Positions 1-64,000 of a stretch of DNA of 64,000 nucleotides are shown here, piece after piece. The first letter of the stretch is position 1; the number at the start of each line of letters is the position of its first letter. A program made the position numbers and the translations under genes. The stretch covers positions 1,419,946 through 1,483,945 of the forward strand of contig NC_008618.1 in NCBI RefSeq assembly GCF_000010425.1. Reading direction: 5' to 3'. Under the pieces are notes generated by a model. That model saw only the letters and a list, made by a program, of their open reading frames with translations, was not told where the DNA came from and ran no database searches. The DNA is from Bifidobacterium adolescentis ATCC 15703 (lineage in GTDB: Bacteria > Actinomycetota > Actinomycetes > Actinomycetales > Bifidobacteriaceae).

Positions 1-821
1 CATACGCAGGCGGCATCATTCTGGGCGCGCAGGATGCGGCCAGTGCCTACGGCTACATGCTGTTCACAGTCAGCACCGACGGCAAGGCGAGCGAGGAGAA
101 CGAAATCGCCACGTTGAAACGATACGGCGTGGATGGATTCTTCTATTCGAAGATGTCGAACCGCATCGCGCATGTGCCTGAATCGTTGAGCGATTATCCC
201 GTGGTGATGGTGGACGCCACCGATTATGAGAACAAGGTTCCCAGCGTCGAGCCCGACGAGTTCATGATCGGCTATGACGCCACGATACGGTTGCTGCAGG
301 CCGATTGCAAACGTATCGCGTACGTGGGTTGCGCGGAAAACATGATCGCGCAGGACGGTCGTCTTGCCGGCTACTGCACCGCGTTGCAGGAGGCCGGACG
401 TGCGTTCAACCCATCGCTGGTATGCAACGTAATGAACGACGGTCCAGCTTTACGCGCCGTGAACAAGTTGTTCGACGACGAGCATCCGGACGGCTTCTTC
501 TGCTTCAATGATGCGCGCGCCTGGTATGTGTACGAATGCGCGGCAAGAAGAGGGCTTACGGTAGGCAAGGATATTTCCGTGGTCGGCGTGGACAACCACC
601 GCGTGTTCGCAGAGACACTTGAACCGCAGCTGACCACCGTCGAACTGCCACATTACGAAATGGGCTATTGGTCAGCCTGCAAGCTGATTTCCATGATTGA
701 AGGCAAGGATGTGGATACCAGTTCATGTCCATCCGCCAGAGCTTCCCTGCCGCCGCTTGATGCGCCGATTCCGGCGAAGATCCACTGCGCATTGTTGGAA
801 AAAGATTCCGTCATATCCTGA
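1..821 (+). CDS. cscR: LacI-family transcriptional regulator (5' end outside window), probable sucrose regulator
   Basis: The reading frame is open from position 3 to the stop at 821, so the N-terminal helix-turn-helix lies upstream of the window and only the sugar-binding and dimerisation region is seen. Recognisable family segments are GIILGAQDAA, the YIAYVG-like strand read here as RIAYVG, the DGFFCFND effector-pocket strand, and VVGVDNH followed by LTTVELPHYEMG near the C terminus. It is followed on the same strand by a sucrose permease and a GH32 enzyme, the order seen in bifidobacterial csc clusters, so sucrose or fructo-oligosaccharide is the inferred effector. Paired palindromes before the permease are its probable binding sites. 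The symbol is given by context only. Confidence 0.85.
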   Translation, partial: YAGGIILGAQDAASAYGYMLFTVSTDGKASEENEIATLKRYGVDGFFYSKMSNRIAHVPESLSDYPVVMVDATDYENKVPSVEPDEFMIGYDATIRLLQADCKRIAYVGCAENMIAQDGRLAGYCTALQEAGRAFNPSLVCNVMNDGPALRAVNKLFDDEHPDGFFCFNDARAWYVYECAARRGLTVGKDISVVGVDNHRVFAETLEPQLTTVELPHYEMGYWSACKLISMIEGKDVDTSSCPSARASLPPLDAPIPAKIHCALLEKDSVIS

Positions 822-988
822 TTTTTCTGTTTTTACAACGATTCAAATGCTTACGATTGTTCGCACAGCCATTTTCTATACATGAAAATTGTGCGTTTGT
901 TCACGACACGCCGAATAAAGCAATCGTGCCAACAGTCCGCCAGCAGTTGATTCAGGCTTAATTTCAACTATCCGCAAATCCTTACAAA

Positions 989-1048
989 CGTTTGACGTCA
1001 AACGATTGACGTCAAACGATTGACGAAGCAGTTGCAACATGCTATCTT
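989..1048 (+). promoter_or_regulatory. cscB promoter with two overlapping palindromic operators
   Basis: CGTTTGACGTCAAACG at 989-1004 is a perfect 16-bp palindrome. A second, near-perfect copy (CGATTGACGTCAAACG) occupies 1003-1018, and a third half-site starts at 1017, giving a 14-bp period. A good sigma-70-type promoter follows: -35 TTGACG at 1020-1025, 17-nt spacer, -10 TATCTT at 1043-1048. The third half-site is itself the -35 box, so a bound LacI-type dimer array would block polymerase. Binding by the upstream regulator is inferred. Confidence 0.75.
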
Positions 1049-1121
1049 GAAGCCATGTTCGCTTTTCGGCACGGCAGCTGAAATCAGAGCAGGCGCAAGC
1101 CAAAACAACATCGGAAGCGAT

Positions 1122-1139
1122 CGCTGCCGCGCGGCAGCG
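1122..1139 (+). other. 18-bp perfect palindrome in the cscB 5' leader
   Basis: CGCTGCCGC followed directly by GCGGCAGCG forms a perfect palindrome about 28 nt before the cscB start codon. In RNA it would make a GC-rich hairpin just upstream of the ribosome site. Its function is unknown: it may protect the mRNA or be incidental in GC-rich DNA. Confidence 0.4.
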
Positions 1140-1167
1140 GCAGCGCGAAGAGAAAAAGAGAATCAAA

Positions 1168-2499
1168 ATGGCAAGCAAAACACGTTCTGTATGGAAGAAT
1201 CCTTCCTATCTGCAGAGCTCCTTCGGCATTTTCATGTTCTTCTGTTCCTGGGGCATCTGGTGGTCCTTCTTCTCCCGCTGGCTCACTGACCCGACCCACG
1301 GTCTGGGCATGAGCTCCGCGGAACAGGGCCAGATCTACTCCATCAACTCCTTGGCCACCCTGGTCATCATGTTCGTTTACGGCACCATTCAGGACCAGCT
1401 GGGCATTAAGCGTAAGCTCGTGATCTTCATCTCTGCGGTCGCTGCATGCGTTGGCCCGTTCGTGCAGTTCGTGTACCAGCCGATGCTGACCGCCGGCGGC
1501 ACCACCCGATTCATCGGCGTGCTTCTCGGCTCCATCGTGCTGTCCGCAGGCTTCATGGCCGGCTGCTCCCTGTTCGAAGCCATCACCGAACGTTACTCCC
1601 GTAAGTTCGGCTTCGAATACGGCCAGTCCCGCGCTTGGGGCTCCTTCGGCTACGCTGTCGTGGCACTGTGCGCAGGCTTCCTGTTCAACATCAACCCGCT
1701 GCTGAACTTCTGGGTTGGTTCCATCTGCGGCCTCAGCATGCTGTGCGTCTATGCTTTCTGGGTTCCGGCCGAGCAGAAGGAAGAACTCAAGAAGGAAGCT
1801 GATCCGAACGCAACTCCGACCAACCCGTCCTTCAAGGAAATGGTCTCCGTCCTGAAGATGCCGACCCTGTGGGTGCTCATCGTCTTCATGCTGTTCACCA
1901 ACACCTTCTACACCGTGTTCGATCAGCAGATGTTCCCGAACTACTACGCCTCCCTCTTCCCGACCACCGAAATCGGCAACGCCACCTACGGCACCCTGAA
2001 CTCCTTCCAGGTGTTCCTTGAGTCCGCCATGATGGGCGTCGTCCCGATCATCATGAAGAAGATCGGCGTGCGTAACTCCCTGCTGCTCGGCGCCACCGTG
2101 ATGTTCGCCCGTATCGGTCTGTGCGGCGTGTTCCATGACCCGGTCTCCGTCTCCATCGTCAAGCTGTTCCACTCCATCGAGGTACCGCTGTTCTGCCTGC
2201 CGGCGTTCCGCTACTTCACCCTGCACTTCGACACGAAGCTGTCTGCCACCCTGTACATGGTTGGTTTCCAGATCGCTTCCCAGGTCGGCCAGGTGATTTT
2301 CTCCACCCCGATGGGTGCTCTGCATGATGCCATGGGCGACCGTCCGACCTTCTTCACCATCTCTGCCATCGTGTTTGCGGCTCTGGTCTACGGCTTCTTC
2401 GTCATCAAGAAGGATGATCAGGAAGTCGGCGGCGATCCGTTCTACACTGACAAGCAGCTCAAGGCCATGAAGGCCGCTGATGCGGAAGTGAAGGCCTGA
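1168..2499 (+). CDS. cscB: Sucrose permease, MFS oligosaccharide:H+ symporter family
   Basis: This 443-residue membrane protein imports sucrose (possibly short fructo-oligosaccharides) with protons. Twelve hydrophobic segments can be traced, starting with the FGIFMFFCSWGIWWSFFSRW region typical of the LacY/CscB/RafB branch. SAEQGQIYSINS and the YGTIQDQLGIKR loop match the motif between helices 2 and 3. Helix 4-5 carries a Glu/Arg-rich stretch (FEAITERYSRKFGFEYGQSRAWGS, in part) like the sugar-site region of LacY relatives. It lies between a LacI regulator and a GH32 fructosidase, which supports sucrose as substrate. The start follows a purine-rich AAGAGAAAAAGAG tract. Raffinose-type sugars are a possible alternative. 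Confidence 0.85.
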   Translation: MASKTRSVWKNPSYLQSSFGIFMFFCSWGIWWSFFSRWLTDPTHGLGMSSAEQGQIYSINSLATLVIMFVYGTIQDQLGIKRKLVIFISAVAACVGPFVQFVYQPMLTAGGTTRFIGVLLGSIVLSAGFMAGCSLFEAITERYSRKFGFEYGQSRAWGSFGYAVVALCAGFLFNINPLLNFWVGSICGLSMLCVYAFWVPAEQKEELKKEADPNATPTNPSFKEMVSVLKMPTLWVLIVFMLFTNTFYTVFDQQMFPNYYASLFPTTEIGNATYGTLNSFQVFLESAMMGVVPIIMKKIGVRNSLLLGATVMFARIGLCGVFHDPVSVSIVKLFHSIEVPLFCLPAFRYFTLHFDTKLSATLYMVGFQIASQVGQVIFSTPMGALHDAMGDRPTFFTISAIVFAALVYGFFVIKKDDQEVGGDPFYTDKQLKAMKAADAEVKA

Positions 2500-2701
2500 G
2501 TCTCAGCCCGTACTAAGTCGGCGTACGGCGTCGATGGTGGTCGCAACCTACATCCCTTCTCCCGCGATCATCATCGGTACCGTACGCATCATAACAACAA
2601 TCGTGGTGTCCGAAGCGTTTCCCTTTTTCCGCTTTGGGCACCATCTTCAAAAAGCTTTTTATCCAACAATTCATAACCCAGATTCAGAAAGGCATTCAAC
2701 G

Positions 2702-4258
2702 ATGACTGGCTTTACTCCGGACGCACCTGTCCTTCACGAAATCAAGAACCACAGCGAGGAACTCACCAAGGCAGAGGCCGGTGTCGCGGCCTTCGCAGCC
2801 AAGCGTAACAACCGCTGGTATCCGAAGTTCCACATCGCATCCAATGGCGGTTGGATCAACGATCCGAACGGCCTGTGCTTCTACAAGGGCCGTTGGCACG
2901 TCTTCTACCAGCTGCACCCGTATGGCACCCAGTGGGGTCCGATGCATTGGGGTCACGTCTCCTCCGCCGATATGGTCAATTGGAAGCGTGAGCCGATTAT
3001 GTTCGCCCCGTCTCTGGAAGAAGAAAAGGACGGCGTCTTCTCTGGCTCCGCAGTGATCGGCGACGATGGCAAGCTCAAGTTCTACTACACCGGCCACCGT
3101 TGGGCCAACGGCAAGGACAACACCGGCGGCGACTGGCAGGTACAGATGCTCGCCGAACCAGACAACGATGAGCTGACCAGCGCCACTAAGCGCGGTATGG
3201 TCATTGATTGCCCGACCGACAAGGTGAACCACCACTACCGCGACCCGAAGGTCTGGAAGACCGGCGACAAGTGGTACATGACCTTCGGTGTCTCCTCTGC
3301 CGAGAAGCGCGGCCAGATGTGGCTGTTCTCCTCCGACGACATGGTCAAGTGGACCTATGAGCAGGTGCTGTTCGAGCATCCGGATTCGAACGTGTTTATG
3401 CTTGAGTGCCCGGACTTCTTCCCGATCAAGGACGTCGAAGGCAACGAGAAGTGGGTTATCGGCTTCTCCGCCATGGGTGCCAAGCCGTCCGGCTTCATGA
3501 ACCGCAACGTCAACAACGCCGGCTACATGATCGGCACTTGGACTCCGGGTGAGCAGTTCAAGCCGGAAACCGAGTTCCGTCTGTGGGATTGCGGCCACAA
3601 TTACTACGCGCCGCAGTCGTTCAACGACGGCAAGCGTCAGATCGTCTACGGTTGGATGAGCCCGTTCGTCGAGCCGATTCCGATGCAGGACGACGGCTGG
3701 TGCGGCAACCTCACCCTGCCGCGTGAGATCACGCTGGGCGCCGACGGCGACCTGCACACCGCGCCGGTGGCCGAAATGGAAGGCCTGCGCGAGGATACCG
3801 TCGATTTCGGTGCGATCGATCTGGACGTCAGCGGCGAGAAGACCATTGTGGACGATGCCGAAGCCGTGGAAATCGAAATGACCATCGACCTGGCCAACTC
3901 CACCGCCGAGCGTGCCGGCCTGCGTGTCCACGCCACCGAGGATGGCGCCTACACGTCCGTTGCGTATGACGATCAGATCGGCCGCGTGGTGGTCGACCGT
4001 CAGGCCAACGCTCAGGGCGATCGCGGCTACCGTACGGCACCGCTGTCCGAAGCCGAACTTGCCGCCGGCGAACTCAAGCTGCGCGTGTACGTGGACCGTG
4101 GCTGCGTGGAGGTGTACGTCAACGACGGCCGTCAGGTGCTCAGCTCGTACAGCTACGCGTCCGAAGGTCCGCGCGCCATCAAGCTCGTGGCCGAATCCGG
4201 CACGCTCAAGGTCAAGTCCCTGGTGCTTCACCACATGAAGTCCATCGGACTGGAATGA
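2702..4258 (+). CDS. cscA: GH32 beta-fructofuranosidase / sucrose hydrolase
   Basis: The enzyme hydrolyses sucrose and short beta-fructosides taken up by the neighbouring permease. It is 518 residues, normal for intracellular GH32 enzymes, and has no signal peptide. The five-blade propeller carries WINDPNG at residues 51-57 (nucleophile Asp54), RDPKVW at 180-185 and ECPDF at 235-239 (acid/base Glu235). A C-terminal beta-sandwich follows from about residue 370. An upstream in-frame start at 2534 exists, but the ATG at 2702 follows an AGAAAGG ribosome site and starts the normal family N terminus. A 202-bp gap separates it from the permease, so a separate promoter or read-through are both possible. 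Confidence 0.9.
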   Translation: MTGFTPDAPVLHEIKNHSEELTKAEAGVAAFAAKRNNRWYPKFHIASNGGWINDPNGLCFYKGRWHVFYQLHPYGTQWGPMHWGHVSSADMVNWKREPIMFAPSLEEEKDGVFSGSAVIGDDGKLKFYYTGHRWANGKDNTGGDWQVQMLAEPDNDELTSATKRGMVIDCPTDKVNHHYRDPKVWKTGDKWYMTFGVSSAEKRGQMWLFSSDDMVKWTYEQVLFEHPDSNVFMLECPDFFPIKDVEGNEKWVIGFSAMGAKPSGFMNRNVNNAGYMIGTWTPGEQFKPETEFRLWDCGHNYYAPQSFNDGKRQIVYGWMSPFVEPIPMQDDGWCGNLTLPREITLGADGDLHTAPVAEMEGLREDTVDFGAIDLDVSGEKTIVDDAEAVEIEMTIDLANSTAERAGLRVHATEDGAYTSVAYDDQIGRVVVDRQANAQGDRGYRTAPLSEAELAAGELKLRVYVDRGCVEVYVNDGRQVLSSYSYASEGPRAIKLVAESGTLKVKSLVLHHMKSIGLE

Positions 4259-4320
4259 TAGACGTCTGTCATGGTTGACAGGCAAACGACCATAAGGCAG
4301 TAGCAAGGGGTATATGGGAA

Positions 4321-4354
4321 GGCCTCCGCATCGGAAGGGTGCGGAGGCCTTTCT
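4321..4354 (+). terminator. Rho-independent terminator after cscA
   Basis: GGCCTCCGCA at 4321-4330 pairs with TGCGGAGGCC at 4340-4349 around a 9-nt loop, followed by TTTCT. It closes the sucrose cluster. Confidence 0.85.
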
Positions 4355-4441
4355 ATATCTGTCTCTCTATATCTAAAGTGATATCTGGGATGGTATCCAA
4401 CGCACGTTATCTCTCGTTACTGCCGTACTTGCTGTGCGGGT

Positions 4442-4471
4442 TTGCCTACGTTCCGCCCCACCGTCTATACT
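4442..4471 (+). promoter_or_regulatory. Candidate promoter for the ABC permease gene
   Basis: TTGCCT at 4442-4447, an 18-nt spacer and TATACT at 4466-4471 resemble a sigma-70-type promoter about 115 bp before the permease start. No operator or riboswitch was recognised in the leader. Confidence 0.4.
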
Positions 4472-4584
4472 GGCGAGCCGGTAACAATCTTTTCTGGCCG
4501 ATTGGCGGGCAGGCTCCTCACCTTACTGATTTCCCGCAGTCGGTCACGTGCGCGTCCACTTTGACGCAGAAAGCAAGGTGAACG

Positions 4585-5388
4585 ATGGCGGAATCGCACG
4601 TTCAACACAAACTACTCGGTATGGCGAAGCGTCGTATTCCAACGCTGATCGCCGTCATCACACTGCTTGTCGTATGGGAGGCATGGGTGCGATTGGGGCA
4701 CGTGCCATCCACGATGATCGCCGCCCCCAGCGAAATCGCGCAGGCAACCGTCGAAACCTGGCCCACACTATGGCCGGCGACGCAGGTCACGCTACTGGAA
4801 GGCACCGTCGGATTCCTGCTGGCCGTGGCATGCGGCATCTTGATCGGGATTCTGCTGTATTGCTCCCGTGTTGCGAACGCCGCACTGTTCCCACTGCTGT
4901 CTGCCGCGCAGACGATGCCGTTGATTTCGATCGCACCGCTGTTTCTGATCTGGTTCGGTTTCGAAGTTTCCGGCAAAATCGTGATTGTGGCCGTATTCGG
5001 CTTGTTTCCGATCGCCGTGCAGACGGTTCGCGGGCTTGAGGCGGTGCCGCAGTTCTATTCCGATGTGGCGTTGACATGCGGCGCGACCCGCGCATGGACG
5101 CTGTGGCATGTGAAGCTTCGCGTCGCCGCACGGCAGATTTACGGCGGCATCCGCGTATCCGCCGCATACATCTTCGCCACCGCCACCACTGCCGAGTATC
5201 TGGGTGCGCGCAAGGGCCTCGGCATCTGGCTGCAGGCGGCTTACAATTCGTTCCGCACGCCGCTGATCTTCTCGGCCACGCTGGTCATCATCGTCATCAC
5301 CGGCATACTCATGTGCCTCGTGAATCTCAGCGAACGCCTGCTGCTCGGCCCAGCCGACGCGGACGCCGATCCGGACGCGGACCAGTGA
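4585..5388 (+). CDS. ABC transporter permease, SsuC/TauC/ThiX type
   Basis: This 267-residue inner-membrane protein has six predicted helices and the BPD_transp_1 fold of permeases that serve sulfonate, taurine and pyrimidine (ThiX) importers. The ATPase-docking loop is visible as GLEAVPQFYSDVALTCGATR, with the conserved G in the EAA-type position, and WHVKL nearby. The C terminus ends in an Asp/Ala repeat (ADADADPDADQ). AAGGTGA lies before the ATG. A matching binding lipoprotein follows 270 bp later, but no ATPase gene is present between them or on either side. Substrate is not determined; an NMT1-type partner favours a pyrimidine or thiamine precursor. Confidence 0.8.
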   Translation: MAESHVQHKLLGMAKRRIPTLIAVITLLVVWEAWVRLGHVPSTMIAAPSEIAQATVETWPTLWPATQVTLLEGTVGFLLAVACGILIGILLYCSRVANAALFPLLSAAQTMPLISIAPLFLIWFGFEVSGKIVIVAVFGLFPIAVQTVRGLEAVPQFYSDVALTCGATRAWTLWHVKLRVAARQIYGGIRVSAAYIFATATTAEYLGARKGLGIWLQAAYNSFRTPLIFSATLVIIVITGILMCLVNLSERLLLGPADADADPDADQ

Positions 5389-5436
5389 AAACGCAACAAT
5401 CACCATTGCGGCCCTCATCATCGTCATGCACACCCG

Positions 5437-5658
5437 TATAATGGGACTCGCTGTTTAGCCAATGTGTGGCAAACCGGCAATGTTCCACAGCTTCGGCGTC
5501 AAACGGTCAACCGGGCGGCGGCAGGCATCATAAGGAACGTCGGGGGCATTGGACGAGCGGGGGCCTTAGCCCTTCGTATCGTTTTCTGCCCGAACCCCGC
5601 CCGCAGCGTCATCCCTAGAAAACGGTAGAGAAGCAAGATTCAAGGGAAATCGCAAGGT
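5437..5658 (+). promoter_or_regulatory. Promoter -10 box and long leader before the binding-protein gene
   Basis: A perfect TATAAT at 5437-5442 is followed by about 210 nt before the next start codon. The leader can fold locally: GCCA-TGGC around 5459-5471, a TGTGG/CCACA pairing, and GGGC-CTTA-GCCC near 5571. No clear -35 box is seen. The sequence does not match the TPP riboswitch core I would expect for a ThiY-type gene. A structured regulatory RNA is possible but unproven. Confidence 0.35.
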
Positions 5659-6726
5659 ATGAAGAAGACCATCTTCAGCAAAGCAATCGCAATCCTCGGC
5701 TCGATCGCCATGCTCGTCGGCGTGGCCGCATGCGGGCAAAGCAACGACTCCACGAAAACCGCGGCGGACGGCAACGGCCTCACCAAGGTGACGTTCATGC
5801 TTTCGTGGGCGCCCGACACCAACCATATCGGCGTGTATGTGGCGAAGAACAAAGGCTATTTCAAGCAGGCCGGTCTTGACGTGGACATCGTGGCGGTGGC
5901 GCAGGCCGGCGCGGAGCAGGCCGTGAACAACGGCATGGCGGATTTCGCGCTGTCCAACCTCACCAACGTGGGCATTTACACGCTTAAGGGCGCGAAAATC
6001 AAACAGGTCATGCAGGTGCAGCAGAAGCCGAGCGCCATCTGGTGTTCGCTCGCGTCGAACAAGGACATCAAGTCCCCGAAGGATTTCGACGGCAAGACCT
6101 TCGCCACGTTCGGCTCCAACGAATCCGACGCGGTGATCCGCCGCATGATTCAGACCGACGGCGGCAAGGGCACGTTCGACAAGGTGACCGTCGGCACGTC
6201 CACCTTCCAGACGCTGTCCAGTGGCAAAGCCGATTTCGGTGGCTTCTACGCCACGTGGGAGGGCGTGCAGGCCGACATGTACGGCCCGAAGCTCAACTGC
6301 TTCAGCGAGCCTGATTACGGCGTGCCGGGCAACGCCGACGCCATCGGCATCATCACCAACACCAAGACCATCTCGTCCAATCCGAATCTGGTGCGAAAGT
6401 TCGTGCAGGCCACCAAGAAGGGTTATGAGTACGCCTACGCGCATCCTGGCGATGCCGCCGGAATCCTCGTCAAGGAGGCTCCGGACGCGAATCTGAAGCC
6501 GGCTTTCGTCAAGAAGAGCATGAAGACCATCGTGGACGGTCAATATTGGGGCGATCCGGCCAAAATCAAGGACGGCTCGTTTACTTTCGGTACCAACGAT
6601 CTGAAGGGCACGCAGGAATATTTCGACTTCCTTGCCAAAGCCGACACGTATACCGATTCGCATGGCAAGGTGATTCACCAGGCTCCGCAGTCGAAGGATC
6701 TCGCCACCGACGAATTCCTGAAGTAG
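5659..6726 (+). CDS. ABC transporter substrate-binding lipoprotein, NMT1/THI5 (ThiY-like) family
   Basis: The protein captures a small solute outside the cell and delivers it to the permease encoded upstream. A lipoprotein signal with lipobox VAAC (about residues 22-25) anchors it to the membrane. The mature part begins with the PF09084 signature FMLSWAPDTNHIGVYVAKNK, then KGYFKQAGLDVDI, and contains the family strands ADFALSN and GFYATWEG. These resemble formylaminopyrimidine/HMP binding proteins, though the substrate cannot be read from sequence. It is 355 residues, close to family length. GCAAGGT precedes the ATG. A nucleoside hydrolase follows, hinting at nucleoside- or pyrimidine-related salvage. 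Confidence 0.8.
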   Translation: MKKTIFSKAIAILGSIAMLVGVAACGQSNDSTKTAADGNGLTKVTFMLSWAPDTNHIGVYVAKNKGYFKQAGLDVDIVAVAQAGAEQAVNNGMADFALSNLTNVGIYTLKGAKIKQVMQVQQKPSAIWCSLASNKDIKSPKDFDGKTFATFGSNESDAVIRRMIQTDGGKGTFDKVTVGTSTFQTLSSGKADFGGFYATWEGVQADMYGPKLNCFSEPDYGVPGNADAIGIITNTKTISSNPNLVRKFVQATKKGYEYAYAHPGDAAGILVKEAPDANLKPAFVKKSMKTIVDGQYWGDPAKIKDGSFTFGTNDLKGTQEYFDFLAKADTYTDSHGKVIHQAPQSKDLATDEFLK

Positions 6727-6743
6727 CGGATTTTGAAATAACA

Positions 6744-6777
6744 GCTTTCTTAAGAAACGAATCCTGCTTAAGAAAGC
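6744..6777 (+). other. Intergenic hairpin between binding protein and nucleoside hydrolase
   Basis: GCTTTCTTAAG at 6744-6754 and CTTAAGAAAGC at 6767-6777 are perfect 11-bp inverted arms with a 12-nt loop. TTGAAATAAC occurs on both sides of the hairpin. No T-run follows, so it may be a processing or partial termination site rather than a full terminator. Confidence 0.5.
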
Positions 6778-6819
6778 GAATATTGAAATAACGGATTCCC
6801 CTAAGAGAAAGACCGGCCG

Positions 6820-8058
6820 ATGACGCTCACACCCTCCGGCAAACGCAAGATGATTCTCGATGTCGACACCGGCATCGACGATGCGCTGGCTTTGGCGTAT
6901 CTCGTCTCGTTTGACGACGTCGAGATACTGGGCGTCATCGGCACCTATGGCAACGTTTCGACTGACACCGCCGTACGCAACACGGCTTATGTACTGGAAC
7001 GGTTGGGGTTCCGGGACGTTCCGGTGATGTGCGGCTCGACGCGCCCCTCCTGGGCGGCCGCGTTCATTCCCGACGCCGGCTGCGCGCAGTTCCACGGCAC
7101 GGATGGATTGGGCGGATTCGGCCCGTCCGCTGATTGTGCCGTCGGACGGCATACGTCTGTTTGTGACGATTCGAACATCCAGACACTCAATCCGGCACCC
7201 AATGTGTCCGATTCGTCAGGATTGGATGTTCGAGCGATGCGCGGGCTGATTTCCGTTGGCGGATATGACGTGCACGACCTTCACGCCAATCCCGCAGCCG
7301 ACTCGTTTTCGCTTTCGTTTACTGTCCGCGATGCCGGCGGCGACAACGATTGTGAGGACCGTTCCCACTCCCCTGTCGCTCTGCCGGACGGCGTTCGATT
7401 CCTCATCGACGCGGTTCGCTTCTACGGTAGTGACGTCACGGTGGTGGCGACCGGCCCGCTGACCGACGTCGATGCGGCGCTTGCCGCGGCACCGGATATC
7501 ACTAGCCGGCTCCGGCTGGTAATGATGGGGGGAACGCTGACGCAGGAAGGCAACTGTTGGGATGCGACCGCCGAAACGAACATCATCCAGGATCCGGAGG
7601 CCGCCGACCGCGTGTTCCATTCCGGTGCGGATGTGACGATGGCCGGACTGGACGTGACGCATCAGTGCCTGTTGGGGTCCGACGCGACCGTACAGTGGCG
7701 TCAGGCCGCATCGCAATCGCAGGATGGCGACGTGCGGACGTTCCTTGCCGATATCGCCGACTTTTCCATCGCGGCCAATTTCGCCGCAGACCCCCGACTA
7801 TTCGCAGCCGGCATGCCATTGCACGATCCGCTCGCCGCAGCCGTAGCGGTGGATCCGAGTTTGGTGGAATGTTTCGATCTGCCGATGAAGGTCGAAACGG
7901 AGACAGGCGATTTTCATGGCACGCGCGGCCGCACCATCGGCGATCCGGCCGGAATGATTGACCCGTCGGCGCCACGCGTGCATGTGGCGCTCACCGTGGA
8001 TCATGATCGTTTCGTGGCTGATTTCACGTGGCGAATCGCGCAACTGGCAGGCGATTAA
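6820..8058 (+). CDS. Nucleoside hydrolase, IunH/RihA family, with an insertion
   Basis: It cleaves the N-glycosidic bond of nucleosides to give ribose and base. The N-terminal calcium and ribose site DVDTGIDDALA is intact (residues 14-24), as are the GTYGN strand, GTDGLGG, and the later MMGG and NIIQDPEAA segments that supply further ligands. At 412 residues it is about 90 longer than typical members. The extra length is a low-complexity, polar stretch at roughly residues 105-185, between the GTDGLGGFGPS loop and VRFLIDAVRFYG. The ribosome site is weak. It sits 93 bp after a binding-protein gene and before a terminator. Which nucleoside it prefers is not evident. Confidence 0.85.
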   Translation: MTLTPSGKRKMILDVDTGIDDALALAYLVSFDDVEILGVIGTYGNVSTDTAVRNTAYVLERLGFRDVPVMCGSTRPSWAAAFIPDAGCAQFHGTDGLGGFGPSADCAVGRHTSVCDDSNIQTLNPAPNVSDSSGLDVRAMRGLISVGGYDVHDLHANPAADSFSLSFTVRDAGGDNDCEDRSHSPVALPDGVRFLIDAVRFYGSDVTVVATGPLTDVDAALAAAPDITSRLRLVMMGGTLTQEGNCWDATAETNIIQDPEAADRVFHSGADVTMAGLDVTHQCLLGSDATVQWRQAASQSQDGDVRTFLADIADFSIAANFAADPRLFAAGMPLHDPLAAAVAVDPSLVECFDLPMKVETETGDFHGTRGRTIGDPAGMIDPSAPRVHVALTVDHDRFVADFTWRIAQLAGD

Positions 8059-8078
8059 AAGCCGTTTTAGGAGCGGAA

Positions 8079-8111
8079 AAGAAAAAGACCCCCGCGGGGG
8101 TCTTTTTCTTA
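8079..8111. terminator. Bidirectional terminator
   Basis: AAGAAAAAGACCCCC and GGGGGTCTTTTTCTT form a perfect 15-bp stem with a GC centre and T-runs on both strands. It follows the nucleoside hydrolase and faces the convergent uppS gene. Confidence 0.85.
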
Positions 8112-8192
8112 TTTCTTCACGTCCTGCAATTATTGACGGCCTACGGCCGGCTCAACATTACCCTCGCGGCATAGCCGCTCGGGCGTGAAGCT

Positions 8193-8215
8193 GGAACAGC
8201 CCACCGGGCTGTTCC
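8193..8215 (-). terminator. Hairpin immediately after uppS
   Basis: GGAACAGCCC and GGGCTGTTCC make a 10-bp stem with a 3-nt loop directly against the uppS stop codon. Two more small GC hairpins follow between about 8133 and 8190 (GCGGC/GCCGC and CGGCC/GGCCG). No T-run is adjacent; the T-rich terminator at 8079-8111 may finish the job. Confidence 0.5.
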
Positions 8216-9007
8216 TTATCGCTTCACGCCTCCAAAGCGACGATCGCGGTGAATATAGTGGTCGATGGAGCGCCACAGCACATCACGGCCGCAATCCGGG
8301 AACAGTTCCGGCACGAAGTCGAGTTCCGCGTAGGCGGCTTCCCACGGCAGGAAGTTGGACGTGCGCTGCTCGCCGGACGTGCGGATCACCAGATCGCAAT
8401 CGGGAATATCCGGGTTGTACAGGTGCTCGGCGATCATCTTCTCCGTCACACGATCGCCGGAGATCTTGCCGTCACGCACCTCACGTGCGATGGCCGCGCA
8501 GGCGTCCGCGATTTCGGCGCGGCCACCGTAGTTCAGGCAGAACACCACGTCGATGGTCTTGTTGTTCTTGGTTTTCTCCTGCGCCACTTCCAGCTCGTCG
8601 ATGACGGATTTCCACAGCTTCGGACGGCGGCCGGACCAGCGCACGCGCACGCCCCACTCGTTCATCTGATCGACACGACGGTGGATGATGTCACGCGAGA
8701 AGCCCATAAGGAAACGCACTTCCTGCGGCGAACGCTTCCAATTCTCCGTGGAGAACGTGTACAGAGACAGGTAGCGCACGCCCGCTTCGATGGCGCCGGC
8801 GATGGTGTCGAACACCACCGGTTCGGCCGCCTGATGGCCGTCGGTGCGGATGAGTCCGCGCTGCTGGGCCCAACGGCCGTTGCCGTCCATGATCACGCCG
8901 ACGTGGCGCGGAACCTTGTTCTTTGGAAAATCGGGAATGATCGACGGGTCGGAAAACGGTGCCGCCGGAATGTCAAGGGATTTGTAATCCACGTTCTCAA
9001 AAGCCAT
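8216..9007 (-). CDS. uppS: Isoprenyl transferase (undecaprenyl diphosphate synthase)
   Basis: This cytosolic cis-prenyltransferase adds isopentenyl units to farnesyl diphosphate to build the undecaprenyl carrier used in cell-wall synthesis. The 263-residue protein contains the diphosphate and Mg site GVIMDGNGRWA near residue 39, LYTFSTENWKR, and the C-terminal DLVIRTSGEQRTSNFLPWE and SIDHYIHRDRRFGG segments. The frame is open further upstream into recO, but the ATG at 9007 gives the normal family N terminus. Only 5 bp separate it from recO, so the two are probably cotranscribed. Confidence 0.93.
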   Translation of the reverse strand: MAFENVDYKSLDIPAAPFSDPSIIPDFPKNKVPRHVGVIMDGNGRWAQQRGLIRTDGHQAAEPVVFDTIAGAIEAGVRYLSLYTFSTENWKRSPQEVRFLMGFSRDIIHRRVDQMNEWGVRVRWSGRRPKLWKSVIDELEVAQEKTKNNKTIDVVFCLNYGGRAEIADACAAIAREVRDGKISGDRVTEKMIAEHLYNPDIPDCDLVIRTSGEQRTSNFLPWEAAYAELDFVPELFPDCGRDVLWRSIDHYIHRDRRFGGVKR

Positions 9008-9012
9008 ACCCG

Positions 9013-9753
9013 CTAATCTAGCAAGCGCATGGAACGAATCGGCCGTTCCAAATAGTATTCGCCCCATTCTTCCACTATTTGGTGGGTTTCCCGTTGAATC
9101 GACGCGGACGCCGGAACACCGTCCAGCTCCCCCCAATCGCCATCGACAAGCGCCGAAAGCCGGCAAATCGCATCCCACGACACCGCTTCCGATTCGGGGG
9201 TATGGTCGGCGGCGCACATCAGGCCGCCGGCGGGAATCGAAAAATACCAGGACAGCGCAGACGAAATCGGCTCGCCGCACACCACGCAGACGCGCAGACG
9301 GGGTGTCCAACCAGCGATCGCCAGTGCGCGCAGCACGTACGAATCGCCAATCGTGGACGGCTCGTGCGCATGTTTGGCAAGCGCGTTCAACGCGCCCAAT
9401 ACCAGCCGGTATTGTGCGACCGCAGGCTCCTTTTCCGTGGCGACCAGCTTGTCGGCGGTTTCGCAGATCACGTTCGCCGCCGTATACGCTTGAAAATCGG
9501 CGCAAATCGGCCCTGCATACGCGGCGATCGATTCGGCTTGGGACACGACGTCGAGCGAACGACCTTCCGCAATGAGCAGCGCCACGCGCATGAACGGTTC
9601 GAGTCGGCCTCCGAAACGCGATTTGGTACGGCGCACGCCTTTCGCGACGGCGCGTACTTTGCCATGGTCACGTGTGAGCAAGGTGAGTATGCGGTCGGCT
9701 TCGCCGAGTTTGGCGGTGCGCAGCACCACGCCTTCGTCTTGATACAGCGGCAT
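9013..9753 (-). CDS. recO: DNA repair protein RecO
   Basis: RecO helps load RecA on SSB-coated DNA and anneals strands in the RecFOR pathway. The 246-residue protein opens with the OB-fold signature LYQDEGVVLRTAKLGEADRI, followed by LLTRDHGKVRAVAKGVRR. The C-terminal helical part carries a cysteine cluster CVVCGEP and LMCAADH, consistent with the zinc site of RecO. AAAAGGAGGTGCG precedes the ATG. It forms an operon with uppS. Confidence 0.93.
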   Translation of the reverse strand: MPLYQDEGVVLRTAKLGEADRILTLLTRDHGKVRAVAKGVRRTKSRFGGRLEPFMRVALLIAEGRSLDVVSQAESIAAYAGPICADFQAYTAANVICETADKLVATEKEPAVAQYRLVLGALNALAKHAHEPSTIGDSYVLRALAIAGWTPRLRVCVVCGEPISSALSWYFSIPAGGLMCAADHTPESEAVSWDAICRLSALVDGDWGELDGVPASASIQRETHQIVEEWGEYYLERPIRSMRLLD

Positions 9754-9836
9754 CGCACCTCCTTTTCTTGCCGTTCATCGCATCCTGTTATGCATACGCT
9801 CGCCGCACGTGCGCGTTCCGAAATACATTCGCCCCG

Positions 9837-11588
9837 TCAGTAGATGAACAGCCCCCAGAACGCGAACACCAGCAATACGCAGAACATGGCGGCCACGGTC
9901 AGCCAGAACATCACGCGTCCGAACCGCGTGGAAGCCAGCACCGGCTGCCGTCCGCTGACGATTTCGCCGATAGCACCCTTACGTGGCGGCCACTGCGCGA
10001 TGCCTCGATGGGTTGCCTCTTCGATCAGCCGCATGAACACGCGGGACCATGCCCACACCACGGCGACGCACACGATCTGGATCACCGGCCAGCTCCAATA
10101 CATCACGCCCGGATTCTCCACTGGGGCACTGCCCCATGCCAGTTTGACCACACCCATGATCACATCGCCAAGGCCGGCGCAGAACAGCACGAACGTGGCC
10201 ATAGTGGCGATAGTCAACGTGACCAGCGAGTTTTTGAACCCTTGCGCAAGCCCCAGCCGATACCGTCGTCCGTGGGCACGCGCCCAGATCTTACGCATCA
10301 GCACGGCGAGCCACAGCACGCCTGCGGCAAGCAGCAGCACCAGCATGCTGGCATGCAACGCGACCAGGTAGATGGTCAGGCCGCGATTGGCTTTGAGGTC
10401 CAATGGCACTGCGATTGACTGGTACATTCTGGTGCCGGCCACGCGTTCGCTGGTCTGTTTGAGTCCGTGCGTGGTGCCGACGGCCCAGTCGACCACATCG
10501 TCCACGTACGCGTCGGCGAACGGGGTTCCGGAATTGGCTTCGTCGCCGAGCCTCAGCACATGGTTGGCGATGGGGTACGTGCGTATGGTGACGTCCCAGT
10601 TGCCGGCCTGGTGAGCCAGATCGACGATTTTCTCCGTGCCTTCCACCTGCGCGGTCATGACGTCTTTCGTGCCATACGCCACCAATGTCGGAATGGCATA
10701 CGCTTTCGGCGTCAACGTGTCGATGTCGAGGTTGGTGAGTCCGAACAGGGACGCGTCGATATTGAATACGCGGCGGACGATCGACTGGTAGCCGTCATGC
10801 GCGCCGACGAGCGCGAAGTCCTGTGCGGCGAGGAAGCCCAGCGAATACCGCGGCTCGTAGACCATCGGACTGAGCAGCACCTGAAAAGCGACGTCCGGAT
10901 CGCGCTGCAGCAGATACGATGAGATCCATGTGCTTTCGGAAGTGGCGTAGATGCCCACTTTGGAGGCGTCCACCGTATCCATTTTCCGCAGGAGGTTGAT
11001 GACCTGGTCGTAGATGGCGGCGGAACCCGGGTAGTCGCGATTGGCGTCGTTGGTGGACCAGACCGGCTTGTCAAGCACCGCCGTCACGAATCCCGCCGAA
11101 GACAGGTCGGAGGCCATGTCGCCGAAGGAATTGTCGCAGGTGCCATAGCCGGCGCCGTGCATGAAAACCACACCGGGACGTCCGTTCCCAGCCCCTTTCG
11201 GTTTGCGGATCAGCACTTTGATGTTCTGTATCTCACCGGTGGAAGGCCGTTTCGCTTTGATGGTGACGTACCGTTTCGCCACCTCGTAATCGCCTTTTTT
11301 CGCCAGTTTTTCGCCGGATGGATTGGCGAAGGTCACGGCGGTGTTGGCGTCAAGCGTTTCGATGGTCTGCTCGGTCGGCTCGTAGTTCCATGTGGATGCC
11401 GTCAGATTGGCCACGGACACCAGAATGCCCAGCAGCATGATGAAAATAGGCAGGTTGACCATGAGTCGCCGTCCGCGCGTCCACGGTTGATGTTGCGGTT
11501 GCGGACGCGCGGGCGATGAAGCCGATTCTTGCCGTAATGATTGGCTGGCGGCTGATGATTGACGTTCCTGCTCTGACACGCCGCTCAT
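9837..11588 (-). CDS. Membrane-anchored alpha/beta hydrolase with C-terminal transmembrane segments
   Basis: The protein has an N-terminal membrane helix (about residues 42-65), an alpha/beta hydrolase domain, and four further hydrophobic helices in the last 190 residues. The hydrolase region shows an oxyanion motif VFMHGAGYG, a candidate nucleophile in ATSEST, an acid in GTKDVMTA, and a histidine in IANHVLRLG, so a Ser-Asp-His triad is plausible. The nucleophile elbow departs from GxSxG. An acyl esterase or peptidase acting at the outer face of the membrane is the most that can be inferred. It lies 83 bp before recO in the same direction. Confidence 0.75.
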   Translation of the reverse strand: MSGVSEQERQSSAASQSLRQESASSPARPQPQHQPWTRGRRLMVNLPIFIMLLGILVSVANLTASTWNYEPTEQTIETLDANTAVTFANPSGEKLAKKGDYEVAKRYVTIKAKRPSTGEIQNIKVLIRKPKGAGNGRPGVVFMHGAGYGTCDNSFGDMASDLSSAGFVTAVLDKPVWSTNDANRDYPGSAAIYDQVINLLRKMDTVDASKVGIYATSESTWISSYLLQRDPDVAFQVLLSPMVYEPRYSLGFLAAQDFALVGAHDGYQSIVRRVFNIDASLFGLTNLDIDTLTPKAYAIPTLVAYGTKDVMTAQVEGTEKIVDLAHQAGNWDVTIRTYPIANHVLRLGDEANSGTPFADAYVDDVVDWAVGTTHGLKQTSERVAGTRMYQSIAVPLDLKANRGLTIYLVALHASMLVLLLAAGVLWLAVLMRKIWARAHGRRYRLGLAQGFKNSLVTLTIATMATFVLFCAGLGDVIMGVVKLAWGSAPVENPGVMYWSWPVIQIVCVAVVWAWSRVFMRLIEEATHRGIAQWPPRKGAIGEIVSGRQPVLASTRFGRVMFWLTVAAMFCVLLVFAFWGLFIY

Positions 11589-11652
11589 TCTACCGGCCTT
11601 TGCTGAGAAGCCTGCGATTGCATGCTACCGACGGCACGCTGGAACATGGCTT

Positions 11653-12852
11653 TCAGCAGTTGCCGTTTTGCGTCACCGGCACGACCACCGGACCGGTGGC
11701 GGTGGCAGGCAACTGACCGTCGGTCTCCATCTGCGCGGCGATCTCCTGCGCCTTGGCGAGCAGGGTTTCCACGATCTGGTCTTCCGGCACGGTCTGGATG
11801 ACCTTGCCCTTGATGAAAATCTGCCCCTTGCCGTTGCCGGAGGCCACGCCCAAATCGGCTTCGCGAGCCTCGCCCGGACCGTTGACGATGCAGCCCATGA
11901 CGGCCACGCGAATCGGCGCGGTCACGTCCTTCAACCCTTCGGTCACCGCGTTGGCCAGCTGAATCACATCCACCTGGGAACGGCCGCAGGACGGGCAGGA
12001 GATGATGTCGAACTTACGCGGGCGCAATCCCATGTATTCCAGCAGCTTGCAGCCCACCTTCACTTCCTCCACGGGAGGCGCGGACAGTGAAACGCGGATC
12101 GTATCGCCGATGCCTTCGGCCAGCAGCGCGCCGAAGGCCAGGCAGCTTTTGATTGTGCCTTGCCAGGTCGGGCCGGCTTCGGTGACGCCCAAATGCAGCG
12201 GCCAATCGCCCTTGGAAGCCAACAAACGGTACGTCTGCACCATGGTGACCACATCATGGTGCTTGACGGAAATCTTGAAATCGTGGAAGCCGACGTCTTC
12301 GAACATGCGCGCTTCCTTCATCGCGGACGCCACCAGCGCCTCCGGTGTCGGGCCGCCGTATTTGGCGTACAGCTCTTTATCGAGCGAACCGGCGTTCACG
12401 CCGATGCGCAGGGAAATGCCCGCATCCGTGGCGGCCTTGCAGATCGAAGGGCCGACCTCGTCGAATTTGCGAATGTTGCCGGGGTTCACGCGCACGGCCG
12501 CGCAGCCGGCGTCAATGGCCTGGAACACGTACTTGCTTTGGAAGTGGATGTCGGCAATCACCGGAATCGGCGATTTTTTGACGATTTCCGGCAATGCGTC
12601 GGCATCATCCTGGCTTGGCACGGCCACACGCACGATATCGCAGCCGGCCGCGGTCAGTTCCGCGATCTGCTGCAGGGTGGCCGGTACGTCAGCCGTCAGC
12701 GTATTGGTCATGGATTGCACTGAAATCGGCGCTCCCCCGCCGACCGGCACCGGGCCGACCATGATGCGGCGGGACTTGCGGCGCGGATGCAGCGGGCTTT
12801 CGCTGATGGCCGCGTCACCGGTTTTGCGGAACGGTTTTTCGATTTCTGGCAT
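11653..12852 (-). CDS. ispG: 4-hydroxy-3-methylbut-2-en-1-yl diphosphate synthase
   Basis: IspG (GcpE) reduces ME-cPP to HMBPP in the MEP isoprenoid pathway using a [4Fe-4S] cluster. The 399-residue protein has the TIM-barrel core ([27 protein letters not shown]) and the cluster cysteines in [10 protein letters not shown] and [10 protein letters not shown]. An upstream ATG exists at 12867, but it overlaps an AAGGA ribosome site that serves the ATG at 12852, so the later start is chosen. It follows dxr by 64 bp on the same strand, and both belong to the same pathway. Confidence 0.93.
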
Positions 12853-12916
12853 ACGTGATCCTTGCATGTGCGAGGCGCGTTATGCGCCCCGCGATGGTTC
12901 TTACGGCTTGTGCTCT

Positions 12917-14095
12917 TTACTTGTTTATCAGCTTGTCGGCGCGGGCGCGAGCCTCCTGCTCGAGTCGGCTCATTTCCTCCACGGAAGCGAACAGCGGGTT
13001 GCCGCGCAGTTCGGCGTCCATCTCGTCAAGCACTTCGCGCACGGTGTCGACGATGCCGAGGTATGGCAGACGGTGTTCGAGGAACGCGTGGACGGCCTGC
13101 TCGTTGGCCGCGTTGAGCACGGCCGTATGCTTTTCGGACGATTCGAGGCAGTGCCGGGCCAGGTTCACCGCGGGGAACGCCTCGTTGTCGAGCGGCTCGA
13201 ACGTCCACGTGGCCGCCTTCGTCCAATCGCATGCGGCGGCGACGTTTCCGAGACGTTCCGGCGCGGACAGGCCGAGAGCGATCGGCAGGCGCATGTCCGG
13301 CGGCGAAGCCTGCGCGATGGTGGCGCCGTCGCGGAATTCCACCATGGAATGCACGATGGATTGCGGATGCACGGTCACGTCGATGCGGCTCGGTGGCACA
13401 TCGAACAGTCGGCTTGCTTCGATGACTTCAAGACCTTTGTTCATCAGCGTGGACGAGTTGATGGTCACGACCGGCCCCATGTTCCATGTGGGGTGGTTCA
13501 AGGCCTGTTCCGGCGTGATGTCGGTCATTTGGTCGCGCTTCCAGCCGCGGAACGGACCGCCGGACGCGGTGACGACGAGCTTGGACACTTCGCCGTGTGT
13601 GCCGGAACGCAACGACTGCCAGATGGCGGAATGTTCGGAATCGACCGGATTGATCTGCTTGTCGCGTACCTGCGCGCTAAACAGCAGGTGTCCGCCGGCC
13701 ACCACGGATTCCTTGTTGGCCAATGCCAGCTGGGAGCCTGCCTGCAGTGCCGCGATGGACGGTTCGAGGCCGATGGAGCCGGTGATGCCGTTAAGCACCA
13801 CGTCGGCGCCGGAGCCTGCCATGGCGATCACCGCGTCAGGGCCGGCTGTGATGTTGACGTTGCCTGCGCCGGCCTGTTCCAACGCCTCACGTAGCGCGGG
13901 GACAGCTTCCTTGTAGAAGATCGCGACGGTTGGCACATGGAATTTCGCCGCCTGCTGCGCAAGCAGTTCGACATGTGCTCCGCCCGCGGCGAGACCCGTC
14001 ACGGTGAAGCGGTCGAGATGACGTGAGATGACGTCAAGGCCTTGGGTGCCGATGGATCCGGTGGAGCCCAGAATTACTACGGTTGATGGTTGCAT
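12917..14095 (-). CDS. dxr: 1-deoxy-D-xylulose-5-phosphate reductoisomerase
   Basis: Dxr makes MEP from DXP, the committed step of the MEP pathway, using NADPH and a divalent metal. The 392-residue protein starts with the Rossmann motif VVILGSTGSIGTQ, has LANKESVVAGG and DSEHSAIWQSL of the metal site, the TASGGPFRG loop, and NSSTLMNKGLEVIEA. It precedes ispG in the same operon. The intergenic region upstream carries a 14-bp tandem repeat. Confidence 0.94.
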   Translation of the reverse strand: MQPSTVVILGSTGSIGTQGLDVISRHLDRFTVTGLAAGGAHVELLAQQAAKFHVPTVAIFYKEAVPALREALEQAGAGNVNITAGPDAVIAMAGSGADVVLNGITGSIGLEPSIAALQAGSQLALANKESVVAGGHLLFSAQVRDKQINPVDSEHSAIWQSLRSGTHGEVSKLVVTASGGPFRGWKRDQMTDITPEQALNHPTWNMGPVVTINSSTLMNKGLEVIEASRLFDVPPSRIDVTVHPQSIVHSMVEFRDGATIAQASPPDMRLPIALGLSAPERLGNVAAACDWTKAATWTFEPLDNEAFPAVNLARHCLESSEKHTAVLNAANEQAVHAFLEHRLPYLGIVDTVREVLDEMDAELRGNPLFASVEEMSRLEQEARARADKLINK

Positions 14096-14142
14096 GGGTT
14101 ATGCGCTGCTCTCCGTATGATATGCCGATGTTCCGGTATTGG

Positions 14143-14199
14143 TTTGGACTATGTAAGTTGGGACTGTGTAGTCGAGGCTGTGTAGTTGGGATTGTGTAA
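14143..14199 (-). repeat. Four imperfect 14-bp tandem repeats upstream of dxr
   Basis: Units of the form TTGGGACTGTGTAG occupy 14143-14157, 14158-14171, 14172-14185 and 14186-14199, with one to four differences each. They sit about 50 bp before the dxr start and after the DivIVA-like gene. They could be regulator sites or a simple tandem duplication. Confidence 0.6.
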
Positions 14200-14207
14200 A
14201 CGCGAGA

Positions 14208-14234
14208 ACAGGCTGACGATTCCGCCAGCCTGTT
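14208..14234 (-). terminator. Hairpin after the DivIVA-like gene
   Basis: AACAGGCTG at 14208-14216 pairs with CAGCCTGTT at 14226-14234. On the minus strand the following bases are only modestly T-rich, so termination may be partial and dxr could receive read-through. Confidence 0.5.
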
Positions 14235-14247
14235 TATTACCGTTGGT

Positions 14248-15831
14248 TCACTCGAAGGACGGGAACGACAGATCCGGAATATCGAGATTGTCGTCGTTGC
14301 CCGACGCCGGGAAAATCGACCTGAAAGCCGGGCTTGGTTCCGGCTTTTTGTCCTCCTGCTGCTTGTCCGCATCGGATTCGGCGGACGGTTCAGTTGCCGG
14401 GCCAACTGCCGGTTCTACGGCAGGTTCAGCCGGAGCGGCCGGCTCGGCCGGAGCCTGTTCAACAACCGGAGCCGGAATGACAGTTGGGTTCGAATCCGGA
14501 ACCGGAGTGGCCGGAGCGGCCGGTTCAGGCGTGAAGGATGGCGGCACCGAGGCTGCGAGGGAGCTCAGGCTCGTCGAACCGGTGGTGACCTGAGGCAAGT
14601 CGGACGCGGACAGGCTCGGAACCTGCGGCGTGAACGTGTTTTCCGTCTGGTTCGTCTCATTGATGGTGTGGGCCAGATGCGCCAACGCGGCCAAAGACGG
14701 ATCCTGCTGCGGCTCGGGTTCAACCGGAGCCGGCGGGAATGCCGGAGCGGCTGGAGCCTGCGAATCGGTCGCGGTCGGAGCCGGAGCCTTTGGCGCGGCA
14801 TCTTCCATCGCATCATCGGCAAGCGGATCGAACGCCTGGGTCTCTTCAACGGCGCTCGGCGCGGAAGAAGCGGAATCGGTCTGCGGCTGGAACACCGGCG
14901 GAACCACCGGAACCGCAGGCGGAGTGTTCGTCGGCGTGGCAGGCACGCTCACCGGGGAGGTGACCGCGGACGTGAAGATCTCATGCTCGGCCTTGTTCAG
15001 CGCGTCGAAGGAATCCTCTTCGCTCGGCGTGACGGTTGGCACAGTAGGAGGAACCGGAGCAGCCGGAACCGTGGCGGAAGGAGCTGCGAACAGCGGTGCG
15101 ATCATCTGGGTTTCGCCAGCTGCGGAATCACTGGAAGCCGGGGCAACGGACGGTGCGGCCGCGGCCATCGCCTCTTCGGAGGGTTCACCGACGAAATCCG
15201 CGACGCGCGCATACGATTCGAGTCGGGTCAGCAACTGCGCGCAGGCGGCCAGATAGTAATCCACCTGACGTTCGTCATATCCCCTCTTGCCTTTGCGCTG
15301 AGTGAAGATCACGTTGCTCAAGGTCTGGGAATTCGTGTCGGCGATCGCCTTGGCGTCCGCTTCACTGACTTCCTCGACACCCAGCTCGCCGGCGGCTTTC
15401 GTCAGGCACTTGTCGATCACGCTGTCGACCTGCTTGCGGTCGTAGCTCGGATTCTTGCCCTCGCCCGGCTTGAACCGTTGGCCATGCTCGCGTTCGGCAT
15501 GCGCGTCGAGCTTCTTGAACAGGTCCTCGGTCTGCGCCTTCCATGCCACACGGCCATGCTGGGAGATTTCCCACGTGGTCTGCTTGTCGACCACGGCACG
15601 TTCCAGACGGGCAAGCGCGGCATCCACTTGGGCGATCACATAGCCGCCCTTGACCAGTTCGAAGGAGACGTTCTGAATATCATGCTGGGTGAGTTGCGCG
15701 CCCTCACCTTCATACAGCATGTGCGCACGTTCAAGGAAAGCATCCACCTGTTCCGCATCGTAGCCCCACTTTCGCTTCGCGGCATGAGCGATTCCCGATG
15801 CGTTCTTCTCGGTTTCAGGTTCCTGTGCCAT
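14248..15831 (-). CDS. DivIVA-motif protein with proline/alanine-rich tail
   Basis: The first 215 residues contain four related DivIVA-type motifs: GYDAEQVDAFL, GYVIAQVDAAL, SYDRKQVDSVI and GYDERQVDYYL. Such motifs occur in actinobacterial Wag31/DivIVA relatives that organise polar growth and septa. The remaining 310 residues are Pro/Ala/Thr/Glu-rich and look disordered, with no enzymatic motif. An upstream in-frame extension exists, but the ATG at 15831 follows AGGAGG with a 10-nt spacing. A structural or scaffolding role in cell division or wall growth is inferred from the motifs only. Confidence 0.7.
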   Translation of the reverse strand: MAQEPETEKNASGIAHAAKRKWGYDAEQVDAFLERAHMLYEGEGAQLTQHDIQNVSFELVKGGYVIAQVDAALARLERAVVDKQTTWEISQHGRVAWKAQTEDLFKKLDAHAEREHGQRFKPGEGKNPSYDRKQVDSVIDKCLTKAAGELGVEEVSEADAKAIADTNSQTLSNVIFTQRKGKRGYDERQVDYYLAACAQLLTRLESYARVADFVGEPSEEAMAAAAPSVAPASSDSAAGETQMIAPLFAAPSATVPAAPVPPTVPTVTPSEEDSFDALNKAEHEIFTSAVTSPVSVPATPTNTPPAVPVVPPVFQPQTDSASSAPSAVEETQAFDPLADDAMEDAAPKAPAPTATDSQAPAAPAFPPAPVEPEPQQDPSLAALAHLAHTINETNQTENTFTPQVPSLSASDLPQVTTGSTSLSSLAASVPPSFTPEPAAPATPVPDSNPTVIPAPVVEQAPAEPAAPAEPAVEPAVGPATEPSAESDADKQQEDKKPEPSPAFRSIFPASGNDDNLDIPDLSFPSFE

Positions 15832-16039
15832 TGGCGTTCGACCTCCTGCTACACGTATTAACGTCACTACTTTACGTGATTGATTCGACGCAGACGCCGC
15901 AAAAGATGAAAATTCAGTGAATCGACACGTGCGGCTCATCGCTCGCACGGCGGTTTCGTACCGATCAAGCGGCATCATATCCGCCATGCCGACACACGAG
16001 TGCGGCTCATCGCGCGGATACGGTACAGTAGTTCGTTGC

Positions 16040-16113
16040 GGGCGATTAGCTCAGTTGGTTAGAGCGCCACCTTTACACGGTGGATGTCGGGGGTTCGAAT
16101 CCCTCATCGCCCA
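16040..16113 (+). tRNA. tRNA-Val (anticodon TAC)
   Basis: A full cloverleaf can be drawn: acceptor GGGCGAT pairing with ATCGCCC, D-arm GCTCAGTTGGTTAGAGC, anticodon stem CCACC/GGTGG around loop TTTACAC with anticodon TAC, and T-arm GGGGGTTCGAATCCCTC. The CCA end is not encoded. Confidence 0.96.
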
Positions 16114-16243
16114 CTTTTCGCAACGCCGTGAAAAATCAAGGAATCGCATATCATCCCGCGTAATATCAACGCGCGCACCCGTGTTTTGCCCACATTCCGC
16201 CCACGTTTTGTTTGTGTTTTGCCGGAAAGTCCACGTAATAGCG

Positions 16244-16277
16244 AAATCCCCCAAACCCAATGGGCCCGGGGGATTTT
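16244..16277. terminator. Terminator between tRNA-Val and the DUF3052 gene
   Basis: AAATCCCCC at 16244-16252 pairs with GGGGGATTT at 16268-16276, followed by TTCG on the plus strand. It may serve both convergent units. Confidence 0.6.
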
Positions 16278-16310
16278 CGTATACGCGAGAAAATCGCGAA
16301 AAGTCTTGGT

Positions 16311-16736
16311 TTACTTGCCCTTGCCGAACGCGCGCAGGTGAATACCGTTCCAATCGGAGCTGACGGTCAGCGGAGTGGCGGCGTTCATGCCGGCGGTCTT
16401 GGCCGCGGACTGCACGGTGCTGGAGCTTGCGGCACCCGGACGTCCCGGCTTCGGGGTGAGCACCCACAGCGGGCCGTCATCGCCGAGAACCGCATAGGCG
16501 TCGACAATGGTGTCGGCCAGTTCGTCCTCGTCATCGCCATCACGCCACCAGATGATCACACCATCGACTGCGGAGTCATAATCCTCGTCGACCAGCTCCT
16601 CACCGGTCAGTTCCTCGATCTTGGCGCGGATCGAGTCATCCACATCATCGTCCCACAGCCATTCCTGTACCAGGTCGCCGGCGTGGAAACCGAATTCTTC
16701 AGCGTTATCAGATGCCGTTTGATTCACGTTCGTCAA
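16311..16736 (-). CDS. DUF3052 family protein
   Basis: This small acidic protein of 141 residues belongs to the actinobacterial DUF3052 family. Family segments are GFHAGDLVQEWLWDDDVD, GVIIWWRDGDDEDELAD and DGPLWVLTPKPGRPG. No catalytic motif is known. Its function has not been established in any organism I can recall. It stands alone between a terminator and a protease gene. Confidence 0.85.
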   Translation of the reverse strand: MTNVNQTASDNAEEFGFHAGDLVQEWLWDDDVDDSIRAKIEELTGEELVDEDYDSAVDGVIIWWRDGDDEDELADTIVDAYAVLGDDGPLWVLTPKPGRPGAASSSTVQSAAKTAGMNAATPLTVSSDWNGIHLRAFGKGK

Positions 16737-16845
16737 TATACCAACACTGCTCGAACATATACGTTACGAACGCCGGAATCGCCCACTTTTCGAGATGAAA
16801 CGGCGATTTCCGCCTGTATCACGCCTATCCCCTTCCGCCGCACGC

Positions 16846-17742
16846 TCATTGCTTGACGGTGCATTGCGGCAGTGAACCGCCTTTACCATCGCGGATGGCG
16901 ACCAGCGCGTCGTACGCCTCATCCAACGTGCCCACCTTCACCACGTGGAGGCCCTGTGGCACATGACCGACCACGTCAGAGCAGTTGGATTCCGGGGCAA
17001 GGAACCACGTGGCCCCGTCGCGCTTCGCGCCGATCATCTTCAACCGGATGCCGCCGATCGCGCCAACCTTGCCTTTGGCGTTCATCGTGCCGGTACCCGC
17101 GATGGTCTTCCCGCCGGAAAGCTGCTCTCCGGTCACCTTGTCGATCAGACCGAGCGTGTACATCATGCCCGCGGACGGGCCGCCGATGTCATCGACGTGC
17201 ATGGACACCTTCATACCGGACACGTCATAACCGTGCGCCTTGAGGAACCGCTTCGCGGCCGTGGCCGCGGCGTTCTGCGATGAGGACATCTCCTTGTTGC
17301 TTTCCTTCGCATAGTCCTTGGCGCTTTGTCCGACGGGGAACACGGCCTCCTGCGGAATCACCGTGGCCTTCGGATTGGCCCATGCCAGCAACGCCTGCGC
17401 GTTGGTCACAGGATATCCGGGAACGCCTGAGGCGTTGACGGTGACGAGCAGTAGTTTGCCGGAGTCCTTATGCGTCTTCACGCCGGACACGTCGATGACC
17501 TGCTTGCCTTCGACTTTTCCGAGCACGTCCTGGGTCGGTCCCGGCTCCTGCACCACGTACGCGCTGGGCGCAATAAGCACCAGCACGCAAAGCACGGCCA
17601 CGATCGGTCCGGCGAGATATCGCCAAGGGCGAACATCGAACCACCGTCCGACCTGACGCCAACGTCGTCTGATACGTGGCAGAAGGCCTTGAGACGACCC
17701 GTTACGTGTACTTTTGGCGTGAACTCGCTGTGTTTCCTGCAT
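16846..17742 (-). CDS. YlbL-like membrane protease with Lon-type (S16) domain
   Basis: The protein has an N-terminal basic segment, one transmembrane helix (YLAGPIVAVLCVLVLIAPSA) and an extracytoplasmic part with a C-terminal Lon proteolytic domain. The Ser-Lys dyad is visible in GGPSAGMM and KMIGAKRDGA. Actinobacterial and Firmicute relatives (YlbL) normally also have a PDZ domain; the central region here is short and a PDZ is not obvious. Several in-frame ATGs lie upstream. The ATG at 17742 is chosen because GGGAGG lies 10 nt before it. It is divergent from the zincin-like gene, with about 70 bp between starts. Confidence 0.8.
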   Translation of the reverse strand: MQETQRVHAKSTRNGSSQGLLPRIRRRWRQVGRWFDVRPWRYLAGPIVAVLCVLVLIAPSAYVVQEPGPTQDVLGKVEGKQVIDVSGVKTHKDSGKLLLVTVNASGVPGYPVTNAQALLAWANPKATVIPQEAVFPVGQSAKDYAKESNKEMSSSQNAAATAAKRFLKAHGYDVSGMKVSMHVDDIGGPSAGMMYTLGLIDKVTGEQLSGGKTIAGTGTMNAKGKVGAIGGIRLKMIGAKRDGATWFLAPESNCSDVVGHVPQGLHVVKVGTLDEAYDALVAIRDGKGGSLPQCTVKQ

Positions 17743-17813
17743 ATCGGCCATGCCTCCCATACTATGGAAGGCAACGAACTTAACAATCGCGTGGAACAAA
17801 GGCAGGAAACGGT

Positions 17814-19373
17814 ATGGATGAGAATGCGATCCGCCAGTGGCTTATCGATTGCTTCGGACCGATTCAGGGCGAGATGGCATGGAACCAGCTTTCCAACATG
17901 CCGGAAGCCGTACGCGACCAGCTGATGAGTCAGGATCCGAGCACGCTGCCCAAGCCCGAAGAGGTCAAGTCCATGATGCAGGCGTTCACCGCCGGCGGAC
18001 TCAACACCATGGGAGATATGCAGCAGGCCGTGGAACAGGGGCCGATCAACATCAAACTGGCGAAATCGCTCGCGTTGCAGCAGGCGAATGGTGCCGGATC
18101 GGACAGCAGCGTGAACGCCGAAACCGGCGAAATCGCAAGACGTGCCATCAGCGAGGCGAACCTGTGGCTTGATACCGCTTGCGAATTCAACCCGGCGCAA
18201 GGCGAGACGCAGCTGCTCACCCGCGCCGGCTGGGTGGAGGACACAATCGACGCGTGGGCGCAGTTCGCCTCCCCCGTGGCCGAATCGATGAACGACGCTC
18301 TGGCTTCGATTCTGTCGCAGCGTTTCGGCGACGGCGAAATCCAGACCGAGATTTCCGGGGTTTTCGCAGGCCCCATCGAAATTCCGATTCCGGACGAAAT
18401 GAAAAATCCGGCGAAGCTGATGCGATTCGTCGGCAACACGTCGTTCGCCATGCAGTTGGGGCGTGCCGCCGGCGACCTGTCCCATGAGGTGCGCGGCAGC
18501 TTCGATCAGGGCATCGCGCTGCTGAAGAATCCCGCCGGCGGACTGATCGTGCAGAACGTGACCGAATACGCGAAGTCGCTGGACATCGACGTGAACGAAG
18601 TGATGGGCTATCTTGCGCTGCAGGAGCTTGCGCATGCCAGGCTGTTCGCCTCCGTGCCGTGGCTGATGCCCCGCTTCGAGGCGCTGCTGGGCAAATACGC
18701 GCGTGGCATCACCATCGACATGGATGCCATGGAGGAGCAGATCCGTGAGGCGGAGTCCATCGATCCGGATTCCATGGCCAGCGCGGTGAACATCACCAAG
18801 GTGGCGTTCCCGGACACTCCGGAGCAGAAGCAGGCCATGAAGGCGTTGGAGAATCTGCTTGCCTTGGTGGAGGGCTGGGTGGATGCCGTCGTGTGGCGTG
18901 CGGGCATGGCGCATATTCCGCATATCGAACAGCTTCGTGAGATGTTGCGCCGCGAACGCGCCATCGGAGGCCCTGCGGAACGCACGTTCGAAAGCCTGAT
19001 GGGCATGCAATTGCGCCCCAAGCGCATGCGTGAGGCGGCCGCGCTGTGGGAAAGCATCGGCGCGCAGGAAGGCCCCGAGGCGCGCGACGCGAAATGGTCG
19101 CATCCGGATCTGCTGCCGCAACTGCCGGACGAACAGTCCGAGGATAGCTCCAACGAAGAGAACGGCGCCGCATCCGCCACTACCGGTACGGAACAGACCA
19201 CGGCGCAACAGGATATTCCGGACAGCATCGATTGGGATGCCGAACTGTCCAAGCTGCTCGACGAGGAAGAGCACAAGGGCGATGACGCCGATGGCACGAA
19301 CGACGCCGACGGTACAGATGACGCCGGCGATACGAACGCTTCCGGCGACCCGCAGTCACCGGAAGAAGCGTGA
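17814..19373 (+). CDS. Zincin-like metallopeptidase family (DUF2342) protein, degenerate metal motif
   Basis: The 519-residue protein matches the actinobacterial DUF2342/zincin-like family. Recognisable parts are FAGPIEIPIPDEM, FVGNTSFAMQLGRAAGDLSHEV, LQELAHARLFASVPWL and VEGWVDAVVW. The expected HExxH-like zinc helix reads QELAH, so the first histidine is Gln. The last 110 residues are an acidic, Thr/Asp-rich, probably disordered tail. Whether the family is proteolytic is uncertain, and the missing ligand makes activity here more doubtful. The 3' end overlaps the convergent helicase gene by 18 bp. Confidence 0.75.
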   Translation: MDENAIRQWLIDCFGPIQGEMAWNQLSNMPEAVRDQLMSQDPSTLPKPEEVKSMMQAFTAGGLNTMGDMQQAVEQGPINIKLAKSLALQQANGAGSDSSVNAETGEIARRAISEANLWLDTACEFNPAQGETQLLTRAGWVEDTIDAWAQFASPVAESMNDALASILSQRFGDGEIQTEISGVFAGPIEIPIPDEMKNPAKLMRFVGNTSFAMQLGRAAGDLSHEVRGSFDQGIALLKNPAGGLIVQNVTEYAKSLDIDVNEVMGYLALQELAHARLFASVPWLMPRFEALLGKYARGITIDMDAMEEQIREAESIDPDSMASAVNITKVAFPDTPEQKQAMKALENLLALVEGWVDAVVWRAGMAHIPHIEQLREMLRRERAIGGPAERTFESLMGMQLRPKRMREAAALWESIGAQEGPEARDAKWSHPDLLPQLPDEQSEDSSNEENGAASATTGTEQTTAQQDIPDSIDWDAELSKLLDEEEHKGDDADGTNDADGTDDAGDTNASGDPQSPEEA

Positions 19374-20864
19374 TTTCCTGCGCCCGCGATCGGACCCATC
19401 GTCTTCGCGGGCGCGCGCATAGGACACGTCGAGTGTGTCTTCGGCACGCGTGACCGCCACGTACATCAATCGCCGTTCCTCTTCCAGAAGGTCGCCTTCG
19501 GGCGGTGAACCGTATGGAATCAGCCCTTCGGAGCACCCGATCAGGAACACGTGTTTGAATTCCAGGCCCTTGGAGGCATGGATGGTGGAGATGGTCACGC
19601 CTTTAACGTCGCCGCCTGCGCCAAGTGCTTCCAACATGGCCAAGCGGGTCTGAGCGTCATCCGCGAGCGCGGAGTTCTGCCATCCGCTGTCTCGTTTGAC
19701 GCGGTAGCGCAGGTGTTGTTCGCCCAGTGCCCGGCAGAGGATTTTCTGCTGCGCGTTGACTCGGGTGAGGATGGCGCAGTCGCCCGGAGATGCTCCCTCG
19801 TCCACGAGTCTGCGGATGCGTGCAGCCACGCCCCGGGCTTCTTCGAGATCGCTGTTGTAGACGGTTTGCGCGACTCGGCGGCCTTGGTCTCGCTTGGAGT
19901 TGAGTTTGAGATAGTCGGCGCGTTGCGGTGAGGCTTCGAGCACGCGGTTGGCGTAGTTGACGATCTGCGGTGTGGAACGGTAGTCGTTGTTGAGTCTGAC
20001 GTCGGCGGTGAGGGGGCCGAATTCGGAGGCGAAGTTGAGCAGGTTGTAGCTGCTGGCTCCGGCGAACGAGTAGATGGTCTGTGCCGGGTCGCCGACCACG
20101 CAGATGTTGCGGTTGTCACCGAGCCATCGGGTGAGCAGCCGATGCTGCAGGGGCGAGACGTCTTGGTATTCGTCGACGGTGAGCCATGTGATGCCGGAGC
20201 GGATGCTGGCCGCCACGTCTTCGTCGCTTTCGATGAGGTGGCAGGTGATGAGCAGGATGTCGTCGAAGTCGATTTCGTTGCGATTGGTTTTTTCGGTTTC
20301 GTAGGCTTTGTAGACATCCACGAATTGGCTTGGTTCCAGTCCTGCCGGCGGCTGGTGGTGGATGGCCGCGCAGACGCGTTCATAGTCTTCCGGCGCGATG
20401 AGCGAGATTTTGCACCAGTTGATTTCGGCTTGCAGGTTGCGCACGGTGTCGTCGTCCACCTGCTGGGTGGTGACTCGGCGTAGGGAATGTTCCACGATTT
20501 CGCGCGGATTGCGTGAGATGAACGGCATGGGCCCTTCGCATACGTCTGGCCAGATCCGACGGAGTTGGTGTAGTGCCGCGGAGTGGAAGGTGGCGGCTTT
20601 GACGTCGGATGCGACGTCGAGTTGGGATAGTCTGTTGCGCATTTCCGCGGCCGCTTTGACGGAGAAGGTCACGGCGAGCGTGGCGTGCGGATCCCATGCC
20701 TTGATGGCGCATGCGTAGGCGATTCTTCGGGTGACGGTCCGCGTTTTGCCGGCACCTGCGCCGGCGATGATACGGACGGGACCGCGCACGGCGGTCGCCG
20801 CCATGCGCTGCGCATCGTCCAGTCCGTCGAGAATCGCTTCCGCTGTTGCATCCATATGCTCCAT
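19356..20864 (-). CDS. UvrD/Rep-type superfamily 1 DNA helicase
   Basis: An ATP-dependent 3'-5' helicase with the SF1 motifs in order: Walker A AGAGAGKTRT, TLAVTFSVKAAAEM, DEYQDVSP (motif II), VVGDPAQTIYSFAGA (motif III), DYRSTPQIV, TIHASKGLEF (motif V) and EERRLMYVAVTRAED (motif VI). At 502 residues it is shorter than UvrD (about 700) and stops soon after motif VI, so it resembles actinobacterial UvrD2-like proteins without the C-terminal HRDC region. A second in-frame ATG at 20855 is an alternative start. It probably acts in repair. Confidence 0.88.
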   Translation of the reverse strand: MEHMDATAEAILDGLDDAQRMAATAVRGPVRIIAGAGAGKTRTVTRRIAYACAIKAWDPHATLAVTFSVKAAAEMRNRLSQLDVASDVKAATFHSAALHQLRRIWPDVCEGPMPFISRNPREIVEHSLRRVTTQQVDDDTVRNLQAEINWCKISLIAPEDYERVCAAIHHQPPAGLEPSQFVDVYKAYETEKTNRNEIDFDDILLITCHLIESDEDVAASIRSGITWLTVDEYQDVSPLQHRLLTRWLGDNRNICVVGDPAQTIYSFAGASSYNLLNFASEFGPLTADVRLNNDYRSTPQIVNYANRVLEASPQRADYLKLNSKRDQGRRVAQTVYNSDLEEARGVAARIRRLVDEGASPGDCAILTRVNAQQKILCRALGEQHLRYRVKRDSGWQNSALADDAQTRLAMLEALGAGGDVKGVTISTIHASKGLEFKHVFLIGCSEGLIPYGSPPEGDLLEEERRLMYVAVTRAEDTLDVSYARAREDDGSDRGRRKSRFFR

Positions 20865-20968
20865 TGTGGCAGATTGCGTGACGATACGGACGCCATCGGC
20901 GCGATTAACCGTGAATTCGTGGCAAGTCGCGCCCTTATTAGCCTTCAGTGTGTATTAAGGTTGGAATT

Positions 20969-22540
20969 GTGACCGAACGAAGCAGATTTATGATGGCCGC
21001 CTTGGCGAGCGCGGCGATGCCGAACGCCACCATCGCTGGCACGCGTGACAGCGAGCAGGTCAACGCCACCGACAAGGGGTATGGCATTGATCATGCCGTG
21101 GTGCAGGACGCCGCGGGCAAGTTGTATGACACGTTCGCTTCGAACACGCCGAAGGGACGCAAGCGTCTCGCTGGTCGCGTGCGTGCCGCGCAGACGTTGA
21201 TGGGCAACCGCGAGTTGGGCGGATTGGGATTCGACGTCGATCGCGTTCTGGCGTTCTCCAACGGCGAACAGGAGAGGTCCGTCACAGGAGACGTTTCCGT
21301 GATGATCGCCACGCATCATGATGGTCAGGCGCGTCCGCTGACGCTGCTGACGTTGGACGACTGTGCCAGCGTGGGCACCGCGTTGGGCGCGATACACCGT
21401 CTCCGTCCGGATTTTCTGCAGGAGGCCGGCTATCCGGTATTCTCCACGGGGCAGATTCGCGCGCAGCTGACCGCATGGATCAAGCGTTTGCGTCAGGCTG
21501 GCCATGTGCCGCAGGAGATCACGACGAGCTGGTCCGACGTTCTTGAAACGGACGGCCTGTGGTCGTTCGCCACTTGTCCGGTGCATGGTGGCCTGTCCGA
21601 CGGCGATGTGCTGTTCTCGGGCTCGTCGATCACCGCCATCACGAACTGGCAGGATATGCAGGTCAATGATCCGGCACGTGATTTGGCGTGGATTTTCTCC
21701 AAACTTGACGAAAACCACCGTAATGCGCTGCTCAGCGCGTATGGACGCATGCTGGGCAATCGTCTGGATGATCTGATCATGCTGCGCGCCAACCTGTGGC
21801 TGCAGATGGAACAGGTGGGCGATTTCATCAGCGCGTTGAATCAGGCCGATAGCGTCAAGATCATGCAGTTCAAGGCACAGGTGGAGCGTTTGGCTCACCA
21901 GTTGGGTATGCTCACCGCGAAGAACCACAGGCCGAGCGAGACGCGTCAGGACGAGCAGAAGGCCGGCAACCGTCCGCCGAGCACCATCACCGTGGGCACG
22001 TTGCTGGACGAATCGGAACGTCGCAGGCAGGCGGCGGCGCAGCAGAATAACGATGCCGACGCGACCGGCGAACGTCATATCGACGCGACCGATATGGATG
22101 ATGACAGGACCGGCGATTTCGACGTCACCGGCTCCCAGCCCGTCCGTAAGACGAAGCAGATCGTCGATGACGCCACGGAAGCGTTCGATGTGACCGCCGC
22201 CGAACATATCGCCTCTGCCGGCATGGTTTCCGGCAATGCCGATTCGGACGATACGAGCGAACGTGAGGAATCCCCCGTCAGCACGTTCGTTCCGGAGCAG
22301 TCCGCGAGGGAGCGTCACGAGTCGTTGCCGTCCAGTTCGACCATTGTGATCAGCACGTTGCAGACCGCCGATGGCAGTGACGACACGAACGAGGAGGAAA
22401 TTCCTCAAGCCCATAGCGAAGCGGCGACCATGCTCATTCCGCTGCTCGAACGCGATGAGGCCACTATGCAGAAGGCCAAAGCGGAGGTCGACCGGCTGCA
22501 GGCCGAGGACGCCACCGATGAGAAACCGCGCGTAGAATAA
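20969..22540 (+). CDS. Phosphotransferase-fold (APH-like) protein with degenerate catalytic loop
   Basis: The first 320 residues have the aminoglycoside/choline-kinase fold. VHGGLSDGDVLF occupies the place of the catalytic HGDxxxxN loop and ITNWQDMQVNDPARDLAW that of the metal-binding DxD segment. The catalytic Asp is Gly, and the Asn that binds metal is Asp, so kinase activity is doubtful. The last 200 residues are an acidic, low-complexity tail. GTG at 20969 is preferred over GTG at 20948 because AAGG lies 8 nt before it. A DUF3107 gene follows 51 bp later. The role is unknown. Confidence 0.7.
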   Translation: MTERSRFMMAALASAAMPNATIAGTRDSEQVNATDKGYGIDHAVVQDAAGKLYDTFASNTPKGRKRLAGRVRAAQTLMGNRELGGLGFDVDRVLAFSNGEQERSVTGDVSVMIATHHDGQARPLTLLTLDDCASVGTALGAIHRLRPDFLQEAGYPVFSTGQIRAQLTAWIKRLRQAGHVPQEITTSWSDVLETDGLWSFATCPVHGGLSDGDVLFSGSSITAITNWQDMQVNDPARDLAWIFSKLDENHRNALLSAYGRMLGNRLDDLIMLRANLWLQMEQVGDFISALNQADSVKIMQFKAQVERLAHQLGMLTAKNHRPSETRQDEQKAGNRPPSTITVGTLLDESERRRQAAAQQNNDADATGERHIDATDMDDDRTGDFDVTGSQPVRKTKQIVDDATEAFDVTAAEHIASAGMVSGNADSDDTSEREESPVSTFVPEQSARERHESLPSSSTIVISTLQTADGSDDTNEEEIPQAHSEAATMLIPLLERDEATMQKAKAEVDRLQAEDATDEKPRVE

Positions 22541-22591
22541 GCGCATACATTGCAAACGACTTTGCACACGAACACCCTTACAAGGAGCATC

Positions 22592-22816
22592 ATGGATATC
22601 GAACTGGGCATTCAGAACGTGGCGCGCACCGTCACCTTCAGCACCGAGCAGAGCGCCGACGAGGTGAACAACGTCATCGCCGAGGCCGTGGAGAATGGCA
22701 AGACCATCAACCTGACCGACGACAAGGGCCGTCGCATCGTGGTGCCGGCCGGTTCTCTCGGCTATGCCATCATCGGCTCCGAAACCAAGCACGCCGTCGG
22801 CTTCGGCAATCTCTGA
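22592..22816 (+). CDS. DUF3107 family protein
   Basis: A 74-residue protein with the DUF3107 pattern: MDIELGIQNVARTVTF, SADEVNNVIAEAVENG and VPAGSLGYAIIG. The family is found across Actinobacteria and has no established function. AAGGAG lies 6 nt before the ATG. It is probably cotranscribed with the phosphotransferase-like gene and ends at a strong terminator. Confidence 0.85.
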   Translation: MDIELGIQNVARTVTFSTEQSADEVNNVIAEAVENGKTINLTDDKGRRIVVPAGSLGYAIIGSETKHAVGFGNL

Positions 22817-22847
22817 TCGTCGCCTGCAAACGCGTTGGACACGTTCC

Positions 22848-22895
22848 ATATGAAAAAGGCGTCGGACCATATCAGGTTCGACGCCTTTTTCATAT
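22848..22895. terminator. Strong bidirectional terminator
   Basis: A perfect 17-bp stem joins 22848-22864 (containing GAAAAAGGCGTCG) and 22879-22895 (CGACGCCTTTTTC) around a 14-nt loop, with T-runs on both strands. It separates the convergent DUF3107 and PHP genes. Confidence 0.88.
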
Positions 22896-22941
22896 TCGAT
22901 TCATGTATCCGGTTCACGCTTGGAAATTCCATATCCGGATT

Positions 22942-23844
22942 TCATGCGGCATGTGAGCTGCCGACGCGACCGATCAAATCCACACCCCGGCACAAGATTT
23001 CGCGTACGGTGTCGTCGTCGGTAAGGTTCTCGCCCAGACCGTTCGGCTTGCCTTTGCCATGCCAGTCCGAGCCGCCGGTCACCAGCAGATCGTGCCGTGC
23101 GGCAATCGTCAGCAATCGTTCGCGCTGTTCCGGAGGATTGCCGCGATGCCATACTTCCAAGCCGTCCAAGCCGTCGGCGATCATCGCGTCAAGCTGCTCG
23201 TCGGACAGCAGCCGGCGGTTGCGTTGCGGATCGCCCGCATGCGCGGCGACCACCACACCGCCCGCCCCCTTGACGGCGGCGATGACCTCGTGCGTCGACG
23301 GCGACGGCGTGGGAATGTAATACTTGGATTTGGCGCTCACCGCGTCGGCGAACGCGTCGGAACGCGTCTCGTACACGCCCGCCGCGACCAGCGCGTCGGC
23401 GATGTGCGGACGGCCGATTGTGGTGCGCTCCCCTTCCTTCACTTGGGCGAGCACATCGTCCCACGTAATCGGAAAATCCTGCGACAGCCGCTCAACCATG
23501 CGTTTCGTACGCCGCAATCGCGCCGCACGCGTGTTGGCGAACATGCTGGAAATATGCTCGTTGGACGGATCGTATTGGAAGGCGAGCATGTGCACGGACA
23601 CATCTTCGTCGACGGCGGTGATTTCCGTGCCCAGCAGTAACGGCAAACCGATTTCCTCCGAGGCTTCCGTCGCCTCGTCCCAGCCGGCGGTGGTGTCATG
23701 GTCGGCAATCGCCACACCATGCAAGCCAAGCTTCCTTGCCTGCTCCACCAGCGTGCGCGGCGTCTCCGTACCGTCGGAAAAGACGGTATGGCAATGAATA
23801 TCCCAACCTTGTGCGGGTGGTTCCGCGTAACTCACGTGACTCAT
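22942..23844 (-). CDS. PHP-domain phosphoesterase (RNase AM/TrpH-like)
   Basis: A 300-residue metal-dependent phosphoesterase of the PHP superfamily. Metal ligands appear in DIHCHTVFSDGTETP, AIADHDT, GTEITA, AAHAGDP and GGSDWHG. Family members of this size hydrolyse 3',5'-nucleoside bisphosphates or trim RNA 5' ends (YciV/RNase AM). No good ribosome site precedes the ATG at 23844, so translation may be leaderless. It is divergent from the VKOR gene, with about 85 bp between starts. Confidence 0.85.
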   Translation of the reverse strand: MSHVSYAEPPAQGWDIHCHTVFSDGTETPRTLVEQARKLGLHGVAIADHDTTAGWDEATEASEEIGLPLLLGTEITAVDEDVSVHMLAFQYDPSNEHISSMFANTRAARLRRTKRMVERLSQDFPITWDDVLAQVKEGERTTIGRPHIADALVAAGVYETRSDAFADAVSAKSKYYIPTPSPSTHEVIAAVKGAGGVVVAAHAGDPQRNRRLLSDEQLDAMIADGLDGLEVWHRGNPPEQRERLLTIAARHDLLVTGGSDWHGKGKPNGLGENLTDDDTVREILCRGVDLIGRVGSSHAA

Positions 23845-23929
23845 ATGACTATCGTAAGCTCGAATCCGCGGTTTTTCGCGTAGACTGAGACATGACAACG
23901 TTTGTATTTTGATTTTCCAAGGATTGACG

Positions 23930-24628
23930 ATGAGCGATTTTGAAGGCCAGGCCGCTGTGGACGCAGCCGATGACGAAACGAGCGTCGGCACAGCCGTCGC
24001 CATGGACGACGACTACACGAAGCCGCGCGGATGGCGTCACGGCGCAACGTGGACGTATCTGATCATGCTGCTCGCTTCGGCGGTGGCATTGCTCGTATCG
24101 TTCATTCTGTCGGCGGACACGCTGAAAATGGCACGCAATCCCGGGCAGAAGCTCAACTGCGATGTGAACGCCGTGCTGTCCTGTTCCACGGTGGCCGAAT
24201 CCTGGCAGGCGGAAATCGTGAAGTTCGCCGGATTGAGCTTCCCGAACGCGTTCTTCGGCATTGCCGCCGAATCGGTGTTCGTGACGATCGCGGTGATCGG
24301 ATTGTCCAAGGTGGCCGTGCCGCGTTGGTTCGCGCTGTGCACGTGGCTGGGCGGCCTTGCCGCGTTGGCGTATTCGTATTGGCTGACCACGCAGTCGCTG
24401 TTCGTCATCAACGCGATGTGTCCGTGGTGTCTGGTGCTGATGTTCTCCACCACCGTGCAGTTCATGGCGTTGTCGCATGCCACGGTGGCCGTGCAGGATA
24501 TGCCGTCCGGTCATGCTGGATTGCGCAAGTATTACCGGCTGAATTTCGATCTGATGGTCGATGTGGTGTGGATTGTGGCGTTGATCGTGGTCATTCTCGT
24601 CAAGGATGGCCCGATGCTGTTCGCCTGA
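23930..24628 (+). CDS. Vitamin K epoxide reductase (VKOR) family membrane protein
   Basis: VKOR homologues reoxidise extracytoplasmic DsbA-like proteins and so drive disulfide formation in Actinobacteria that lack DsbB. This 232-residue protein has about five membrane helices, the periplasmic cysteine pair around CDVNAVLSCSTVAES, the conserved SFPNAFFG stretch and the active-site CPWC motif in NAMCPWCLVL. CCAAGGA precedes the ATG at 23930. No thioredoxin-fold partner lies nearby. Confidence 0.9.
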   Translation: MSDFEGQAAVDAADDETSVGTAVAMDDDYTKPRGWRHGATWTYLIMLLASAVALLVSFILSADTLKMARNPGQKLNCDVNAVLSCSTVAESWQAEIVKFAGLSFPNAFFGIAAESVFVTIAVIGLSKVAVPRWFALCTWLGGLAALAYSYWLTTQSLFVINAMCPWCLVLMFSTTVQFMALSHATVAVQDMPSGHAGLRKYYRLNFDLMVDVVWIVALIVVILVKDGPMLFA

Positions 24629-24656
24629 TACGGTTTGCATCGAGCCTTTTGCGATG

Positions 24657-24684
24657 AAGGCCGACCCTGCGGGGCCGGCCTTTT
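24657..24684 (+). terminator. Terminator after the VKOR gene
   Basis: AAGGCCG at 24657-24663 and CGGCCTTTT at 24676-24684 form a GC-rich stem followed by T4. It lies between convergent genes and may act on both. Confidence 0.75.
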
Positions 24685-24716
24685 GCCTATCCGCTTTTCG
24701 TTTGCTGCCGCAGCGG

Positions 24717-25616
24717 TTACAGCAGTTCGATTTTGCCTACGATGGTGGCGCTGCCGGTAAGCTTCACGTCTTCGTCGGTCACGTCGACGCGCAAGGTGCC
24801 GCCACGTACGGTGATGGTCCAATGGTCGATGCCGGTTTTGGCGCGCAACGTGATGGCGGTGGCGCATAGGCCCGTGCCGCACGACAGGGTTTCGCCGCAA
24901 CCGCGTTCGTTGACGCGCATGGTGGCCTCGCCCGCATCGTCGCCTTCGCTTTGCTCGTCGATGCGCACGAACTCCACGTTCTGGTCCGACGGAATCTCGG
25001 GCGCGACGACCGGCTTGGTGACCAGATCAAGGTCTTCGACGTTCGGCAGGCTGGCGAACGCGTCCTCGAGCACGGCCACGACGTGCGGATTGCCCATGTC
25101 CACGAACGTGCCACGCGCGGAACCGGACGTGCCCGGAATGGTCACTTCGTAACCGTCGACGTCGCCACGCTTCCATGCGCCCATCTCCACCTGGAACACG
25201 TCCTTGCCGAGGCCCGGCACATCGCCGAGCGAAGTCAGGACCTTCACGCCGGCGCGGGTGCCGAGATGGAACGGCTTGCCGCCCGGCTGGTCGGCGATGC
25301 CCTGCCGCTGCGCGAACAGCGTGATCGCACGTGTGCCGTTGCCGCACATCTCAGCCAGCGAGCCGTCAGCGTTGCGGTAGTCCATGAACCAGTCCGCATC
25401 GCCCGCCGCGCAATCGGCGATCTGCCTTTCGTTCACATCGGACACCGCCTGCGGATGCGCCAGACGGATCAGGCCGTCGCCGCCGATGCCGAAATGTCGG
25501 TCGCACAGGAATCGCACTTCATCGGCGGTCGGCTCGTGCGTACCGTCTTCGTCGAGATACACCACGAAATCGTTGCCGGTGGCGTGCGCTTTGTAAACAA
25601 TGCTTGGAATGCTCAT
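24717..25616 (-). CDS. dapF: Diaminopimelate epimerase
   Basis: DapF converts LL- to meso-diaminopimelate in lysine biosynthesis. The 299-residue protein has HATGNDFVV at the N terminus, GGDGLIRL, and the two catalytic cysteines in EMCGNGTRA and [11 protein letters not shown]. It is slightly longer than the usual 275 residues because of loops in the middle. It is transcribed divergently from murI with 85 bp between starts. Confidence 0.93.
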
Positions 25617-25701
25617 ACCAGTTCACTCTACACGCGGTAGGCTATTGAAAGCGTTTGGCGTATGCGCCTGCGGGCATGCGCGCGATGGCAAAGGAGGACG
25701 T

Positions 25702-26478
25702 ATGGCTTCAACGGCACCTATCGGCGTTTTCGATTCCGGTTTGGGGGGTATTTCCGTAGCGCGTGAGATCCGCCGCGACATGCCGAACGAGCATGTGCTG
25801 TATTTCGGCGACTCCGCGAACGCTCCGTACGGCACGAAATCGCCCGAACAGGTGCGCGAACTGTCCGACGTCATTGTGAAACGATTCGTGGAACAAGGCG
25901 TGAAAGCGGTCGTGATCGCCTGCAATACCGCCACTTCCGCCGCAGCCAACGAACTGCGCGACACATACGACATTCCGATCATCGGCATGGAGCCGGCATT
26001 GAAGGTGGCTTGCGACCGTGGTCACGGCAAGCGTCAGCGCGTCATCGTGGCCGCCACTCCCCTGACGTTGCGTGAACGCAAGTTCGCCGTGCTGATGGAC
26101 CGTTTCAAGGCCGACCATACGATTTTTCCGGAGCCCTGCCCCGGTCTGGTGGAGATCGTGGAGCATGGGCAGCTTGACGACCATGATGTGGTGATGCGCA
26201 CGCTGCACCAGTATTTCGACCAATACGATCTGTCCACGATCGACTCCGTTGTGCTCGGCTGCACGCATTTCGTGTTCTACCGCGATTATTTCCGCGAACT
26301 GCTGCCTGATACGGCGGCGATCATCGACGGCAATGAAGGCACCGTGCGTCACCTTGGCGTGGTGCTCGAATCGTTGGGCAAGCTCGCTCCGGAAGACGCG
26401 GAAGGCAGCATCGATCTGGCCAATTCCGACACTTCCGCACGAATCGCGCAGTTGGCGCAGTCGCTGCTTGATCGCTGA
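25702..26478 (+). CDS. murI: Glutamate racemase
   Basis: MurI makes D-glutamate for peptidoglycan. The 258-residue protein has [29 protein letters not shown], the catalytic cysteine in ACNTATSAA and the second in LGCTHF. AAAGGAGGACGT precedes the ATG at 25702, which is preferred to an upstream in-frame start. A patatin-like gene follows 79 bp downstream. Confidence 0.94.
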
Positions 26479-26557
26479 GCGCGAATGTCCCGACAGACCG
26501 CGTAAAGTCGAATGAAAACCCGGCAAAAGGGACGGACTTGCGAAAGGACGGGCGCAT

Positions 26558-27406
26558 ATGGCCAACAGGACAGCGATGATCGACGTCGGCGGCGGTTTCC
26601 GCGCGATTTACGGCGCGGGTGTGATGGACCGCATGCTGGAGGACGGCATACATGTCGACCATTGCTATGGTGTTTCCGCCGGCAGCGCCAATATGGTTTC
26701 CTACATTTCCGGACAGCACGGGCGAAACCACACGTTCTACACGCAGTACGCGTTCCGTAAGGAATACGCGAGCTTCGACAGCTATGTGAAGAACCACAAT
26801 TACGCGAACCTCGACTACGTGTACAGCACGCTGAGCAACCACGATGGCGAGAATCCGGTGGATTACGAGGCGTTTGCGGCGAATCCGACCGAATTCACCG
26901 TGGTGGCCTGCAATGCGGACGATGGTTCCACGAAGTATTTCGACAAGTCGGACGTCGGCTACGACAATTACGACATCATGAAGGCGTCATCGGCGGTGCC
27001 GGTGGCGTGCGAACCGTATGTGATCGACGGCGTCCCGTATTACGACGGGGGCATCGCTGATCCGATTCCGGTGCAGAAGGCCATCGATGACGGCTATGAC
27101 CGCATCGTGGTGATTCTCACCCGTCCGAAAGACACCGTACGCGAACAGAAGAAGGACATCGGCCCGGCCACGATCCTGAAGCGCACGCACCCGGAGGCCG
27201 CGGAAAAGCTGATGAACCGCTATCAGACGTACAACGACGAGATGGCGTTGGCCAAGGAATACGAGAAGGATGGCCGTGTGCTCATCCTCGCGCCGGAAAG
27301 CATGTACGGCTTGAACACGCTGAGCAAGTCGTTCGAAGGTCTGGAACGCATGTACCGCGCCGGATATGCGGCGGCTGCCGCGATTCCAGCGTTCTTGGAA
27401 AGCTGA
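26558..27406 (+). CDS. Patatin-like phospholipase family protein
   Basis: The 282-residue cytosolic hydrolase has the patatin features: an N-terminal glycine-rich oxyanion loop (DVGGGFRAIYGAG), the nucleophile elbow GVSAGS and the catalytic Asp in YYDGGIADPIP. It resembles RssA/YjjU-type bacterial members that cleave acyl esters. GAAAGGACG lies upstream. It probably belongs to a unit with murI, though no functional link is evident. Confidence 0.87.
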   Translation: MANRTAMIDVGGGFRAIYGAGVMDRMLEDGIHVDHCYGVSAGSANMVSYISGQHGRNHTFYTQYAFRKEYASFDSYVKNHNYANLDYVYSTLSNHDGENPVDYEAFAANPTEFTVVACNADDGSTKYFDKSDVGYDNYDIMKASSAVPVACEPYVIDGVPYYDGGIADPIPVQKAIDDGYDRIVVILTRPKDTVREQKKDIGPATILKRTHPEAAEKLMNRYQTYNDEMALAKEYEKDGRVLILAPESMYGLNTLSKSFEGLERMYRAGYAAAAAIPAFLES

Positions 27407-27424
27407 AATCCGTTCTTCCGCAGC

Positions 27425-27525
27425 GCTGTCATGCGTTTCCAACGGCCCTAACGGCAACCGTATGACAGTGATCGCATGACAGCAATCGTACATACGACGA
27501 TTACATGGCAGCCGTCGTATGTACG
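27425..27525. promoter_or_regulatory. Nested perfect inverted repeats before the C-S lyase gene
   Basis: Two inverted pairs occupy this gap. GCTGTCATGCG (27425-27435) pairs with CGCATGACAGC (27473-27483), and CGTACATACGACG (27487-27499) pairs perfectly with CGTCGTATGTACG (27513-27525) across a 13-nt spacer. ATGACAG also recurs at about 27462 and 27476. The region lies 50-150 bp before the start codon and may hold operators or an RNA switch. No known riboswitch was recognised. Confidence 0.5.
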
Positions 27526-27573
27526 TTACGGCATCGCAACACGCGTAACCGGGCGGCGGCTATGCTGGAACGC

Positions 27574-28788
27574 ATGGAAAAGCAGAATCGTATTTTTTCC
27601 GGCTTTGATGCCGATGCCATCGATCGCACTACCGCCGCAGATCTGGCCGAAGTCGGTTCCGACAAGTGGACCCGCTACCCCGGCTGTATCGGCGCGTTCA
27701 TCGCGGAAATGGACTACGGCCTGGCGCCGTGCATCCAGCAGGCCATCGACAGCGCCTGCGACCATTGCAAACTCGGTTACATTCCCGAACCGTGGAAGCG
27801 CCGCGTGGCCGAGGCGTGCGCCGGCTGGCAGAAAAGCCACTACGGCTGGGACGTGGATCCGGACATCATCCGCGTGGTGCCGGACGTGTTGGAAGCGTAC
27901 GAGATCTTCCTGCGCGAGCTGGTCGGCGCCGGCAATGCCGTGGTCGTGCCGACGCCCGCGTACATGCCGTTCCTGAGCGTGCCGAAGCTGTACGACGTCG
28001 ACGTGATCGAAATCGAAATGCTTCAGGGAACCGACGAAACGACCGGCGAGCGCGAATGGCTGTTCGATTTCAACGCCATCGAACGCGCGTTCGCGGCTGG
28101 CTGCCATGCGTTCGTGCTGTGCAATCCGCACAATCCGATCGGCAAGGTGCTTACGTTGGCCGAGGAGCAGCGGCTGTGCGAGCTGGCGGAACGGTACGAC
28201 GTGCGTATTTTCAATGATGAGATTCACGCGCCGTTCGTGTTCGAGGGGCGTCATATTCCGTATCCGACCATCAGCAAGGCGGCCGCGCGGCAGTCTATGA
28301 CCGCTACCAGCGCGTCGAAGTCGTTCAACATTCCGGGTACGAAGTGCGCGCAGGTGCTGCTGACGAATCCGGCGGACCGTGAGATGTGGGCGGAACGTGC
28401 GGAGTGGAGCGAGCATCAGACCGCCACGATCGGTGCGATCGCCACCACCACTGCCTACAACGAGGGCGATCCGTGGTTCCAGGACGCGCTTTCCTACGTG
28501 CGACGCAATCTTGGGTTGTTCGACAAGCAGATGCGCACGCGGTTCTCGGGCGTTGGCTATATTCGCCCGCGCGGCACGTATATCGCATGGCTGGATTTCG
28601 GCCCGCTTGGCATTGACGATCCGGCCGCGTATTTCCTTGAGAAGGCGAAGGTGGCGCTGACCGACGGCCGTTCGTGCGGCCGCGCGGGAGCCGGCTGCGT
28701 GCGCGTGAACATGGCGATGCCGTATCCGCTGCTGGTGGATTGCCTCAACCGTATGCATGACGCGTTGCAGGCGGACGGTTTGCTTTAA
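27574..28788 (+). CDS. MalY/PatB-type PLP C-S lyase / aminotransferase
   Basis: A fold-type I PLP enzyme of the MalY/PatB group, which commonly act as cystathionine beta-lyases. The 404-residue protein shows IGAFIAEMDYG near the N terminus, TPAYMPF, the LCNPHNPIGKV loop, FNDEIHAPFVF (PLP-binding Asp) and the Schiff-base lysine in TATSASKSFNIPG. Upstream in-frame starts exist at 27505 and 27562; 27574 is chosen by family alignment, with only a weak ribosome site. Cystathionine or cysteine cleavage is inferred. Confidence 0.85.
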   Translation: MEKQNRIFSGFDADAIDRTTAADLAEVGSDKWTRYPGCIGAFIAEMDYGLAPCIQQAIDSACDHCKLGYIPEPWKRRVAEACAGWQKSHYGWDVDPDIIRVVPDVLEAYEIFLRELVGAGNAVVVPTPAYMPFLSVPKLYDVDVIEIEMLQGTDETTGEREWLFDFNAIERAFAAGCHAFVLCNPHNPIGKVLTLAEEQRLCELAERYDVRIFNDEIHAPFVFEGRHIPYPTISKAAARQSMTATSASKSFNIPGTKCAQVLLTNPADREMWAERAEWSEHQTATIGAIATTTAYNEGDPWFQDALSYVRRNLGLFDKQMRTRFSGVGYIRPRGTYIAWLDFGPLGIDDPAAYFLEKAKVALTDGRSCGRAGAGCVRVNMAMPYPLLVDCLNRMHDALQADGLL

Positions 28789-28988
28789 AGTTTTCCGTCT
28801 TTCGTGTGTGACCGACGCTATGGGCGGCCACACACGCCATATTGCGGGAAAATCCGCCGAATCATTGCGATTGCAACGGTTGCGCTATGGGCGAATAGCA
28901 GCATGTTACGATGGCCGCACACCACCGTCGGTGGACGCGCGACGCGAATCCAGCGTATGCGTTTCATTGAGAAGAAGGCTTTACGAAT

Positions 28989-29534
28989 ATGCGATTCCCC
29001 TACAGCGGCAACGGCACATGGACGCCCGACTACCACTGCGGTTTCATTGATGCCGTCAAACGTTTTTTCATCGGCTACATGGAGTTTCGGGGGCGTTCCA
29101 GCAGACGCGAGTTCTGGCTCGCCATGCTGTTCTTCATTCCGGTCAGCGTGCTGATATTCCTTATTCCGGCTGCCGGAACGGTGTCCGGAATACTGTGGAT
29201 GCTGGCCACCATGGTACCGATCATGGCCATCTCCTTCAGAAGGCTGCATGATGCCAACCGCACCGGCTGGTGGTTTCTGCTTGGGCACGTCGGCACCATT
29301 CTGGCCCTTGCGATGCTGGTCGTCATTGCGTTCGGCCTGGTCATCATCGAAATCGGCATGATCATGGTCATCCCCCACGAGCCACCGAAACTCGACTTTC
29401 ATGACCCGAACAGCTTCCCGGGAATGCTGCTCACGCTGTTCTATGTCAGCCTCGGCATGGCCGGCATCTCGCTGATCATCCAAGCATTCCTGTACTCGCT
29501 GCCCAGCAAGCCCGAGGGCGTCCGCTTCGACTGA
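28989..29534 (+). CDS. DUF805 family membrane protein
   Basis: A 181-residue membrane protein with four hydrophobic helices. The DUF805 hallmarks are FRGRSSRREFWLAML before helix 1 and the FRRLHDANRTGWW motif between helices 2 and 3. An N-terminal Tyr/Trp-rich stretch resembles that of other bifidobacterial members. Function is unknown. GAAGAAGG lies 11 nt before the ATG. It stands alone. Confidence 0.85.
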   Translation: MRFPYSGNGTWTPDYHCGFIDAVKRFFIGYMEFRGRSSRREFWLAMLFFIPVSVLIFLIPAAGTVSGILWMLATMVPIMAISFRRLHDANRTGWWFLLGHVGTILALAMLVVIAFGLVIIEIGMIMVIPHEPPKLDFHDPNSFPGMLLTLFYVSLGMAGISLIIQAFLYSLPSKPEGVRFD

Positions 29535-29594
29535 TGTTCTCAGCGGCATCCCGCCCCTCTTCCCTCCCTGCATTACCCTCTTAGCCCTTTTGTA

Positions 29595-29656
29595 TGGAAA
29601 CGTTCCATCTCACATTGAGACAGAGCAGTGAGCTCGGTTAACAAAACTCCTATAAT
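29595..29656 (+). promoter_or_regulatory. Promoter region of the peptide-binding lipoprotein gene
   Basis: TATAAT at 29651-29656 is a consensus -10 box, 60 bp before the start codon. TGGAA-ACG-TTCCA at 29595-29607 is a 13-bp operator-like palindrome of the kind bound by LacI-type proteins. No good -35 at 17 nt is visible. Confidence 0.45.
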
Positions 29657-29716
29657 CACGTCTATTGTCTTTCCGCCGTCATAAGCGACGGAATGTCAAC
29701 ATCAGAGGAGAAAACA

Positions 29717-31366
29717 ATGAAGAGAAACATGCTCCACCGCCTGGTCGCCATGGCCGCGGCGGGAACCGTGCTGATGTCGGTCGCCGCGTGCCGCTCGTCA
29801 TCCGATGACAACGCCGCCACCAGCAATTCCAGCGACACCTCGCTGATTTCCGTGAACAACAGCGAGCCGCAGAACGGTCTGATTCCGAGCGACACCAACG
29901 AAATGGGCGGCGGCAAGGTCATCCGCTACCTGTTCGAAGGTCTGGTGAGCTTCGACGCGAAGGGCAAGCAACATCTCGAAGTCGCCGAGAGTATCACCCC
30001 GAACGAGGATGCCACCAAGTACACGATCAAACTGAAGAAGGGTTGGAAGTTCACCAACGGCGAGGCAGTAACCGCCCATTCCTTCGCCGACACCTGGAGT
30101 TTCGCCGCCAATGTGAAGAACGCGCAGAAGACCTCGAGCCGCTTCTCCACCATCAAGGGCTATGACGAGCTGCAGGATCCGAACGTCGATCCGAAGGCCA
30201 CACTTTCCGGTCTTTCCACTCCGGACGACTACACGCTGGTCGTCGAGCTGAACAAGCCTGATTCCGTGTTCCCGACCAAGCTCGCGCACCAATCCATGTT
30301 CCCGCTGCCGAGCGTGGCATTTAAGGACATCAAGAAGTTCGGTCAGGCTCCGATTGGCAATGGTCCGTACAAGTTCAAGTCCTGGTCGCATGACAAGAAC
30401 ATCATCATCGTGCCGAACAAGGATTATAAGGGCAGTCGCAAGGTATCCAACAACGGCATCGAATACCGCGTCTATACGAATGAGGATTCCGCTTACTCCG
30501 ACGTGCTGTCCGGCAACCTCGACGTGATGGATCAGATTCCGCAGTCCGCGGTGAAGACCTTCCGTCAGGATTCCAGCGTGATCGCCTACAGCCAGGCAGG
30601 ATCCTCATTCCAGTCCTTCGTCATTCCGGAACGTCTTGAGCATTTCGGCAACGACGAAGAAGGCCAATTGCGTCGTCAGGCCATTTCCATGGCCATCAAC
30701 CGCGACCAGATCGTCAAGAAGGTTTACAACAACACGAAGACCCCGGCCACCGATTTCACTTCACCGCTCGTCCCCGAATATGTGAAGAAGCTGGAGAAGA
30801 ACGGCGACAACCTGAAGTACAACGCTTCCAAGGCCAAGGAACTGTGGAAGAAAGCCAATGCCATCAAGCCATGGTCCGGCAACTTCCGAATCGCCTATAA
30901 TGCCGATGGCGGCCATAAGGAATGGGTCGACGCCGTGTGCAACCAGATCAAGAACACACTCGACATCGACGCCGCCGGCGAACCGTACGCCACGTTCAGC
31001 GACGTGCGCAACCAGGTGACCAACCGCACCATCAAGACCGCGTTCCGTTCCGGCTGGATGCTGGACTACCCGTCCGCCGAGGATTACCTCAACCCGCTGT
31101 ACGCATCCAGCTCCGCCGACGGCCATGGTTCGAACGATGGCGATTACAAGAGCGAAGAATTCGACAAGCTCCTGAACGCCGCGCTCGCCCAGACCGACGT
31201 GAAGAAGCGCACCGAGGACTTCACCAAGGCCCAGGAAGTGCTGGCCAACGACCTGCCGGTGATTCCGCTGTGGAACGACAACGTCGCGGCCGTGTCCGCA
31301 ACGAACGTGAAGAACGTGTCGTTCGACTACACCAACCTGCCTACCTACAACACCATCACCAAGTGA
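29717..31366 (+). CDS. ABC transporter family 5 substrate-binding lipoprotein (oligopeptide type)
   Basis: A 549-residue secreted lipoprotein of the OppA/DppA family that binds oligopeptides. The signal ends in lipobox SVAAC near residue 25. Family segments are YLFEGLVSFDAKGK, VAESITPNEDATKYTI, FKSWSHDK, AISMAINRDQIVKKVY and WMLDYPSAEDYLNPLY. AGAGGAG lies 8 nt before the ATG at 29717. No permease or ATPase gene accompanies it, so it must share transporter components encoded elsewhere. Confidence 0.88.
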   Translation: MKRNMLHRLVAMAAAGTVLMSVAACRSSSDDNAATSNSSDTSLISVNNSEPQNGLIPSDTNEMGGGKVIRYLFEGLVSFDAKGKQHLEVAESITPNEDATKYTIKLKKGWKFTNGEAVTAHSFADTWSFAANVKNAQKTSSRFSTIKGYDELQDPNVDPKATLSGLSTPDDYTLVVELNKPDSVFPTKLAHQSMFPLPSVAFKDIKKFGQAPIGNGPYKFKSWSHDKNIIIVPNKDYKGSRKVSNNGIEYRVYTNEDSAYSDVLSGNLDVMDQIPQSAVKTFRQDSSVIAYSQAGSSFQSFVIPERLEHFGNDEEGQLRRQAISMAINRDQIVKKVYNNTKTPATDFTSPLVPEYVKKLEKNGDNLKYNASKAKELWKKANAIKPWSGNFRIAYNADGGHKEWVDAVCNQIKNTLDIDAAGEPYATFSDVRNQVTNRTIKTAFRSGWMLDYPSAEDYLNPLYASSSADGHGSNDGDYKSEEFDKLLNAALAQTDVKKRTEDFTKAQEVLANDLPVIPLWNDNVAAVSATNVKNVSFDYTNLPTYNTITK

Positions 31367-31409
31367 CGGCTTCGTTGTGACGTTTCGCTGCCAATCGGCA
31401 ACGAAAAAT

Positions 31410-31450
31410 GAGTGGGGGTTCGAATCCTTAATGGATTCGAACCCCCACTC
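31410..31450 (+). terminator. Long perfect hairpin after the lipoprotein gene
   Basis: An 18-bp perfect stem joins 31410-31427 (GAGTGGGGGTTCGAATCC) and 31433-31450 with a 5-nt loop, then GGCGTTTTAC. It should terminate transcription from both sides. The arm contains GGGGGTTCGAATCC, identical to the T-arm core of the tRNA-Val at 16040. Confidence 0.75.
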
Positions 31451-31502
31451 GGCGTTTTACAGCCGTTTCGGTTTATTTGCTTACGGCGTCAAACCTATGG
31501 CG

Positions 31503-32447
31503 TCAGCTCTGCACGTAGCTGCCCTTCGGGGACTTCCAACCGCAGTTCATCATCTCGCTGTTGAACACCATCGCACCGTCGCCATGGGCGGGGACGACGA
31601 TCATGCCACCGTCGCCGTGGTGACGGGCCACACCGTCCAGCGCGGCCTTCGCAGCCTCGACCGGATCTTCCTTGGCATACAGCACACGGTCGGAAACCTG
31701 GTGTGCGGCGACTTCCTTGACGAACGCCTCACCGATGCCGGTGCAGGAGATTGCAACGGAATCGTTGTTGGCGTAAGTGCCGCAACCCGGCAGCGGCGAA
31801 TCGCCAACACGGCCCGGCATCTGGTTGGTGATGCCGCCAGTGGAGGTGCCGGCTGCGATATTGCCGGACGCGTCACGTGCGACGGCGCCGATGGTGCCAT
31901 GCTTCTCCCATTCGTCGCCATTGGACTGCGCCTCACGCAGGGATTCCTGACGGGCCGGGGTGATGAAGTACTCGCTGTCGCACAGTTCGATGCCCCACTC
32001 CTTGAGCAGGTTATCGCCCGGCTTGGCGAACATGACGTGCTTGGTCTTCTCCTTGATGGCGCGCGCCACATTGATCGGGTTCTTGGACGTGGTCAGACCG
32101 CATGCGGAGCCGACTTCGCCGTCAACGCCGGTCATCAGGCAGGAATCCATGGACACGATGCCTTCGCTCGTCAACGCGGCACCACGGCCAGCATTGAATT
32201 CGGGAGCATCCTCCATGACACGAATGGCCGCGCAGACGGCATCCTCGGCCGGAGCGCCCTGTTCCAGCAGCGCATAGCCGGCTTCAAGGGCCCTGTTCAG
32301 ATCCTGCTCCACCTGGGCGCGACGTTCCGGCGTGTCCTTCTTGCCGCGATTGCCAGCGCCTGCGTGGATCACCAGAAGGATTCCATCCGGATCAGCCTGG
32401 GCAACCCGGACCGTCGACTGCGGCAATGCTGCTTCGTTTGTTGACAT
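31503..32447 (-). CDS. Isoaspartyl peptidase / L-asparaginase (Ntn-hydrolase)
   Basis: A plant-type asparaginase that self-cleaves to expose a nucleophilic threonine and releases aspartate from isoaspartyl dipeptides or asparagine. Visible motifs are LLVIHAGAGN, LEAGYALLEQGA, EFNAGRGAALT, the cleavage site KHGTIGAVARD (catalytic Thr), STGGITNQMPGRVGDSP and CTGIGEAF. GGAGAG precedes the ATG at 32447. The 314 residues match family length. It stands alone next to the AT-rich accessory region. Confidence 0.9.
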   Translation of the reverse strand: MSTNEAALPQSTVRVAQADPDGILLVIHAGAGNRGKKDTPERRAQVEQDLNRALEAGYALLEQGAPAEDAVCAAIRVMEDAPEFNAGRGAALTSEGIVSMDSCLMTGVDGEVGSACGLTTSKNPINVARAIKEKTKHVMFAKPGDNLLKEWGIELCDSEYFITPARQESLREAQSNGDEWEKHGTIGAVARDASGNIAAGTSTGGITNQMPGRVGDSPLPGCGTYANNDSVAISCTGIGEAFVKEVAAHQVSDRVLYAKEDPVEAAKAALDGVARHHGDGGMIVVPAHGDGAMVFNSEMMNCGWKSPKGSYVQS

Positions 32448-32822
32448 CTTCTCTCCTTCAGATATCTCGCTTATGTTTGACATTCGCAGATATCTTACGC
32501 CGGTTGCGGCAACGAAGCGCCCGACATGCGCAAAAGCGATGCCGTCGCGCCGTTACGCAATCAAAAACATATCGAAGCGCGACTGCGTCCTTTCTTACGT
32601 TTCATACTTTTGCAAATCGCAATCTCGTATTTCATGGTGCTCCTCCGTTGGTAGTGCCAGTATGTGTCAAGCGCATCGTTCCCCGGACAAAATCACGTTC
32701 TTAAGCAAAGCCACGCTTGTAAATCGGAAACACAAGTCGTTGTGGCCCCTACGGATTCATGTATATCGAAATGGCTGAATAATTATCCATCGCAAAAACT
32801 CTCGTAAGCAACACCTATCGAG

Positions 32823-32940
32823 ATAAATGTAGCTTATTTTAACGTTAGCTACACTTATGCGGATAAGTGTAGCTAACGCACATGCGATGCGACTGATAGA
32901 TTGACAATAAATGGATATTCGTATACTTATTCGTATACTT
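32823..32940 (+). promoter_or_regulatory. Operator cluster and promoter before the Phd-like antitoxin gene
   Basis: GTTAGCTACACTTAT at 32844-32858 and ATAAGTGTAGCTAAC at 32863-32877 form a perfect 15-bp inverted repeat, with an extra half-site ATAAATGTAGCT at 32823. Then comes TTGACA at 32901-32906. ATTCGTATACTT is repeated exactly in tandem at 32917-32928 and 32929-32940, each copy carrying GTATAC. This looks like a promoter bound cooperatively by the antitoxin, which is usual for Phd/YefM proteins. Confidence 0.6.
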
Positions 32941-32974
32941 TTTTATGCGTTTTCAAATCTCGCAGAGGAGAAAC

Positions 32975-33283
32975 ATGTCAGCCGCATCGATCCTTGACAG
33001 CATGGTCTCCGTCACCAGCCTTAACCACGGCGGAGCAAGCAAAGCATTAAGTCAGGTGGGCGACAACCATCCAGTCGTCGTACTCAAAAACAATCAGCCC
33101 AGCGCGGTCATAATCACGCCCGCCGACTATCGCCGGCTCACTCAGGCTGAAGAAAATTTCGCGCTATACCGCAAAGCCGTGGAACGCCTACGCAACGATG
33201 ACAGCACACTGCTAACCGATGCAGACGTATTCGGCGAAGATTATGAGCCGATTGATGACGGTTTTGAACCAGAATTCGAATAA
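32975..33283 (+). CDS. Phd/YefM-type antitoxin
   Basis: A 102-residue protein with the Phd/YefM N-terminal DNA-binding fold: VTSLNHGGASKALSQV, then NHPVVVLKNNQPSAVIITPADYRRL. The C-terminal acidic tail (GEDYEPIDDGFEPEFE) would wrap a toxin. AGAGGAG precedes the ATG at 32975. No RelE/Doc-type toxin is seen in the next kilobase, so it appears solitary or its toxin has decayed. The promoter region has matching operators. Confidence 0.8.
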   Translation: MSAASILDSMVSVTSLNHGGASKALSQVGDNHPVVVLKNNQPSAVIITPADYRRLTQAEENFALYRKAVERLRNDDSTLLTDADVFGEDYEPIDDGFEPEFE

Positions 33284-33483
33284 GGTCCATCAACAACCGG
33301 CAAGTGGACAATTTTGTATATTTTGATATGGCGATGCAGGTTGTATGAAATCAAGAAATCGACGTCTTGCACAGCCAGATTGAATATAGTGGATGGCATT
33401 GCGATACGTACAGGTTTCACTTTTGGTCGGAGCAGTATCCATGCACAAAGGCGATTTATCAATCACACGAGGAGCTGACTGAA

Positions 33484-33813
33484 ATGGCAGCGTTCGGCAG
33501 GCCGGAATATGACCGTTATGTACGTCTTGCGGAAATGATGATTTCATTTCTAAGAGACCATGGATACAACTACGACGCCAATCTCGATCAAGACATCCTT
33601 GACCATGATGGACCGGGAGTGCCAGTCGAAAATGGCGTTGACGCCATCATCGAGTTCAACCTCACTCCTCCGAAGGATATGATCACCTTGTTTGGACAAG
33701 TTCATGATGAAAATCCTTGGTGCGACGAGGAATACGAACAATTTCGCGATTACCTGCGAGAACGCGAAGATGAGCACCAATCGGGTAAATTGATTCCGCC
33801 ATCCGCAGATTAG
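33484..33813 (+). CDS. Hypothetical acidic protein
   Basis: A 109-residue acidic protein I do not recognise. AGGAG lies 10 nt before the ATG at 33484. The frame stays open upstream to 33349, where a TTG at 33367 could give a 148-residue form. It has no signal, membrane helix or known motif. It follows the antitoxin gene by 200 bp, where a toxin might be expected, but it does not resemble RelE, YoeB, Doc or Fic proteins. Confidence 0.45.
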   Translation: MAAFGRPEYDRYVRLAEMMISFLRDHGYNYDANLDQDILDHDGPGVPVENGVDAIIEFNLTPPKDMITLFGQVHDENPWCDEEYEQFRDYLREREDEHQSGKLIPPSAD

Positions 33814-34252
33814 AACGCCCCCCACACACACAAGTAATAATCGTTTGCACTGTTCATCGTAGCGGGCGCGGAACTCATTCTCACTTCCCGCAGTGACACC
33901 GTATGCCAGATAAAAAACCGGGAACGGACGCGACGTTTGAATTACGACGAACCCGACTCCCGGCATCGCGACTGCTTCTCAAAAGATGTGTGCTTGACTC
34001 ACATGGATGGTACTGAGAACCATTCGCTTGCGATCTGCTTCCGCACACATGCTGGCGCGATGTAAATACAACGCAGGCACACGGCAGATACAAATCAAGT
34101 CTGTGCAAAACTTCCAGCCAGCAAAGAAGCCGACCGGAAAGCCACAGGCCACTCTAGTCGTATGGTCGAATATTCACAAATTAACTGACCAAACCGACAT
34201 ATGTCATGTGAAGTGAGCGATAAATCAAAAAACGGCAGTTCAAAAGCGGACC
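33814..34252. other. Gap without recognised genes
   Basis: This 439-bp AT-richer stretch holds no convincing coding region: the frames present lack ribosome sites and family-like sequence. It ends at the first degenerate CRISPR repeat. No transposon ends or tRNA were seen. Confidence 0.5.
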
Positions 34253-34418
34253 ATCTCAATACACGTATCCCATATGGGATACGACCGGTAGTGAAGGTCC
34301 GGTCGTACACGCTTATCGTATTTCAATCCACACATCCCGTATGGGATGCGACGCACCGCGTCTACGAATTTCCGTGATCGTAGAAATTTCAATCCACGCA
34401 TCCCGTATGGGATGCGAC
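34253..34418 (-). CRISPR. Relic CRISPR array with a second repeat family (3 repeats, 2 spacers)
   Basis: Three 33-nt repeats lie at 34253-34285, 34320-34352 and 34386-34418, separated by spacers of 34 and 33 nt. They share the flanks of the main array (TTTCAATCCAC and the GCGAC end, read on the plus strand), but the hairpin arms are CATCCC/GGGATG instead of CTCTCC/GGAGAG. The first repeat is the most altered (ATCTCAATACAC) yet its arms GTATCCC/GGGATAC still pair. Orientation equals that of the main array, so this is the oldest, trailer end, now cut off by an insertion element. Confidence 0.85.
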
Positions 34419-34647
34419 TTGCCACGATTAAACATACATCCTCCTTTCGTGTTTTGCTTCAATTTTTCTTAAGCAATTTCTGCACTGTTTTTCCGCAGTA
34501 TGGGGCCGCTGGTTTCCATCAGGAACTGCACCATATGACCGCCCAGACGAAAACAGGCACCAGCCCGCCGTGCCTGTATATTCCCGAGACGCAGCCCAAA
34601 AACGAATCCGCCGGCTGCAACCGGCGGCGCTCGGGAAGGAAAGGACG

Positions 34648-35535
34648 ATGGCGATACCGATGCCCAAACAGCAAGATATCAGGAGACTGGACCGTCAGGG
34701 AGTGTCCAGGTCGGAGATCGCGAGGAGGCCGGACGTGGACCGCGCCACGGTCGCGAAATACGCCGACATGGACGACATGACGCCGAAACCGCCCACGGAC
34801 AGGCGCCGCGGCTCCAAGATCGACCCGTACGCGGCGTTGGTCGACGGATGGCTCGAGGCCGACCGCAGGCCGCCACGCAAGCAGCGCCACACCGCCAAAC
34901 GCGTGCACGACAGGCTCCGCGCGGAGACCGAGTACGACGGCGAGTACACGACGACGCCGGAGTACGTGAGACGCTGGCGCGAGGCGAACCGGAGAGGTTC
35001 CGACGGATACGGCGAGCTCGTCTGGGCGCCCGGCGTCGCGCAGATCGATTTCGGCGTGGCGAAGGCCCGCATCGCCGGCGAGCTCGTGGACGACCACTGC
35101 CTGGTCGTCACGTTCCCCCATTCGAACATGCGGTACGTGACGAGCCTGCCCGGGGAGAACGCGGAATGCCTGTGCCACGGGCTGGTCGAGGTGTTCGAGC
35201 ACATCGGCGGAGTCCCGCCAGTGATCGTCATGGACAACGCCACCGGCGCGGGACGCAGGAACGCGAGGGGCGAGGTGACGCCCGCCGCGGTGCTCGACGT
35301 GTTCGACATCAAAAAATCGCTGTCACACAAGGGCAACCCCTACGACAACGCCGTGGTCGAATCGACGAACAGGCCGCTGAAGAAGGAGCTCGTGTACCGG
35401 AACCACTGCACCACGATCGAGCGACTGAGGCATGACCCCGACGACTACGTGTGGTGGTCCGACAACCAGCGGCTCCGCTCCGCCCTCGGATACCGGAGCC
35501 CGAAGGAATTCACCGAACAGGGACTCGTCCTCTAA
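34648..35535 (+). CDS. Chimeric transposase: IS21 IstA N-part fused in frame to IS3 OrfB C-part
   Basis: Residues 1 to about 220 are IstA-like: a helix-turn-helix (GVSRSEIARRPDVDRATVAKY), then the DDE-domain strand GVAQIDFG and IVMDNATGAG. From about residue 220 the sequence switches to the end of an IS3-family transposase: KSLSHKGNPYDNAVVEST, KKELVYRNHCTTIE, RLRSALGYRSPKEF. The IS3 part supplies a DDE glutamate (in VVEST) but from a different enzyme. The open frame across the join is unusual. GGGAAGGAAAGGACG precedes the ATG. Transposition activity is unlikely. Confidence 0.75.
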   Translation: MAIPMPKQQDIRRLDRQGVSRSEIARRPDVDRATVAKYADMDDMTPKPPTDRRRGSKIDPYAALVDGWLEADRRPPRKQRHTAKRVHDRLRAETEYDGEYTTTPEYVRRWREANRRGSDGYGELVWAPGVAQIDFGVAKARIAGELVDDHCLVVTFPHSNMRYVTSLPGENAECLCHGLVEVFEHIGGVPPVIVMDNATGAGRRNARGEVTPAAVLDVFDIKKSLSHKGNPYDNAVVESTNRPLKKELVYRNHCTTIERLRHDPDDYVWWSDNQRLRSALGYRSPKEFTEQGLVL

Positions 35536-35568
35536 GAAACCGTCCAACACGCTGTTGCCAATCCACTC

Positions 35569-36003
35569 GTGCTCTACGAGCCCGTCGGCACCGGCAAGAC
35601 GCATCTCGCGGTCGCGTTGGGCAGGCTCGCGTACATGCGCGCGATACCTGTCAGGTTCTTCACCGCGACCGGGCTGCTTATGATGCTGCGCCGCGCGAAA
35701 CGGGAAGACCGGCTCGACACGGAGCTCCGGCAGATCGCCAGGGCGAGGCTCCTGATCATCGACGAGTTCGGCTACATGCCGATCGACAAGGAGGGCTCCA
35801 GGTTCCTGTTCCAGGTCATATCGGATTCCTACGAGACCCGGAGCATGGCCCATATCATGAACATCGAGTTCTCCGGCTGGGGGCGCGTGCTCGGCGACAA
35901 GAACATGGCCGCCGCGTTGATCGACCGCACCGTGCACCACGGAAGGCTCGTCAGATTCGAGGGAGGCTCCTACCGTAGCGAGCACGCCCTCATGACCAGA
36001 TAG
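35569..36003 (+). pseudogene. IstB ATPase, 5' truncated
   Basis: The frame encodes the last 144 residues of an IS21 IstB helper ATPase: Walker A EPVGTGKTHLAVALG, LLIIDEFGYMPIDKEG (Walker B), and the C-terminal GDKNMAAALIDRTVHHG. The N-terminal domain, about 90 residues in normal IstB, is missing and replaced by the IS3 right end at about 35536-35568. It cannot function as usual. Confidence 0.8.
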
Positions 36004-36145
36004 CTAGGAAGAAAAGGGTGGCGGATTCCGACGTCGCAGTTTCTGTTGGAGACCAGCTGCCTATGCTGCTGAAAAATAGTGCCTATACTGTGGATGCCAA
36101 CTTGCAGAAACACACCAGAGCGCCGCCGCGCACCCGCTCCGGTCG

Positions 36146-39100
36146 ATTTCAATCCATGCTCTCCGTAAGGAGAGCGACCCCTCTACTGGTAAGGAGACTG
36201 ATTATGGTCGATATTTCAATCCACGCTCTCCGTAAGGAAAGCGACCCGACCGCGAGGTAGTCGGATGATTGCATGGCGATATTTCAATCCACGCTCTCCG
36301 TAAGGAGAGCGACCACCGCGCCATGCAGTATTTCAGTACTACCCCGTTATTTCAATCCACACTCTCCGTAAGGAGAGCGACATAGCGAGGCCGTCAGATA
36401 CGAGCTTCCCAAACTCATTTCAATCCACGCTCTCCGTAAGAAGAGCGACACTCCAAAAACCACTGCATACACTGTTACACCTAATTTCAATCCACGCTCT
36501 CCGTAAGGAGAGCGACATGGAAACCCCGCGCAATTCCGATAATTACGATATTTCAATCCACGCTCTCCGTAAGGAGAGTGACTTACCGTGACGGGCACCG
36601 CCACGTACGTCAACCCATTTCAATCCACGATCTCCGTAAGGAGAGCGACACCGGAGAGCGTCGGCAAATGGCGAAACTATTATTATTTCAATCCACGCTC
36701 TCCGTAAGGAGAGCGACAATATCAGAGGCGCATGCCAAGCGCAACTCAGATATTTCAATCCACGCTCTCCGTAAGGAGAGCGACCTCTAGTGTCCTAAGT
36801 TATAGGCGAGACTTGTGATTTCAATCCACGCTCTCCGTAAGGAGAGCGACGATTCTCTATGGTGATACTCATGATTCGTCCTTAATTTCAATCCACGCTC
36901 TCCGTAAGGAGAGCGACATATCCTGCGTGACCAGCTCGTCACGCTGCGGCAGATTTCAATCCACGCTCTCCGTAAGGAGAGCGACTGCCCGTGACGCGAA
37001 TCGCGTAGCCGGTCAAACCATTTCAATCCACGCTCTCCGTAAGGAGAGCGACGCCTGGGCGTGATGGACGTGGGCGACTCGACCGTGATTTCAATCCACG
37101 CTCTCCGTAAGGAGAGCGACGCGTGGAAGCAGCTTTTCGTCAGCTATGGCGCAAATTTCAATCCACGCTCTCCGTAAGGAGAGCGACCGTATCCTCCCTG
37201 ATCGTCCGCGGCCAGGTCGGAATTTCAATCCACGTTCTCCGTAAGGAGAGCGACGGCCACCGTCATTCGGATATGCGGCAGGCTTGGAATTTCAATCCAC
37301 GCTCTCCGTAAGGAGAGCGACCATTGAGAGCGTGGAGTCGCGGGAAACTCACGATATTTCAATCCACGCTCTCCGCAAGGAGAGCGACCTGGCGTCCATT
37401 GACGATGGAACAGTCCGAAGCGATTTCAATCCACGCTCTCCGTAAGGAGAGCGACTTCGGGTTCCGGGGGAGTGTGGCCGGGAAGCACATTTCAATCCAC
37501 GCTCTCCGTAAGGAGAGCGACACGCGACTAAGACTGCCCACCCACCATTAAAGGAATTTCAATCCACGCTCTCCGTAAGGAGAGCGACGTCATCGATCAT
37601 CATGCCGTGGCGAACTTCACCGATTTCAATCCACGCTCTCCGTAAGGAGAGCGACCGGGTTCAGCTGCGCCTTGGTCAGGTCGGCGCTATTTCAATCCAC
37701 GCTCTCCGTAAGGAGAGCGACGTTTCGGGAAATGCAGCCGCACATGACGCAATAAGCAATTTCAATCCACGCTCTCCGTAAGGAGAGCGACGCGTATTGC
37801 GGGCGAATCATGTCGCCATGCTCGGCATTTCAATCCACGCTCTCCGTAAGGAGAGCGACGCAGAGTATTATGGCCCGCTTCGGTGCCTTCGATATTTCAA
37901 TCCACGCTCTCCGTAAGGAGAGCGACCCAGGCACAGGACGGCACCAACCGCACCGTCATGATTTCAATCCACGCTCTCCGTAAGGAGAGCGACCAGGCCG
38001 CCGACCATGTCGGACACCAACTGCATATTTCAATCCACGCTCTCCGTAAGGAGAGCGACGCATGCCGACTGGCAGGGAATGGCTCCGTTCTGATTTCAAT
38101 CCACGCTCTCCGTAAGGAGAGCGACTTGACAACGACGGTATCCTGCGCTGCGGTCTTGACATTTCAATCCACGCTCTCCGTAAGGAGAGCGACATACAGG
38201 CGCGGGAAAGCGCCATAACCGCGTACGAATTTCAATCCACGCTCTCCGTAAGGAGAGCGACCCCGCGTTCTATTGGAACGCCAAAAGTCAAGAGATTTCA
38301 ATCCACGCTCTCCGTAAGGAGAGCGACAAGAGTGTCTGAGAGATTTCCAGAGTGTCATAATTTCAATCCACGCTCTCCGTAAGGAGAGCGACTTCGCATG
38401 TGCTGGGATTCTTCCTCTTCATCCATATTTCAATCCACGCTCTCCGTAAGGAGAGCGACTCGCTTGATGCTTATGGCGTGGCTCAGGCTTGATATTTCAA
38501 TCCACGCTCTCCGTAAGGAGAGCGACTGTCCGCCCCTGCCTCATTGTAGTTGGGGATATAATTTCAATCCACGCTCTCCGTAAGGAGAGCGACGTGCAAT
38601 GAGCGTTGACGTATTCAACGCGCTGAATATTTCAATCCACGCTCTCCGTAAGGAGAGCGACTAGCACGAACTGGGAAGAGGCGGATGCCAGCAAATTTCA
38701 ATCCACGCTCTCCGTAAGGAGAGCGACTCGAATATGAAGAACGCACCTCGTACATCGACATTTCAATCCACGCTCTCCGTAAGGAGAGCGACCGGCAGAC
38801 ACCACCGGCCGCCATGCGCTCCATTGGCATTTTAATCCACGCTCTCCGTAAGGAGAGCGACCTGCTGCGCGAACGTCGGAATGCCGGACACGTTATTTCA
38901 ATCCACGCTCTCCGTAAGGAGAGCGACTTTGGAGCACGGCTGGATCGGAGAGAACCCCATTATTTCAATCCACGCTCTCCGTAAGGAGAGCGACGCCACA
39001 CCGAGCGCAACGGGTCGCTGCTGACCCTATTTCAATCCACGCTCTCCGTAAGGAGAGCGACGTGCGCCTCTTCTGGGAAGAGGTCGTAGACGAAGCCATT

Positions 39101-41890
39101 TCAATCCACGCTCTCCGTAAGGAGAGCGACCAACCAAGTGGCCGAAGCGCTGCTCGGAGCCGGCAAATTTCAATCCACGCTCTCCGTAAGGAGAGCGACC
39201 GTTCCTCGCGGGAATTGTAGAGGCGAGTGTCGGAATTTCAATCCACGCTCTCCGTAAGGAGAGCGACCCTTCCACGATGCGATCACCTCGGGCGTGAAGA
39301 CATTTCAATCCACGCTCTCCGTAAGGAGAGCGACTGGATGTCTGCACGACGTACCTGCACCGGTATAAATTTCAATCCACGCTCTCCGTAAGGAAAGCGA
39401 CCATGCAAGCGCAAGAAAAACTTCGTCAACAGACGATTTCAATCCACGCTCTCCGTAAGGAGAGCGACAAATACGCAAAGTCAAGATGCTGGTGCTGCGA
39501 GAATTTCAATCCACGCTCTCCGTAAGGAGAGCGACCCGCTCCCCACGCATCGGCGTCCATCTTGCGCTTATTTCAATCCACGCTCTCCGTAAGGAGAGCG
39601 ACGGTGGCGCATGAGGTTGTGGTGGCGGCGGGAGATATTTCAATCCACGCTCTCCGTAAGGAGAGCGACTCTGCCAGAAAGTGAATCTGAAAGCTCAATG
39701 GCGATTTCAATCCACGCTCTCCGTAAGGAGAGCGACGCGGCGCTGGTGAACCGTATCGGCGGTACTTATGTATTTCAATCCACGCTCTCCGTAAGGAGAG
39801 CGACGCGGCGCTGGTGAACCGTATCGGCGGTACTTATGTATTTCAATCCACGCTCTCCGTAAGGAGAGCGACTCTCCCTCTACGCCGCAATATTTGCGAT
39901 TGCCGAATTTCAATCCACGCTCTCCGTAAGGAGAGCGACGCGCATTCAAAAACGGCTTGTCCCCAACGGTTAGATTTCAATCCACGCTCTCCGTAAGGAG
40001 AGCGACCACCTGGAAGTAATTGCTGGTGCATTCCGGATTATTTCAATCCACGCTCTCCGTAAGGAGAGCGACCAGGCGCGTGGCTATCGCGCCATTTGCG
40101 AGACATTTCAATCCACGCTCTCCGTAAGGAGAGCGACCCAATAAACAGCGTAAAAATGACGGGACATGGTAATTTCAATCCACGCTCTCCGTAAGGAGAG
40201 CGACCATCCGCCATGATTCAACGCCATCCTTCATCTCATTTCAATCCACGCTCTCCGTAAGGAGAGCGACCAACTTCCAGCAGGAATACGTTCCAAGATA
40301 AGGAATTTCAATCCACGCTCTCTGTAAGGAGAGCGACCAACTTCCAGCAGGAATACGTTCCAAGATAAGGAATTTCAATCCACGCTCTCTGTAAGGAGAG
40401 CGACTCTTGGGGAGGCTGACTGACATGACGCGCAGTAGATTTCAATCCACGCTCTCCGTAAGGAGAGCGACCGACGCTCCTGCGGGTAACGCTCGTAATC
40501 AGGCTATTTCAATCCACGCTCTCCGTAAGGAGAGCGACCGCCACGTCCGACCATCACGCCGACCTCGTCGCGATTTCAATCCACGCTCTCCGTAAGGAGA
40601 GCGACCATCGCCGCGCAGCAGTCGCGCATCGTTGAACTCATTTCAATCCACGCTCTCCGTAAGGAGAGCGACCAACTACAGCCTCCCGCTCAACCTGAGT
40701 GACCTGATTTCAATCCACGCTCTCCGTAAGGAGAGCGACCTGGTATCACCAATTTTCCAACCTTCATGACGGTATTTCAATCCACGCTCTCCGTAAGGAG
40801 AGCGACCGGCCTCGTACGCGACGTGGTCGTCGCCATTGCAAATTTCAATCCACGCTCTCCGTAAGGAGAGCGACCACACGCCACATTCATCAACGCCATC
40901 AAGGGAGAATTTCAATCCACGCTCTCCGTAAGGAGAGCGACCACGGACGGCTGGTATACGGCGGCCGAGGTACGGATTTCAATCCACGCTCTCCGTAAGG
41001 AGAGCGACCTCGCCGACCGGCTCACCGACCTGACCAACCTCGAATTTCAATCCACGCTCTCCGTAAGGAGAGCGACCCTCTTCGGTCAGGCTAAACGCCT
41101 CGTCCAAGGTATTTCAATCCACGCTCTCCGTAAGGAGAGCGACCTTGACTGGTTCGAATTGCATGTGCGCGTATGGTAGATTTCAATCCACGCTCTCCGT
41201 AAGGAGAGCGACCCAAAAGCGTCTGAGAGACTTCCAAGGTGTCATAATTTCAATCCACGCTCTCCGTAAGGAGAGCGACCCCACGGCTCAACACATGGCT
41301 CCGCGACCAATGGGATTTCAATCCACGCTCTCCGTAAGGAGAGCGACCATGTACTCCGCCCATCGTCCCATGGAGTCTCGATTTCAATCCACGCTCTCCG
41401 TAAGGAGAGCGACCGGACTGGCATGATTCGGCTGACGTCACTTATGGAATTTCAATCCACGCTCTCCGTAAGGAGAGCGACCGTCGGTTGGTGCCGCATC
41501 AAGATGCACCTTGTAATTTCAATCCACGCTCTCCGTAAGGAGAGCGACCACCGCACAGCCAACGATGTCGCCAATACGAAAGCATTTCAATCCACGCTCT
41601 CCGTAAGGAGAGCGACCTATCGGATAACTAAGGGATGTAACCGTTTGTACCATTTCAATCCACGCTCTCCGTAAGGAGAGCGACCCTGTACGGTGCTGCC
41701 CCAATACAGATTTTCCTTTTTATTTCAATCCACGCTCTCCGTAAGGAGAGCGACCTTCCAAATCATCGAGACGTTGCGCGATCTCGTGAGATTTCAATCC
41801 ACGCTCTCCGTAAGGAGAGCGACCTGGACGCTCCCCAAGCCGAGGGGGTGGCTTCATATTTCAATCCACGCTCTCCGTAAGGAGAGCGAC
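36146..41890 (-). CRISPR. Type I-C CRISPR array, 86 repeats and 85 spacers
   Basis: I counted 86 copies of a 33-nt repeat from 36146-36178 to 41858-41890, with spacers of 32-37 nt. In the transcribed (minus) direction each repeat starts GTCGCTCTCC, has a perfect CGCTCTCC/GGAGAGCG hairpin and ends GTGGATTGAAAT, the typical type I-C pattern. Transcription starts in the leader near cas2, so 41890 is the newest end. Repeats at the old end carry mutations (copies 1, 2, 4, 5 and 8), as do 17, 19, 41, 49, 63 and 64. Two repeat-spacer units are duplicated: spacers 39737-39771/39805-39839 and 40271-40304/40338-40371. Confidence 0.98.
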
Positions 41891-42282
41891 CCGTGCAGCT
41901 GGACATTTTTGTCCACTTTCTGAGACGCAAGCCAGCTGCTTGGCTTTAAGCATATCAAACAACACCACCGGTACGACGAACAACATGCCTAAAACGAGCA
42001 GCTGTCTTTCTGTCTCATTTTAATGTCCACTATTTAGTTTTCAAACGCCCACGAAAATCACAATTCGGATTTCGACAGTTTTTCAGGTGCGAAAGGCACC
42101 CCTCATCATGAGCGCTTCCACTTCGCACAAACACCATTTCAAGACCGGCCACCTTGCCGAAACCACAATACCGCCGGCTAGAGAACACGCTCCAGATGCC
42201 GGACGTCACACGTCACACTCAAACACTCAACCCGGCATACCCCACACCATATCGTTATGACACCATGCCATTTTACCCTGTG
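41891..42282 (-). promoter_or_regulatory. CRISPR leader with candidate promoter
   Basis: This non-coding stretch links cas2 to the newest repeat. On the minus strand TTGAAA (42039-42044), a 16-nt spacer and TAAAAT (42017-42022) form a plausible promoter about 125 nt before the array. A small GGACA/TGTCC hairpin lies at 41901-41914, just beside the first repeat, and AGTGGACA occurs both there and at about 42025. Such leader motifs often guide Cas1-Cas2 integration, but this is inferred. Confidence 0.65.
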
Positions 42283-42573
42283 CTATATCATCATCACATC
42301 ATTAACCGGCAAACTCCGTTCATGCCCATAACGCTCAATCCTATCCGCATATCGAGCGCCAAGTTTATAAAAGCGCAGACTGTCCTCATCAATATTGGCA
42401 ATCTTCAACAAATCGTGCACCAACACCAGATAATCGGAAGGACTCACCGAGCATTCGAAAACACTGTTCTGTACACGCTGTCCGTATTTCATGCATGTCT
42501 TCGCCACCAAACGAAGACGACGCTTCCCCTCAGGGGTTTCCGTACTCACATCGTACGCAACCACAACCATCAT
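42283..42573 (-). CDS. cas2: CRISPR-associated endonuclease Cas2
   Basis: A 96-residue Cas2 of the type I-C branch; with Cas1 it forms the spacer integration complex. The first strand MMVVVAYDVSTETPEGKRR carries the conserved Asp8, and RRLRLVAKTCMKYGQRVQNSVFEC gives the ferredoxin-like core. GGAGGTGAAAAACC precedes the ATG. It is the last gene of the cas operon, 67 bp after cas1. Confidence 0.95.
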   Translation of the reverse strand: MMVVVAYDVSTETPEGKRRLRLVAKTCMKYGQRVQNSVFECSVSPSDYLVLVHDLLKIANIDEDSLRFYKLGARYADRIERYGHERSLPVNDVMMI

Positions 42574-42640
42574 GGTTTTTCACCTCCAATAACACATCAC
42601 CACGAATCATCGCATACCGCCACACACAGCTACGCACCTT

Positions 42641-43672
42641 TTACTTCCACATAAATGGCGGGTAATCATCAAGATCACCCCGCAACGATCGAGCTAGCAG
42701 CAGCGCTTGCACATACGGAACCAATCCCCACGAAATTTTTTCTTGCAGGAACGGATGAAGAATCTGATCACTCTTCTTTTTCTGCCACGCCGTAAGCACT
42801 TTCTTCCGCCCGAAATCAGACAGCAGCACCCCGCCATTCTCCCGTATTTCAAAATCCCCCGGCTTAACAGCGCCTGTATTAACCAATGTCAGAACGAAGC
42901 GGTCAGCCAACACCGGGCGAAACTCTTCAACTAGATCCAATGCCAGAGAGGCTCTCCCCGGCCGATCCGTATGCATAAAACCAACATACGGATCCAACCC
43001 CACACCTTGCAAAGCCGCAATGCAATCATTCGTCAATATGGAGTAGCAAAAAGACAATAATGCATTCAGCCTGTCCAGCGGAGGTCTCCTCGACCTACTG
43101 GTGAAAAAGAAATCATCTTTATTCTTCAGAACCAAATCGTCAAAAGCGTAGAAATAATCTTTGGCAGCAAGCCCTTCGACACCCCTCAACTCATCAATCG
43201 TCAAGCTTTTTCGAGCTTTTGACAATGCCGCCGACAATTTGCCGCTCTGCTCGGCAAGTCGGTCGATGTTCACCCGCAAAGCATGATCACGTTTCGTGCG
43301 TTCGAGCACCCATTTCGCATTGTAAAGCTTGCCAACAATGAAAGATTTCGCATAACGCAAAGATTTTTGTTCGTCATCCGCGACTCGAAATTGTTCACGG
43401 CGAAGTAGCACATTACGATTCTCCTCCCCTAACACGGAACAGTAATAATGACCTCTCGGTGAATAGAATGCCATAGAAACGCCCAGTTTGCCGCAGCGCC
43501 CCATAAGAGCAGGCGAAGCACCCTTATACGAGAAACACATGATTCCTTCAATTGACCGTAATGGCACTTTCGCCAAGGTTTGGTCATTCTGATAAATCAC
43601 AACATTATCGTTCTCCAAGGCAAGATAGGCATCTTCTGTCATCACAAACAACGTGTTTAACAGCTGCTTCAT
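42641..43672 (-). CDS. cas1: CRISPR-associated integrase Cas1 (type I-C)
   Basis: The metal-dependent integrase that inserts new spacers at the leader end. The 343 residues equal the usual I-C length. The N-terminal beta domain (NTLFVMTEDAYLALENDNVV) is followed by the helical catalytic part with ELRGVEGLAAKDYF, GFMHTDRPGRASLALDLVEEF (His and Asp/Glu ligands) and LLSDFGRKKVLTAWQ. The ATG at 43672 overlaps the cas4 stop (GTGATG); a GTG at 43675 is an alternative. Confidence 0.95.
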   Translation of the reverse strand: MKQLLNTLFVMTEDAYLALENDNVVIYQNDQTLAKVPLRSIEGIMCFSYKGASPALMGRCGKLGVSMAFYSPRGHYYCSVLGEENRNVLLRREQFRVADDEQKSLRYAKSFIVGKLYNAKWVLERTKRDHALRVNIDRLAEQSGKLSAALSKARKSLTIDELRGVEGLAAKDYFYAFDDLVLKNKDDFFFTSRSRRPPLDRLNALLSFCYSILTNDCIAALQGVGLDPYVGFMHTDRPGRASLALDLVEEFRPVLADRFVLTLVNTGAVKPGDFEIRENGGVLLSDFGRKKVLTAWQKKKSDQILHPFLQEKISWGLVPYVQALLLARSLRGDLDDYPPFMWK

Positions 43673-44349
43673 CACTCCCCGCTTTCCTTGAGCCGTTCTT
43701 CGATATATGCTTTTGCCGATTTCATCTTCCGTAATTCAGGCAGGCACAAATCCCGTAGAGAACATGCCGAACACGATCTGGTCTGTTTCACTTTGGGAGT
43801 CCATCCACGGGAGAAAAGATCATGCATTTGCAAGAAGTCAGCTTCGACCATGTTGCGAAGATCTTCGTCAAATTTTACCCGCTCACGACGTTTTGTCTGC
43901 TGATAGAACAAAGCACCTTCAGGAATATCACACGCGAGCATTTCTTCCAAGCACATCGCTTCCGCGCATAGCTGTAAACGATCAGCATCAATCGTTTTGG
44001 ATTTGCCGTGTTTGTATTCAATCGGATACGGCAACCACAATCCATCTCTTCCGTGAAGCGGAACACCATCATTAGACTTATGGAATTCCACAACATCACA
44101 GGCTCCAGTTATGCCGAGCGCTCGCGAATAGACTCTCAAATCCCGCATGATCAGCATATCGCCGCGAGATTCAGAAGCCGCATAATCGTGGGCGCGTTCA
44201 TGTTCCAGATGCCCCGCTGTGGTCAGATAATTTTCTGACCACAGCTGCTCGATATGAATAAGCGCCCATTGACGCTTGCAGAATGAGAAATGCTGAATAC
44301 CCGAAAGGGCCAGCCAATCTGCTTCTGAATAACCATCTGGCCCTTTCAT
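43672..44349 (-). CDS. cas4: CRISPR-associated exonuclease Cas4 (type I-C)
   Basis: Cas4 trims prespacers and helps select PAM and orientation together with Cas1-Cas2. The 225-residue protein has the four iron-sulfur cysteines: one in SFCKRQW near residue 24 and three in SCSACSLRDLC near the end. RecB-type nuclease residues appear in GACDVVEF, YPIEYKHG and QLCAEAMCLEEM. The ATG at 44349 is chosen because GAGAGG lies 7 nt upstream; an ATG at 44364 lacks a ribosome site. Confidence 0.93.
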   Translation of the reverse strand: MKGPDGYSEADWLALSGIQHFSFCKRQWALIHIEQLWSENYLTTAGHLEHERAHDYAASESRGDMLIMRDLRVYSRALGITGACDVVEFHKSNDGVPLHGRDGLWLPYPIEYKHGKSKTIDADRLQLCAEAMCLEEMLACDIPEGALFYQQTKRRERVKFDEDLRNMVEADFLQMHDLFSRGWTPKVKQTRSCSACSLRDLCLPELRKMKSAKAYIEERLKESGE

Positions 44350-44383
44350 ATAAGCACCTCTCATCTAGGCTTGGACGCTGTAA

Positions 44384-45229
44384 TCAGCGGCCTTCGATTA
44401 CTTCGTAGCGAAGGCCTGGAATGGAAGCGTCATCTACATTCACGGTTCCATCCGCGTCAACGGAAACGGAACGATGAACTTTGGCCGAAGAATACTGGCC
44501 CCCCTTGCAGTTATGTGCAAACCAGACGACATCCAGCACTTCCATCGATCCCGACGGACGTGCCGAACTCTCATCATTCTCGAACAGCGTGACCAGAGCT
44601 TCCTTGATTTTCTCTGCATCCTCTGCGCTGAAACCTGTTCTTTCCGCCAGCTGGGGGCTAATGCTTCCATAAGTTACATATACGGCACGTCCAGAGACAC
44701 GATACTTCATGCCCATGGTGTCGGATGATTTTTTACCGGAATCCGTAGTCTCGCTGTTGACCGATTTAGTGATTTGCACATCGTCAATTGCGATGGGATT
44801 AATGGAGAATGCCGGCTGAATCGAGACCGGTCCGCGTACGCCAATCGAAACCTCATCGGTATCCTTGGCCTTCTTAAAGGCGAAAACCTGACCAAAGGAC
44901 CGCACATCAAGCCAACGCTCGCACACCTTACCGAAGACTACATTCTTCTGCTTCTGCTCATCCTTCGGCAAGGTCTTCAGATATGTATTGAACCTGTCCG
45001 ACAGCGATTTGGCACCATCATCGGAACGATCATCAGACTGCACAAAGACTGATTCTCCTGCATCCTGCAGACGGTTGCGGATCTTCCTCTTCAAGGCGAC
45101 GTCGGAAACCTCACCCAGCCCTTCTGACGTCGTTCTCGGACGATTACCATTCAACGGATCACCATTGGGATTTGCGTTATTCACCGCAAAGGCAATCGCA
45201 AAATCAATCTTATTTTCCAAAGCTGCCAT
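44384..45229 (-). CDS. cas7: Cascade backbone protein Cas7c (Csd2)
   Basis: Cas7c polymerises along the crRNA spacer in the type I-C effector. The 281-residue protein opens with the family signature KIDFAIAFAVNNANPNGDP and contains GNRPRTTSEGLGEVSDVALKR in its first 45 residues, then VRGPVSIQPAFSINPI and WFAHNCKGGQYSSAKVHR. AAGGAG lies 9 nt before the ATG at 45229; a GTG 6 nt upstream is an alternative. It follows cas8c by 53 bp. Confidence 0.95.
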   Translation of the reverse strand: MAALENKIDFAIAFAVNNANPNGDPLNGNRPRTTSEGLGEVSDVALKRKIRNRLQDAGESVFVQSDDRSDDGAKSLSDRFNTYLKTLPKDEQKQKNVVFGKVCERWLDVRSFGQVFAFKKAKDTDEVSIGVRGPVSIQPAFSINPIAIDDVQITKSVNSETTDSGKKSSDTMGMKYRVSGRAVYVTYGSISPQLAERTGFSAEDAEKIKEALVTLFENDESSARPSGSMEVLDVVWFAHNCKGGQYSSAKVHRSVSVDADGTVNVDDASIPGLRYEVIEGR

Positions 45230-45282
45230 AATCACATACTCCTTACTTATAGGCGATGAATCGACTCTGATAATTACAAAAG

Positions 45283-45669
45283 TCAGTTGTTGCTATTATT
45301 TTTTTGAGAAATCTCTTGCGCTTTACGCTTAGATGCTCTCCGCTGACATGAATATCCCAGAAGAAACATTGGCGAAAGCGCCTTATTATCTTCAAAATCC
45401 CCTTCCTTAAACAAAGCCATAACATCGTCGACTTCATTACGGAACCAGGACCCACCGTTTGCCGATTTAAGGTATGGCGTAAGCTGCTTCCACAATGTGC
45501 CCCACGTCGTATAGGGCTTCGCCGTGAAATTGCTCATCAATTTGATTGCATTGGTTGGACGGTCCTTGACTCCCTGCTTACGCAAGACGCTTTCCTCGAA
45601 ATTGTCGGCAAGCGCCAACAACCTTCCATACAGATAATCACGATCATCTCGATTCGGTTCAAGATACAT
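45283..45669 (-). CDS. cas11: Cas11c small subunit, translated from inside cas8c
   Basis: Type I-C effectors need a small Cas11 subunit made from an internal start in the 3' part of cas8c. Here an ATG at 45669, in the cas8c frame, begins MYLEPNRDDRDYLYGRLLAL, and a perfect AGGAGG (45681-45686) lies 11 nt upstream inside the coding sequence. The product would be 128 residues and helical, the size known for Cas11c. This start lies downstream of the cas8c frameshift, so Cas11c should still be made even if full-length Cas8c is not. Confidence 0.7.
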   Translation of the reverse strand: MYLEPNRDDRDYLYGRLLALADNFEESVLRKQGVKDRPTNAIKLMSNFTAKPYTTWGTLWKQLTPYLKSANGGSWFRNEVDDVMALFKEGDFEDNKALSPMFLLGYSCQRRASKRKAQEISQKNNSNN

Positions 45670-47185
45670 GGTTATTACGTCCTCCTGTCTATGCTGTTTT
45701 CTTGTTTCATCGATATAGTGTTTTTTCCATAGGCTGCAAGCGATTTCAAAATCACGACGCCAGACCCTGATATTGTCGTATCCCATAGGCTTGGTGACCT
45801 TATGACATGCGGCATTCAAAATCGACATGGGAAATTGCGCTCCGCCAAACATACATTCAATAAGCCGTTCCTTCACATCTTTCGCGAAGCGTTTATAGCT
45901 CTTGCTGCTCCTATCAGACGTGCCACAAGCACAGTTGATAATGTCAGTGAACGATGGAGCCCCTTCATACTGAACGACATTAACCCGCTCAGCTCCCTCC
46001 ACGATGCTTTTTTTGAAAAATGTAAGAGGCCAAGCTGCATCGACATGCCATTGCAGTATGCGCTTAATGTATTCGTCCTTCTGAAGCTCGCAGTAGAACG
46101 TTACGCCTAAACGCCCCGTTGTAGCAGCATCCAAGATGACGACAACCATCGGATCATTGTGCGTCTTCGAGATCCTCCGCACCCTCATATCCTCTCAGAA
46201 CCCTTGAGAAAATTTTTGCATACTGAACATTTGTCGCATTTAGCGCATCGCTGATGTCGTCATGAAGCGCTTTGGATTCGTCAGCTATTGGCGAGAGGAA
46301 ATCATCAAAATCAAAAGATCCTGACTGCGGATTCAATACGGGCTTTTCCTCAGGTCTTTTTATTGCCCAGACAACGATAGCCTGATTGCCTGTCAACGTT
46401 CCATGATTATTCACCAACCACCGCAAAGTGGAGTTGATTTTCTGAGAGGACGCACTATCAACCAGCAAAGCTTGTTCCTTACTGGAAAAACGTCCACGAA
46501 AAGTAAAATTCGTAGAATCATTAGCAGACAATAGCTTGGCATTGGCATCGGAGCTAACTACCTTTTTAGGGAAATTAGTGGTTGGCGTATAAAGATCCTC
46601 GCCAAAAACATCCTTCCCCAGCCTGTGTTGAGAACGCTGCAGATACGCAATCCAACGATTCCGAATATCAACGTCATTCGATAAATCAGAATCTTCGAGT
46701 CCGATTTGAACCTCGAAACAAACACCGGCTTTATCGTCCTTATCCGTTAGCTCCACGCCATAATGCGCAGCAGCCTCGCTGATGCTATGCTCCGACACAC
46801 ACTTGAAAACAGCTTCAAGCTTGGCGTCATCACCTTTCCATTTTGCAAGCTGCTGCAAGTACATGCTCGTCTTCTCAGGACTGCGCCCACTATCGACGTA
46901 CTGTAACTGATCAAACAGCGGATGCGGTACTGGCTTAATGGTCCTTCCCATCGATTCCTCTGTACAAGGAATGATGATGGTGCTCTTTCTCTTGGCAACA
47001 CCTCTGATACAACCATTCGCGTCCACAAGCACTGTCAGCGAAACCGGAAGAGTCGTATGCCCGTACGGAATCAGCGCCCTCTTCGCAGCGTCAGCGTCAC
47101 CATCTTTCTCTGCACTATGAGGAGTCTGACCAGACGCCCCCTGTATCATTTCGTAGGTAGTAAGCAAATTACCAAACAGACTCAT
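45283..47185 (-). pseudogene. cas8c: Cascade large subunit Cas8c (Csd1), frameshifted
   Basis: Cas8c recognises the PAM and recruits Cas3. The 5' part (46154-47185) encodes 343 residues from MSLFGNLLTTYEMI to FSRVLRGYEGAEDLEDAQ and stops at TGA. The 3' part continues in the next frame with NDPMVVVILDAATTGRLGV, WHVDAAWPL, GYDNIRVWRRDFEIACSLWK and MYLEPNRDDRDYLYGRLLAL up to 45283. Joined, they give a normal length near 633 residues. The shift needs one base around 46160-46172. An ATG (MVVVILDAATT) 4 nt past the TGA could allow reinitiation and two-chain Cas8. A sequencing error is also possible. GGAGGAG precedes the start. Confidence 0.85.
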
Positions 47186-47188
47186 CGT

Positions 47189-47911
47189 TCACTCCTCCTC
47201 TACTGATGTAACGTTCTTGCCTAAGTTGAATTCTTTAACGTTCAAACCATGCCTAACGATGTGCCGATCGAGAAGCGGCGAATCCGGTGATTCGAATCTG
47301 ATAACGCCATCCTTCATAATCGGCATCCAGAAGCGCGAAATCAGATTATGGTCAGGATTCTCATCCGGATACGAGAATCCATGAAACATATATCCCATGT
47401 TCCATTCTCCATAAGAGTCGTAGAACCCTTCTCCCCCTCCGAATTCACACGGTTCGACATAAGCTTGGCATTCCCTAGCACCCAGAAAAATATCGCGACG
47501 GCCTCCTTGACGCACGGACCTCATCGCAATGTTGTGATGTTTGTTTTCATCACGATCATCAGCAAGTTCCTCCCTCAGGTCGTTCCATTCAAAATGCGCA
47601 AGAACTTGATACCTCACATCCTTTAAATATGTGTAGTATGAAAGATCATTTTTAACATTTTTTTTCTTGGGCTGGTACACAATAGTGCGAACACCTCTGC
47701 TCTCCGTCTGAATCTTATTCATGACTCGCACAGCATCAATGACCCACTTAAACGTGGGCTTCCAATAGATGCTCTCCGTAATCCCCTTCAATGCTTGATA
47801 CGTTGGCACCTGATACGAGTACTTCTCTCCACCAACACGCGTGGCGACTTCCGAGAACAATGCGTATCTACCCCAAACTTCATATTCGATTGAATTCCGA
47901 TGCCGTTCCAT
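47189..47911 (-). CDS. cas5: Cas5c, pre-crRNA processing endoribonuclease of type I-C
   Basis: In type I-C, which lacks Cas6, Cas5c cuts each repeat at the base of its hairpin and then stays bound to the 5' handle. The 240-residue protein starts SIEYEVWGRYALFSEVATRVGGEK and has the family stretches YQVPTYQALKGITESIYWKPT and RQGGRRDIFLGARECQAYVEP. AAAGGAG precedes the ATG at 47911; an upstream in-frame start at 47938 lacks a ribosome site. Its stop lies 1 bp before the cas8c ATG region. It is the first gene after the cas3 terminator, so it needs its own promoter. Confidence 0.95.
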   Translation of the reverse strand: MERHRNSIEYEVWGRYALFSEVATRVGGEKYSYQVPTYQALKGITESIYWKPTFKWVIDAVRVMNKIQTESRGVRTIVYQPKKKNVKNDLSYYTYLKDVRYQVLAHFEWNDLREELADDRDENKHHNIAMRSVRQGGRRDIFLGARECQAYVEPCEFGGGEGFYDSYGEWNMGYMFHGFSYPDENPDHNLISRFWMPIMKDGVIRFESPDSPLLDRHIVRHGLNVKEFNLGKNVTSVEEE

Positions 47912-47973
47912 ATAACTCCTTTGTAAACGGTCTTCCAAAGCTATTGGTTAATAGCGTACCACAAAAAATTTCT

Positions 47974-47989
47974 TATGCCATATATAGAA
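47974..47989 (-). promoter_or_regulatory. Putative guide target with TTC PAM upstream of cas5c
   Basis: On the minus strand TTC (47989-47987) is followed by TATATATGGCATA (47986-47974). These 13 bases match the first 13 bases after the repeat-like sequence at 48051-48083, except at position 6. The site is 63-78 bp before the cas5c start, in AT-rich DNA where the operon promoter must lie. TTC is the known PAM of type I-C systems. No perfect -35/-10 pair could be fixed here. Confidence 0.5.
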
Positions 47990-48050
47990 TCTAATAGGCG
48001 TTTCGCGGCATACGCTTTATCGACTATCCTTGTGCCTGTGGGATTCCCAC

Positions 48051-48117
48051 TGTCATCGCGCCAAGAGCGATGTGGATTGAAAATATATTTGGCATATGTG
48101 TTGCCCCCCCCCCCAAA
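48051..48117 (+). ncRNA. Putative crRNA-like regulatory RNA (degenerate repeat plus guide), CreR/CreA-like
   Basis: A lone repeat-like sequence lies antisense to the cas operon. CATCGC/GCGATG (48054-48059 and 48067-48072) form a 6-bp stem with a 7-nt loop, and TGGATTGAAA (48073-48082) equals the 3' handle of the array repeats; GTC also opens it. The bases from 48084 (TATATTTGGCATATG) act as a spacer with a partial, PAM-flanked match upstream of cas5c. A -10-like TATCCT (48025-48030) and a GTGGGA-T-TCCCAC palindrome (48038-48050) precede it. Cas5c could process it, and a partly matching guide would bind without cutting. Expression is unproven. Confidence 0.5.
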
Positions 48118-48165
48118 AAAAAAACTACGGCTCTCTCGCATACTCCTTGGAGCTTGCGAGAGAGC
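48115..48165 (-). terminator. Terminator after cas3, next to an 11-bp G tract
   Basis: On the minus strand, 12 bp after the cas3 stop, GCTCTCTCGCA and TGCGAGAGAGC (48130-48165) form an 11-bp stem capped by CTCC/GGAG, then GTAG and T10 (48115-48124). It is followed by G11 (48104-48114). It should end cas3 transcripts and separate cas3 from the cas5c operon. The paired homopolymers could vary in length. Confidence 0.8.
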
Positions 48166-48176
48166 ACTCATCCTTC

Positions 48177-50594
48177 CTACATCAGCAGGAGAGGCATCTC
48201 CGCCTCCCGTACTACGCCGTACTTGTCGTTGTAGTATTCCTCATTCAGCAAGAAAACTCCAAAATCCTCATTTGCTAACGAGATTGCATGCTTCCTGGCC
48301 AAACCACGATAGTCATCATCGAACAGGGAAACCGTATATTCCTGCAACCGCCTTAGCACTGAGATTTTCTCGGGTAATTCTCCCCTGTGGAGCATATCAA
48401 GTAACTCAGTCGCCTGACCATACGGGACCACAACATTGTGCGTGACATCCGGAATTACATGGAAGTTATCGCTAACCGTCTGAAAAGCCTGAGCAAAGCA
48501 CAAACCGTACTTTCCTCCCGTAGTATTCGTGAATTGAGATCGATCACATTCGTTGAAGGACAACAGATCATAAGCAGTCGTCGCTCCCTCCGCCCTTCCC
48601 CGAATTGGGCAATCCGTATAGCCTCCTTTACCATTACCGTCCTTCTTACGGAGAAGCATGTCATAGTACTGTTCCAGAATATTCGAAGACAGCAAATCCT
48701 TTCCTGGGTAGTTCTCCATAATCTGTAAAGTGAGCTGCTTACCCATTGCGATATCCGGCAGATACCTTTCCATGCTGTCTTCAGCTTTCAATGGATAGAC
48801 ATACACATTCTTTGGTTCTACCGATTCACCATTCCTATTGCAGCGCCCAGCGGCCTGCATAATACTGTCCAGACCAGCCATCGCCCTGACCACGCAAGCA
48901 AACGAAATGTCAACACCTGCCTCAATAAGCTGTGTGCTCACACAAATCACAGGTTTCGGATTGCCTGGATCAAGCAGCGCACCGATTCTGTTCAGACAAT
49001 CCGTTCTATGCCTTCCACACATGGCAGTACTGAGATGAATCAGCTCAAACTCATGATTCACATCAAGTCGTTCCAAGCATTGGAAAATCTCACGCGCTTC
49101 CTTTTTCAGGTTGACGATTGCCAAGCAATTGCCGTTCTCCCGCGCCTGCTGATAAATAATCTGCCCTAGTTCATCGCAGCTTTTATTTTCAGTTGAAGCA
49201 ACGATTCTTGTACGTCGAAGCTTGTCTTCATAGCTTTCCGTTTCAGCAATAAGATCAGGCTTTTCCGAAAGGAGCAGATTCTCTCGTTTGGTTTTTTCAA
49301 GTAACGGCTGCGTCGCAGAGCACAAAAGAATCGTTGAATTGGTAATCTTCGATAGGAAGCTGACGATCTCATTGAACAGATTGATTGTGTTCATCGGCAA
49401 CGACTGTATTTCATCAAAAATGATGACACTGTCGGCCATATTATGGAATTTCCGGAGTTTGGTTCCGCGAGCAGACATGACAGTCTCAAGGAATTCCACC
49501 ATAGTGGTAACAATTATCGGATTGTCCCAACGCTCTGCCGCCAACTTGCGCTGATGCTCCCCGGCATCCTCAAACTCACTCGACGCATTATCCGCTACAT
49601 CAGCGGAACGTTGCATACCTGCAGTGGAGTAATGCTCCAATAGAACATCGCTATCGGCGCTCAGACCAAGTACATCTCGGAAAGTCTTTGCCGTCTGAGT
49701 TGTGATAGACAAATATGGAATCACGTAAATGATCCGGTGCTTTCCTGTCTTCAGCGCATGATGCAACGCAAAATTTAGCGACGCCAACGTTTTACCGCCG
49801 CCAGTCGGAATCGACAAACGATAAATCCCGGTTTCCCGCGCCCCCGCCAAACAACACTGTTCATTAATCTGATGTCTTATCCTGTTTATTTCCGAACTCG
49901 AATCAAAAGATCTCATGCTTTTATCGAGTCGACTAATCAGATTCTGCCAATCAACCGCATTAGGCCGATACTGTTTTCGGGTCTCGAAACAAGCAGCATC
50001 CGTCCTATCCGCATCCACCAGTCGCGAATAAATCAGTTTAACGAGCAAACCTAGATAGAAGTATATGCTATCTTTCGACAGCCTCAGCGATTTAATTTTC
50101 TTCAGGAAACAAGCGATATCTTCCGCTGAACCTCGGAAATTCGATTGCAGATCGAGCGCCAAACCGTTAAGCCCCCGCTTGATTTCTTGATACGCATACT
50201 TCTCGTTGCTTTTGTCCGACTCCGTGAACCCAAGAAGAAAAGCTCTATTCCCGGACTCGTCAATGCAATCAGGAAGACCTCCGTGATGTTTAGAAATGGC
50301 AAGCTCAAGAATTTCCTTTGCTATCTCTTCAATTTCCCCTTTCGACTCGAAAAAATCATTGACGACAAACGCCCCTTGACGGGCATGCTGCACATCTCCC
50401 CTATGCCCATCATCCGATAACAGATATGTTTGGAACTGCTGAGCAACCTTCCCGACATCATGCAAGACGGCTGCCGTACGTGAAATATCAGCGAATTCAT
50501 CCTCGAAACCACTAGCCAATCTTCCTGTACCATGAAGATGGTCATACAAAGTCTGAGTATTGCCTTCCTCATCTTTACGAGCTAATAGAACCAT
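48177..50594 (-). CDS. cas3: CRISPR-associated nuclease-helicase Cas3 (type I-C)
   Basis: Cas3 is recruited by Cas8c to target DNA, nicks it and degrades it processively. The 805-residue protein has an N-terminal HD nuclease (VLHDVGK with His45-Asp46, DVQHARQ near 70, KHHGG near 104) and an SF2 helicase with PTGGGKT at 263-269, DEIQ at 394-397 and CSAT at 425-428, then VCVSTQLIEAGVDISF (motif V region) and AAGRCNRNGE (motif VI). All key residues are present. AAAGGAG precedes the ATG. It has its own terminator, so it forms a separate unit from the other cas genes. Confidence 0.95.
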   Translation of the reverse strand: MVLLARKDEEGNTQTLYDHLHGTGRLASGFEDEFADISRTAAVLHDVGKVAQQFQTYLLSDDGHRGDVQHARQGAFVVNDFFESKGEIEEIAKEILELAISKHHGGLPDCIDESGNRAFLLGFTESDKSNEKYAYQEIKRGLNGLALDLQSNFRGSAEDIACFLKKIKSLRLSKDSIYFYLGLLVKLIYSRLVDADRTDAACFETRKQYRPNAVDWQNLISRLDKSMRSFDSSSEINRIRHQINEQCCLAGARETGIYRLSIPTGGGKTLASLNFALHHALKTGKHRIIYVIPYLSITTQTAKTFRDVLGLSADSDVLLEHYSTAGMQRSADVADNASSEFEDAGEHQRKLAAERWDNPIIVTTMVEFLETVMSARGTKLRKFHNMADSVIIFDEIQSLPMNTINLFNEIVSFLSKITNSTILLCSATQPLLEKTKRENLLLSEKPDLIAETESYEDKLRRTRIVASTENKSCDELGQIIYQQARENGNCLAIVNLKKEAREIFQCLERLDVNHEFELIHLSTAMCGRHRTDCLNRIGALLDPGNPKPVICVSTQLIEAGVDISFACVVRAMAGLDSIMQAAGRCNRNGESVEPKNVYVYPLKAEDSMERYLPDIAMGKQLTLQIMENYPGKDLLSSNILEQYYDMLLRKKDGNGKGGYTDCPIRGRAEGATTAYDLLSFNECDRSQFTNTTGGKYGLCFAQAFQTVSDNFHVIPDVTHNVVVPYGQATELLDMLHRGELPEKISVLRRLQEYTVSLFDDDYRGLARKHAISLANEDFGVFLLNEEYYNDKYGVVREAEMPLLLM

Positions 50595-50666
50595 AACCTG
50601 CTCCTTTACAGATACCCCCCTGAATAGTCTTTACTCTACCGCATTCCAGCAAAAGATAAAAACGAA

Positions 50667-50708
50667 ATGATTGATTCGAAGATTACCGTATGATTGATTC
50701 GAAGATTA
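50667..50708 (-). promoter_or_regulatory. Two exact 19-bp direct repeats upstream of cas3
   Basis: ATGATTGATTCGAAGATTA occurs at 50667-50685 and again at 50690-50708, separated by CCGT, so the period is 23 bp, about two DNA turns. The core holds TTCGAA. They lie 75-115 bp before the cas3 start and are likely binding sites for a regulator of cas3. No promoter hexamers could be fixed with confidence. Confidence 0.6.
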
Positions 50709-50760
50709 TCGTCGCCAAATACCTGTGCATACGTAGTACGCCCCAACACAAATAGCAGTA

Positions 50761-50806
50761 GGGGGTGTGTTTCTCCTGCCAAACTCGACAGGAGAAACAC
50801 ACCCCC
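50761..50806 (-). terminator. Terminator hairpin after ileS
   Basis: GGGGGTGTGTTTCTCCTG (50761-50778) pairs perfectly over 18 bp with 50789-50806 around a 10-nt loop. It lies 36 bp past the ileS stop and upstream of cas3, insulating the two units. The tail has only short T-stretches. Confidence 0.75.
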
Positions 50807-50842
50807 ACATACTATCGTCAGTCAGCCACCCAGCCAACCACC

Positions 50843-53800
50843 TCAGACCTTAGCAACCTCCACGCCCAGCTCGGCGCCGGCTTCGACGCTTACACTGTCG
50901 GACGAGGTGTCATGCGCCACGAGGTCCTTGAACTGTTCGACCTTGGCCACATCGTCCGCGGGCACGGTCACCTTCAGCGTGATGCGGTCGGAAATTTCCA
51001 GGCCAGCGGCCTTACGGGCCTCCTGCACGGCGCGGATCACGTCGCGGGCGTAGCCTTCGGCCAGCAGGTCGTCGTTCAGTTCGGTGTCGAGGATCACGAA
51101 GCCACCGGTCGGCAGCGCGGCGGACACGGAGTTCGCAGCCTCCTGCGCGTTCTCCTCCTCCACACGGTTGATCAGCTCGTATTCGCCTTCCTCAAGCGCA
51201 ATCTCGCCGTTCGGAGTCTCACACACAGGCACGCCGGCGGCGTCCACATGCCAGGCACCGCTCTTGGACGCCTTGATGGCGAACTGCACGTCCTTACGCA
51301 GGCGCTTGCCGGCCACACGCGCGTTCACGCGCAGCTCGTTCACGATCTTCAGACCCTGGGAGCCGGCGTCCTCCAGCGTGCAGAACTCGATATCCTTCAC
51401 GTTGAGCTCGCCCTTCAACACGTCGCTGTAGGCGGCGACCGCATCCGGGTTCTCGACCACCACGGTCAGCTTGGCGAGCGGCTGGCGCACGCGAATCTGC
51501 TTGGCCTTACGCATGGAAAGCGTGCCGGAAACAACCTCACGCACCTTCTCCATCGCGTCCACTAGCTTGGCATCGTCCTGCAGCACGGCACCCAGCTCGG
51601 TGGTCTCGCCGGTCTTCTCGTCGGCAAGGAACGGCCAGTCGGCCAGATGCACGGATTCGCCGCCAGTCAGGCCGCGCCACACGGCTTCAGCCTCCATCGG
51701 AGCCAGCGGAGCCAGCACGCGCATGAAGGTTTCCAGCACGGTGTACAGCGTGTTGAACGCGTTCTCATCACCGGCACCGAAACGTTCGCGGTTGTTGCGG
51801 ATGTACCAGTTGGTCAGCACGTCGATGAAATCGCTCGCCGCATCGCACGCGTCGGAAATGTAGAAGTTGTCCAGCGCATGCTGGGTCTTCTCCACTAGGC
51901 GGCGCAGACGGGCCAGCAGGTAGCGGTCCATCTCCGGCAGCTTCGCCACTTCGTCGGCACGCAGCTTGCGCGCGTCGTACCCGGCCGCGTTGGCGTACAG
52001 CGTGAAGAAGTAGTAGGAGCTCCACACCGGCAGCATGACCTGGCGCACGGTGTCGCGGATGCCATCAGCGGTGACGATCAGGTTGCCGCCGCGCAGGATC
52101 GGCGAGCTCATGAGGAACCAACGCATGGCGTCGGAGCCGAAGTCGTTGAACACGCCGTTCACGTCCGGGTAGTTGCGCAGGTGCTTCGACATCTTCTGTC
52201 CGTCGGAGCCGAGCACGATACCGTGGCAGATCACGTTCTTGAACGCCGGCCTGTCGAACAGGGCGGTCGCCATGACGTGCTGCACGTAGAACCAGCCACG
52301 GGTCTGGCCGATGTATTCCACGATGTAGTCGCACGGGAAGTGCTGTTCGAAGGTTTCCTTGTTCTCGAACGGGTAATGGTACTGGGCGAAGCTCATCGAA
52401 CCGGATTCGAACCAGCAGTCCATCACGTCGCTGATGCGGTGCATGTGGCTCTTGCCAGTCGGGTCGTCCGGGTTGACGCGGGTCAGCTCGTCGATGTACG
52501 GACGGTGCATGTTGATATTGCCGTCCTTGTCGCGCGGGTAATCGCCGAAATCGGCCTTCAGCTCGTCAAGCGAGCCGTACACGTCCACGCGCGGGTACTT
52601 CGGATCGTCGGAGACCCACACCGGAATCGGGGAACCCCAGAAACGGTTGCGGGAAATCGACCAATCGCGTGCGTTCGCCAGCCACTTGCCGAACTGGCCG
52701 TCCTTCACGTTGTTCGGAATCCAGTTGATCTGCTGGTTGAGTTCGAGCAGGCGGTCCTTGATCTTGGTGACGGCCACGAACCAGGAGCTCACCGGCTTGT
52801 AGATCAGCGGGGTGGCGCAACGCCAGCAGTGCGGGTAGGAGTGCACGTAGCTCTTCTCCTGGAAGAGGATGGCGCGCTGCTCCTCCGGAATGCGGGCCAG
52901 CGGGCCGTCACCGGCGCGCAGGTTGCGCAGGATCGGCTTGTTGGCGTCGAACACGTACAGGCCTTCGTAATCCGGGCACAGCGACGTGAACTTGCAGCCC
53001 GCGTCGAGCACGTCGATGCTCTTGATGCCCTTGGCGTTGAGCGTGTTCATATCGTCTTCGCCGTACGGTGCCTGGTGCACGAGGCCGGTACCTTCAACGG
53101 TGTCGACGTAGTCGGCGGTGAAGATCTGGTAGCCTTCCGGCCCCGGCACCTTGCCTTCGACGGCGTTCTCGTCGCCCGCGAAGTACGGGAAGACCGGATA
53201 GTAGCGCCAGCCTTCCATTTCGGCGCCCTTGAGCTCGCGCACGATCTCGTAGTTCTCGCCGAGTTCCTTCTCGTAGGAGCCGAGCAGCGGCTTGCCGAGG
53301 TAGAACTTCTTGCCGGCGAACTTGCCTTCGGTCGGACGCACCTCGACATAGTCGATGTCGGCACCGACCACGATGGCGAAGTTGGTCGGCACGGTCCACG
53401 GAGTGGTGGTCCAGAAGACGGCGTAGGCATCCTCCTCGTCGCGCAGCTTCACGGCCACGGACACAGTGGTGTCCTGACGATCCTGGTACACGTCCGCATC
53501 CATGCGCAGCTCGTGCGCGCTCAGCGGGGTCTGGTCCTTCGGGCAGTACGGCAGCACGCGGTAGCCCTGGTATGCCAGTCCCTTGTCGTACAGCTGCTTG
53601 AAGGCCCACATCACGGACTCCATGTACGTGATGTTCAGGGTCTTGTAGCCGTGCTCGAAATCGACCCAGCGGGCCTGACGGTGCACGTAGTCCTTCCACT
53701 CGTTCGTGTACTTGAGCACGGACGCGCGGCAGGCGTCGTTGAACTTGTCGATGCCCAGTTCCTTGATCTGGTCGACGGAGTCGATGCCCAGTTCCTTCTG

Positions 53801-54148
53801 GGCCTCAAGCTCGGCCGGCAGACCGTGCGTGTCCCAGCCGAACACGCGGTTGACGCGGTGGCCCTTCATGGTCTGGTAACGCGGGATGACGTCCTTCGCG
53901 TAACCGGTCAGCAGGTGGCCGTAGTGCGGCAGGCCGTTGGCGAACGGCGGGCCGTCGAAGAAGACGAATTCGTTCTGGCTGTGGTCGCCGGAAGGACGGC
54001 GTTCGATGGACTTCTGGAAGGTGTCGTCCTTATCCCAGTAGTCGAGCACGGACTCCTCCAGCTTGGGGAAGCTGGGGTTCGGCGCGACGTTGGCGCTCTG
54101 CTCGCCGGCAGCAGCCTTCGGATACACATGATTGGTGGATTCGCTCAC
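50843..54148 (-). CDS. ileS: Isoleucyl-tRNA synthetase
   Basis: A class I synthetase that charges tRNA-Ile. The 1101-residue protein has the HIGH-type motif PHYGHLLTG, the FFDGPPFANG approach, the CP1 editing domain (WTTTPWTVPTNFAIVVG), the KMSKS motif QKMSKHLRNY and a C-terminal anticodon-binding region. Lack of the bacterial C-terminal zinc-finger cysteines and the long form fit the eukaryote-like actinobacterial IleS. GTG at 54148 is chosen because ACGAGGA lies 7 nt upstream and is the site controlled by the T-box leader; an ATG at 54175 has no ribosome site. Confidence 0.94.
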   Translation of the reverse strand: MSESTNHVYPKAAAGEQSANVAPNPSFPKLEESVLDYWDKDDTFQKSIERRPSGDHSQNEFVFFDGPPFANGLPHYGHLLTGYAKDVIPRYQTMKGHRVNRVFGWDTHGLPAELEAQKELGIDSVDQIKELGIDKFNDACRASVLKYTNEWKDYVHRQARWVDFEHGYKTLNITYMESVMWAFKQLYDKGLAYQGYRVLPYCPKDQTPLSAHELRMDADVYQDRQDTTVSVAVKLRDEEDAYAVFWTTTPWTVPTNFAIVVGADIDYVEVRPTEGKFAGKKFYLGKPLLGSYEKELGENYEIVRELKGAEMEGWRYYPVFPYFAGDENAVEGKVPGPEGYQIFTADYVDTVEGTGLVHQAPYGEDDMNTLNAKGIKSIDVLDAGCKFTSLCPDYEGLYVFDANKPILRNLRAGDGPLARIPEEQRAILFQEKSYVHSYPHCWRCATPLIYKPVSSWFVAVTKIKDRLLELNQQINWIPNNVKDGQFGKWLANARDWSISRNRFWGSPIPVWVSDDPKYPRVDVYGSLDELKADFGDYPRDKDGNINMHRPYIDELTRVNPDDPTGKSHMHRISDVMDCWFESGSMSFAQYHYPFENKETFEQHFPCDYIVEYIGQTRGWFYVQHVMATALFDRPAFKNVICHGIVLGSDGQKMSKHLRNYPDVNGVFNDFGSDAMRWFLMSSPILRGGNLIVTADGIRDTVRQVMLPVWSSYYFFTLYANAAGYDARKLRADEVAKLPEMDRYLLARLRRLVEKTQHALDNFYISDACDAASDFIDVLTNWYIRNNRERFGAGDENAFNTLYTVLETFMRVLAPLAPMEAEAVWRGLTGGESVHLADWPFLADEKTGETTELGAVLQDDAKLVDAMEKVREVVSGTLSMRKAKQIRVRQPLAKLTVVVENPDAVAAYSDVLKGELNVKDIEFCTLEDAGSQGLKIVNELRVNARVAGKRLRKDVQFAIKASKSGAWHVDAAGVPVCETPNGEIALEEGEYELINRVEEENAQEAANSVSAALPTGGFVILDTELNDDLLAEGYARDVIRAVQEARKAAGLEISDRITLKVTVPADDVAKVEQFKDLVAHDTSSDSVSVEAGAELGVEVAKV

Positions 54149-54155
54149 CGTATGC

Positions 54156-54412
54156 TCCTCGTTTGGCGGTTTCATTACTTACCTTACGAGGACGATGGCT
54201 TCCGTGCGATCGCGCACGTCCGGCACCGCGGTACCACCTCGCTTGCCGCACTTCCCTGTTGTTCCCACGCAGGTTGTCCGCCTGCGCAGGTCTCGTACGA
54301 CCGCTTGACATTCGGCTGTTCGGGCCGACCCCGCCGGTTCTACTAAGCCTCGCCAGAAAGCGTCGGCCGTTCTTCCGGAAACTCCCCGCTGATGACGGAT
54401 CATCGCTTTTCG
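54156..54412 (-). promoter_or_regulatory. Translational T-box riboswitch of ileS
   Basis: The leader contains the T-box core GGTGGTACCGCGG (54226-54238, minus strand), which pairs with the acceptor end of uncharged tRNA. Downstream, TCCTCGT (54186-54192) is fully complementary to the ribosome site ACGAGGA (54156-54162), forming a sequestering helix instead of a terminator. This is the translational T-box design known for actinobacterial ileS genes. Low charged tRNA-Ile would free the site and raise IleS synthesis. Stem I was not drawn in detail. Confidence 0.88.
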
Positions 54413-54455
54413 TTTCAAATCGTCAGCCTAGCACGCCGTACGAACGTAGAAACGC

Positions 54456-54489
54456 GAAAAGCCGCACGGTGTCCACCATGCGGCTTTCG
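54456..54489 (-). terminator. Terminator after the GPH transporter gene
   Basis: AAAGCCGCA (54458-54466) and TGCGGCTTT (54479-54487) form a 9-bp stem with a 12-nt loop and short T-runs on each side. It separates the transporter gene from the ileS leader. Confidence 0.75.
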
Positions 54490-54564
54490 TAATCGCAAAA
54501 CAATCGAAATACAATCGGCAGGCCGACCACGAATCGACCGAAGACGATCGCGCTCGGCGGCGAA

Positions 54565-56037
54565 TCAGCCTTCGTTCAGCTGAGCCTCGAGCTGCCTGAC
54601 GATACCGTCGTGCATCTTCTCGGTGATCTTCACCTTGAGCAGGAACACGACCGCGCTCAGGATGATGACCGCGAGCGGCACATAGAAGGCGCAGATCTCG
54701 AAGATCCGGATGTTCGCGGCGGTCATGTCGGCTGCGGTGGCGTTGCCGATCATGCCGGCGGCGATGGCCACGGCTCCGACGATGCCGTTCGAGCACGCGC
54801 CCGCGATCTTGTCGAGCATCGGACGGACAGACAGGGTGACGGCCTCGTTGCGCTTGCCGTTCTTCAGCTGGCCGTACTCGATGGAATCGGTCAGGGAAAG
54901 GATGGCCGTCATCTGGATAAAGGTCTGCGGCAGATAGAAGAAGACAAGACCGACGGTGACGACCGGCAGGCTGGTGGGGTTGATGATGAACAGCAGATAG
55001 CCGATGACCATAAGCACCATGCCGCCGAGGTACAGGTAGCGGCGCGGAATGCGCTTGTTCAGAATCGGGTACAGCGGAGCCATAACGATGCCCGCGACGA
55101 CGGAGACGACGCCGACGATGGAATAGGCTGCAGAGTTGTTCAGAATGAACTTGAACAGATACATGAGCACGCCGGTGGTGGCCACGTTGGCGATGGCGTA
55201 CAGCAGGTAGGACAGGGCCACCCACAACAGCTGGTCGTTCTGTGCGAGAGCCTTGAACGCGGCGAGCGGGCCGCCGTTGTCCTCGGCCTTGGTGCGCAGG
55301 GTGCTGGAGCTTTCCTTGGTGCCGAACGCGACGGAGCACACGGTGAGGACGCCGAGAATAGCCACGATGATGGCGAAGCAGGTCCAGCCGCTCTGGCTCT
55401 CCTGATGCTTGCCGGTGAAGATGTAGCTGAAGTAAGTGACGATCGGAATGACCACGATGGTCAGGCCGTTGTAGCCGATGGAGCCGCCGAAGGAACCGAG
55501 GGCGGTGTAGGTGGAGCGCTCATGGGAGTCGGAGGACAGCGCCGGGATCATGCCCCAATAGGAGATGTCGCGCAGGGAGTAGAACACGTCGAGCACGATG
55601 AAGGTGATGACGAACAGCACGATGAACAGCGTGGTGTTGACGTTCACCAAGCCGAACAGGCCGGTGTAGACCAGCACGAGCAGAACGGCGGAAACGGTGC
55701 CGCCGATGAGCTGCCACGGCTTGAAGCGCCCCCATTTGGTATTGGTGTTGTCGACGATGTTGCCCAGCAGCGGATCGATGAAGATCTCCGCGATGCGGAT
55801 GACAACCACAAGGCCGGTGATGACGCCGATGAGCTTGGTGGCGAGCGCCTTGTCGACCCCGGAGAACAGCGAGCTGGTGACGTAGACGATGAAGTAGGTG
55901 CTCAGCGCGTTGTAGAAGGCGGATTGGCCGACGTTGCCGAACGAATAGGCCACGCGGGACAGCAGACTGCCTTTCCTGGTTGGCTTCGCAGACTGCTGCG
56001 TCTCCTTCGGTGCGGCTGCGACATTGGATTCTGCCAT
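54565..56037 (-). CDS. GPH-family sugar:cation symporter
   Basis: A 490-residue, 12-helix transporter of the glycoside-pentoside-hexuronide family. Diagnostic parts are SFGNVGQSAFYNALSTYFIVY, the helix 2-3 motif IAEIFIDPLLGNIVDNTNTKWGRFKPW (in part), YSLRDISYWGMIPALS and the helix 10-11 segment ILSLTDSIEYGQLKNGKRNEA. Bifidobacterial relatives import galactosides, but no glycosidase lies beside it to confirm the substrate. AAGGAG precedes the ATG. A LacI regulator upstream on the same strand probably controls it. Confidence 0.85.
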   Translation of the reverse strand: MAESNVAAAPKETQQSAKPTRKGSLLSRVAYSFGNVGQSAFYNALSTYFIVYVTSSLFSGVDKALATKLIGVITGLVVVIRIAEIFIDPLLGNIVDNTNTKWGRFKPWQLIGGTVSAVLLVLVYTGLFGLVNVNTTLFIVLFVITFIVLDVFYSLRDISYWGMIPALSSDSHERSTYTALGSFGGSIGYNGLTIVVIPIVTYFSYIFTGKHQESQSGWTCFAIIVAILGVLTVCSVAFGTKESSSTLRTKAEDNGGPLAAFKALAQNDQLLWVALSYLLYAIANVATTGVLMYLFKFILNNSAAYSIVGVVSVVAGIVMAPLYPILNKRIPRRYLYLGGMVLMVIGYLLFIINPTSLPVVTVGLVFFYLPQTFIQMTAILSLTDSIEYGQLKNGKRNEAVTLSVRPMLDKIAGACSNGIVGAVAIAAGMIGNATAADMTAANIRIFEICAFYVPLAVIILSAVVFLLKVKITEKMHDGIVRQLEAQLNEG

Positions 56038-56105
56038 CGTACTTCTCCTTAGAAGTTGTGATTGAAGCTGTAATCGGAAATCATCATTTAATTTCGCATG
56101 AGTTA

Positions 56106-56142
56106 AGTATATCCCTTTACCCCTGTTTAGTAAAATTTAACA
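56106..56142 (-). promoter_or_regulatory. GPH transporter promoter overlapped by an operator
   Basis: On the minus strand -35 TTTACT (56129-56134), a 17-nt spacer and -10 TATACT (56106-56111) form a promoter about 70 bp before the start codon. The imperfect palindrome TGTTAAATTTTACTAAACA (56124-56142) covers the -35 box. Its TTTAGTAA half-site recurs in a perfect palindrome before the neighbouring lacI gene. Confidence 0.65.
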
Positions 56143-56245
56143 TCTGCGTTGTGCACTGTTGGGCGTGTCGCATTTTGTGCGATTCTGCACATATACATAT
56201 CATATTGTGTGCGATTCGCGGTATTTCGCCGACAGTAGACAAACA

Positions 56246-56282
56246 AAAGGCGATTGATGACGCAGCATCATCAATCGCCTTT
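56246..56282 (-). terminator. Terminator after the LacI regulator gene
   Basis: AAAGGCGATTGATGA (56246-56260) and TCATCAATCGCCTTT (56268-56282) form a 15-bp perfect stem with a 7-nt loop, followed on the minus strand by TGTTTG. Confidence 0.85.
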
Positions 56283-56306
56283 CATATTTTTCCGCACATA
56301 CGTACG

Positions 56307-57442
<1,136 letters not shown>

Positions 57443-57479
57443 TCCATCATACTACATTACCGAACGTATTCTTATAGCC

Positions 57480-57674
57480 ATGACACAGCCAGAGCAATCA
57501 CGGAAACCGCGAATCGCGCATCAGTCCACGGAACGGATGAACGAACTGCGTGCACAACAAAAATCCTTTGCCCTGCAGAACATGCGGAGCAAAGGACTCG
57601 GCAACGCCGGTCTGCCTTTCAAAGCGACCGGTCATAAAGGTGGCATCAGTCGGCAGGGTTCCAAACGCGGCTGA
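57480..57674 (+). CDS. Small basic protein of unknown function
   Basis: A 64-residue, strongly basic frame beginning MTQPEQSRKPRIAHQS and ending GHKGGISRQGSKRG. It is divergent from the lacI gene. No ribosome site precedes the ATG; TATTCT at about 57468 could be a -10 box giving a leaderless mRNA. No family is recognised. Composition resembles small RNA- or ribosome-associated proteins, but that is only an impression. Confidence 0.4.
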   Translation: MTQPEQSRKPRIAHQSTERMNELRAQQKSFALQNMRSKGLGNAGLPFKATGHKGGISRQGSKRG

Positions 57675-57915
57675 CACCGTGGAGAAACGCGGTCACCGTC
57701 AGCCCCACGGGCCTGCGGCTGGAAGCGCCCGCCCTTCTGCGTGGCCGACTTGCCATGTGAGCCACCCCTCGATGACGCCACGCTCCGCATCGGTTCTACC
57801 GGACGCGTATACATCAGGCCTCTCCCCGGTGATGCCGCGGATAGAACCATGCACATATCCACATTTTTCACGGAGACGGTTGCGGGGCTGCCGGCTTTCC
57901 ATATACCGTCAGCGC
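57675..57915. other. Gap without recognised genes
   Basis: A GC-rich 241-bp stretch between two plus-strand genes. The frame of the downstream gene is open through it, but no upstream start has a ribosome site and the translated sequence looks non-coding. Confidence 0.4.
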
Positions 57916-58773
57916 ATGGAAAGCTTTGGACACAATACATTTTTCACATTAGAGCAGGCACGGGAGGAGGCGGCGAGACGGCATCTTGAATGCAGGCAGG
58001 TGTTGTCGCGGATAAGGTCACGCTCCTCGGTTCCACTCTATGTAAGCCACGGCACAGCGCTGGAGCTGCATGGCATGATCGCCACCATGAATTATTTACC
58101 CGGATATGGTTCGGAGCTCGTTCACGTTTCGGTGTGCCGGCAACGCGACTTACGGAAAATACAGGGAATGAAATTCCATTACGCAAGACATGGCATAGAC
58201 GGGGTGCACGCCGACGAATTAGTGTCAAGCGTCTCCGCGATGCAAGCAGTCTGTCAGATTGCGCCCTATGTCGACGAACGAAGTCTGGTGATCGCCATGG
58301 ATTGGCTCACTTGCGCCAATCCCGATTTACGCGTCTGCACTCACGATGAGCTCTCCGACTACATCCGGAGTGCGCCGCGATTCATTGGGAGCGCCAAATG
58401 CAGAAAGGCCTTGCGCCTGTCCAAACCAGGTACCGATTCCCCGCAGGAAACGGTGCTTCGTTTGGAGAGCGATGCCTACGGGCTGCCTGAGGCACATGTC
58501 AACTATGAGATCATTGACCACATACGCGGCTCGGGCACGATGAAGGTGGATATCGCCTACCCGGATGACCGCGTCTGCATAGAATACGACGGAAATTACC
58601 ACTACACCCACGGCCGCTGGATGTATGACCTCGATAAGCGGAACCGACTGAGGGATCTCGGTTTCACTCCTTTTGTCGCCACCCGCGAGCATCTGGCTTC
58701 CAAGCAGAAGCTGAACGAGCTGTTCGGCATGGTCGCCCGAGCGATAGCCAGTCACCGTTACGGCTTGGACTAG
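57916..58773 (+). CDS. DUF559/Vsr-like endonuclease-fold protein
   Basis: A 285-residue protein whose C-terminal third carries the DUF559 pattern: SPQETVLRLESDAYGLPE, VDIAYPDDRVCIEYDGNYHY and NRLRDLGFTPFVAT. The conserved Glu, Asp and Glu resemble the restriction-endonuclease-fold active site. The N-terminal half (FTLEQAREEAARRHL, then a winged-helix-like part) resembles AbiEi-type antitoxin proteins fused to this domain in Actinobacteria. The start at 57916 has no ribosome site and may be leaderless. A role in defence or mobile DNA is a guess. Confidence 0.65.
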   Translation: MESFGHNTFFTLEQAREEAARRHLECRQVLSRIRSRSSVPLYVSHGTALELHGMIATMNYLPGYGSELVHVSVCRQRDLRKIQGMKFHYARHGIDGVHADELVSSVSAMQAVCQIAPYVDERSLVIAMDWLTCANPDLRVCTHDELSDYIRSAPRFIGSAKCRKALRLSKPGTDSPQETVLRLESDAYGLPEAHVNYEIIDHIRGSGTMKVDIAYPDDRVCIEYDGNYHYTHGRWMYDLDKRNRLRDLGFTPFVATREHLASKQKLNELFGMVARAIASHRYGLD

Positions 58774-58906
58774 TTCCGTAGGTGGTTTTTCGCTTCCGTA
58801 GGTGGTTGGTCAGAGTATCGGGGTTGGAGAAAGGCTTTATTCTGGCCGTTTTCATGCCGGGTATTCAGACCCAACCACCTACGGAACACCCAAACCGCCT
58901 ACGGAA
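58774..58906. repeat. Inverted pair of directly repeated 14-bp units
   Basis: TTCCGTAGGTGGTT occurs at 58774-58787 and 58794-58807. Its complement AACCACCTACGGAA lies at 58873-58886, with a one-base variant at 58893-58906. Together they form imperfect 36-bp arms (58774-58809 and 58871-58906) around a 61-bp centre. In RNA this makes one long hairpin. It follows the DUF559 gene directly. Confidence 0.75.
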
Positions 58907-59024
58907 CCGCATGAGTAGTCCCCGCAATGGATTTTTCGCCATTGATTCGGGGAATCCATGAAAAGCCACAGCGGGCGCACCCTGCGTAAAAGGTCATGCC
59001 CGCCGATTCATGGGAGCCATATGC

Positions 59025-59072
59025 GCAAGGGCCGTGCGGAAGCCACATATGTGGCTTCCGCACGGCCCTTGC
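59025..59072. terminator. Perfect 48-bp palindrome, probable bidirectional terminator
   Basis: Bases 59025-59048, starting GCAAGGGCCGTGCGGAAG, are exactly mirrored by 59049-59072 with no central spacer. It lies 70 bp from the 3' end of the convergent ABC gene. No strong T-run flanks it. A hairpin with a minimal loop would form in RNA from either strand. Confidence 0.6.
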
Positions 59073-59142
59073 ATTCGTTGAACACTACCGTTCAGCCTGT
59101 CCAATTCACCAAGAACGGGACAGGAACGAAGCAGAAGGAGCC

Positions 59143-61230
59143 TTACTCCAGTTCCACGGCGCCCGTGTACAGCTGGTAGTACTCGCCCTTCTGCGCGATG
59201 AGCTCGTCATGCGAACCGCGCTCGATGATGCGGCCATGGTCGAGCACCATGATCACGTCGGAGTTGCGCACGGTGGACAGGCGGTGCGCGATCACGAACA
59301 CGGTACGGCCCTTCATGAGATTGTCCATACCGGCCTGCACCACTTCCTCAGTACGGGTGTCGATGGACGAGGTGGCCTCATCAAGGATCATGGCCGGCGG
59401 GTCTGCCACTGCGGCGCGTGCGATGGAGATCAGCTGGCGCTGGCCTTGGGACAGACCGGAGCCGTCGCCTTCGAGCACGGTCTGGTAGCCGTTGGGCAGC
59501 ATGCGGATGAAGCTGTCCGCGTTGGTGAGCTTAGCGGCGGCGATGCACTCCTCGTCGGTGGCGTCGAGCTTGCCATAGCGGATGTTGTCCATCACGGTGC
59601 CGGTGAACAGATTCACGTCCTGCAGCACGATGCCGAGCGACTTGCGCAGGTCGGGCTTGCGGATGCCCTTGACGGAGATGCCGTCATACAGAATCATACC
59701 TTCCTGGATGTCGTAGAAACGGTTGATCAGGTTGGTCACCGTGGTCTTGCCGGCACCGGTGGCGCCGACGAGCGCGACCTTCTGGCCGGGCTTGGCGAAC
59801 CAGGTGATGTCGTGCAGCACGGGCTTGTCCGGGTTGTAGCCGAAGGTCACGTCGGTGAAACGCACGTCGCCCTGCAGCAGGGTCAGGCGCCCGTCCGGCG
59901 AGGTGATCGCGTTCTCGCGCGCCTTCCTCGCCACTTCCGCGGCCTTCGGGCTCAGCGACTGCGCGGCCTTCAGGGAACGGCTGCCGTCGTCGCCTTCCTC
60001 ACGCTTCCAGGCCCAATGGCCGGTTTCGTGGTCCACTTCGGTCATGGTGCGGCCGTCTTCGCCGAGCTCGACGTTGACGAGTGTGACGGAGCCGCCGTCG
60101 TCCTCGGGCTTCTCATCCATCAGCTGGAAGATGCGGGACGCGCCGGCGAGCGCCATCATCACCATGTTGAACTGCATGGAGACCTGGCCGAGCGGGTTGA
60201 CGAAGGAGCGAGACAGTGTCAGCAGGGAGATGAGGGCGCCGAGGGTGAGCTTGCCCGCGCCGGCGAGACCGAAGTTGCCCATGCCGGAGAGCGCCATGAA
60301 TCCGCCGACGATGGCGAGCAGGATGTAGAGGATGTAACCCATGTTGCCTACGACGGGCATGGTCACGTTGCCCCAGGTGTTCGCTTCGGCGGAGGCCTTG
60401 TACAGTTCCTCGTTCTTCTCGTCGAAGGTCTTCTGGGTGGCGTCCTCATGATTGAAGACCTTGATGACCTTCTGACCGTTGACGGATTCCTCGACAAAGG
60501 CGTTCACGTCGCCGATCCACATCTGCTGCTTGACGAAGTAGCGGCCGGAGCGGGAGACGATGGCGCGCACGACCACGAACAGGATCGCGGCGAACACGAG
60601 TACGAAGATCGTGACCGGCACCGACAGCCACAGCATGGAGACCAGTGCGGCCAGTGCGGAGATCGCGGAGGAGAACATCTGCGGGAAGGACTGGCTGATG
60701 GCCTGGCGCAGGGTGTCGGTGTCGTTGGTGTAACGGCTCATGATGTCGCCGTGCTCGTTGGTGTCGAAGTAGCGGACTGGCAGGGTCTGCTGGTGGGCGA
60801 ACATGTCGTCGCGGATCTTCTTCAGCGTGCCTTGTTCGACGGTGACGATGAGCCACTGCCACAACCAGCTGCAGAACGTGCCAGCCGCATACAGACAGCC
60901 CATCAGCGTCAGCGCGCGCAACAGCGGTCCCCAATCAGGATCCGTTGCGCCGACCATCGGCAGGATGTAGCTGTCGATCAGCGATTGCAGAAACAGAGCG
61001 GAGCCGGCTTGGGCGGCCGCGCCGACCAGAATGCATACCACGATTGCGATGACATGCCATTTGTATTGGAAGATGTAGTCGAAGATACGTTTGGTGGTGC
61101 CGGGAGCGGCTTTCTGCATTGGCGGCTTAGCGCCCGGCTTCACGTCCGGATTCATATCCGGCTTGGATTGCATGGTTTTTCCAGTGTTCTTTTCAGCGGT
61201 TTTCCCAGTCATGTCCATCCCTCCTTTCAC
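59143..61230 (-). CDS. ABC exporter half-transporter, canonical ATPase site subunit
   Basis: A 695-residue half-transporter (membrane domain then ATPase) of the heterodimeric multidrug exporter type. After a 40-residue polar N terminus come six helices. The ATPase has Walker A LVGATGAGKTTV, signature GLSQGQRQ (Gln in place of the first Gly), Walker B AMILDEATSS with catalytic Glu, and switch His in VIAHRLST. An unusual insert of about 60 residues lies between the membrane domain and ATPase. Its start overlaps the previous gene by 4 bp (ATGA), showing translational coupling. Confidence 0.9.
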   Translation of the reverse strand: MKGGMDMTGKTAEKNTGKTMQSKPDMNPDVKPGAKPPMQKAAPGTTKRIFDYIFQYKWHVIAIVVCILVGAAAQAGSALFLQSLIDSYILPMVGATDPDWGPLLRALTLMGCLYAAGTFCSWLWQWLIVTVEQGTLKKIRDDMFAHQQTLPVRYFDTNEHGDIMSRYTNDTDTLRQAISQSFPQMFSSAISALAALVSMLWLSVPVTIFVLVFAAILFVVVRAIVSRSGRYFVKQQMWIGDVNAFVEESVNGQKVIKVFNHEDATQKTFDEKNEELYKASAEANTWGNVTMPVVGNMGYILYILLAIVGGFMALSGMGNFGLAGAGKLTLGALISLLTLSRSFVNPLGQVSMQFNMVMMALAGASRIFQLMDEKPEDDGGSVTLVNVELGEDGRTMTEVDHETGHWAWKREEGDDGSRSLKAAQSLSPKAAEVARKARENAITSPDGRLTLLQGDVRFTDVTFGYNPDKPVLHDITWFAKPGQKVALVGATGAGKTTVTNLINRFYDIQEGMILYDGISVKGIRKPDLRKSLGIVLQDVNLFTGTVMDNIRYGKLDATDEECIAAAKLTNADSFIRMLPNGYQTVLEGDGSGLSQGQRQLISIARAAVADPPAMILDEATSSIDTRTEEVVQAGMDNLMKGRTVFVIAHRLSTVRNSDVIMVLDHGRIIERGSHDELIAQKGEYYQLYTGAVELE

Positions 61231-63047
61231 TTCAGCCCCTCAGGCTGTGCCTGGTTTTTGGTTTGAGATTCGTAGATGGATCTATATTCGTCGCAGGTTG
61301 CGAGCAGTTCGTCGTGCGTGCCGGCGGCCATGATTCGGCCGTCTTCCATGACAAGGATCATGTCGGATTCCTGCACGGATGCGATGCGTTGCGCGATGAT
61401 GATTTTCGTGGTGTCGGGAATCTCGTTGTGGAACGCTTCGCGGATCAGCTTGTCCGTCTTGGTGTCGACCGCGGAGGTGGAGTCATCGAGGATGAGGATC
61501 TTCGGTTTCTTCAGCAACGCTCGAGCGATGCACAGACGCTGGCGTTGTCCACCGGACACGTTGGTTCCGCCTTGTTCGATATAGGTGTCGTATTTGTCGG
61601 GGAATTCCTGGATGAAACCGTCAGCCTGGGCCAGTTGGCATGCGCGGCGGATTTCCTCGTCGGTGGCGTTCGGGTTGCCCCAGCGCAGGTTGTCCGCAAT
61701 GGTGCCGGAGAACAGCACGTTCTTCTGTAAAACCATGGCCACTTGGTCGCGCAGGATTTCCAGATCGTACTTGCGCACATCCACACCGCCGACTTTAAGC
61801 GAACCGTCGGTCACATCGTACAGTCGCGGCACGAGCTGCACGAGACTGGACTTGGCCGAGCCAGTGCCGCCGACAATGCCAACGGTCATGCCGGAACGAA
61901 TCTTGAGGGTGATGTCGTCCAGCACCGGTTTTTCGGAATTGTCGGAATAGCGGAAGGTGACATGGTCGAAATCGATCGAACCGTCGGCAACCGTCTTGAC
62001 TGGTTCGGCGGGGTTGGTGACGGTGCTTTCCTCGTTGAGCACCTGGCAGATACGTTCCGCGGAAGCCTGCGAAATGATGCACATGACGAAGATCATGGAC
62101 AGCATCATCATAGCCATGAGGATCTGCATGGCGTATGTGACCAATGCCGTCAGATCGCCGGTGGTCAATCCCAATGCGGCGTTGTTGCCGGACGAGACGA
62201 TCTGCCGCGCGCCCATCCAAGCAATCAGAATCATCGAAACGTACACACAGACCATCATGAGCGGACCGTTGAAGCTCATCACACGGTCGGCCTTGCTGAA
62301 ATCCTTGTAGATGCGCTGCGAAATACGGCCGAACTTCGCGATCTCATGGGATTCGCGGGTATAGGACTTCACCACACGGATGCCCTGCAGATTCTCGTCC
62401 ACCACATTGTTGAGCTTGTCATACGCGTGGAACACACGCTCGAACACCGGATGCACGTACACCGCCAGACCACACAGACCGAAAGCGAGAACAGGGATGC
62501 ACGCCAGGAACACCAAGGAAATGGACGGGCTGATGCGGAACGAGAAGATCCACGCCACGATCATCATGATCGGGGCTCGCACACCCAGACGAATGATCAT
62601 GGAATAGGCGTTCTGCAGGTTGGTCACATCGGTGGTGAGCCTGGTGATGATCGAGCCGGTGGAGAACTTGTCAATATTGGTGAAGCTGAAGCCCTGCACC
62701 TTCTCGAATTCGTCATGACGCAGGTTCTTGGCGAATCCAGCGCCGGCGATCGCGGCGAATTTACCGGCAAGGAAGCCAGCCGCGAGCGAACATAGCGAGC
62801 ACGCCAGAAGAATCAGACCGAATTTGACGATGGCGGGCATGCTTTTGCCGGTGATGCCTTCATCAATCAACGACGCCATCACCGTGGGGATGAGGATTTC
62901 CAGAACACCTTCGACCACCACAAATATCGGGGTGAGAATGCTGGGCTTCCTATATTCACGCAGCGATTTGCCAAGCGTGCGTACGAGATGCCGCTTTTGT
63001 TTTGGCTGCGATTGCACCGCAGCCGTTGTCACGTTTGTTCCGCTCAC
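61227..63047 (-). CDS. ABC exporter half-transporter, degenerate ATPase site subunit
   Basis: The 606-residue partner of the next gene. Six helices precede an ATPase with Walker A IVGGTGSAKSSLV (Ala for the usual Gly), intact signature NVSGGQRQR, Walker B ILILDDSTSA with Asp in place of catalytic Glu, and Gln in place of the switch His (IIIAQRIAS). That pattern defines the non-hydrolysing site of asymmetric exporters such as TM287/288 or LmrCD. GTG at 63047 directly follows the MarR stop codon, with AAGGAAGAG before it. Confidence 0.9.
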   Translation of the reverse strand: MSGTNVTTAAVQSQPKQKRHLVRTLGKSLREYRKPSILTPIFVVVEGVLEILIPTVMASLIDEGITGKSMPAIVKFGLILLACSLCSLAAGFLAGKFAAIAGAGFAKNLRHDEFEKVQGFSFTNIDKFSTGSIITRLTTDVTNLQNAYSMIIRLGVRAPIMMIVAWIFSFRISPSISLVFLACIPVLAFGLCGLAVYVHPVFERVFHAYDKLNNVVDENLQGIRVVKSYTRESHEIAKFGRISQRIYKDFSKADRVMSFNGPLMMVCVYVSMILIAWMGARQIVSSGNNAALGLTTGDLTALVTYAMQILMAMMMLSMIFVMCIISQASAERICQVLNEESTVTNPAEPVKTVADGSIDFDHVTFRYSDNSEKPVLDDITLKIRSGMTVGIVGGTGSAKSSLVQLVPRLYDVTDGSLKVGGVDVRKYDLEILRDQVAMVLQKNVLFSGTIADNLRWGNPNATDEEIRRACQLAQADGFIQEFPDKYDTYIEQGGTNVSGGQRQRLCIARALLKKPKILILDDSTSAVDTKTDKLIREAFHNEIPDTTKIIIAQRIASVQESDMILVMEDGRIMAAGTHDELLATCDEYRSIYESQTKNQAQPEGLK

Positions 63048-63686
63048 TTACTCTTCCTTTCCTGTTTCGTCTTCCTGTGATGTTTTCCGTACAGTTGGTT
63101 GCGATTCGCATTCCCGCGATTGCCGTTCCCACGATTCCGCCTCGCACAATGCCAGGCTGGAATAGCGACTTTCGTCACCGATCAGCCCAGTGGAGACCAG
63201 ATTGGTCTGCATCACGTCGAGCACGTGCATGAATTCGCGGATCTCGTCATCGCTCAAACCCTGAAGAAGAATGCCTTCCATAGCGATGGCGTTGGCTCGC
63301 AGCGCCTCGGCTATATCGCGCGATTTGTCAGTGAGCACGATTTTCTTCAACCGCGCGTCCCTCGGCACGGATTCGCGCACGATAAGCCCTTTGCGTTCCA
63401 TCAATGCGAGCACCCTGCTCGACGTCGACCGGGTGATGCCGAAGCGGCGTTCCACATCCTGCGGGAAGATCTCCCGTTCCGAATGGCGCGCGAGGAAGGT
63501 GATGATGTCGATGTTGCCACCGCTCAGACTCTCCACTTCCATAGGACGCGTCACCGTAAGATACCGGTTGATGACGTTGTGCAGCGATCGGATGGCGACG
63601 CTTGGAGGCTTGCATGCGCCCCGCTCCCATGCTTCGGCGAACGCGGGGTTCACCGAAGCCGTTCCATCGTTCTGTATATCGTTCAC
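63048..63686 (-). CDS. MarR-family transcriptional regulator
   Basis: A 212-residue regulator with the MarR winged helix: IDIITFLARHSEREIFPQDV, RRFGITRSTSSRVLALMERKGL and the wing VRESVPRDARLKKIVLT. A C-terminal Glu/Ser-rich tail is longer than usual. The GTG at 63686 is preferred because TATCTT lies 7 nt upstream, fitting a leaderless start, and earlier starts would run through the operator palindromes. It heads the operon with the ABC exporter and probably represses it until a drug-like ligand binds. Confidence 0.85.
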   Translation of the reverse strand: MNDIQNDGTASVNPAFAEAWERGACKPPSVAIRSLHNVINRYLTVTRPMEVESLSGGNIDIITFLARHSEREIFPQDVERRFGITRSTSSRVLALMERKGLIVRESVPRDARLKKIVLTDKSRDIAEALRANAIAMEGILLQGLSDDEIREFMHVLDVMQTNLVSTGLIGDESRYSSLALCEAESWERQSRECESQPTVRKTSQEDETGKEE

Positions 63687-63703
63687 GGAACATAAGATAA
63701 CAC

Positions 63704-63732
63704 GTTGTACATGCAACAGTTGCATATGCAAC
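63704..63732 (-). promoter_or_regulatory. Twin palindromic operators of the MarR operon
   Basis: GTTGCATATGCAAC (63719-63732) is a perfect 14-bp palindrome and GTTGTACATGCAAC (63704-63717) a near copy, with centres 15 bp apart. The -10 box TATCTT lies next to them at about 63694-63699. Binding by the MarR protein would block the promoter. Confidence 0.75.
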
Positions 63733-63850
63733 ATTCAGCGTGTCGTGTGTGACGGAACCGGATCGCAGCACACCGAGCGCAATATTGTAATCGCAAAATC
63801 GCTTAAAAATAGCCAAAAATAAGCTCGGAACAAGCCGAAACCAAGTATGA

Positions 63851-63901
63851 AAAAGCCGAGGATGTGGTCCGCACCGGTTCATTCGCGGGCCACATCCTCG
63901 G
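63851..63901 (-). terminator. Terminator of the gene entering from the right edge
   Basis: CCGAGGATGTGG (63856-63867) and CCACATCCTCGG (63890-63901) form a 12-bp stem, followed on the minus strand by CTTTTTC. It serves the partial gene ending at 63953. Confidence 0.85.
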
Positions 63902-63952
63902 TCTAAATCCTTGAAACTCCTTTTGCTTACGTCTTGTTTACGTCAATCCGTC

Positions 63953-64000
63953 TTATTCGGCGGTTTCGGCGATTTTGGCGTATTCGTCGAGCATGAAGGC
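63953..64000 (-). CDS. 3' end of a gene cut by the window edge
   Basis: The minus strand is open from the window edge to TAA at 63953, encoding AFMLDEYAKIAETAE. Its position before a strong terminator shows it is a real C terminus. Fifteen residues are too few to assign a family. Confidence 0.5.
   Translation of the reverse strand, partial: AFMLDEYAKIAETAE

Follow-up and report, generated by a model that had tools for sequence, protein, structure and literature searches.

Why does the type I-C CRISPR-Cas locus of Bifidobacterium adolescentis ATCC 15703 carry, in addition to its main array, repeats whose hairpin stems differ in sequence and are still paired? We addressed this question in a window of 64,000 nucleotides, the whole stretch of DNA that was analysed, from a genome that consists of one contig of 2.09 Mb. 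The window contains a type I-C operon on the minus strand in the order cas3-cas5c-cas8c-cas7-cas4-cas1-cas2, followed by an array of 86 repeats (Table 1). Twelve of these repeats are variants, with one single change apiece. Two spacers of the array are each doubled in tandem (39737-39839 and 40271-40371; GCGGCGCTGGTG... and CAACTTCCAGCA...), representing unit duplications. An IS21-family element lies between the main array and three further repeats, here called the relic. Its istB gene lacks the first 94 profile positions. We also looked for the boundaries of the IS and for a target-site duplication, but only a remnant of the element survives, and its other copies are partial or 70-94% identical; the relic and the main array may once have been continuous.

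Table 1. Coordinates of the features of the type I-C locus, numbered from the first nucleotide of the window.
Feature	Position	Strand	Details
Relic repeat R1, oldest	34253-34285	-	GTCGTATCCCATATGGGATACGTGTATTGAGAT; also in sister genome G101
Relic spacer 1	34286-34319	-	34 nt; same spacer in G101
Relic repeat R2	34320-34352	-	GTCGCATCCCATACGGGATGTGTGGATTGAAAT
Relic spacer 2	34353-34385	-	33 nt; absent from G101
Relic repeat R3	34386-34418	-	GTCGCATCCCATACGGGATGCGTGGATTGAAAT
IS21-family remnant	34570-36003	+	between relic and main array; istA 34570-35535, istB 35569-36003
Main type I-C array	36146-41890	-	86 repeats of GTCGCTCTCCTTACGGAGAGCGTGGATTGAAAT
cas2	42283-42573	-	TIGR01573
cas1c	42641-43675	-	TIGR03640
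cas4	43672-44364	-	TIGR00372
cas7c/csd2	44384-45235	-	TIGR02589
cas8c/csd1	45283-47185	-	frameshift-broken: ORFs 46154-47185 and 45283-46188
cas5c	47189-47938	-	TIGR01876; start probably ATG at 47911
Target upstream of cas5c	47974-47986	-	TATATATGGCATA; 12/13 match to lone-repeat spacer
TTC PAM of target	47987-47989	-
Lone degenerate repeat	48052-48083	+	GTCATCGCGCCAAGAGCGATGTGGATTGAAAA; repeat part of the putative CreR-like RNA
CreR-like guide	48084-48096	+	TATATTTGGCATA...
Strong hairpin after guide	48130-48165	.	on the minus strand precedes a T10 run
cas3	48177-50594	-	TIGR01587/TIGR01596

Relic repeats beyond the main array

The relic had been singled out by an earlier, sequence-only reading, which claimed that both hairpin arms of its three repeats had changed together, and that the oldest copy was again paired. 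Both claims are borne out by folding. Specifically, the minus-strand stems read GCATCCC/GGGATGC in R3, GCATCCC/GGGATGT in R2 (with one G-U pair) and GTATCCC/GGGATAC in R1, against GCTCTCC/GGAGAGC in the main repeat; that is, CATCCC/GGGATG stands in place of CTCTCC/GGAGAG, and relic and main repeats all form 8-bp hairpins of one shape. Three of the eight stem pairs are altered on both arms, and the loop is altered as well. The repeats at 34386, 34320 and 34253 differ from the main repeat at 7, 8 and 12 positions, respectively, and fold at -14.6, -12.7 and -12.6 kcal/mol, compared with -14.6 kcal/mol for the main repeat, with 0, 1 and 3 out of 200 shuffles folding equally well. No intermediate stem occurs among the 86 main-array repeats, whose variants are single changes only. 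The relic has the composition of a type I-C array, with direct repeats of about 32-33 nt, a paired stem, the GTGGATTGAAAN 3' end (R1 with two changes in the 3' handle) and spacers whose lengths fall within the type I-C range of about 33-35 nt.

A comparison of the relic spacers with phage sequences, which had been proposed as a check, returned no match in exact scans of IMG/VR or in GenBank phages. Against plasmids, the spacers gave 72-73% matches to two Paenibacillus plasmids, with no annotated feature beneath. The second relic spacer holds an inverted repeat, TCTACGA...TCGTAGA.

The absence of any array with the CATCCC-type repeat had been named as evidence against the sequence-only account. 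This holds in part: of 112 Bifidobacterium and 395 other actinomycete genomes, none has the exact CATCCC repeat in an active array, and the sole other occurrence of the repeat among them is the same relic in a sister genome (G101), with the same oldest spacer, one unit fewer and flanks that are 99% identical. This sister genome has no Cas5c. At its locus (L007; G101:C5:1-20000), the array is on the other side and stops within the second half of the IS, a layout that suggests an IS-linked rearrangement or a misassembly. The single GTCGCACCCC repeat of genome G010 has a different stem; this I-C type repeat (GTCGCACCCCTCACGGGGTGCGTGGATTGAAAT; L008, 5936) stands in a genome that gave no Cas5c match.

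Two origins had been offered for the relic, namely selection for the stem in place and descent from another type I-C array, and the latter fits the surveyed loci better. The Bifidobacterium I-C repeats are known to differ in sequence between species with their structure kept, and the PAM is 5'-TTC-3' (PMC7284854). In the active Bifidobacterium arrays we examined, the stems are TCTCC/GGAGA, TCCCT/AGGGA, TCCC/GGGA and ACCCC/GGGGT with constant outer bases; these arrays are like the relic in their 8-bp stem, but none has its CATCCC stem. In 80 I-C loci from other bacteria, the stems are likewise varied yet paired. One locus (L055) carries a TCTCC-type array of 46 repeats and, about 0.5 kb on, an ACTTC-type array of 19 in the same orientation, which is the layout of the window, and five others (L049, L071, L073, L037 and L047) have at least two arrays each with differing repeats. 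Distal second families of repeats are thus common, and there is nothing unusual about the relic: at one locus, repeat families can follow each other with stems that differ in sequence and are paired in each case. Such families may differ yet stay paired because Cas5c should require a paired stem followed by GTGGATTGAAAN and no particular stem sequence.

The alternative is that the relic repeats arose in place from the same array as the main repeats, through successive compensated pair changes that selection for the Cas5c stem would have favoured. It draws on the likeness of relic and main array in orientation, spacer length and flanking bases, and on R1 and R3 being one compensated stem pair apart (C-G to T-A). 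However, the flanking bases are common to most I-C repeats and therefore do not prove common descent of the two arrays, and the differences span three stem pairs and the loop with the intermediate absent, the 12 variant main repeats being single changes. We regard compensatory evolution in place as unlikely, and clearly favour the view that the relic is left over from a type I-C array that was either older or a second one. The CATCCC repeats would be its leader-distal remnant, severed from the main array by the decayed IS21-family element.

The lone repeat and its target

Flanked by cas3 and cas5c, the lone repeat has the opposite orientation to the arrays and points away from cas5c. As the sequence-only reading had stated, it has yet another paired stem (CATCGC/GCGATG), which differs from the array stem, and its handle is kept. 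That reading had treated it as one more relic; instead, it is an element in its own right, with a guide that can pair to the sequence ahead of cas5c. Downstream of the handle (GATTGAAA plus one base), the sequence reads TATATTTGGCATA, while the minus strand before cas5c reads TTC-TATATATGGCATA, about 75 bp ahead of the cas5c ATG. The sole mismatch between guide and target is at position 6, and the PAM and target together occur a single time in the genome.

Additionally, we tested the stem pairing of 13 Bifidobacterium lone repeats by shuffling in an ungapped test. Seven reached p<0.04 and G000 gave p=0.05, while pairing was not significant in G037, G097, G070, G098 and G083. These mixed results suggest that the stem of the lone repeat is under selection, at least in some of the species. 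Further downstream, 11 C followed by 10 A lie between the guide and the hairpin (48104-48124), a candidate for length variation, and the hairpin with its T10 run probably ends cas3 on the minus strand.

Recurrence across type I-C loci

The relation was defined as the handle, one base and the guide on one side, and TTC followed by the target on the other, with identity at positions 1-5 and 7-11 (a 10/10 seed). In a first scan, which covered 700 bp before cas5 in 96 non-redundant I-C loci, 12 loci carried a 10/10 seed and TTC at the expected register. The controls gave none at ten other registers, at most two with any other trinucleotide, and an expectation of 0.09 from guides and targets swapped between loci. 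When the whole locus was scanned, adding the region upstream of cas3, the relation was found in 22 of the 96 loci from three phyla, against a total of two TTC matches at the ten other registers.

The match along the guide has a characteristic shape. Positions 1-5 and 7-11 have a match fraction of 1.0 by definition, while over the 22 loci the fraction is 0.14 at position 6, 0.27 at position 12 and 0.18 at position 18, of which positions 12 and 18 lie outside the selection. The fraction is 0.77-0.95 at positions 13-16, 0.59 at 17 and 0.5 at 19, then near background. Since every sixth guide position is flipped out in Cascade (PMC5904413), the dips at 6, 12 and 18 are a Cascade signature. The guide sequences are unrelated between most species with the match kept, so guide and target have changed together.

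Within Bifidobacterium, the element is present in 15 of the 18 Cas5c-bearing genomes, 12 with a 10/10 seed and three (G040, G060 and G095) with 9/10. Eight Bifidobacterium loci without the element before cas5 served as a prediction test, in which the region upstream of cas3 was searched. It was present there in five, with a 10/10 seed in L115, L116, L119 and L120 and 9/10 in L117, and none was found in L114, L118 and L121, the one 9/10 pair of L118 looking like chance. In B. commune (L027), the element is likewise upstream of cas3. Outside Bifidobacterium, 14 I-C loci carry the relation, including those of Bacillus, Aeribacillus, Aquibacillus, Brevibacillus, Evansella, Paenibacillus, Pullulanibacillus, clostridial genomes and a deltaproteobacterial MAG. 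No match was obtained in 3 of the 18 Cas5c-bearing Bifidobacterium genomes nor in most non-Bifidobacterium loci, some for missing flanks. The targets sit upstream either of cas5 or of a large ORF whose position and size identify it as cas3. In several Bacillota the target is several hundred bases from the gene, and in L055 and L074 ORFs lie in between, which by eye look like transposase pieces. Upstream of cas3 in L057 and L065, we also observed CreR-like pairs in which the PAM is TTT rather than TTC and position 6 is again mismatched.

These data bear directly on other explanations of the lone repeat. That it is a stray or decayed CRISPR repeat without function, matching the cas5c upstream region by chance, is strongly disfavoured, to the point of being negligible: solitary repeats do exist, as in G010, which has one I-C repeat and no Cas5c match, but 22 loci combine a fixed register, a TTC PAM and a 10/10 seed and dip in match at 6, 12 and 18, with a chance expectation of 0.09 (in the upstream set), and of the 18 Bifidobacterium genomes with Cas5c, 15 have the element on the side of cas5 or cas3 where the promoter would be. 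It is scarcely more credible that spacer and target form an inverted repeat, the two halves of an operator to which a conventional repressor protein binds. The two are indeed on opposite strands in most loci, 56-172 bp apart; however, their sequence is wholly different between most species while the match persists, the match begins exactly one base past GATTGAAA beside TTC with a 6-nt period, and in L021, L055, L071, L096, L098 and L105 spacer and target have a direct instead of an inverted arrangement.

A CreTA or CrePA module, in which a crRNA-like RNA would repress a toxin instead of the cas genes, shares the same RNA logic, and some Bacillota loci do have extra sequence between the target and cas5. 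We consider this very improbable as well: in the window, the roughly 75 bp from the target to the cas5c ATG are non-coding DNA with no gene between, leaving no toxin for the target promoter to drive, and the intervening ORFs of L055 and L074 resemble transposase pieces by eye. Where the gap from target to cas5 is longer, we looked for a toxin gene within it and found none that was obvious.

A proposed CreR-type circuit and its relatives

The layout of the element, the match of guide and target, the PAM, the fixed register, the 6-nt period and the presence in many species, all seen directly, point to the lone repeat being a CreR, a cas-regulating, crRNA-like RNA; judged by its sequence, it would be transcribed, processed and repressive. 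At the sequence level it has the traits of one. It is a solitary degenerate CRISPR repeat beside the cas operon, its guide is partly complementary (12/13, with TTC) to a candidate cas promoter beside the PAM of the system, and the pairing is limited to 13 nt in the window and decays after about position 17 over the 22 loci. Guide and target are also conserved and co-varying, in 15 of 18 Bifidobacterium genomes and in 14 other loci. Taken together, we consider it highly probable that the relic comes from a second or older I-C array and that the lone repeat is a CreR-type element repressing the cas operon.

In the proposed mechanism, a short RNA beginning with the degenerate repeat would be cut by Cas5c to yield the handle and guide, and the guide would pair over about 12 nt with the sequence ahead of cas5c, next to the TTC PAM. 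Cascade loaded with the CreR-like RNA would thereby occlude the promoter. A consensus scan of 47900-48260 found no sigma-70-like promoter on either strand, and the occlusion is therefore argued from position only. Cas3 would not be expected to cut at this target, because the guide-target pairing is short. The cas5c-cas8c-cas7-cas4-cas1-cas2 operon would keep its own expression low as long as Cascade is not diverted by crRNAs or anti-CRISPRs. The window strain itself may no longer run this circuit, because its cas8c is frameshifted (near 46154-46188). In B. commune cas8c is a single 651-aa ORF, and of 20 Bifidobacterium genomes in which Cas8c was matched, 17 have it in one long frame, that of G085 being broken too.

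CreR-type autorepression is probably a widespread, so far undescribed part of type I-C systems, present in most Cas5c-bearing bifidobacteria, in Bacillota and in one deltaproteobacterial example, acting at the leading promoter of the operon, with guide and target coevolving except at positions 6, 12 and 18. If so, a built-in guide RNA would explain limited cas expression, anti-CRISPRs or strong crRNA expression are predicted to raise it, and deleting or mutating the lone repeat would offer a simple handle to raise Cascade for editing. The natural guide/target pairs also provide an evolutionary read-out of base-pair use by type I-C Cascade, with a seed at 1-5 and 7-11, extension to about 17, and skips at 6, 12 and 18.

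CreRs are cas-regulating RNAs resembling crRNAs, reportedly described in Liu et al. 2023, Cell Host Microbe 31:1481. In these systems, an ectopic repeat gives rise to a crRNA-like RNA that directs the effector to the promoter of its own cas genes, and cas expression tracks the free effector, rising when crRNAs or anti-CRISPRs occupy it (PMC12737573, PMC12948488). The window element is alike in having an ectopic repeat by the cas genes, limited guide complementarity to the cas promoter, and no toxin (PMC12737573, PMC13131331). One review lists CreRs for types I-B, I-E and V-A (PMC13131331), and another for type I and V-A in general (PMC12737573). In contrast to the reported I-B, I-E and V-A cases, the window element is of type I-C, with Cas5c rather than Cas6 as the would-be processor; its status as the first CreR in type I-C is provisional.

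The CreTA/CreA systems of type I-B in haloarchaea share with the window a degenerate ectopic repeat, a short Cascade-guiding seed and a TTC PAM (PMC9458426, PMC10989794), and I-B CreA, with an 11-bp seed, brings about repression but neither interference nor priming (PMC10989794). What CreA represses is a toxin RNA, whereas targets of the window type lie directly upstream of cas5c or cas3. A Cas effector likewise acts as repressor through a partial guide in the case of tracr-L with type II Cas9, which differs from the window in type, effector and RNA. The scaRNA of type II Cas9 resembles the window element in the same use of a Cas effector and a partial guide, and differs from it in type, effector and RNA (PMC9458426).

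Follow-up and report, generated by a model that had tools for sequence, protein, structure and literature searches.

A probable creR gene in the type I-C cas locus of Bifidobacterium adolescentis, with covarying guides and targets in related loci

The stretch of DNA analysed here (the window, 64,000 nucleotides of the Bifidobacterium adolescentis ATCC 15703 chromosome) very probably carries a creR gene, that is, the gene of a cas-regulating RNA belonging to its type I-C CRISPR-Cas system. Three observations carry this reading. An ectopic repeat with the cognate stem and handle lies within the cas locus, the guide that follows it shows a limited, PAM-flanked seed complementarity to the predicted cas promoter region, and the pairing is conserved by covariation in relatives, among which we found 21 distinct guide-target pairs.

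A lone repeat within the cas locus

The genome consists of a single contig of 2,089,645 bp. Its type I-C locus is encoded on the minus strand in the order cas3, an intergenic gap, cas5c, cas8c, cas7c, cas4, cas1, cas2 and the CRISPR array. The cas3 gene (48177..50594, minus strand; TIGR01587 and TIGR01596) lies upstream of the element and is separated from cas5c by a gap of 265 bp (48176-47912), in which inspection of the open reading frames revealed no evident toxin gene. The first gene of the proposed regulated operon is cas5c (47189..47911, minus strand; TIGR01876, E 1e-73), starting with ATG at 47911 and equipped with the ribosome-binding site AGGAG. On the same strand it is followed by cas8c (45283..47185), by cas7c (44384..45235; TIGR02589) and by cas4, cas1c and cas2 (42283..44364; TIGR00372, TIGR03640 and TIGR01573). 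The array (34321..41859, on the strand of the cas genes) holds 87 copies of the repeat handle. An insertion sequence at 34340-36150, carrying a two-gene transposase of IS21-like type (ORFs 34570-35535 and 35569-36003), interrupts the array, and two array repeats lie beyond it.

The full I-C gene set is present in this strain, but with a frame-broken cas8c, which is split into two overlapping ORFs (47185-46154 and 46188-45283). TIGR01863 matches both halves and the frameshift falls at about residue 338. In the related locus L055, Cas8c is a single ORF of 625 aa which aligns without a gap across the break. Such breaks occurred in only 3 of 102 loci, namely in the window strain, L025 and L176, and in none of the other 99; in L025 (Bifidobacterium sp. 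ESL0682) the gene is broken at about the same residue as in the window strain. If the frameshift is real, the effector may be inactive and the circuit described below may be impaired in this strain. Alternatively, it may be a sequencing error.

The first-pass annotation of the window had placed a lone degenerate repeat with a 6-bp stem and a handle on the plus strand of the gap, and direct reading confirmed it to the base. The repeat, psi-R, occupies 48051..48083 on the plus strand and reads TGTCATCGCGCCAAGAGCGATGTGGATTGAAAA. Its stem is formed by CATCGC (48054-48059) and GCGATG (48067-48072), and it retains the intact handle TGGATTGAAA at 48073-48082 (plus strand); the 11-nt 5' handle of psi-R is TGGATTGAAAA (48073-48083). 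The same annotation had described the repeat as unlike those of the array, of which it counted 86. The count has to be raised to the 87 handle copies given above and the dissimilarity stands: when the two are aligned in an ungapped register, psi-R agrees with the array repeat in 10 of the last 11 bases and in only 6 of the first 22. Across the whole genome (2.09 Mb) we found 92 copies of the handle, made up of the 87 in the array, psi-R and four others. None of these four has a stem of at least 5 bp, and psi-R is thus the only lone repeat of the genome. Downstream of psi-R we saw no second repeat that would make it a mini-array; the next hairpin lacks a handle.

The guide and the cas5c promoter region

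The bases after psi-R read TATATTTGGCATATGTGTTGCC. We assigned 48084..48118 (plus strand) to the guide (psi-S) of the proposed CreR, its 3' end being guessed from the usual I-C spacer length. The guide seed TATATTTGGCATA (48084-48096, plus strand) matches the target TATATATGGCATA (47974..47986, minus strand) at guide positions 1-5 and 7-13. The agreement at 12 of 13 positions, with position 6 (48089) as the single mismatch, the location of the target after TTC and the end of the similarity after position 13 had all been claimed before, and each of them held when we read the sequence directly. The trinucleotide at 47987..47989 (minus strand), TTC, has been reported as the PAM of I-C systems in Bifidobacterium (PMC5626976, PMC7284854). 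The target lies about 100 nt from psi-R, and the cas5c start follows it after about 75 nt. A homopolymer tract, C11A10 (48104-48124), belongs both to the cas3 terminator and to the 3' portion of the guide; in the relative G005 this site reads CCCTCCCAA, and the tract is possibly hypermutable.

By consensus match only, we predicted a cas5c promoter at 47953..47981 (minus strand). Its -35 box ATGGCA (47981-47976) lies inside the seed target and is separated by a 17-bp spacer from the -10 box TACGCT (47958-47953). A creR promoter was predicted at 48002..48030 (plus strand), again as a consensus match only, about 20 nt before psi-R, with the boxes TTCGCG (48002-48007) and TATCCT (-10, 48025-48030). 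Downstream of the guide there is a hairpin (48129..48165) with an 11-bp outer stem. On the minus strand it is followed by T10 and so reads as the cas3 terminator; it is probably the common terminator of the cas3 and creR transcripts.

Recurrence in other type I-C loci

For comparison we collected Cas5c loci from the genus Bifidobacterium, from named genomes, from the family of one Eisenbergiella genome and from the order of one Paenibacillus genome. Up to 18 kb around each locus was taken and oriented, giving a sample of 111 loci; distant actinobacterial Cas5 matches were too divergent and were left out of the comparison. In each locus we searched for a stem-bearing handle followed by a guide that matches a nearby TTC-flanked site, ignoring every sixth position and tolerating two mismatches in the handle. 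Clean matches with runs of 12-18 were obtained in 20 of the 111 loci, and the handle was a perfect GGATTGAAA in every one of them despite the tolerance. A relaxed scan, in which the seed could contain one mismatch or the handle could vary and in which occasional chance runs of 13-15 occur, added L058, L059, L062, L064 and L068. The array repeat of L064 is itself the variant GATCGAAA, and its lone repeat likewise reads TCGAAA. In total the element was found in 25 of 111 loci. Two further loci, L175 and L040, are tentative and were not counted, and a match in L177 was set aside, its target overlapping a tandem duplication that adjoins its own repeat.

The element is present in 16 of the 19 intact Bifidobacterium I-C loci and also occurs in genomes of the Paenibacillus and Eisenbergiella groups. 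At the settings of the scan it was not found in the Bifidobacterium loci L022, L060 and L071, nor in most I-C loci of Clostridia and Bacilli. G005 (L333 / L065) has lost most of its I-C cas genes and keeps, beside unrelated genes, an island of a few hundred bp with the creR repeat, the guide, the target promoter and the tail of cas3.

In most cases the first gene starts 64-101 nt beyond the target, which overlaps or adjoins the hexamer that most resembles a -35 box, as predicted by consensus. Promoters called at the targets by consensus alone include TTGACT-17-TATATT in L041, TTGACA-17-TATGAT in L157 and TTGCTT-17-TATAGT in L067. Where cas3 and cas5c overlap or abut (L023, L024, L025, L061, L062, L063, L041 and L157), the element lies upstream of cas3. 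Being placed before cas5c, or before cas3 when the two genes abut, it follows the promoter of the operon. Hairpins comparable to that of the window are found in most related loci, and in most elements the guide is closely followed by a strong hairpin.

A chance match is ruled out by the guide shuffles and the array-spacer controls. Of 200,000 shuffled window guides only 7 achieved a run as long as 13, all 39 TTC sites within ~0.5 kb being considered. When the guides of all 111 loci were shuffled in 20 rounds, the longest run was 10, obtained three times. Array spacers were also tried as guides on promoter regions of this kind, and in 4,232 tests in 83 loci they paired at no more than 9 positions. 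When positions were left unweighted and no PAM was demanded, the best site for most guides was still the TTC-flanked target.

Covariation of guide and target

The related elements follow the same rules as the one in the window. In all cases the guide starts at the nucleotide after TGGATTGAAAN, i.e. 11 nt into the handle, and the target is preceded by TTC. Across the 21 distinct pairs, positions 1-5 and 7-11 are nearly always paired, position 12 is free, and complementarity dwindles between positions 13 and 18, after which matches are random. A mismatch at position 6 occurs in 20 of the 21 pairs, slightly above the 79% expected from base composition (P about 0.05). As positions 6, 12 and 18 were disregarded in the scan, the tolerance at these positions is partly built in.

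Covariation of guide and target with the PAM kept had been named in the first-pass annotation as something to look for in other bifidobacterial I-C loci, and this is what we saw. Between sister loci overall we counted seven compensatory changes of guide and target: at positions 4, 5 and 8 in L039/L197, at positions 2, 4 and 5 in L023/L024 and at position 11 in L062/L063. Within positions 1-11 there were two single-sided breaks, one at position 8 in L062 and one at position 10 in L058, the latter a seed break that L059 carries as well. Other changes between sister loci were confined to positions 6, 12, 13 and 15. The loss of the seed match from relatives that keep the repeat would have spoken against a guide; the relatives keep both, with different sequences. 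That sister species maintain the pairing of guide and promoter with different letters is strong comparative evidence that the element works.

These changes also bear on the alternative that fares best, in which the element is what remains of an old, decayed array whose spacer was self-targeting and is no longer functional; we nevertheless regard it as improbable. It would account for the degeneracy of the repeat, for the broken cas8c of the window strain and for the retention of the element in G005 after the loss of most cas genes there. However, a remnant would hardly keep its handle, PAM and seed pairing across 25 loci while the rest drifts, acquire seven compensatory changes or have the upstream half of its repeat rewritten with the stem preserved.

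It is more doubtful still that the element is, instead of a cas regulator, a CreA-type antitoxin that represses a toxin or a phage-derived Racr. Both of these use lone degenerate repeats, and a prophage of Bifidobacterium pseudocatenulatum is known to encode an I-C Racr (PMC10651486). A CreA represses an adjacent toxin gene, but in nearly every case the target found here lies upstream of cas5c or cas3, and the 265-bp gap of the window holds no evident toxin ORF, although it might still encode a small toxic RNA. A Racr is encoded by a virus or plasmid, but the present element belongs to the chromosomal cas locus across a genus, and selection acts on its guide seed, a constraint that would be superfluous in a pure Racr decoy. 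Pattern scans of viral contigs for two of the guides gave 36 and 54 matches, about the chance expectation for a 16-base pattern in a collection of that size, and no match in either scan combined a repeat stem with an exact handle. Least credible is a protein operator, in which guide and target would be inverted-repeat half-sites for a transcription factor and the likeness to a repeat incidental: in the window the two do lie on opposite strands and form an inverted repeat, a possibility the first-pass annotation had also raised, but we reject it because of orientation, PAM and covariation, since in L066, L194 and L206 guide and target run in the same direction, the matched sequence varies between species with the pairing kept, and the match begins exactly 11 nt into the CRISPR handle, after TTC, and skips position 6.

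Proposed circuit

In type I-C, a subtype without Cas6 and among the commonest type I subtypes, Cas5c makes the crRNAs. For a creR gene of this subtype we infer the following course from transcription to repression. A short plus-strand RNA would begin just upstream of psi-R and end at the hairpin common with cas3. Judging from I-C biochemistry and from the preserved stem and handle, Cas5c would recognise the stem, cut the RNA and leave the handle UGGAUUGAAAA, and Cas5c, Cas8c and Cas7c would assemble on the processed RNA. This complex would read TTC and bind the cas5c promoter region, to which guide positions 1-5 and 7-13 are complementary. An R-loop over the predicted -35 box would then block RNA polymerase, while the short pairing would spare the DNA from cleavage by Cas3. 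The outcome would be less transcription of cas5c-cas8c-cas7c-cas4-cas1-cas2, relieved once crRNAs, or anti-CRISPRs that block DNA binding, draw the effector away. By extrapolation from the CreRs of other subtypes (PMC13131331, PMC12737573), the circuit would in this way sense the supply of crRNA or an attack by anti-CRISPRs.

Taking the survey as a whole, we lean slightly towards the wider view that autorepression guided by RNA belongs to type I-C systems as a regular component: a Cas5c-processed, single-repeat CreR would be present in most Bifidobacterium I-C loci and scattered in Bacilli and Clostridia, tracking the operon promoter, with seed and target repeatedly changing together and position 6 almost always mismatched. 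If the proposed circuit is true, CreR-type autoregulation extends to I-C and to human gut Bifidobacterium. AcrIC5, which blocks I-C DNA binding, should then derepress the cas genes, no derepression is expected of AcrIC1 and AcrIC3, which do not interfere with DNA binding, and editing with endogenous I-C systems would have to account for CreR. The 21 natural guide-promoter pairs amount to a ready mutational experiment on the I-C pairing needed for repression without cutting.

Relation to known repeat-derived regulators

Standalone-repeat regulatory elements have reportedly been predicted across type I and V-A by Shmakov et al. 2023; these are likewise solitary units resembling repeats, located close to cas genes and partly matching cas promoters, and that survey could already list I-C cases. 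In P. aeruginosa a promoter can be repressed by I-C effectors with crRNAs, an effect that some AcrIC proteins lift and that AcrIC1 and AcrIC3 do not (PMC7913775). RacrIC1 (PMC10651486) is, like the present element, a solitary I-C repeat mimic in Bifidobacterium, but it is a prophage-encoded inhibitor and not a putative guide to a cas promoter. A homologue of AcrIC5 adjoins RacrIC1 in a Bifidobacterium prophage.

The pairing rules are those of the haloarchaeal I-B CreA. Mutations of CreA showed a need for positions 1-5 and 7-11 and not for 6 and 12, its PAM is TTC, and in H. hispanica it consists of one degenerate repeat and a terminator (PMC8501985). The I-C element has the same paired positions, the same free positions 6 and 12, the same TTC and the same order of psi-R and terminator. 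CreA targets a toxin, whereas the I-C element targets the cas promoter and no toxin is evident.

The closest counterparts are the CreRs, which autorepress I-B, I-E and V-A systems via partial promoter complementarity (PMC13131331) and are relieved by crRNA competition or anti-CRISPRs (PMC12737573). The subtypes listed in the sources consulted as having demonstrated CreRs are these three and do not include I-C. The I-C element shares with them an ectopic repeat-derived guide beside the cas genes and a limited complementarity to the cas promoter. It differs in its subtype, in the presumed processing by Cas5c instead of Cas6, in having a single repeat with a 3' end at the terminator and in being predicted from sequence. 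CreR is a known kind of regulator, to which the putative I-C example adds unusually strong natural covariation evidence.
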